From positions 1-20,010 of IMG/VR virus record IMGVR_UViG_3300006916_000547: a stretch of DNA of 20,010 nt; one strand, given 5' to 3'. The notes under the pieces are model-generated. The model saw only the letters and a program-made list of their open reading frames with translations. It was not told where the DNA came from and made no database searches. Shown in pieces: positions 1 through 20,010 of the stretch. Each line of letters starts with the position of its first letter. The stretch's first letter is position 1. The DNA is from a virus. Both the position numbers and the translations under genes were made by a program.

Positions 1-101
1 TGGTAAAGCGTTCCGCCGCTGCCAATGGTAACAGCAACCTTGCCTACAGTTTGTTCCTGCATGTCATGGGCCTGTCGTTGGATTTCATTGAAAATACTCA
101 T
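1..101 (-). CDS. Partial CDS, unknown small distal structural-cluster protein
   Basis: The reading frame opens with ATG at 101 and runs off the left window edge with no stop, so only the first 33 codons are visible. The protein begins MSIFNEIQRQAHDMQEQ and continues to a glycine-rich GSGGTLY. The start codon shares the ATGA overlap with the stop of the 20-codon gene at 98-160. A GGAGG lies about 12 bases upstream, which is rather far for a ribosome site, so coupling probably contributes. I do not recognise the family. It belongs to the same transcription unit as the fibre genes. It could be an adaptor, a holin-region protein or another virion component. Confidence 0.55.
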   Translation of the reverse strand, partial: MSIFNEIQRQAHDMQEQTVGKVAVTIGSGGTLY

Positions 102-160
102 ATCAATGCAATGCCTCCGTACAGCGCGATCACGCCCGTCATGGTGAGCCCGTAAAACAT
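98..160 (-). CDS. 20-residue hydrophobic mini-protein (putative single-span membrane peptide)
   Basis: A 20-codon frame starts at ATG 160, overlapping the preceding stop as TGATG, and ends in TGA inside an ATGA overlap with the next start. The peptide begins MFYGLTMTGV and ends IALI. It is almost wholly hydrophobic with no charged residue, so it could form one short membrane span. No Shine-Dalgarno sequence precedes it, so translation would depend on re-initiation from the gene at 160-534. The exact two-sided overlap matches the spacing used throughout this operon and is the main argument that it is real. A frame this short can also arise by chance. A lysis or inner-membrane role is possible but not shown. 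Confidence 0.4.
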   Translation of the reverse strand: MFYGLTMTGVIALYGGIALI

Positions 161-534
161 CACTGCGGCTTCGGATGCGCCGCCTTGATGGCGTCGATCT
201 TGTCGGTTTTGGCCTTGAAGTCGGCGTGTGGGGTGCCGCCAACCGCCGCCCGCAGGTCGCGGAGTTCCTTGATCACCGCGTCGATAGTGTCGCCGGTCGA
301 GGTTACGAAGCTGCCCTCGGGCGACAGTCCGTTGATGTAGTCCTCGGCACGCTTGGCGCGGTACGCCACCGCCGACATCGCGGTTTCCCACTCGGCGATG
401 ATGCCAGCGTATTCGGACGGGTCCGGTTCCGGCAGGGTCGCATGACGCCATGCGGTAATCGCGCCTGCGCGACAATCGGCGACGTGGCCGAACTTCCAAG
501 CCAGCGCGGTCGGGAGTTTCACATCGTTGCTCAT
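160..534 (-). CDS. Hypothetical protein downstream of the tail fibre, 124 aa
   Basis: The ATG at 534 overlaps the fibre stop by four bases (ATGA), with GGAGG about ten bases upstream. The product is 124 residues, soluble and mostly helical in appearance. The N-terminal part contains ALAWKFGHVADCRAGAI and EWETAMSAVAYRAKRAEDYI; the C-terminal half is a charged helix, ELRDLRAAVGG, ending with lysine-rich KAKTDKIDAIKAAHPKPQ. I do not recognise a named family. Its place directly after the fibre gene suits a fibre-assembly chaperone or a small fibre-associated protein, but that is positional inference. Antisense frames over this gene are shadows. Confidence 0.75.
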   Translation of the reverse strand: MSNDVKLPTALAWKFGHVADCRAGAITAWRHATLPEPDPSEYAGIIAEWETAMSAVAYRAKRAEDYINGLSPEGSFVTSTGDTIDAVIKELRDLRAAVGGTPHADFKAKTDKIDAIKAAHPKPQ

Positions 535-2078
535 ACAGCCAGTTCCTCCGCCGTCATCACGATAGGCATGTCATAGTTACCGGAGCTGTCCTCGCCCAAG
601 TAGAGGGTGCCCGCGTTGGTGAACCAGTAAAGGGTATATGTCTTGGGCGTGGTCGACGAAACGGTGTCCACGAACTCTAAGGAAACGGAGTCAAAGGTTC
701 CCGCATTGACAATATAAGACCCGCCAATGGCGTTCATGCCGGTAGGCGTCAGCAGGCCCGAACCGTCATGCAATGTGAATCGCGCCCGCCGGTTTGCATC
801 CGAGCCCACAGTGGTATGGACCCGGATACGCACCTTGGCCGATGCGCTCGCGAGGGTGCTGCCCAAGGCGATGGATACGCCGGTTGATGTGGCGCCGGTC
901 GAGGTCGTCGAAATGCCCCGGGTCAAGTCTTCGGTGTAGGCGTATTGGAGAATTTGACCGGAGGAAGCCGCCGGAGTTCGGCAGATTTCATACCATGTCG
1001 TCGCCGTCAAATCGTACTGCAGCAGGATCGACGCCTGCGCGTCGTTCATCACGAAGTCTGCGTTTCCGGCGAGGTCAATATTGCCGGTCGCGTGCTTCAC
1101 CGTGACCACACGGGCCGCGTTCTCGGGACGCAGGATAACGATTGCGCCGTCCTGCACGCCGGAGGCTGTCAGCGTATCAAGATCATCGCTTGCCGCGTCG
1201 CCCTCGGTGTCGATGGTGTGTTGCGTCTTGGCTACCGTGACCGCGCCCGTCGCGATGGTCAGCTCGGAAGCGGGAAAGTCGATACTTGCGGAGAAGGTCT
1301 GGTTACCGGTGAAGTCGTTCGCGTCCGAAGCCGCGACGCCGTCGAGCGCTTTGCCGTTGGCGCGAGTGTAGGAAATGCAGCGCACGCTGTCCGCCGCCAC
1401 GGCTTGGAATACGGCGATGTCGCCCGCCGCCGTCGCGATGTTTGCTGCGGTCGGCAGCACGAGAGACGCGCCGTGTGTCAAGGTGAGCACGGCGTCGAAC
1501 TGCAAGGTGAAGCGCCGCCCGGCTGCGACCGTCATGCCGGTGATGGTCGTCGTGCCGGTGATGTCGAAATGGTCGCCGTCCGTGCCGATGACCAGTGTGG
1601 TGGCGCTGGCAATGTCCGCGCCCTTTGCGCCAACAGCCGCCGCCGTGCCGGACCCCGACACCGGAGAGAGCATCTGCCACGCATCAATCCCGGTCTCGTA
1701 TGCGACAAGAACAATCTGATCCTGGATGATGTCTGAAGACGAAACCGTTACGCCAGCTTGCTTGTAGATCGTCTTTGCCGTCTTGCCGCCAACCGCCAGA
1801 GTGGCCGCGTTGCTGCAAAGCGTGTGAGCCTGAAACATCATAACCAAGCCGTCAGAATAGGACGTGGTGAGCGAACGGTTCGGGCTTGCAAGCGTATAAG
1901 CGGAGCCACTACCGGCGGAAACAAGCGTTCCGTTGGTATCGTTGTACCATCTCGAAAGCGCACCAAGAATCCGGCGCAGGTTGTCATTAACCGCCGATGG
2001 GTTAATATTCTCCTGGAAGCCGAACGATGCGTCATCGTTGTTGGCGTCGGTGTTTGATAGATCCCAGATTTCGCTCAT
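531..2078 (-). CDS. Tail fibre / receptor-binding virion protein
   Basis: The product is 515 residues. The N-terminal region (about 1-50) carries FQENINPSAVNDN followed by LRRILGALSRWYND, a type of segment I associate with the virion-attachment end of phage tail fibres. The remainder is rich in Thr, Ser, Ala and Gly with many alternating beta-like stretches (for example ASATTLVIGTDGDHFDITG), as expected of a trimeric beta-structured fibre. The last 130 residues look like a beta-sandwich tip (RARFTLHDGSGLLTPTG). AGGTG lies four bases before ATG 2078. The gene follows the last ejection-protein candidate after only seven bases and is coupled to the next gene by ATGA. It probably contacts the host receptor. 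No enzymatic motif or intramolecular chaperone domain is visible. Confidence 0.75.
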   Translation of the reverse strand: MSEIWDLSNTDANNDDASFGFQENINPSAVNDNLRRILGALSRWYNDTNGTLVSAGSGSAYTLASPNRSLTTSYSDGLVMMFQAHTLCSNAATLAVGGKTAKTIYKQAGVTVSSSDIIQDQIVLVAYETGIDAWQMLSPVSGSGTAAAVGAKGADIASATTLVIGTDGDHFDITGTTTITGMTVAAGRRFTLQFDAVLTLTHGASLVLPTAANIATAAGDIAVFQAVAADSVRCISYTRANGKALDGVAASDANDFTGNQTFSASIDFPASELTIATGAVTVAKTQHTIDTEGDAASDDLDTLTASGVQDGAIVILRPENAARVVTVKHATGNIDLAGNADFVMNDAQASILLQYDLTATTWYEICRTPAASSGQILQYAYTEDLTRGISTTSTGATSTGVSIALGSTLASASAKVRIRVHTTVGSDANRRARFTLHDGSGLLTPTGMNAIGGSYIVNAGTFDSVSLEFVDTVSSTTPKTYTLYWFTNAGTLYLGEDSSGNYDMPIVMTAEELAV

Positions 2079-2085
2079 GTGTCAC

Positions 2086-4161
2086 CTATTGATTAAGAAG
2101 GCCTGAAGCCGCCTGAGACGGCGATTCCTGATTGAGAATGCCAGGGGCAAAACTTGATGCAGGTGCAGAAGCGCCAAGCCCAAGATACCTCAAACCATCT
2201 CGCAGTTTGGCAGCCATAGGTGCTGTCACGTCACCAATGGCAAGAAGCCTGTCTAATTTTCCTAGCGGGTCCGGTGCCGTCAACAAATCAGCTATGTTTG
2301 CAAAGTCTCTATCCGTGAGGCGATCAACATCAACTTGGCTCCGGCCCAACAAGGTCGCCACTGCCTCTTGCGTTGCGCCAACCGGCTTGCCTTGTCTAAG
2401 ACTATTAAAAACGCCCTGCGTGTATTTTTCACGTTGCTGACGCGCACCCAATTCTCGCGGCATGGTGCGGCTATTCTCAGCAATAGACGCGCCAAGCTGA
2501 AACGTTGCTTCTGCCTCGTCAAATGATTTGAATAGTCTGTCAGCAGCATCATCGCCAATAATAAGCCGAACCTTGGCTTGATTGGCTTCCGAAGAAAACT
2601 CGCGCAGTCCACGGCGCACCTGTTCAACATCAACAGAGCCGCGATTTGATGCTGCTTTCTTGACGTTTGCCAACAATTCATTGACGTATGACCGGACCCC
2701 TTGAGCCGCCCTAGATCGTTCACCGGCTGTCATGCCATCAACGGCTAACGCAACTTCCTCAATAGTGGTTCCAGGCTTCATAAGTTTTCGCCCGAGAATG
2801 AGCGCGTTATCCATCGCAATCTTGTCAGCGCCAAGTTCAACAGCCTTACTATAAACCGGAACGGCATCGCTTACAGCATTGCGAAGGTCGCGAGCAAGGC
2901 GGTTAGCGCGGGCAGCTTCGTTAGTAGCACGCCCTAAAGAATCTGTTTCCCTGCCAATCGTCTGCAAAGACCTTTTGAGGTAGTCGAGTTGCATGACATT
3001 CGGCAATTCGGAAAACGTGACATTACCTTCCTCATCAAAGACAGCCTTAATTTGCTTTCGGCTCTGTCTCGTTCCTTCTTCGCGCATGGCAGCGTTAGCC
3101 TCACGAATAGCACGCTCCATCAACTCTTGCGGCACGCGGTCGATAACACCCGTGATCTCATCGCCAGCGCCACTCGCATAATTGATCGGGCTATCATAAG
3201 CTGCCGTGTATGCCGCATTTCGCTCGACTTTGGTTGACTCTGAAATCTCTTTTGCCACCTGCTTGACGCCAACAGGTGCGCCCAAAGTCGAGTTAAGGAT
3301 GCTGTTAAAGCGCCTCGCAACCATATCAAATCGACGCCCAACCGGCCCCCGAGCGCGGAGCGCGGCAGATGGAGACGATTTAGTCGCAATATCCAGCAAT
3401 AACGCGGCCTCTGGCCCCGCGTCTGCAAGCATAGCGTCTCGCCCCGCGGCCTGAATATTGCCTCGGGCGTTTGGCCCCAATACCTCGGAAACCGATTGTG
3501 CTGCGCCGGGCGTTGTCCCGGCGTTTCGCGCCGCTCGACGCCGAGTCCATGCATTCATTCCACCTTCGATAAGGCGACCGACACCCATGCCAAGGCCCGC
3601 CGTAGCCGCGCCAATGCCCCCGCCAAGGCCAGCCCCTTTGGCCCGGTCTACAATGCCGCCATCTGTACCCAGAAACCCGTATGTCGCGCCCTCGCCCATA
3701 CCAGCCAAAAGCGGCAATCCATACTTGCCAACTTGCGTTGTCGCAGTGCGTCCAATCCCCGCCGTAGGCCCGGCGACTGCCATGCTCCCGACAAACTCAG
3801 ATGCGCCAGTTGTGAATGGATACTTTTCTCGCGCTCCACGCAATCTAGCTTGATTTTGAGCAAGAGCCTGGGAAAACGGCACGTCATAAATTGCTGATTG
3901 AGCGCCCGCCAACAATTCATCATATCCGCCTAGTGTTGCGCCTTGTGCCAGACCCTCCAACACAGCGCCGCCTTGAGAAATATCAATCGCCTTTTCTCGC
4001 TCTGCCTGTGCAACCGCGCGGCCTTGCTCAAGGCGAACTTCATTCGCCTTGTTAATGTCATAAATCTCTTTTGGAGAGCGCCCGGTAATACGCGCCGTTT
4101 CCAAAACATCGGCGCTGTACTCAATTTCGGGGGCTGATATTTCTTCAAGCCAATTTGTCAA
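2086..4161 (-). CDS. Large internal virion (putative DNA-ejection) protein
   Basis: The product is 691 residues, starting with the ATG of an ATGA overlap with the preceding gene. After a charged helical N-terminus comes LAQGATLGGYDELLAGAQSA (about 71-90), resembling a segment I recall from large internal virion proteins of podoviruses. A glycine- and alanine-rich hydrophobic stretch follows (about 119-201, including GAGLGGGIGAATAGLGMGVG), suited to membrane insertion during genome delivery. The rest is long charged helix, for example RDLRNAVSDAVPVYSKAVEL. No transglycosylase or peptidase motif was seen. With the two genes upstream it may form an ejection set comparable in role to P22 gp7/gp16/gp20. 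Base composition is lower in G+C than the head genes. The ejection role is inferred from order and composition. Confidence 0.65.
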   Translation of the reverse strand: MTNWLEEISAPEIEYSADVLETARITGRSPKEIYDINKANEVRLEQGRAVAQAEREKAIDISQGGAVLEGLAQGATLGGYDELLAGAQSAIYDVPFSQALAQNQARLRGAREKYPFTTGASEFVGSMAVAGPTAGIGRTATTQVGKYGLPLLAGMGEGATYGFLGTDGGIVDRAKGAGLGGGIGAATAGLGMGVGRLIEGGMNAWTRRRAARNAGTTPGAAQSVSEVLGPNARGNIQAAGRDAMLADAGPEAALLLDIATKSSPSAALRARGPVGRRFDMVARRFNSILNSTLGAPVGVKQVAKEISESTKVERNAAYTAAYDSPINYASGAGDEITGVIDRVPQELMERAIREANAAMREEGTRQSRKQIKAVFDEEGNVTFSELPNVMQLDYLKRSLQTIGRETDSLGRATNEAARANRLARDLRNAVSDAVPVYSKAVELGADKIAMDNALILGRKLMKPGTTIEEVALAVDGMTAGERSRAAQGVRSYVNELLANVKKAASNRGSVDVEQVRRGLREFSSEANQAKVRLIIGDDAADRLFKSFDEAEATFQLGASIAENSRTMPRELGARQQREKYTQGVFNSLRQGKPVGATQEAVATLLGRSQVDVDRLTDRDFANIADLLTAPDPLGKLDRLLAIGDVTAPMAAKLRDGLRYLGLGASAPASSFAPGILNQESPSQAASGLLNQ

Positions 4162-5420
4162 AGCCCGAACTCCGTCCTCAACTGATCCTTAACAATGCGC
4201 GTCACATCGTCGTCACTTATACCCTTGTTCTTCAGGCGTAGGTTCCGAGCAATGCTGTCGCCCCGTTCTTGGATCGTGCGAGGCATATCCTCCACCCGAA
4301 CATCGCTAATATCTTTGATCCCGCCATTTAGGTAATACTGCGCTCGCGCATGAGCCATACGGATTTCTTTAATCGTGTTATCTAGTTTTGTTTTATATCG
4401 GCGCGGCCCGTCATCTAGGTTAGGCATCCCACCCGCAATTCGCTTGTATTCCTCTGGCGAGACTGCCGCACCACTCAATCTATTCAACTCACCAGAAAGC
4501 AACCGCTGAGTATTTTGATCAAATGTTATCATTTTATCATACTCAGCCGCTTCTTCAGGGCCAAGCATTGTTGGGTCGATCATATCCAGAGCAGCAAACC
4601 CAAGCCGCTTTAATGTCCCCTCAAGCGTTAGAAAAGAGGGGTCATAATTTTCCTGCATCTGGTTAAGGCGATACAGCGCATCCCCCGAACCGGTGACAAC
4701 TTGCTGTAACTCCGTCCTAACGGAATTGGTCAAATCGCTTGAGCCGCCACCGCCGCCGCCCAAGAACCCCTCGCTAACCTTAAACCCGCCCTTGCCATCA
4801 GAGACAATTTCCATCCCGGTTTTAAGTGGGATCAAATTAGGGTTCCCCGCTATTTGCTCATCAGATGCGAATACCGGCTGTTGTGTTTTAATATTGAACG
4901 CCTGTTTATGAGCGGGCGTCTTGGGCGTTCCAAAAACCGGCGTCACTTGACTGCCATCAATCCGCACTAACTGTCCGTTGACTTCCTTAAAATCTGGCGT
5001 CTTAAACGCCTGTTGCCCGATAATGCCTAGAGCGGCGGACGGTTCCATGCCGCGAAGAACGGCCTGCTGTTGCGGTGTGTACGGAGACGCTCCTGCGGGC
5101 GCACCCATCCCGCCACCCATAATCGCCTGATTGATGGAACGCTGAGCGGCCAACCGCCGCGCCTTCTCACGCTCCATTCTGTCCTGTTCGTATTCCATCT
5201 GCTTGAGCCGATACTCCTCCATCGGCTGGTTCATCACCTGACCATAGCCGCCTTGGAAGCCCTGCTGATAGGCGTTGTACGCATCGAGCAAGCCGGGGCG
5301 GTCGCCGGGAAGGCGTGTGGACGGAGCGCCCATCTGGATCAGGCCAGCGCCCAAGGCTCCGAGACCTTTACCAAAGCCTCGAAGAGTTGCTTCCCTTTTC
5401 AGTGCGTTGTAATCAACCAT
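4158..5420 (-). CDS. Internal virion / ejection protein candidate, 420 aa
   Basis: ATG 5420 overlaps the preceding stop by one base (TGATG). The N-terminus has a small glycine/alanine hydrophobic patch, FGKGLGALGAGLIQMGAPS (about 16-34), then a Gln/Tyr/Met-rich charged helix with EEYRLKQMEYEQDRMEREKA (about 68-87). A poly-Gly linker (GGGGGGSS) near residue 225 separates an N-terminal half, with beta-like KEVNGQLVRIDGSQVTPVFG, from a helical C-terminal half (EAAEYDKMITFDQNTQRLLS). This architecture and its place between two similar genes suggest an internal head protein released with the DNA. I cannot assign it to a named family. A run of six in-frame glycine codons is directly visible. Confidence 0.6.
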   Translation of the reverse strand: MVDYNALKREATLRGFGKGLGALGAGLIQMGAPSTRLPGDRPGLLDAYNAYQQGFQGGYGQVMNQPMEEYRLKQMEYEQDRMEREKARRLAAQRSINQAIMGGGMGAPAGASPYTPQQQAVLRGMEPSAALGIIGQQAFKTPDFKEVNGQLVRIDGSQVTPVFGTPKTPAHKQAFNIKTQQPVFASDEQIAGNPNLIPLKTGMEIVSDGKGGFKVSEGFLGGGGGGSSDLTNSVRTELQQVVTGSGDALYRLNQMQENYDPSFLTLEGTLKRLGFAALDMIDPTMLGPEEAAEYDKMITFDQNTQRLLSGELNRLSGAAVSPEEYKRIAGGMPNLDDGPRRYKTKLDNTIKEIRMAHARAQYYLNGGIKDISDVRVEDMPRTIQERGDSIARNLRLKNKGISDDDVTRIVKDQLRTEFGL

Positions 5421-6256
5421 CAGAAGAACCCAAATGTTTTACCAGCACCAGCCAAGTCAGAAAGAATGCCGCCACCCGCCGCCGCATATCCCAGATTAGT
5501 CGCAATCGGATCGGAGTAGATCGGCTGCTGTGTCGTGGACTGACCGCCGAACGTACCGCCAGCCACAAGCGACATATACTTGCTGAGAGCGTCCTGTGGA
5601 GCGGTCTGCGCTTGCATGAATCGGTTAATGTCCTCTTGCAGCAGATTGCCAGCCATAGCCTCGCGCTCTGCGCCGACCTGACGAAGCGCGGACAGGTCTT
5701 GATAGTCAACATCGGCAAGCGATGGTGCCAGAAGGCCAGCCTGCTGCATCCTGCCACGCTCATCGGCATAATTCTGGAAGGCCATCTTTCCGGCGAGGTC
5801 GCTCAATTGAGTTCCGAGAATATCACCGGCCCGCTCCTGCTGCCGAGCCTGTAGGCCAGAACCAAGTCGAGTGGACTGCCCGAAGCCAGCCTGAATGCCC
5901 GGAATGATGTCCTCCTGGAAAGATTGCGTTAGCGGACGCGCAGCGGCCTCGTAGGCCGACTGGAGATAGGGATTGTTGGCCTGAAGGTAATCGCCGCTAA
6001 TTACGTTGCCGAAATAATCCTGTGCGCCTTGAACCAGCGGGGAACCTTGCGTAGCACGCTGCTCTATGCCGGAAAGCGCAGTCTCAGTCTGCGGCGCAAA
6101 CGGGACAACGGTAGAGTGCGGATAGAACTCAATGGGCTTGTCCAGAACGTCCGTTTCCGCACGCTGTAGACCCTTTTTAAGAAAGGGCTGCGCGTACGTC
6201 GGCGGCGCGTTGCTCTGGACTACCGTGCTTTGTCCGCTAGGTTTGTCGCTACTCAT
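5420..6256 (-). CDS. Virion-associated protein (putative internal or tail-tip), 278 aa
   Basis: The open frame extends upstream to 6313, but ATG 6256 is preferred because it forms the ATGA overlap typical of this operon with the stop of the GNAT-like gene. The protein starts MSSDKPSGQSTVVQ. It contains NPYLQSAYEAAARPLTQSFQ, then IIPGIQAGFGQSTRLGSG and a long helical Gln/Ala-rich stretch. I recall the pattern NPY...PLT.SF....PGI.....GSG from phage virion proteins encoded downstream of tail nozzle genes, many annotated only as hypothetical. The C-terminus is glycine-rich (YAAAGGGILSDLAGAGKTFG). An ejection or tail-tip role is inferred from neighbours. Confidence 0.6.
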   Translation of the reverse strand: MSSDKPSGQSTVVQSNAPPTYAQPFLKKGLQRAETDVLDKPIEFYPHSTVVPFAPQTETALSGIEQRATQGSPLVQGAQDYFGNVISGDYLQANNPYLQSAYEAAARPLTQSFQEDIIPGIQAGFGQSTRLGSGLQARQQERAGDILGTQLSDLAGKMAFQNYADERGRMQQAGLLAPSLADVDYQDLSALRQVGAEREAMAGNLLQEDINRFMQAQTAPQDALSKYMSLVAGGTFGGQSTTQQPIYSDPIATNLGYAAAGGGILSDLAGAGKTFGFF

Positions 6257-6657
6257 AACCGTTTCTCCAGTTGGACATGCCGCGTCCGGTAGTCCGTCAG
6301 AACCTTTTTCCATCCTGGGCGGGCGTACATCTCAACGAAATCGCAATTGAGTTCCCGCGCCCACGCTTCAATCTCAGAGAGGTATTCTACCCATCTTTCG
6401 TAATTTTCTCCAGCACAAGCGAAGATCGAAAGCCATTTTGCTCTAGGGCTTTCGCATACTTCCGTCAGGCAAAAAGCCTTAATGCCCTCCTCGTCCCACG
6501 CCGTCCAAAGCTGCATGGTCCCATCGCACAGGAACTCGTAAACATCATCTCCTGAAAGCCTCGATGTGCCGTAATCTAGCGCATCCTCAATCATGCGCTC
6601 GACAAGCGGCCATACGGACGGGATTTCAGCGGGCGCGGATGTTTGGAGGTAGATCAA
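6253..6657 (-). CDS. Small GNAT-like phage protein (T7 gp13-like type)
   Basis: The product is 134 residues, starting at TTG 6657, which overlaps the previous stop as TTGA; the next in-frame Met is only at residue 22, inside the fold, so the TTG start is favoured. The pattern is VWPLVERMIEDAL (15-27), QLWTAWDEEGIKAFCLTEV (49-67), SIFACAGENYERWVEYLSEI (77-96), IEAWARELNCDFVEMYARPG (96-115), then WKKVLTDYR. This matches, from memory, the small GNAT-fold proteins of podoviruses related to T7 internal virion protein gp13 (DUF2833). The canonical acetyl-CoA loop (R/QxxGxG/A) is not evident, so it may be a structural rather than catalytic relative. It overlaps the next gene by four bases (ATGA). 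Confidence 0.65.
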   Translation of the reverse strand: MIYLQTSAPAEIPSVWPLVERMIEDALDYGTSRLSGDDVYEFLCDGTMQLWTAWDEEGIKAFCLTEVCESPRAKWLSIFACAGENYERWVEYLSEIEAWARELNCDFVEMYARPGWKKVLTDYRTRHVQLEKRL

Positions 6658-7319
6658 AGCCCACGCGCCCCCTGCGCTCCGGGATCAGCGCCGGAACCTC
6701 GTCCGGCAGAAGCGGACGATCCTGCGCCGCCAGCCCTTTGCCCAAGGTTTCTGCTTCTCTCCGCCGCACGACTGGATGATGTGCTTCCGGTCCTGCCGCC
6801 AGCCCTTTGCCCAAGGTTTCTGCTTCTCTCCGCCGCACGACTGGACGCCGTTGTCCCGGTCCTGCTATTAAATCCCCGGTCAGGAGCGAATCCTTCCTTT
6901 TCATTCATTGCCCGTGAATATCGACTGAATGCATCTCTCACATTTTTATCCGCAAGAGACCTAGCGCCTAGCAACCCAATGGTGAATCCCGGAACAGGGG
7001 CCGCCATCGCAGCCGCCATTGAAATAGGAGAATCGAGGAGAGACTGAGCCTGAAGCGCGTTAGACATTTGACCAATGAGGCCGCCTGTCGGGTTTCTGGA
7101 TACCGCATTGCCAGATCGACCGCCAGCAAGGCCGATAATTCTAGGGTCAGACAAAAGACCAGCTTGCATCATTGGTGATGTCTGTTTCGGCACGACCTGT
7201 TCCGGCTCTGGTTCCGGTTGTCCGAATAAATTAGACGATGGAAAATTAAATACATTCCCATCCCAATACCCACCTAAAATGCCTGGGTAAACTTCCGGGA
7301 AAACAGAATAATCAATCAT
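6654..7319 (-). CDS. Virion-cluster protein with C-terminal 23-residue tandem repeat
   Basis: ATG 7319 is chosen because it lies one base after the preceding TGA; an in-frame TTG at 7328 would overlap that gene. The protein is 221 residues. Near residue 35 it has a GQPEPEPEQ linker, followed by an alanine/glycine/leucine helical part with hydrophobic AAAMAAPVPGFTIGLLGARS, which might touch a membrane. The last 75 residues are basic and low in complexity and hold two copies of SSRAAERSRNLGQRAGG, 23 residues apart, then a Gly/Ser/Ala tail. I do not recognise a family. The position among neck, tail and ejection genes suggests a minor virion protein. The basic arginine-rich repeats could bind DNA or lipid; this is speculation. 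Confidence 0.6.
   Translation of the reverse strand: MIDYSVFPEVYPGILGGYWDGNVFNFPSSNLFGQPEPEPEQVVPKQTSPMMQAGLLSDPRIIGLAGGRSGNAVSRNPTGGLIGQMSNALQAQSLLDSPISMAAAMAAPVPGFTIGLLGARSLADKNVRDAFSRYSRAMNEKEGFAPDRGFNSRTGTTASSRAAERSRNLGQRAGGRTGSTSSSRAAERSRNLGQRAGGAGSSASAGRGSGADPGAQGARGL
6726..6845 (-). repeat. Direct tandem repeat, 51 bp identical core, 69 bp period
   Basis: Bases 6726-6776 and 6795-6845 are identical, giving a 69-base period equal to 23 codons. Between the cores, about 10 bases have diverged, and similarity resumes with CCGGTCCTGC at 6787-6796 and 6856-6865. It lies inside the CDS at 6654-7319 and keeps the frame, so copy number could change without breaking the protein. Confidence 0.9.
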
Positions 7320-7320
7320 A

Positions 7321-7650
7321 TCAACCAACCAATATCATCTTGTAAGTCGCCGTTGAAGAAAGGGTATTCGTTGTTAGGATCATACTACCGTTGACAGCTG
7401 TTGAGTAGTCCCGATATGGCTCCCTCGCCTCTGCCGCTTGAGCGTTGGCCGGAACCGGAATCGGCACCGTAAACGCCGAAATCCTGGCGTCTGAAATGGT
7501 TGTTGACGTGTTCCCTGTGGGGATCGTCACGTCCAGCACGTTGTTGGTCTTGCCCTGCATCATGAGCGAAATCGCATTCGCAATCTGCCGACGATGGAAC
7601 CGATCATCCTCATTATCGCGGGGCGGGACTTGGTATTCGGCGACGGTCAT
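7321..7650 (-). CDS. Conserved small phage tail-cluster protein, 109 aa
   Basis: ATG 7650 overlaps the nozzle stop as ATGA. The sequence contains DNEDDRFHRRQIANAISLMM (about 12-31) followed by a beta-rich half: GKTNNVLDVTIPTGNTSTTI, then FTVPIPVPANAQAAEA and TNTLSSTATYKMILVG. I recall similar proteins with an N-terminal helix (RRQIA.AIN...GK.NN) and a beta C-terminus immediately after nozzle-type genes in podoviruses; no biochemical role is known to me. It is likely a minor virion or neck component. No catalytic motif, signal peptide or membrane span is visible. Confidence 0.7.
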   Translation of the reverse strand: MTVAEYQVPPRDNEDDRFHRRQIANAISLMMQGKTNNVLDVTIPTGNTSTTISDARISAFTVPIPVPANAQAAEAREPYRDYSTAVNGSMILTTNTLSSTATYKMILVG

Positions 7651-9155
7651 TGCCCACCATCCTCAACAGCGTCATATGTGACGCCCTGCGCGTGGGTCCA
7701 CGATGCGCCAGCGGCGATATTGACCTGCGCCGATGCGAACTTGGTCGATGTGGTGAAGTGGGCGAAGCCATCGGCGTCGATGGCGTTGGCCGATGTTAAT
7801 GTCAGCGTTGACCCGCTGCTGTTCCCTTCGCGAAACTTGAGTGCTACCGTCACGTCAGAATCAACGGCATCAGTGAACGGCTGAACACCATTAACAAACG
7901 CCCGCGCATTGCCGTCAAGCAATGCACCCTCTGTCGTTTCGATAGTCGCCGCGAGGTTATCGCCCGCGAACCGCGCCAGCTTGTTGCTGCTATCAAAGCC
8001 GGAAAGCAGCAGACGCCCGCCCGTCCAGACGCGGCTATCAAGGGAAAACGGGAGCGTGTCAAGGTTGCCAAACTGGTCTAGCTGATCAAGCGTGTAGCCG
8101 TCCGACAAATCCTTGAATAGAAACTCTTGTTCAACCTCCGCATTCGACCAGCGATCAATGGCCCAATTGTAAATCACCACCTTGTTCGGACGACCATTTG
8201 AGTTACCGCTGCCGGGGTACGCCCACCACACCATTTTGTTGATTGGGTCAGCAGCGCCATAGATGCGATTGTAGTAGTTGGCATCGAGGTCATTGAAAAA
8301 CGTCTTGTCTACCTTCTGATCGCCAATCGGCGTGGACCCCGAACCCGAGAATGAATAGAACCCCTCTTCACCGAGGTAGAACCCGAACGGCCCAACATTG
8401 ACCACGCTATTCGGCGCGGGCGTGCCACGATCCCGCTCAACCTCATAGAAGCCAAACACCGTAGGCGGCCCCTGATACTGAATGCGATAGATGGCCTTCT
8501 CCATGAAGATGGCACCATCAAGACCACCGATAGCGCCGGTAATGCGCTGCACCCATCCGCCGACCGGCAAGTCCTGGTAATCCGATTGCTTCGCCGCCGC
8601 GTCTGCCGAGCCGATGGTAGGCCAATCCGTCGCGTCGTTCAATGCGGACCACCAGACACGATTTGGCACCGATCTGTCAGAACTGTCCCACGTATTGCCA
8701 AGCATCACAAAGCCCGGCTCGATAATCGCAATATGCCGCGCACGCGGAGGAGACCCGCCAAGATCGGCAAATGCGGACGATGAGTTTAGCGTGAACGCCT
8801 GTGGTGCGTCGGTGTGACCGTTGACGGAAATGACCACCTGCCCGAATTGAGCGAACTCCGTAATATCATCAGCGGCGACGGTATACGCGCCGGTTGACTT
8901 CGATACCTCGGTCCAGCTTGTTACGCTTAACTGATACAGATCGGATGCGGTCGCCGCGAACGTCTCCGTATTTCCGGCAGAGTCGCGAAAGGTCGCCGCC
9001 CCTTTAGGCGTATCCGCTAGAGCATCGCTGACCGAAGTAAGCCCACCAATCGGGCCGTAGGACTGCTCAGTTCTCGGGAGAACATTAAGCGCCTCTTTCG
9101 CCCCTGGATTTTCATAATCGGGTTGATCGGGAAGCCAAGGGCCAAATCTCTGCAT
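7647..9155 (-). CDS. Tail nozzle / P22-type stabilisation protein
   Basis: The product is 502 residues, beginning RFGPWLPDQPDYENPGA then KEALNVLPRTEQSYGPIGGL, the N-terminal signature I associate with P22 gp10-like stabilisation and podovirus nozzle proteins that bind the neck and carry the fibres. The rest is rich in Trp, Gly, Tyr and beta-strand patterns typical of a beta-propeller, for example PNRVWWSALNDATDWPTIGS, GGLDGAIFMEKAIYRIQYQG and NKVVIYNWAIDRWSN. Its start overlaps the adaptor stop as TAATG and its end overlaps the next gene as ATGA. The size and position right after the adaptor fit a hub or nozzle that closes the DNA channel. Confidence 0.78.
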   Translation of the reverse strand: MQRFGPWLPDQPDYENPGAKEALNVLPRTEQSYGPIGGLTSVSDALADTPKGAATFRDSAGNTETFAATASDLYQLSVTSWTEVSKSTGAYTVAADDITEFAQFGQVVISVNGHTDAPQAFTLNSSSAFADLGGSPPRARHIAIIEPGFVMLGNTWDSSDRSVPNRVWWSALNDATDWPTIGSADAAAKQSDYQDLPVGGWVQRITGAIGGLDGAIFMEKAIYRIQYQGPPTVFGFYEVERDRGTPAPNSVVNVGPFGFYLGEEGFYSFSGSGSTPIGDQKVDKTFFNDLDANYYNRIYGAADPINKMVWWAYPGSGNSNGRPNKVVIYNWAIDRWSNAEVEQEFLFKDLSDGYTLDQLDQFGNLDTLPFSLDSRVWTGGRLLLSGFDSSNKLARFAGDNLAATIETTEGALLDGNARAFVNGVQPFTDAVDSDVTVALKFREGNSSGSTLTLTSANAIDADGFAHFTTSTKFASAQVNIAAGASWTHAQGVTYDAVEDGGQ

Positions 9156-9778
9156 TAGAACGCCGTGGGTCTCAGTTTGGTTGACATCTTCGTAAAGGTC
9201 TCCTTCTCAAGGTTAGAGAACTCTTCACGCGCACGGGCGGCGCACTTAGCCTCTTCGCTCTCATTGCGAATGACATCGCCGAAAATGGTCGCCTTTGCCT
9301 TGTTACGGATAAGCGCCTCGCCGTCCGTCATCCACGCATTGGTATCCGTGGTAGCGGAAAGCGTGGTGAACTTCTGAACGCCTGAAAGATTGATGACGCG
9401 ACCAGAGCCAGGAATAGGATAAAAGCGAAGCCGCTGAGCGTAATAAACATAATCAGTAGGGTCGCCAGTGTACCCGGCATTAGTCTGAATCTCGTCAATG
9501 TACGCCCAATCGCGTTCAATAACAGGATAGGTCGATGTGTTAACGTCAATGGTGAGGCTGTCGATCTCGACGAGCAACGGGATTTGAGCGAGGTCCGCCG
9601 ATCCGTAATACTCCTGAGATGATGAAGTCGAGAATGAGGTTTGAAACTCATTGAAATAGAACCTGTTGCGCTCATAGAAGCGAATTGCTGTCTGGATCGC
9701 AGACTTGATTTGAGCGGTCAAATCTGACCGCCCCAATTCAGTCGAAATCCTGTCAATCATCGTGCCGTAAGTGGACAT
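9155..9778 (-). CDS. Head-tail adaptor protein (SU10-type)
   Basis: The product is 207 residues. The N-terminus is helical (MIDRISTELGRSDLTAQIKS, then AIQTAIRFYERNRFYFNE), followed by a beta region (LLVEIDSLTIDV; YPVIERDWAYIDE) and RLRFYPIPGSGRVINLSGVQ, then a helical C-terminus (EALIRNKAKATIFGDVI; REEFSNLEKETF). This helix-beta-helix plan with an RLRFYP-type strand is what I recall for adaptor/neck proteins of podoviruses such as SU10 and P22 gp4-like proteins, which dock below the portal ring. AAGG lies upstream of ATG 9778, two bases after the zinc-finger gene stop. It directly precedes the nozzle gene, which supports the assignment. Confidence 0.75.
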   Translation of the reverse strand: MSTYGTMIDRISTELGRSDLTAQIKSAIQTAIRFYERNRFYFNEFQTSFSTSSSQEYYGSADLAQIPLLVEIDSLTIDVNTSTYPVIERDWAYIDEIQTNAGYTGDPTDYVYYAQRLRFYPIPGSGRVINLSGVQKFTTLSATTDTNAWMTDGEALIRNKAKATIFGDVIRNESEEAKCAARAREEFSNLEKETFTKMSTKLRPTAF

Positions 9779-9780
9779 GG

Positions 9781-9933
9781 TTAAGCCTTACATGCCTTCG
9801 CATGAAAATGAACGCCGCGCCCGATTATCTTACCACATTTCGGGCATTGTCCCCGCTTTTTTTCTTCGGCTTTCTGGAATGCCTCAGAGATTGCCGTGAC
9901 CGGCGCGGGCTTGCTGTTTTCCTCGTGGTGCAT
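9781..9933 (-). CDS. 50-residue zinc-finger mini-protein (CX2C-X10-H-X3-C)
   Basis: A frame of 50 codons runs from ATG 9933 to TAA 9781, fitting exactly between its neighbours: one base after the glycosyltransferase stop and two bases before the adaptor ATG. AAGG precedes the start by about five bases. The N-terminal half is a charged helix (AISEAFQKAEEKKRG). The C-terminal part reads CPKCGKIIGRGVHFHAKAC, giving two Cys, one or two His and a final Cys, spaced like a small C2HC zinc finger. A DNA-, RNA- or protein-contacting finger is likely. Its function is unknown. Position suggests either part of the modification cassette or a neck assembly factor. It is short enough to be missed by ordinary gene calling. 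Confidence 0.75.
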   Translation of the reverse strand: MHHEENSKPAPVTAISEAFQKAEEKKRGQCPKCGKIIGRGVHFHAKACKA

Positions 9934-9934
9934 G

Positions 9935-10663
9935 TTACGCCTTCGCATCTTTGACCCCCTTATTGGCCCTGTCGAGGCAGTCCCACCAATCAGCGCCCCA
10001 CGGCGTCGGAGCCGCGTGCCGCATGTCCGGCGTGCCTAGAGTGAAGTGAACATTCTTCGGGCTTCCATCGTCTGGATCGTACCCGGCCAACCAGTTCCAC
10101 TCTTTAGGCAGCGATCCAATCTCTTCGTCCCGCAACCACGTCATGGCATGAAGCTGGTTCCCCGTGCTGTTGTTCACAACGTATGGCGTCAGCGAACGGC
10201 ACCTTGACGGGCGCATAAGCATGAAACTCGACCAGTTCTTGCGGCTATAGCTGGTCTGCAAGACGCCATCCATCTTGATGTCGCCGTCCTTCGCAACGTG
10301 ATTGTGCTTAACGCACATGACCGCTTTCGTGTTGTCGATCATGCTGACAAGTTCGGCAATGTCGGCACGGAACATCATGTCCGCATCCATGAACAGCACC
10401 CACTCATCGCTATAACCCTCAAGCAGAGGCACGGCAAAGCGCGTGAAGCTGAATTGAGTGGAGAACGGTCTGCCGTCGCGGTCGTCCCACATCTGGCCCT
10501 TCTGATCCACTCGATATGACCGCCAGTAATGCCCAAGGCCGCGCAATTCCCATTCGTAAAGCGGGCGAATATCGACATCAATGCTCGACCACTCAAGAAT
10601 TGACTGACGGGCCACGCGAAACGCATCGTGATCGCGAGGGTCGTATCCAATCCAGATTTTCAT
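9935..10663 (-). CDS. Glycosyltransferase with DXD motif
   Basis: The open frame reaches 10720, but ATG 10663 gives the ATGA overlap with the methyltransferase stop and places the family N-terminus MKIWIGYDPRDHDAFRV at residue 1, so it is chosen (242 residues). It looks like a GT-A, nucleotide-diphospho-sugar transferase: the first strand is KIWIGYD, then STQFSFTRFAVPLL (68-81) and VLFMDADMMFRADIAEL (89-105), where D93-A-D95 is the metal/nucleotide-sugar DXD. Downstream conserved blocks are KMDGVLQTSYSRKNWSSFML (130-149) and DEEIGSLPKEWNWLAGY (179-195), then VHFTLGTPDM. I recall this set of blocks from glycosyltransferases in Alphaproteobacteria and their phages. No membrane span is seen, so it is probably cytoplasmic. 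Sugar donor and acceptor cannot be read from sequence. Confidence 0.85.
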   Translation of the reverse strand: MKIWIGYDPRDHDAFRVARQSILEWSSIDVDIRPLYEWELRGLGHYWRSYRVDQKGQMWDDRDGRPFSTQFSFTRFAVPLLEGYSDEWVLFMDADMMFRADIAELVSMIDNTKAVMCVKHNHVAKDGDIKMDGVLQTSYSRKNWSSFMLMRPSRCRSLTPYVVNNSTGNQLHAMTWLRDEEIGSLPKEWNWLAGYDPDDGSPKNVHFTLGTPDMRHAAPTPWGADWWDCLDRANKGVKDAKA

Positions 10664-11166
10664 GCCTTCGGCCTCAACACTGCGATAAAAGTGCCGCCCT
10701 CGTTCTGGTATGATACCCATTCAAAATAATCGCTCAGACGCTCAGCCCACCAATGCATCGGCCTGAGAAGGATATGAGCGTTGCGACCGTCCGGCAGCAC
10801 TTTCCGCGCCGGGACAACGCAGATCGTCATGAACAGAACGCGATTGGTGACTCTGGCAAGATCGGCCAGAACGTCATCGAGACAGTCAAGTTCAAGATGC
10901 TCCGCAACATCGGTGCAGACCACAACGTCAGCCGGTTCCGGCGCGTCATCCTTACCCTTGATGCACGGATCATATTCGCTAATCCGCAACTTCAACGCCT
11001 GGCCGAGCGTCCCTTTCCCGCACCCGTAATCGAGAATGTCATGTGAGCCGACTGCCGCGCACAGGCTACGGATTGCATCGGCGTACTTATGACCAGACGT
11101 GCCATAGGCCGCATTGTCTTCGTGCAGCGCCTTATTCTGCTGCCTGTATTCCTCTGTAATGAGCAA
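10660..11166 (-). CDS. Class I SAM-dependent methyltransferase
   Basis: The SAM-binding motif I, ILDYGCGKGTLG, is intact; VVVCTDVAEHLELDCLDDVL follows as the post-I/motif II region, and LPDGRNAHILLRPMHWWAER is a conserved block I recall from a methyltransferase family that sits beside sugar-modifying genes. TTG 11166 is preferred as start: GGGGA lies about six bases upstream, the protein then opens LLITEEYRQQNKALHEDN as relatives do, and the overlap with the TPR gene drops to 35 bases. An ATG at 11205 (or GTG 11208) would add 13-14 residues with a 74-77-base overlap and a weaker ribosome site. The length is 168 residues. The substrate could be a sugar, a protein or a small molecule. Overlap with the glycosyltransferase (ATGA) suggests a shared pathway. 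Confidence 0.82.
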   Translation of the reverse strand: MLITEEYRQQNKALHEDNAAYGTSGHKYADAIRSLCAAVGSHDILDYGCGKGTLGQALKLRISEYDPCIKGKDDAPEPADVVVCTDVAEHLELDCLDDVLADLARVTNRVLFMTICVVPARKVLPDGRNAHILLRPMHWWAERLSDYFEWVSYQNEGGTFIAVLRPKA

Positions 11167-12466
11167 TGTCTTTCCCCACGTTGATAAATGGCTCCAACCA
11201 GTCATCACCTGACTGCCTGTAAAGTTTCACGCTGCCATACCACGGCATATCCCCGTGATACCGCCACGCGTAAGCCTTGGGCGTTAGAACCATACAAGGA
11301 ACACCAAGGCCACCGGCAAAATGCACCGCCGATTGACAGACTGTGACAACGACAGAACACGCCGCCACCATAGCCGCAAACTCGTCCAGGCCGTCGATGC
11401 CTTCCTGATAATGCGGGATACCAAGCTGGTCGGCTTGCATCTGCCCGTCCTCGCCATACTGAAGCGAGACGAAATTACCGCCCGCCGCAACCAGTTCTGC
11501 CCATAGAGACAGCGGCGCATTGCGAAGTTCCTGATGGGTGCTTTTCGTCCCACCATGCCACGCCAAGCCGATTGCGTTATCGCCTAGCCGCGCCTTCCAT
11601 CGCGCCACCTTGTCGGGGTGCGCCTTAAGGAAGGGCTTTCCGGGGAAGTCAGACTTCTTATTGCGGAACAGGCCACCAAGGTCGCCCATTGCGATATATG
11701 CGTCCGGCTTCTCATTCTTAATCAGCGTTGCGAATGACGGATAGCAAGGCACGCCGAAAGACCGCTCGAACAGTTCACACATGCGATGCTCGGCCTCGAT
11801 CACAATTTTATCGGCCAGCCTTGCCGCATCCTCAAAGCAGGACATGAACAGGATTTCGTCGCCGATCCCCTGCTCGCCATGAATAGCCAGCGTCCCGACC
11901 TTTTTGCCGTCCCATTTCGGACACTCAAACGGCCTGACAGATGACGACATATTCTGAAGCTGGAAACGCGACGAGTAATAGGGCCACGCCTTTTTGTATT
12001 TCCCCATTTCGAGTAGGGCCAGCGCCATATGATTGCGAGCGTGGGCGCAGTCCGGGTTGATGGCTAGCGCCCTTTCAGCGCACTCCACAGCCCTCTCTGG
12101 CGTGCCGTTGTTAACGTAACAGCCACTAAGGCTGCTCCACGTATCGCCACGATTCGGGTCAAGTTCCAGGGCTTTCTCATAAGCCTTGACCGATTTCTCA
12201 GTATGCCCTTCGCTGCGATACGCCACGGCCAGATTGTGCCACACTTCCGGCAATTGCCCGCCCTCAAGCGATGCGCTCTTTTCAAGCATGACAATCGCCG
12301 TGCCAAACTCTTTAAGCTGGCTGCGAAGGGTGCCGTACAGGAACAACGCAATCGGATCGTCGGGAACGCTGCCGATTAGGTTTTCGTAAAGGTATGCGGC
12401 TTTTTGAAGGTCGCCGGTCTTGTGCAGTTCACCGGCCTCTGCAACTACATCCATATAAGGACGCAT
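11132..12466 (-). CDS. TPR-repeat protein fused to a GT-B/heptosyltransferase-like glycosyltransferase domain
   Basis: The product is 444 residues, with GGGGAG about six bases before ATG 12466. Residues about 5-165 form tandem TPR helices; the clearest are PEVWHNLAVAYRSEGHTEKS (74-93), KAYEKALELDPN (95-106) and AVECAERALAINPDCAHARN (126-145). Residues about 190-420 resemble the C-terminal domain of bacterial TPR-glycosyltransferase proteins and GT9 heptosyltransferases: LAIHGEQGIGDEILFMSCFE (193-212), IGLAWHGGT (299-307), NFVSLQYGED (331-340) and VVVTVCQSAVHFAGGLGVP (372-390) with the acceptor/donor-site QSAVHFAG. TPRs usually recruit a protein partner, so this may be a protein-directed sugar transferase; that is inference. 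It begins a coupled cassette just after a strong hairpin. Gain from a bacterial host is plausible. Confidence 0.83.
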   Translation of the reverse strand: MRPYMDVVAEAGELHKTGDLQKAAYLYENLIGSVPDDPIALFLYGTLRSQLKEFGTAIVMLEKSASLEGGQLPEVWHNLAVAYRSEGHTEKSVKAYEKALELDPNRGDTWSSLSGCYVNNGTPERAVECAERALAINPDCAHARNHMALALLEMGKYKKAWPYYSSRFQLQNMSSSVRPFECPKWDGKKVGTLAIHGEQGIGDEILFMSCFEDAARLADKIVIEAEHRMCELFERSFGVPCYPSFATLIKNEKPDAYIAMGDLGGLFRNKKSDFPGKPFLKAHPDKVARWKARLGDNAIGLAWHGGTKSTHQELRNAPLSLWAELVAAGGNFVSLQYGEDGQMQADQLGIPHYQEGIDGLDEFAAMVAACSVVVTVCQSAVHFAGGLGVPCMVLTPKAYAWRYHGDMPWYGSVKLYRQSGDDWLEPFINVGKDIAHYRGIQAAE

Positions 12467-12491
12467 AGGGTTCTCCCCTTATTGATGAAAG

Positions 12492-12518
12492 CGGGGACCG
12501 GGTGTTGCCCGGCCCCCG
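12492..12518 (-). terminator. Strong GC-rich hairpin, probable terminator/attenuator after the capsid block
   Basis: An 11-bp stem with one G-U pair and a five-base loop (CAACA) lies eight bases after the stop of the decoration candidate. In the transcript the arms are CGGGGGCCGGG and CCCGGTCCCCG. The trailing tract is only CTTTC, so termination may be partial. It would lower expression of the downstream cassette and tail genes relative to capsid genes, or protect the 3' end of the capsid message. Confidence 0.65.
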
Positions 12519-12525
12519 ACAATCA

Positions 12526-12966
12526 TTAGGACGAGCCGACCGCCGTATAGAGAACGGTGAGGTCAATCGTCGCCGAGATGGTCCACGTTGCGGACGAGGG
12601 CGAGACAGCCACGTAGGTGTGGCGGACAGCCGCATCATCCGAAAGCGATACCCGGTACTTGCGAGCGCCCTCGTCAGAGAACACCGGAGCGGTGCCGCTG
12701 GCGAGAGAACCGAAGACCGAAAGGGTATTCGCGGACAGGCCACCACCGGCAAGGCCAACGGTCGCATTCGCCGCCGTCTCTGCCGTGGTGATCTTGCCAT
12801 AGATGCCGATGATGTCGCACACCGCCGGAACCTTGACCATCAGAACAACGTCGCCAACCGTGCCCGAGTGGACATAGGTGGCAGACGCAGCCTGAACGCC
12901 CGTGTGAGCCAAACGCGGCTCGATACCCGCAACGGCCTGGGTGGAAGTAACAGTCGAAACAGCCAT
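12526..12966 (-). CDS. Small head protein, capsid decoration candidate
   Basis: The product is 146 residues, with an excellent AGGAGG five bases before ATG 12966, only 16 bases after the major capsid stop. It is small, Ala/Val/Thr/Ser-rich, and mostly beta-strand in pattern (TYVHSGTVGDVVLMVKVPAV; KYRVSLSDDAAVRHTYVAVS; WTISATIDLTVLYTAVG), with no membrane span or enzyme motif. Position directly after the capsid gene, the strong ribosome site and a following hairpin argue for a high-copy virion protein such as a capsid-cementing protein. I do not recognise the family by sequence, so the decoration role rests on context. Confidence 0.65.
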   Translation of the reverse strand: MAVSTVTSTQAVAGIEPRLAHTGVQAASATYVHSGTVGDVVLMVKVPAVCDIIGIYGKITTAETAANATVGLAGGGLSANTLSVFGSLASGTAPVFSDEGARKYRVSLSDDAAVRHTYVAVSPSSATWTISATIDLTVLYTAVGSS

Positions 12967-12971
12967 GTTAT

Positions 12972-12977
12972 CCTCCT
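12972..12977 (-). promoter_or_regulatory. Strong Shine-Dalgarno (AGGAGG) for the decoration candidate
   Basis: AGGAGG sits five bases upstream of ATG 12966 in the 16-base gap after the capsid stop. It is the strongest ribosome site seen in the window, implying high translation independent of coupling. Confidence 0.8.
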
Positions 12978-12982
12978 ATCCG

Positions 12983-14068
12983 TTAAACGCTAGGCGCGTA
13001 GGTTGAAAGGGCGATGGTCGAGAACGACTGGCTATTGAAGATCGTCCGCTTCATGCCAGCAATGCAGCCAGCGGCCACACCAAGCTGGTTTTCGTAGTCG
13101 AACAGTTCTTCGGTCCACGACATCCGATTCGGGGCATCGTCACGGCCAAACGCCATCAGACCAGCCTGAGCGCCACAGAAGACAGCGCGGCGGAAGTCCG
13201 TCGCGGTACCACTGTTCGGCGTTCCGGTGATGGTCGGAATGCGCGTGTTTTCGTGAACGATAACCTGATTGTACACGAACGATGCACCCGTGAAGATCGG
13301 GTTGTCCTTGTACATGCCGCCCTGCAGATTCGCCTTGAACAGATCGACGTAGTTGCCCACGGTCGAGGTGTTCGAGGTACGAAGCTGATACATCTGATAC
13401 GGATGGACGAACAGAACGAAGTATTCGTCGCCCTCGTAACGGATGGGACGGATGATCGGAGCCGAGCCGGTCGTGAAGGTCTTGGCCTTCGCCACTAGAC
13501 GGTCGATGTCCGAAAGCTGCAACGCTTCCGTGGTGGTAGCCGAAAGGGAGGCTTCCGTGTCGTGACCGCCGCCAGCGATAAGATGCGTGGCGTCCATTGC
13601 GGTGACGGCCTGGTTGCCGGTCTTTCGGGTATCGGTCTCGGTCGTGTTACCAGTAAGCTGGTTGAACGCCCAAGTGTCGATGCGATCAGCCCACCAATCC
13701 TGAAGGCCCATGCGGGCTTCTTCACGGACCGAGAACGGAACGCGCTGCTCCGACATCTTGCCGCCCGAACGGACAGCATGACGAAGCTGGTTGATGTAAA
13801 CCTGATCCGAATAGGTGGTCAGGGCCTCTTCGTTACCTTCCAGGGTGCCGTCACCCTGAATACCGTTGCCGGTAAGCTGCATACGCAGACCCACCGTAAC
13901 ATTGTCACCAGCCGACTTCTGCGTGTCGTCAACGATCTGGATGAGGCTATCGGAACCAGTACCCATGAACTTCGCCATGAAGGTCTGCTTCAGCGCCTCA
14001 TGCGCCAGCTTCTTTGACCACAACGAGACTGCCAACGGATGACCGACACCATAATCAGTGCTAGCCAT
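12983..14068 (-). CDS. Major capsid protein, N4-gp56 family
   Basis: The product is 361 residues. Family features: an N-terminal arm with LAVSLWSKKLAHEALKQTFM (about 12-31), KFMGTGSDSLIQIVDDTQKS (about 33-52), GDNVTVGLRMQLTGNGIQGD then TLEGNEEALTTYSDQVYINQ, VREEARMGLQDWWADRID, YFVLFVHPYQMYQLR and NPIFTGASFVYNQVIVHE. I recall these blocks from the N4-gp56 major capsid family (DUF4043-like; HK97-fold coat of N4-type podoviruses). Length is usual for that family. It follows the scaffold gene after a 136-base gap and uses its own ribosome site in a hairpin loop. It forms the icosahedral shell around the scaffold and attaches to the portal at one vertex. Confidence 0.9.
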   Translation of the reverse strand: MASTDYGVGHPLAVSLWSKKLAHEALKQTFMAKFMGTGSDSLIQIVDDTQKSAGDNVTVGLRMQLTGNGIQGDGTLEGNEEALTTYSDQVYINQLRHAVRSGGKMSEQRVPFSVREEARMGLQDWWADRIDTWAFNQLTGNTTETDTRKTGNQAVTAMDATHLIAGGGHDTEASLSATTTEALQLSDIDRLVAKAKTFTTGSAPIIRPIRYEGDEYFVLFVHPYQMYQLRTSNTSTVGNYVDLFKANLQGGMYKDNPIFTGASFVYNQVIVHENTRIPTITGTPNSGTATDFRRAVFCGAQAGLMAFGRDDAPNRMSWTEELFDYENQLGVAAGCIAGMKRTIFNSQSFSTIALSTYAPSV

Positions 14069-14088
14069 TTGCTATTTCTCCTAGCAAA
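14068..14088 (-). promoter_or_regulatory. Capsid-gene ribosome site displayed in a hairpin loop
   Basis: In the transcript, TTTGCTA and TAGCAAA form a perfect 7-bp stem around the 7-base loop GGAGAAA, which contains the Shine-Dalgarno; the last A of the stem is the first base of the capsid ATG. A competing pairing, GCTAG (before the loop) with CTAGC (just after ATG), would instead hide both. The gene therefore has its own structured initiation region. Confidence 0.6.
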
Positions 14089-14123
14089 AAAGTTGTCAAT
14101 CGTGGTTCAAAGCAACCGTTTAC

Positions 14124-14140
14124 CGTCCGTTGCCCGGACG
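14124..14140 (-). other. Perfect 6-bp stem-loop in the scaffold-capsid gap
   Basis: CGTCCG and CGGACG pair around a five-base loop within the 136-base non-coding gap (14069-14204). No U-tract follows directly; a T6 run lies about 36 bases further on in the transcript. It could be a processing site, mRNA stabiliser or weak attenuator. No convincing promoter was found in the gap. Confidence 0.4.
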
Positions 14141-14189
14141 CCAGTGCCATTTTTCGTCCGGCTTGACGCATCAGAAGTCGGCTAGTTAC

Positions 14190-14204
14190 CGTCACGCCCT
14201 GACG
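14190..14204 (-). other. Stem-loop immediately after the scaffold stop codon
   Basis: CGTCA and TGACG form a 5-bp stem with a five-base loop, starting at the base after the scaffold TAG. There is no T-run, so it is not a classical terminator. It may mark the 3' end of the scaffold message or affect re-initiation. Confidence 0.35.
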
Positions 14205-15131
14205 CTAAAATGGGCTTTTATTGCCGCCTCCGACAATAACATCCCAATACTTGTCAAAGTCATTATCGTCCATTTCGGCGAGACTTTCCAGCGAAAGATT
14301 AGGTTCGGCCCGGCCCTTCAAGGACTTCGCCGCCTTCTGCCCTTTCGACACGCGCTGAATAGTGTCAGCGCCGTCCTCTTTCTGGACCGGCTTGGCACCG
14401 TTGAATCCACGCGACTTCGCAATCGAGACAATCCGTTCTGCCGGGTTGATGCCATCGCGAAACGCTCGGTTTGCAATGTCAATCTCATCACGGTGCAACG
14501 CCTGGAGTGCTTCCTGCTCACTGTATCCCGCCTCTTTGTATTCCTGAAGGCGAGACTGAACGAGATGCTGGTAGGCATCGTGAAATTGCGGGTCTTTCTC
14601 GGCGTAGGACGCAGCCTGTTGTCTATATTGCGACATGAAATTGTTCATTTCCGTCGCTCTTGCTTCCTGATGCTGGCGCTGCTCAAGCTGTTCGCGCACC
14701 TCCGCAACCGACTGACTTGTCCGCTCCGCTTCCCGGCGCAGGTACTCAGCCGGATCTTGATCGAACGAGACATCCTGTTCTTGCGGCTTATTGGCGGTCT
14801 CGAACCGCTCCATAATCTGCTGAAGCCGGTCTTCCATCTTCGCCGCACGCTCGCGCTGCTGCGCTAGTTCTTCTGCGATTTCCTTGCGGCGCTGGCGTTC
14901 TTCGTGGAGCGCATTGTAAGGGACGGTTTTCTCGTCCCTGACCTCCGGTTCATCCTCGCCTTCCGGTTCCGGTTCCGCTTCCGGTTCAGGCTCAAGTTCC
15001 GGCTCCTCGATCTCCGGATCATCATTCTCCATTTCGGCCTGTTCCGCCATCATGGACTGCTCCTCGGGGGAAAGACCCTCGCCCCAGGGATCGGTCGCAT
15101 TTTCCGTCTGCTCGACGCTATGTTCAGCCAT
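14205..15131 (-). CDS. Head scaffolding protein
   Basis: An in-frame ATG at 15146 exists, but ATG 15131 is preferred: GGAGAAGG lies just upstream of it, whereas the first ATG lies within that ribosome site. The product is 308 residues. Residues about 35-70 are very acidic (PELEPEPEAEPEPEGEDEPE). A charged coiled coil follows, ALHEERQRRKEIAEELAQQR then ERAAKMEDRLQQIMERFETA; the C-terminal part contains helical FNGAKPVQKEDGADTIQRVS and an acidic end, DDNDFDKYWDVIV. Acidic, highly helical proteins directly upstream of the major capsid gene are typical scaffolds that template shell assembly and then leave. No protease domain is visible. Confidence 0.82.
   Translation of the reverse strand: MAEHSVEQTENATDPWGEGLSPEEQSMMAEQAEMENDDPEIEEPELEPEPEAEPEPEGEDEPEVRDEKTVPYNALHEERQRRKEIAEELAQQRERAAKMEDRLQQIMERFETANKPQEQDVSFDQDPAEYLRREAERTSQSVAEVREQLEQRQHQEARATEMNNFMSQYRQQAASYAEKDPQFHDAYQHLVQSRLQEYKEAGYSEQEALQALHRDEIDIANRAFRDGINPAERIVSIAKSRGFNGAKPVQKEDGADTIQRVSKGQKAAKSLKGRAEPNLSLESLAEMDDNDFDKYWDVIVGGGNKSPF
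14961..15005 (-). repeat. Imperfect hexanucleotide repeat encoding an E-P tract
   Basis: A run of TTCCGG-like units encodes the alternating Glu-Pro segment near the scaffold N-terminus. It is a low-complexity coding repeat and may expand or shrink by two codons. Similar E-P alternation (GQPEPEPEQ) occurs in the protein at 6654-7319. Confidence 0.6.
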
Positions 15132-15146
15132 TACAGCCTTCTCCAT

Positions 15147-15198
15147 TTAAGCCTGAAACGGTCAGGCAACCGCATCCCGATTCCGGTCGGGTAGCCGC
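15147..15198 (-). other. 52-base gap upstream of the scaffold with two inverted repeats
   Basis: The gap contains GCCTGA/TCAGGC (15151-15167, loop of five) and CCCGA/TCGGG (15176-15191, loop of six). A 14-codon frame (ATG 15175 to TAA 15131) crosses the first hairpin and ends in TAATG over the preferred scaffold start. The structure may tune scaffold translation. No T-run or promoter is evident. Confidence 0.4.
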
Positions 15199-15534
15199 TT
15201 AGTGGATGAGTAACGAAACGATAAACGCTTCTTCATCCTGTTTAACCTTCATGCGACGGCGATCCTCTGCCTTGTCAATCGCCGAAATCAACACCATCAG
15301 CGTATCCATGTCGTGGCATAGCTGGTCGAAGTCTACCTTTGACGGGGGCGGAAGCGCCTCATAATCCGATGCCAGAAGCCCGTTCTGGTCAGCCACGGGA
15401 ATTGTCTTGACGGCTTCCTCATATAGTTCCTTCGCGTTATCGCAGTCCCACGTCCTTACGTGTCGCCACCGTCGCCGCCTGGGGCGAACAGGGCTGGATG
15501 ATGGGTGCGGGTTAAGGAGGAGTGCGGCGAGCAT
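15199..15534 (-). CDS. Hypothetical small protein between portal-cluster gene and scaffold, 111 aa
   Basis: ATG 15534 overlaps the previous stop as TAATG; no clear ribosome site precedes it, so coupling is assumed. The N-terminus is proline/arginine-rich and basic (PRRRRWRHVRTWDCD at about 19-33), and the remainder is helical with AKELYEEAVKTIPVA and VDFDQLCHDMDTLMVLISAI, then basic EDRRRMKVKQDEEA and a hydrophobic end, FIVSLLIH. I do not recognise a family. Its position among head genes suggests an assembly factor or minor head protein; an arginine-rich end could touch DNA, but this is speculation. Confidence 0.7.
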   Translation of the reverse strand: MLAALLLNPHPSSSPVRPRRRRWRHVRTWDCDNAKELYEEAVKTIPVADQNGLLASDYEALPPPSKVDFDQLCHDMDTLMVLISAIDKAEDRRRMKVKQDEEAFIVSLLIH

Positions 15535-16790
15535 TATACGTTGGCGTACTCATTGAGGCTGAAGCGGCCATAGATGTCTGGCGTTCCCGCTCCGCTCGCA
15601 CTTGCTGTCGCAGTAAAGTACAAAACATCTGTGGGGTTTAATTTGAACTCAATCGGGTCGTGTATCTGCGAGCCTAGATCAATCGCCGTGTCGATGCTGT
15701 CTCGATACACCTCAAAGCGGCCATTGATTGCCCTGTTCCAAACGTACCCCTTGATGTCGATGACCTTGCTCTTGTTCGTCGTCTTGATCTTGAACCACAG
15801 GAATGGGGCGACACATTGATGGTTAACACCATTGAAGAATATCATCTGCTGCGTCACGCCGCCAAGAGCCGGGACAACAGCCTGAACAGAGCCGCCTGTG
15901 GTCGCTGTAACCGTGATAACGCTTGCGTTATACGTCAGGCCACCGTTCGCTGAAACAGTAATTCGGTTGATCCCAAGGCCGGAGAAGCTGGTTGTATCCG
16001 ACCCATCCGTCCCCAATACGTGAACACTCACGGCAGGGTTGCCATTCGCGTCAATGTAATAGAACGTCAACTGTGTCGCGCCTGTCGTGCCAGCGCCGTC
16101 AGTGGATCCCCCCGCCGTGCCATCATACGCAATATCGAACGTCGATGCCGTGGTAAGGAACGTAGGCAAATTGGCGGATGCCGCCCATATCACCTGTTCC
16201 GTTGAGGCTGTCAGGTTCAGGCGATACCCAAACTTATTCCACCCCTCGACACCGGATCGCAGCCCCCGCCGCACCTCGCCCTGAAAGTTGGTCGGGCGCG
16301 TGATGTTTGCGTCTGTGTCCAGACCAATTCCCTGATTAAGCGGCGCGTTACCTTGAGCAAAGGGGCCGAAGTACGTGTAAAGCCGAAACTCCGTCTGCGT
16401 CCCCGCGTCCGACACAAACCTGACGCGGAAATAACGACCATTAACTTTCGCATTGTGGTACTCATGGATGTTGGCCGTAACAGAAAACCCACTGACCGGG
16501 AACGTATCAACGTTTACCCCATCATTCGAAAAGTCAAAGTAGAGCGTGCCGCCAACGCCGACAGACTTGCAACTAACTGTCACGCCATCGGGGCAGCGGG
16601 TGAACGTGCCTGTGTACGTAGCCCCGGATGAGAGTAGCGTTGTCGTAGTGTTATTGCCATCAATGATGCCGCCTTGAAACACGGCCTCGCGATGGACCGT
16701 ATCGCCGACCTCATTTGTGACTGTAATGGTTTCTAGTTCAGTATTCGTCCCGCTTACAGGGATCGAACTTTCAGACCCTAGAGTTGTCAA
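15534..16790 (-). CDS. Structural protein of unknown role, beta-rich, 418 aa
   Basis: No ATG is available near the start; TTG 16790 overlaps the portal stop as TTGA and has AAGGGG seven bases upstream, which fixes the start. The protein is beta-rich with few charged helices. Residues about 40-135 have TTTTLLSSGATYTGTFT, VGGTLYFDFSNDGVNVDTFP and GRYFRVRFVSDAGTQTEFRL, a jelly-roll-like pattern I recall from phage virion proteins. The second half contains TASTFDIAYDGTAGG and beta-sandwich-like repeats ending DVLYFTATASASGAG and IYGRFSLNEYANV. It lies between portal and scaffold, so it is probably a minor head or vertex protein. No enzymatic motif was seen. Confidence 0.72.
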   Translation of the reverse strand: MTTLGSESSIPVSGTNTELETITVTNEVGDTVHREAVFQGGIIDGNNTTTTLLSSGATYTGTFTRCPDGVTVSCKSVGVGGTLYFDFSNDGVNVDTFPVSGFSVTANIHEYHNAKVNGRYFRVRFVSDAGTQTEFRLYTYFGPFAQGNAPLNQGIGLDTDANITRPTNFQGEVRRGLRSGVEGWNKFGYRLNLTASTEQVIWAASANLPTFLTTASTFDIAYDGTAGGSTDGAGTTGATQLTFYYIDANGNPAVSVHVLGTDGSDTTSFSGLGINRITVSANGGLTYNASVITVTATTGGSVQAVVPALGGVTQQMIFFNGVNHQCVAPFLWFKIKTTNKSKVIDIKGYVWNRAINGRFEVYRDSIDTAIDLGSQIHDPIEFKLNPTDVLYFTATASASGAGTPDIYGRFSLNEYANV

Positions 16791-18979
16791 TCATCGTCCC
16801 CTTCGTACAACTCAGCACCGACCAGATTGCCCTGCTCATCGCGCTCCACCTTGACGCGGCGCTTTGAACTGCCCGGCACCATAACGATCTGAGGTTGACG
16901 CGCTGCCTCGCGATCCCTCGCATCAAGGTCCAGCTTGGCCGATTCGAGTGCTTCCTTGCTGAACTGCTCGCGTTGCTTCAACTCGGCCTGGGCCTCGATC
17001 TTCATGCGCTCCAAGGCCAAGTCATATTCGGCAATCTGACGCTTCAGGTCCATCTCCTGGCGGGCCAAGTCCTGCTTCTGCGCCAGTGTAAGCTGGTCAT
17101 TCTCACGCTGCTGCGCTAGTTCCTCGCGCTTCAACTCAGCGTCAAGCTGCGCCTTCATGATCTTGGCCTGCTCGGACGACTTCAGGTTCTGGTTCTCGGC
17201 CTTATAGTATTCGAGTTCCTGCTGCATCAGCGCGACCTGTGCCGGGTCCGGCCCCTTCGGCTGCGAGAGCATGTCCTTCCACTTCTCGATCAGGCCGGAC
17301 GGCAACGGCGCATACTCGACAATATCCGGCGGGATCGGAATGCCAGCCTGTAGCAGCGCCGGGAGCAACTGGCTAAGCGTGGCAAACACCTGTTCTTTCT
17401 GGTTCGGGCTGGTCGGAGCATCGTCAACGATCACGTCAAACGTGACATCGGACTGACGCGCAAGCGGGACATACTGCTCGCCCTCGCTACCCATGATCTT
17501 GATAAGCCGACCGTCCGAAATGTAGTCCTGAATGAACCGCAACAGGATGCGGCCTTGTTCCTTGCGATACCGACGCAGGCTATCGAACATCGTGCCAAGA
17601 ATGGTGATGCCAGCCTGCTTGCGCTGGAACTCCAAGATACCAGGCTGGTTGCCCTCACGCATACCAAGCATCTCGACGTTAACGCCGGTCACGTCACGGA
17701 TCGAGGACACGGCAAACTCCATCAGGCGATCCATGCCGGACGGGTACGTAATCGCGGGCTTGGGCTGCACCTTCGGAAGCCCGCCCGGTTTGAGCAGCGT
17801 AATACTGGTCGGGTTGGCCCACTCGCTTTCTGCCTTGCGCGGGTTAACAAAAGCATCCTGCTCGGCCAGCAGCCCGCCCTTGGCGTTCGAGTTGATGATG
17901 TGCATGGTCTGCGACAGCCACTTGTTCGCCCACCGCTGCGGGTCTTTCATGGCGCGAACGAGGCCATACCAGATATTCTTGTTGCGGTCCCGCTTGGCCG
18001 TCATGCACTTGTAGGTAAAGCCCTCGACCGGCGAGTCGCCCTCGTCCAGCACGATGTCACCAGCCACGAACGCCCGACGATACTTGCGCCGCTTCATCTT
18101 CACCGACTGAAGATCGACACCCATCATCATCATGCGATCTTCGGCCTTGCGGAAGTCACCGGCCTCCATCGTCTTGGCCTCGCCAGTGAATGGGTCGAAC
18201 ACCTTGTAGACCGTGATCGGCTCATACCACTGATACTCGACCACCTTGATCGTGGCCTTGCGCTTGGCGTCCGTCTGGTCCTCGTTCGAGGCATATTGAT
18301 CGCCAGCTACCGTCAGATGCGGGCTTTCGTCGTCAAGGTTGTCGCCCCAGATCGCAGACGCACCGAATACATCCATCCACTTGTCCGGGAACTGATCCTT
18401 CAGTTCGTCCTTCTCCATCTCGATAACGCGCATGATCCACCGCGCATCGGACAGGTTGCGCTTGCGGGCCATGCTGTCCCAATACATTTCAAACGGGTCA
18501 ACGCGCTCGATGATAATCTGCCCTTCCTCATCGACATCGTAATCGAGCCGGGTTTCAGTCCAGCCCATGCCACAAATCACCATGTCAATGAAGGAATCCG
18601 ATTCCTCATCCTCGGCATCGCACAGGTCGCGCACCCACTGAGCCGCGCCGGTAAACACCTCGTTCGGCTTCACGTCTCCCTGCTCTCGTGGGATATAGCG
18701 AACCTCCTGCCGGTTCTGGACCTCAGTGCCGGCCACCACGTCGATGACGGGGCCAACACGATTGAACGTCACCACCGGGCGAAGCTGGTCGCGGAGCGTC
18801 TGCATGTCCGTCTCGGACCACTGATCGCCCGCAACAAACTGATAATCTTCACGCGCATCATTGCGCCAGTTGCGGGTGTGTTGACGAGCCTCACGCCACC
18901 GCCGCTTGACCGTGGTTAGTAGCTGCTTATCGGCTACCAGGCCATCCAGGTCCGTGTTCTCGTCAAATAGTTCAGCCAT
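16787..18979 (-). CDS. Portal protein, P22 type
   Basis: ATG 18979 forms TAATG with the terminase stop; an in-frame TTG at 18994 is possible but less likely. The product is 730 residues, close to the 725 of P22 portal. The N-terminal third has VKRRWREARQHTRNWRNDAR then EDYQFVAGDQWSE, RPVVTFNRVGPVIDVVAGTE, MVICGMGWTETRLDYD and ERVDPFEMYWDSMARKRNLS then DARWIMRV, the usual core of P22-type portals. MLGMREGNQPGILEFQRKQA lies in the central stem/clip region. Residues about 580-690 are a long charged coiled coil (ELEYYKAENQNLKSSEQAKI onward) that matches the C-terminal barrel helices. Twelve copies are expected to form the ring through which DNA enters the head. Confidence 0.92.
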   Translation of the reverse strand: MAELFDENTDLDGLVADKQLLTTVKRRWREARQHTRNWRNDAREDYQFVAGDQWSETDMQTLRDQLRPVVTFNRVGPVIDVVAGTEVQNRQEVRYIPREQGDVKPNEVFTGAAQWVRDLCDAEDEESDSFIDMVICGMGWTETRLDYDVDEEGQIIIERVDPFEMYWDSMARKRNLSDARWIMRVIEMEKDELKDQFPDKWMDVFGASAIWGDNLDDESPHLTVAGDQYASNEDQTDAKRKATIKVVEYQWYEPITVYKVFDPFTGEAKTMEAGDFRKAEDRMMMMGVDLQSVKMKRRKYRRAFVAGDIVLDEGDSPVEGFTYKCMTAKRDRNKNIWYGLVRAMKDPQRWANKWLSQTMHIINSNAKGGLLAEQDAFVNPRKAESEWANPTSITLLKPGGLPKVQPKPAITYPSGMDRLMEFAVSSIRDVTGVNVEMLGMREGNQPGILEFQRKQAGITILGTMFDSLRRYRKEQGRILLRFIQDYISDGRLIKIMGSEGEQYVPLARQSDVTFDVIVDDAPTSPNQKEQVFATLSQLLPALLQAGIPIPPDIVEYAPLPSGLIEKWKDMLSQPKGPDPAQVALMQQELEYYKAENQNLKSSEQAKIMKAQLDAELKREELAQQRENDQLTLAQKQDLARQEMDLKRQIAEYDLALERMKIEAQAELKQREQFSKEALESAKLDLDARDREAARQPQIVMVPGSSKRRVKVERDEQGNLVGAELYEGDDD

Positions 18980-20010
18980 TACGCCACCATCCAATTGGTA
19001 TTAGCCCGCCTGCCCTTGCGAGCATAGCGGTCCACTTCGTGCTGCTCGATACTAGCACCATCCGAGGCTAGTGATAAGCAGAATGCGTCTGCAAGGTCAG
19101 GCGAGCGATGGCCTGTCCGCTTCTTGATCTCGTCCTTGCTCTCCACCTGTAGCTTGCCGCTCGAAGTCATCTTGTACTTGGGTAGCGTCAATTCCGCAAT
19201 GAGTTCGGCATCGTCTGGAATGCGGCAGTCGCGAGCAGCTAGCCACTCACGCGCCTGAAACCACAACTCGTCACGCTTTCTCATGTACCTGTCGGACACC
19301 GCCGGGCTTTCGCCCACGTTGATACCAACGACGGGCAATCCCATCTCGAACAGCCGGTCAACCACGCCAGCGCCCATCGCCAGGACATCGACGTTAATGC
19401 TCGACGGCCTTAGATGCTCGGGCGTGTCGTCGTATTCCTTCTTGATGATACCGGACACCTGCATCGTGTCCTTGCCTTGCCAGTGCTTTAGGTTCTCAAA
19501 CACCACGTTGCCGTGCCTCTTGCATAGCACGGTTCTATCGCCGCCGAACCGGGCCACGTCTACACCCCACACCGGCCTGATCCATGTCGGGCATTCAACC
19601 TCACGAATGACTGCGGCCTCGCACAGATGAAGCGGGATGACCGCATCATCATCCTCGGTCGGGAAGTCACCGAGCACGCGCACGTTATAGACAGACGAGG
19701 GATTGCCGAACTGCTCCGCGATCTCGTCCGGGTAGTCTTTCGCCACCCGGCTGCTGTCCTGACAGGCCACCTTCATGGTAAACCAGCGCGAGCGCATCTT
19801 GTTGAACGCATCGAAGAAAAAGCCACTGGTTCGCGTTGGGTTGCCAGCCATCAGGGTCTTCGCGCCCTCGGTTGACATGGCACCCTGACCAACCTCAAAG
19901 ATAATATCCTCGACGCCGGATGCCTCATCAACAATGAACAGCATATTGTCAGAGTGGAAGCCCTGGAATGCCTCGGGCGTTTCCTTCCTCGCCGTCCGTG
20001 CGACAGCGAA
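18979..20010 (-). CDS. Terminase large subunit, C-terminal part (5' end outside the window)
   Basis: The frame is open to the right window edge: 22 more codons precede the first internal Met at 19944, so this is a fragment of about 343 residues lacking the start and Walker A. Seen are the Walker B/catalytic Glu in MLFIVDEASG, the coupling motif region LMAGNPTRTSGFF, and an RNase H-like nuclease domain with its acidic residues in PVWGVDVARFGGDRTVLCKR, INVDVLAMGAGVVDRLFEMG and HRSPDLADAFCLSLA. It cuts and pumps DNA into the procapsid with the portal encoded next. The stop overlaps the portal start by one base (TAATG). The small subunit should lie to the right of the window. Confidence 0.92.
   Translation of the reverse strand, partial: FAVARTARKETPEAFQGFHSDNMLFIVDEASGVEDIIFEVGQGAMSTEGAKTLMAGNPTRTSGFFFDAFNKMRSRWFTMKVACQDSSRVAKDYPDEIAEQFGNPSSVYNVRVLGDFPTEDDDAVIPLHLCEAAVIREVECPTWIRPVWGVDVARFGGDRTVLCKRHGNVVFENLKHWQGKDTMQVSGIIKKEYDDTPEHLRPSSINVDVLAMGAGVVDRLFEMGLPVVGINVGESPAVSDRYMRKRDELWFQAREWLAARDCRIPDDAELIAELTLPKYKMTSSGKLQVESKDEIKKRTGHRSPDLADAFCLSLASDGASIEQHEVDRYARKGRRANTNWMVA

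Follow-up and report, generated by a model that had tools for sequence, protein, structure and literature searches.

A glycosyltransferase and methyltransferase cassette beside the capsid genes of diverse phages, with a possible role in glycosylation of the virion shell

Why would a phage keep two glycosyltransferases and a methyltransferase among the genes that build its head? The question is raised by a 20,010-base virus fragment (IMG/VR record IMGVR_UViG_3300006916_000547; "the window" hereafter denotes this whole stretch), in which the structural genes lie on the minus strand and follow each other, in the order of transcription, as terminase, portal, scaffold-like protein, major capsid protein, a putative 146-aa cement protein, a fusion of tetratricopeptide repeats with a glycosyltransferase (TPR-GT), methyltransferase, GT8-like enzyme, C2HC mini-gene, SU10-type adaptor and stabilisation protein. 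A preliminary description of this DNA had read four of these genes as a coupled block between the capsid/decoration genes and the neck adaptor; all four positions were confirmed here, as were both neighbors by Pfam. The features considered are the following:

9155..9778, minus strand: SU10-type neck adaptor, the downstream boundary of the cassette (Pfam SU10_adaptor, E 5.4e-15)
9781..9948, minus strand: C2HC mini-protein, 55 aa, CPKCGKIIGRGVHFHAKAC (pattern recurring in many related loci)
9935..10663, minus strand: GT-A-type glycosyltransferase, GT8/GT24-like, ~242 aa from the corrected, most likely ATG (phrog_28018; DXD motif)
10660..11166, minus strand: class I SAM-dependent methyltransferase from the corrected, most likely TTG start (phrog_24759; conserved motifs; relatives and DNA)
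11132..12466, minus strand: TPR plus GT-B glycosyltransferase (TPR-GT), 444 aa (Pfam TPR; AlphaFold2 model; fold matches; invariant motif)
12492..12518, minus strand: GC-rich hairpin with an 11-bp stem, followed by a T-containing tail, CTTTCATC (folding energy; recurrence against shuffles)
12526..12966, minus strand: putative capsid cement/decoration protein, 146 aa (beta-sandwich model; cement/capsid fold matches)
12983..14068, minus strand: N4gp56-type major capsid protein (Pfam Phage_capsid_3, E 1.9e-70; PHROG major head protein, E 6.7e-86)

The frames of the four cassette genes, all on the minus strand, overlap or nearly abut. The uncorrected open reading frames span 10660-11208 for the methyltransferase and 9935-10720 for the DXD glycosyltransferase. 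Judging from relatives and from the DNA, the methyltransferase most likely starts at the TTG at 11166-11164 (MLITEEYR...), which would give a 35-nt overlap with the TPR-GT gene, and the GT8-like protein most likely starts at the ATG at 10663, this start and the methyltransferase stop sharing the letters ATGA. The mini-gene and the GT8-like gene have 14 nt in common, and 2 nt separate the mini-gene from the ATG of the adaptor, so that the tight coupling proposed earlier for the block holds along its entire length.

When IMG/VR was scanned with the TPR-GT or the GT8-like protein singly, the sole contig recovered was one with 100% identity to the window; relatives were then reached through the capsid protein and, after that, through an alignment. 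The capsid-seeded scan yielded 78 distinct loci, the genes of which were labeled with profiles built from those of the window, and a second scan, which started from the TPR-GT alignment and not from the capsid, added contigs in which the neighboring genes are almost always the same. Most capsid-seeded loci with readable slots present capsid, cement, TPR-GT, methyltransferase, GT8-like gene and adaptor. Over both scans, at least 126 TPR-GT loci were mapped (contigs known as repeats excluded) and, among the matches listed, an N4gp56-type capsid gene lies no more than 3 genes upstream of the TPR-GT gene in 112 of 126, and a cement gene within the same distance in 113 of 126. Where the slot is complete to the adaptor (n = 88, among the matches listed), the methyltransferase is present in 73, the GT8-like gene in 74, both in 64 and neither in 5; because the scans rank by similarity, all these counts, which include some near-copies and depend on automatic profile labels, describe the nearest relatives and not all phage TPR-GTs. 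Among the exceptions, the TPR-GT gene of locus L214 sits ahead of the portal gene, and a TibC-like gene of MW202713 lies near the terminase gene. The complete 44.4-kb genome of Podoviridae sp. ctDrO704 (MW202512; Manatee Spring) has the same order of capsid, cement, TPR-GT, methyltransferase, glycosyltransferase, adaptor and stabilisation protein genes but differs in carrying an endonuclease gene within the cassette; its annotation consists of isolated labels only (tetratricopeptide repeat, fkbm family methyltransferase, galT-like). Some of the other slots, too, contain genes read from the sequence as trypsin-like proteins or HNH-like endonucleases. One locus, L091, is prophage-like and belongs to Reyranella sp. 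CPCC 100927. The gene-neighborhood search suggested in the preliminary description thus recovers the order between capsid and adaptor in dozens of diverged contigs, a repetition that places the block far beyond chance.

The preliminary description had further considered that homologous phages might fill this slot with unrelated passenger genes; what we found in it are the same enzymes or additional sugar-type enzymes. Radical SAM-SPASM proteins form the commonest extra group (11 members), and some slots contain GT29 sialyltransferase-like proteins, a glycosyltransferase-methyltransferase fusion (Methyltransf_24), FkbM methyltransferases or a 2OG oxygenase-like protein, with an NDP-sugar 4,6-dehydratase/epimerase in one case (locus L180). 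This preponderance of sugar-type enzymes in the slot is more in keeping with a glycan pathway that evolves than with randomly acquired passengers, and the variable accessory enzymes would mean a glycan that differs among lineages, as expected under selection.

Gene assignments indicate that the cassette adjoins two capsid families, lying between capsid and adaptor each time. In locus L227, the gene two upstream of the TPR-GT gene is SU10_MCP (E 6e-92), and the capsid genes of L231, L234 and L239, TPR-GT loci that received no N4gp56-type capsid label, are alike by eye; several of the loci lacking that label have the GT8-like gene ahead of the methyltransferase gene. The cultured relatives Paracoccus KLEP18-1, Rhizobium RHph_Y1_10 and Microcystis Mae-JY35 are devoid of the cassette, with only small genes between cement and adaptor, joined in RHph_Y1_10 by an HNH endonuclease. 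On the tree of N4-type capsids, presence of the cassette requires ~2 changes, so that much of the co-occurrence reflects shared descent, the cassette being, within that group, largely inherited and not repeatedly gained. Wherever dN/dS was computable, divergence among relatives is mainly synonymous: against locus L061, the ratio is 0.12 for the TPR-GT gene and 0.14 for the GT8-like gene, and for the methyltransferase gene, saturated in that comparison, it is 0.21-0.25 in three other pairs. The existence of capsid-related phages without the cassette is what a passenger (moron) module with no tie to morphogenesis would predict, an alternative that the preliminary description had raised; nevertheless, a passenger would be expected at varied sites, and the present module occupies one slot, with its gene order mostly kept, across dozens of diverged phages, lies next to two capsid types and is under purifying selection. 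We consider this explanation very unlikely and largely disfavor it.

TPR-GT consists of TPR helices (residues ~4-169) followed by a GT-B domain (~178-440), with a GEQGIGDE motif at 197-204 in which E198, Q199, G200, G202 and D203 are invariant across 40 aligned members. Its AlphaFold2 model (pLDDT 94.6, pTM 0.90) is a compact TPR plus GT-B structure with no obvious membrane anchor; its hydropathy peaks reach 2.0 but, in view of this compactness, are read as segments buried in the core and not as membrane helices. Over the whole length, Foldseek places SPINDLY and OGT first, both protein glycosyltransferases that combine TPR arms with GT41 (best E 1.9e-14; TM 0.3-0.4, low because domain orientations and lengths differ), yet sequence identity to them is only 9-14% and no Pfam Glyco_transf_41 (GT41) match was obtained at E up to 1. 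The GT-B domain also superposes with GT9 heptosyltransferases (Z ~17, rmsd 3.2-3.5 over ~235 residues) and with TibC (Z 15.9, rmsd 3.0), and, when searched alone against solved structures, gave a marginal sequence match to heptosyltransferase II (E 0.11). GT9 enzymes build LPS, and TibC acts as a dodecamer on autotransporters and has no TPR arm. We take the GD and VH-AG-GVP type motifs to be common to TPR-GT and GT9/TibC, and D203 presumably falls near Asp13 of WaaC, the proposed catalytic base, assuming that the aligned range, in which residue 191 corresponds to WaaC residue 1, is gap-free. Given the strong fold similarity and no Pfam Glyco_transf_9 match at E up to 1, we call TPR-GT GT9-like only. 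Bacterial relatives of TPR-GT were found as well, and a quick tree of the GT domain splits most phage from most bacterial sequences; 14 of 20 genomes with such relatives encode flagellins, but no flagellin gene was seen on the contig of the TPR-GT relative where contig numbers could be matched by eye, a weak result.

Of the partner enzymes, the methyltransferase is a match to phrog_24759 (E 1e-21) with the motifs DYGCGKGTL and CTDV-EH along with the family-specific DGRNAH; a Methyltransf_24 search of the source record gave no match, its methyltransferase being of another type. The GT8-like enzyme matches phrog_28018 (E 6e-59) and, below the curated cut-off of 24.3 bits, Pfam Glyco_transf_8 (E 0.0013, 18.8 bits); it contains a DADMM (DXD) motif and invariant D114, H225 and G229 (numbering of the longer reading frame). 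The mini-protein family shares the pattern MRRR...CxxCG..IGRG...H...C, recurrent in many related loci.

By Pfam, model and folds, TPR-GT has the layout of FlmG of Caulobacter, with an N-terminal TPR array and a C-terminal GT-B domain, a likeness of architecture. FlmG glycosylates flagellins in the cytoplasm, and its TPR half binds flagellin, which the GT half alone does not (PMC7591256). It is, moreover, a soluble protein that modifies a self-assembling structural protein prior to assembly, which we count as a likeness to the role proposed here. TPR-GT differs in being phage-encoded, shorter (444 vs 596 aa), located beside capsid genes, and linked to a GT8-like enzyme and a methyltransferase. 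We propose, with a probability of about 60%, that the block is a phage-encoded, cytoplasmic FlmG/OGT-like O-glycosylation system the acceptor of which is the phage's own shell protein, that is, the major capsid protein, the cement protein or both. The TPR arm would bind the newly made shell protein, and the GT-B domain would draw on a host nucleotide sugar to attach the first sugar, as FlmG does on flagellin and OGT on nuclear proteins; the GT8-like enzyme would then extend the glycan, the methyltransferase would cap or edit it, and the C2HC mini-protein would serve as an accessory. The acceptor, the sugars and the order of these steps are what we infer.

Two other targets have to be weighed against a virion protein. 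T4 beta-glucosyltransferase is likewise a GT-B enzyme, which would be in keeping with a T4-like glucosylation of DNA. However, 17 related records, the majority of which may be incomplete, gave no match to the thymidylate-synthase/dCMP-hydroxymethylase family (PF00303), TPR arms bind proteins, and the cassette is placed among late structural genes; we regard this possibility as extremely remote. The second target is in the host, where a surface glycan or a cytoplasmic protein might be remodeled late in infection, for instance, to block superinfection. Phage gtr clusters alter the O-antigen, and relatives of the GT8-like gene occur in large phages within gene groups away from the capsid genes, both of which speak for such a role. 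We nonetheless consider it unlikely: the GtrA flippase family (PF04138) has no match in the same 17 records, which include the complete genome MW202512 but are mostly possibly incomplete, the compact TPR-GT model shows no obvious membrane anchor, and a host target would leave the association with two capsid types without a reason. Modification of a virion protein, as suggested in the preliminary description, is therefore the best-supported reading because of the conserved capsid-side placement, the protein-glycosyltransferase-like TPR plus GT-B architecture, and the lack of GtrA and thymidylate-synthase/dCMP-hydroxymethylase family genes in the 17 related records; acceptor and chemistry are, at this stage, assigned conditionally. 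As a counter-point, conserved neighbors may simply travel together.

Which virion protein would be the acceptor? The 146-aa upstream neighbor, previously named as a decoration candidate, is modeled as a beta-sandwich (pLDDT 78.7), the top fold matches of which are capsid/cement chains of Pam1, KHP40, KHP30 and GP4 (E 3e-4 to 1.6e-3), and we predict with fair confidence that it is a capsid cement protein. In the SU10-type loci examined, the neighbor gene of TPR-GT does not belong to this cement family. Hence, cement is not a general acceptor, and any acceptor common to all loci would be the capsid protein; in phages with N4-type capsids, the capsid, the cement or both may be modified. The idea that cassette-free phages possess an unrelated cement was rejected, as profile comparison suggests that most of the cement proteins examined are remote homologs (probability 80-91%, with a single one at 37%), so that the cassette is linked to a cement subfamily only. 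Ser+Thr make up 22% of the cement protein and 14-22% of the cement proteins of cassette-free phages, overlapping values that therefore do not identify the acceptor. In a mirror-tree analysis, the partial correlations of TPR-GT with cement (r 0.19), capsid (0.12) and GT8 (0.30) are weak and confounded by gene neighborhood, and we discarded them as proof of an acceptor. The same chemistry could, alternatively, be directed to a different part of the virion, namely, the neck adaptor, nozzle or tail fiber, which we judge improbable. The adaptor follows the cassette in 88 loci, among the matches listed, and its distance matrix correlates with that of the methyltransferase (partial r 0.38), but this correlation may be mere linkage, cassette-free relatives carry similarly placed adaptors, and the fiber-like gene is several kilobases off.

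To our knowledge, glycosylated phage particles are known in few cases, chiefly mycobacteriophages. The mycobacteriophages Che8, Corndog and Myrna reportedly glycosylate capsid and tail-tube proteins with enzymes of their own (Freeman et al. 2023, as cited in PMC12363180; see also PMC11256854), and this glycosylation is reported to shield the particles from antibodies (PMC12363180). The glycosyltransferase genes of the F1 mycobacteriophage Maravista are located toward the 3′ end of its genome and not in a capsid-adjacent cassette (PMC12363180, PMC11256854). All of these are phages of mycobacteria, and we liken them to the present cassette by function, setting the enzymes side by side by description. 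Virion glycosylation as such is already known, whereas, as far as we could establish, neither the present architecture nor its linkage to the capsid nor its spread has been described, the open-access literature searched having yielded no account of the cassette. By analogy, the cassette would unite a TPR-guided enzyme of the FlmG type with shell glycosylation of the mycobacteriophage type, adding an extender and a methyltransferase. If so, sugar-coating of capsids would be common among uncultured environmental phages, and glycosylation could be predicted from sequence through a recognizable capsid-side module; small, soluble, TPR-guided protein glycosyltransferases, the acceptor of which is probably encoded next door, would also offer a convenient system for the study of target choice.

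The final component of the locus, a position-conserved hairpin, was newly found in the present analysis. It lies between the cement stop and the TPR-GT gene (12492-12518), has a weak T tail, and is set in a region (12464-12530) with a minimum free energy of -35.3 kcal/mol (z -5.9). Of 80 unique loci, 65 carry a terminator-like hairpin within the 120 nt that follow the cement stop, vs 3.4 +/- 1.4 in dinucleotide shuffles; such a hairpin is rare behind the other genes, namely, capsid (6/78), methyltransferase (0/60) and adaptor (1/58); it is present in 2 of 9 cassette-free relatives. Terminators behind the capsid genes of other phages let shell proteins outnumber other products, and the hairpin is a probable transcription attenuator, which would allow shell proteins to be made in excess, the enzymes in catalytic amounts and the neck proteins in smaller numbers. 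The full picture, a widespread capsid-glycosylation island of uncultured podovirus-like phages with two capsid types, in which a dedicated cytoplasmic system, expressed below the level of the shell genes through a position-conserved attenuator, would furnish a TPR-targeted shell protein with a lineage-specific, often methylated glycan (in some phages with the help of GT29-like, radical SAM or NDP-sugar enzymes), is one to which we assign roughly even odds. In four SU10-type loci, the hairpin stands behind the capsid gene instead.

The capsid and cement genes are separated from the enzyme cassette by a terminator-like hairpin whose position is conserved: when the 120 nt past the cement stop were scanned, it was present in 65 of the 80 unique loci, versus 3.4 in shuffles. 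Within the cassette, the methyltransferase (window 10660-11166, minus strand) and its relatives share a DGRNAH motif that is invariant across the 22 aligned family members and is not accounted for by general SAM-binding motifs.

The slot between the cement and neck adaptor genes also hosts additional genes in related loci, namely, radical SAM-SPASM proteins, found in a group of 11 loci, and HNH/homing-endonuclease-like genes, which are mutually related in the three loci listed.

Hairpin and additional genes of the slot
Window 12492-12518, minus strand: terminator-like hairpin
L012 13877-14824: radical SAM-SPASM protein, in slot
L035 12549-13523: radical SAM-SPASM protein, in slot
L041 8272-9213: radical SAM-SPASM protein, in slot
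L001 20848-21324: HNH/homing-endonuclease-like gene, inserted within cassette
L012 13428-13880: HNH/homing-endonuclease-like gene, inserted within cassette
L077 13864-14604: HNH/homing-endonuclease-like gene, inserted within cassette

A prophage-like locus (L091, 7054-20812) lies in a sequenced bacterium, Reyranella sp. CPCC 100927. It encodes the TPR-glycosyltransferase, methyltransferase-like and GT8-like proteins, the adaptor and stabilisation proteins, along with several large genes, most without a Pfam match. This locus could open a way to a host in culture.

A small protein (window 6253-6657, minus strand) weakly matches acetyltransferase-type profiles, and 31 loci carry the corresponding profile label. 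In Paracoccus phage KLEP18-1, a cultured relative without the cassette, an acetyltransferase-annotated gene sits at a similar place.
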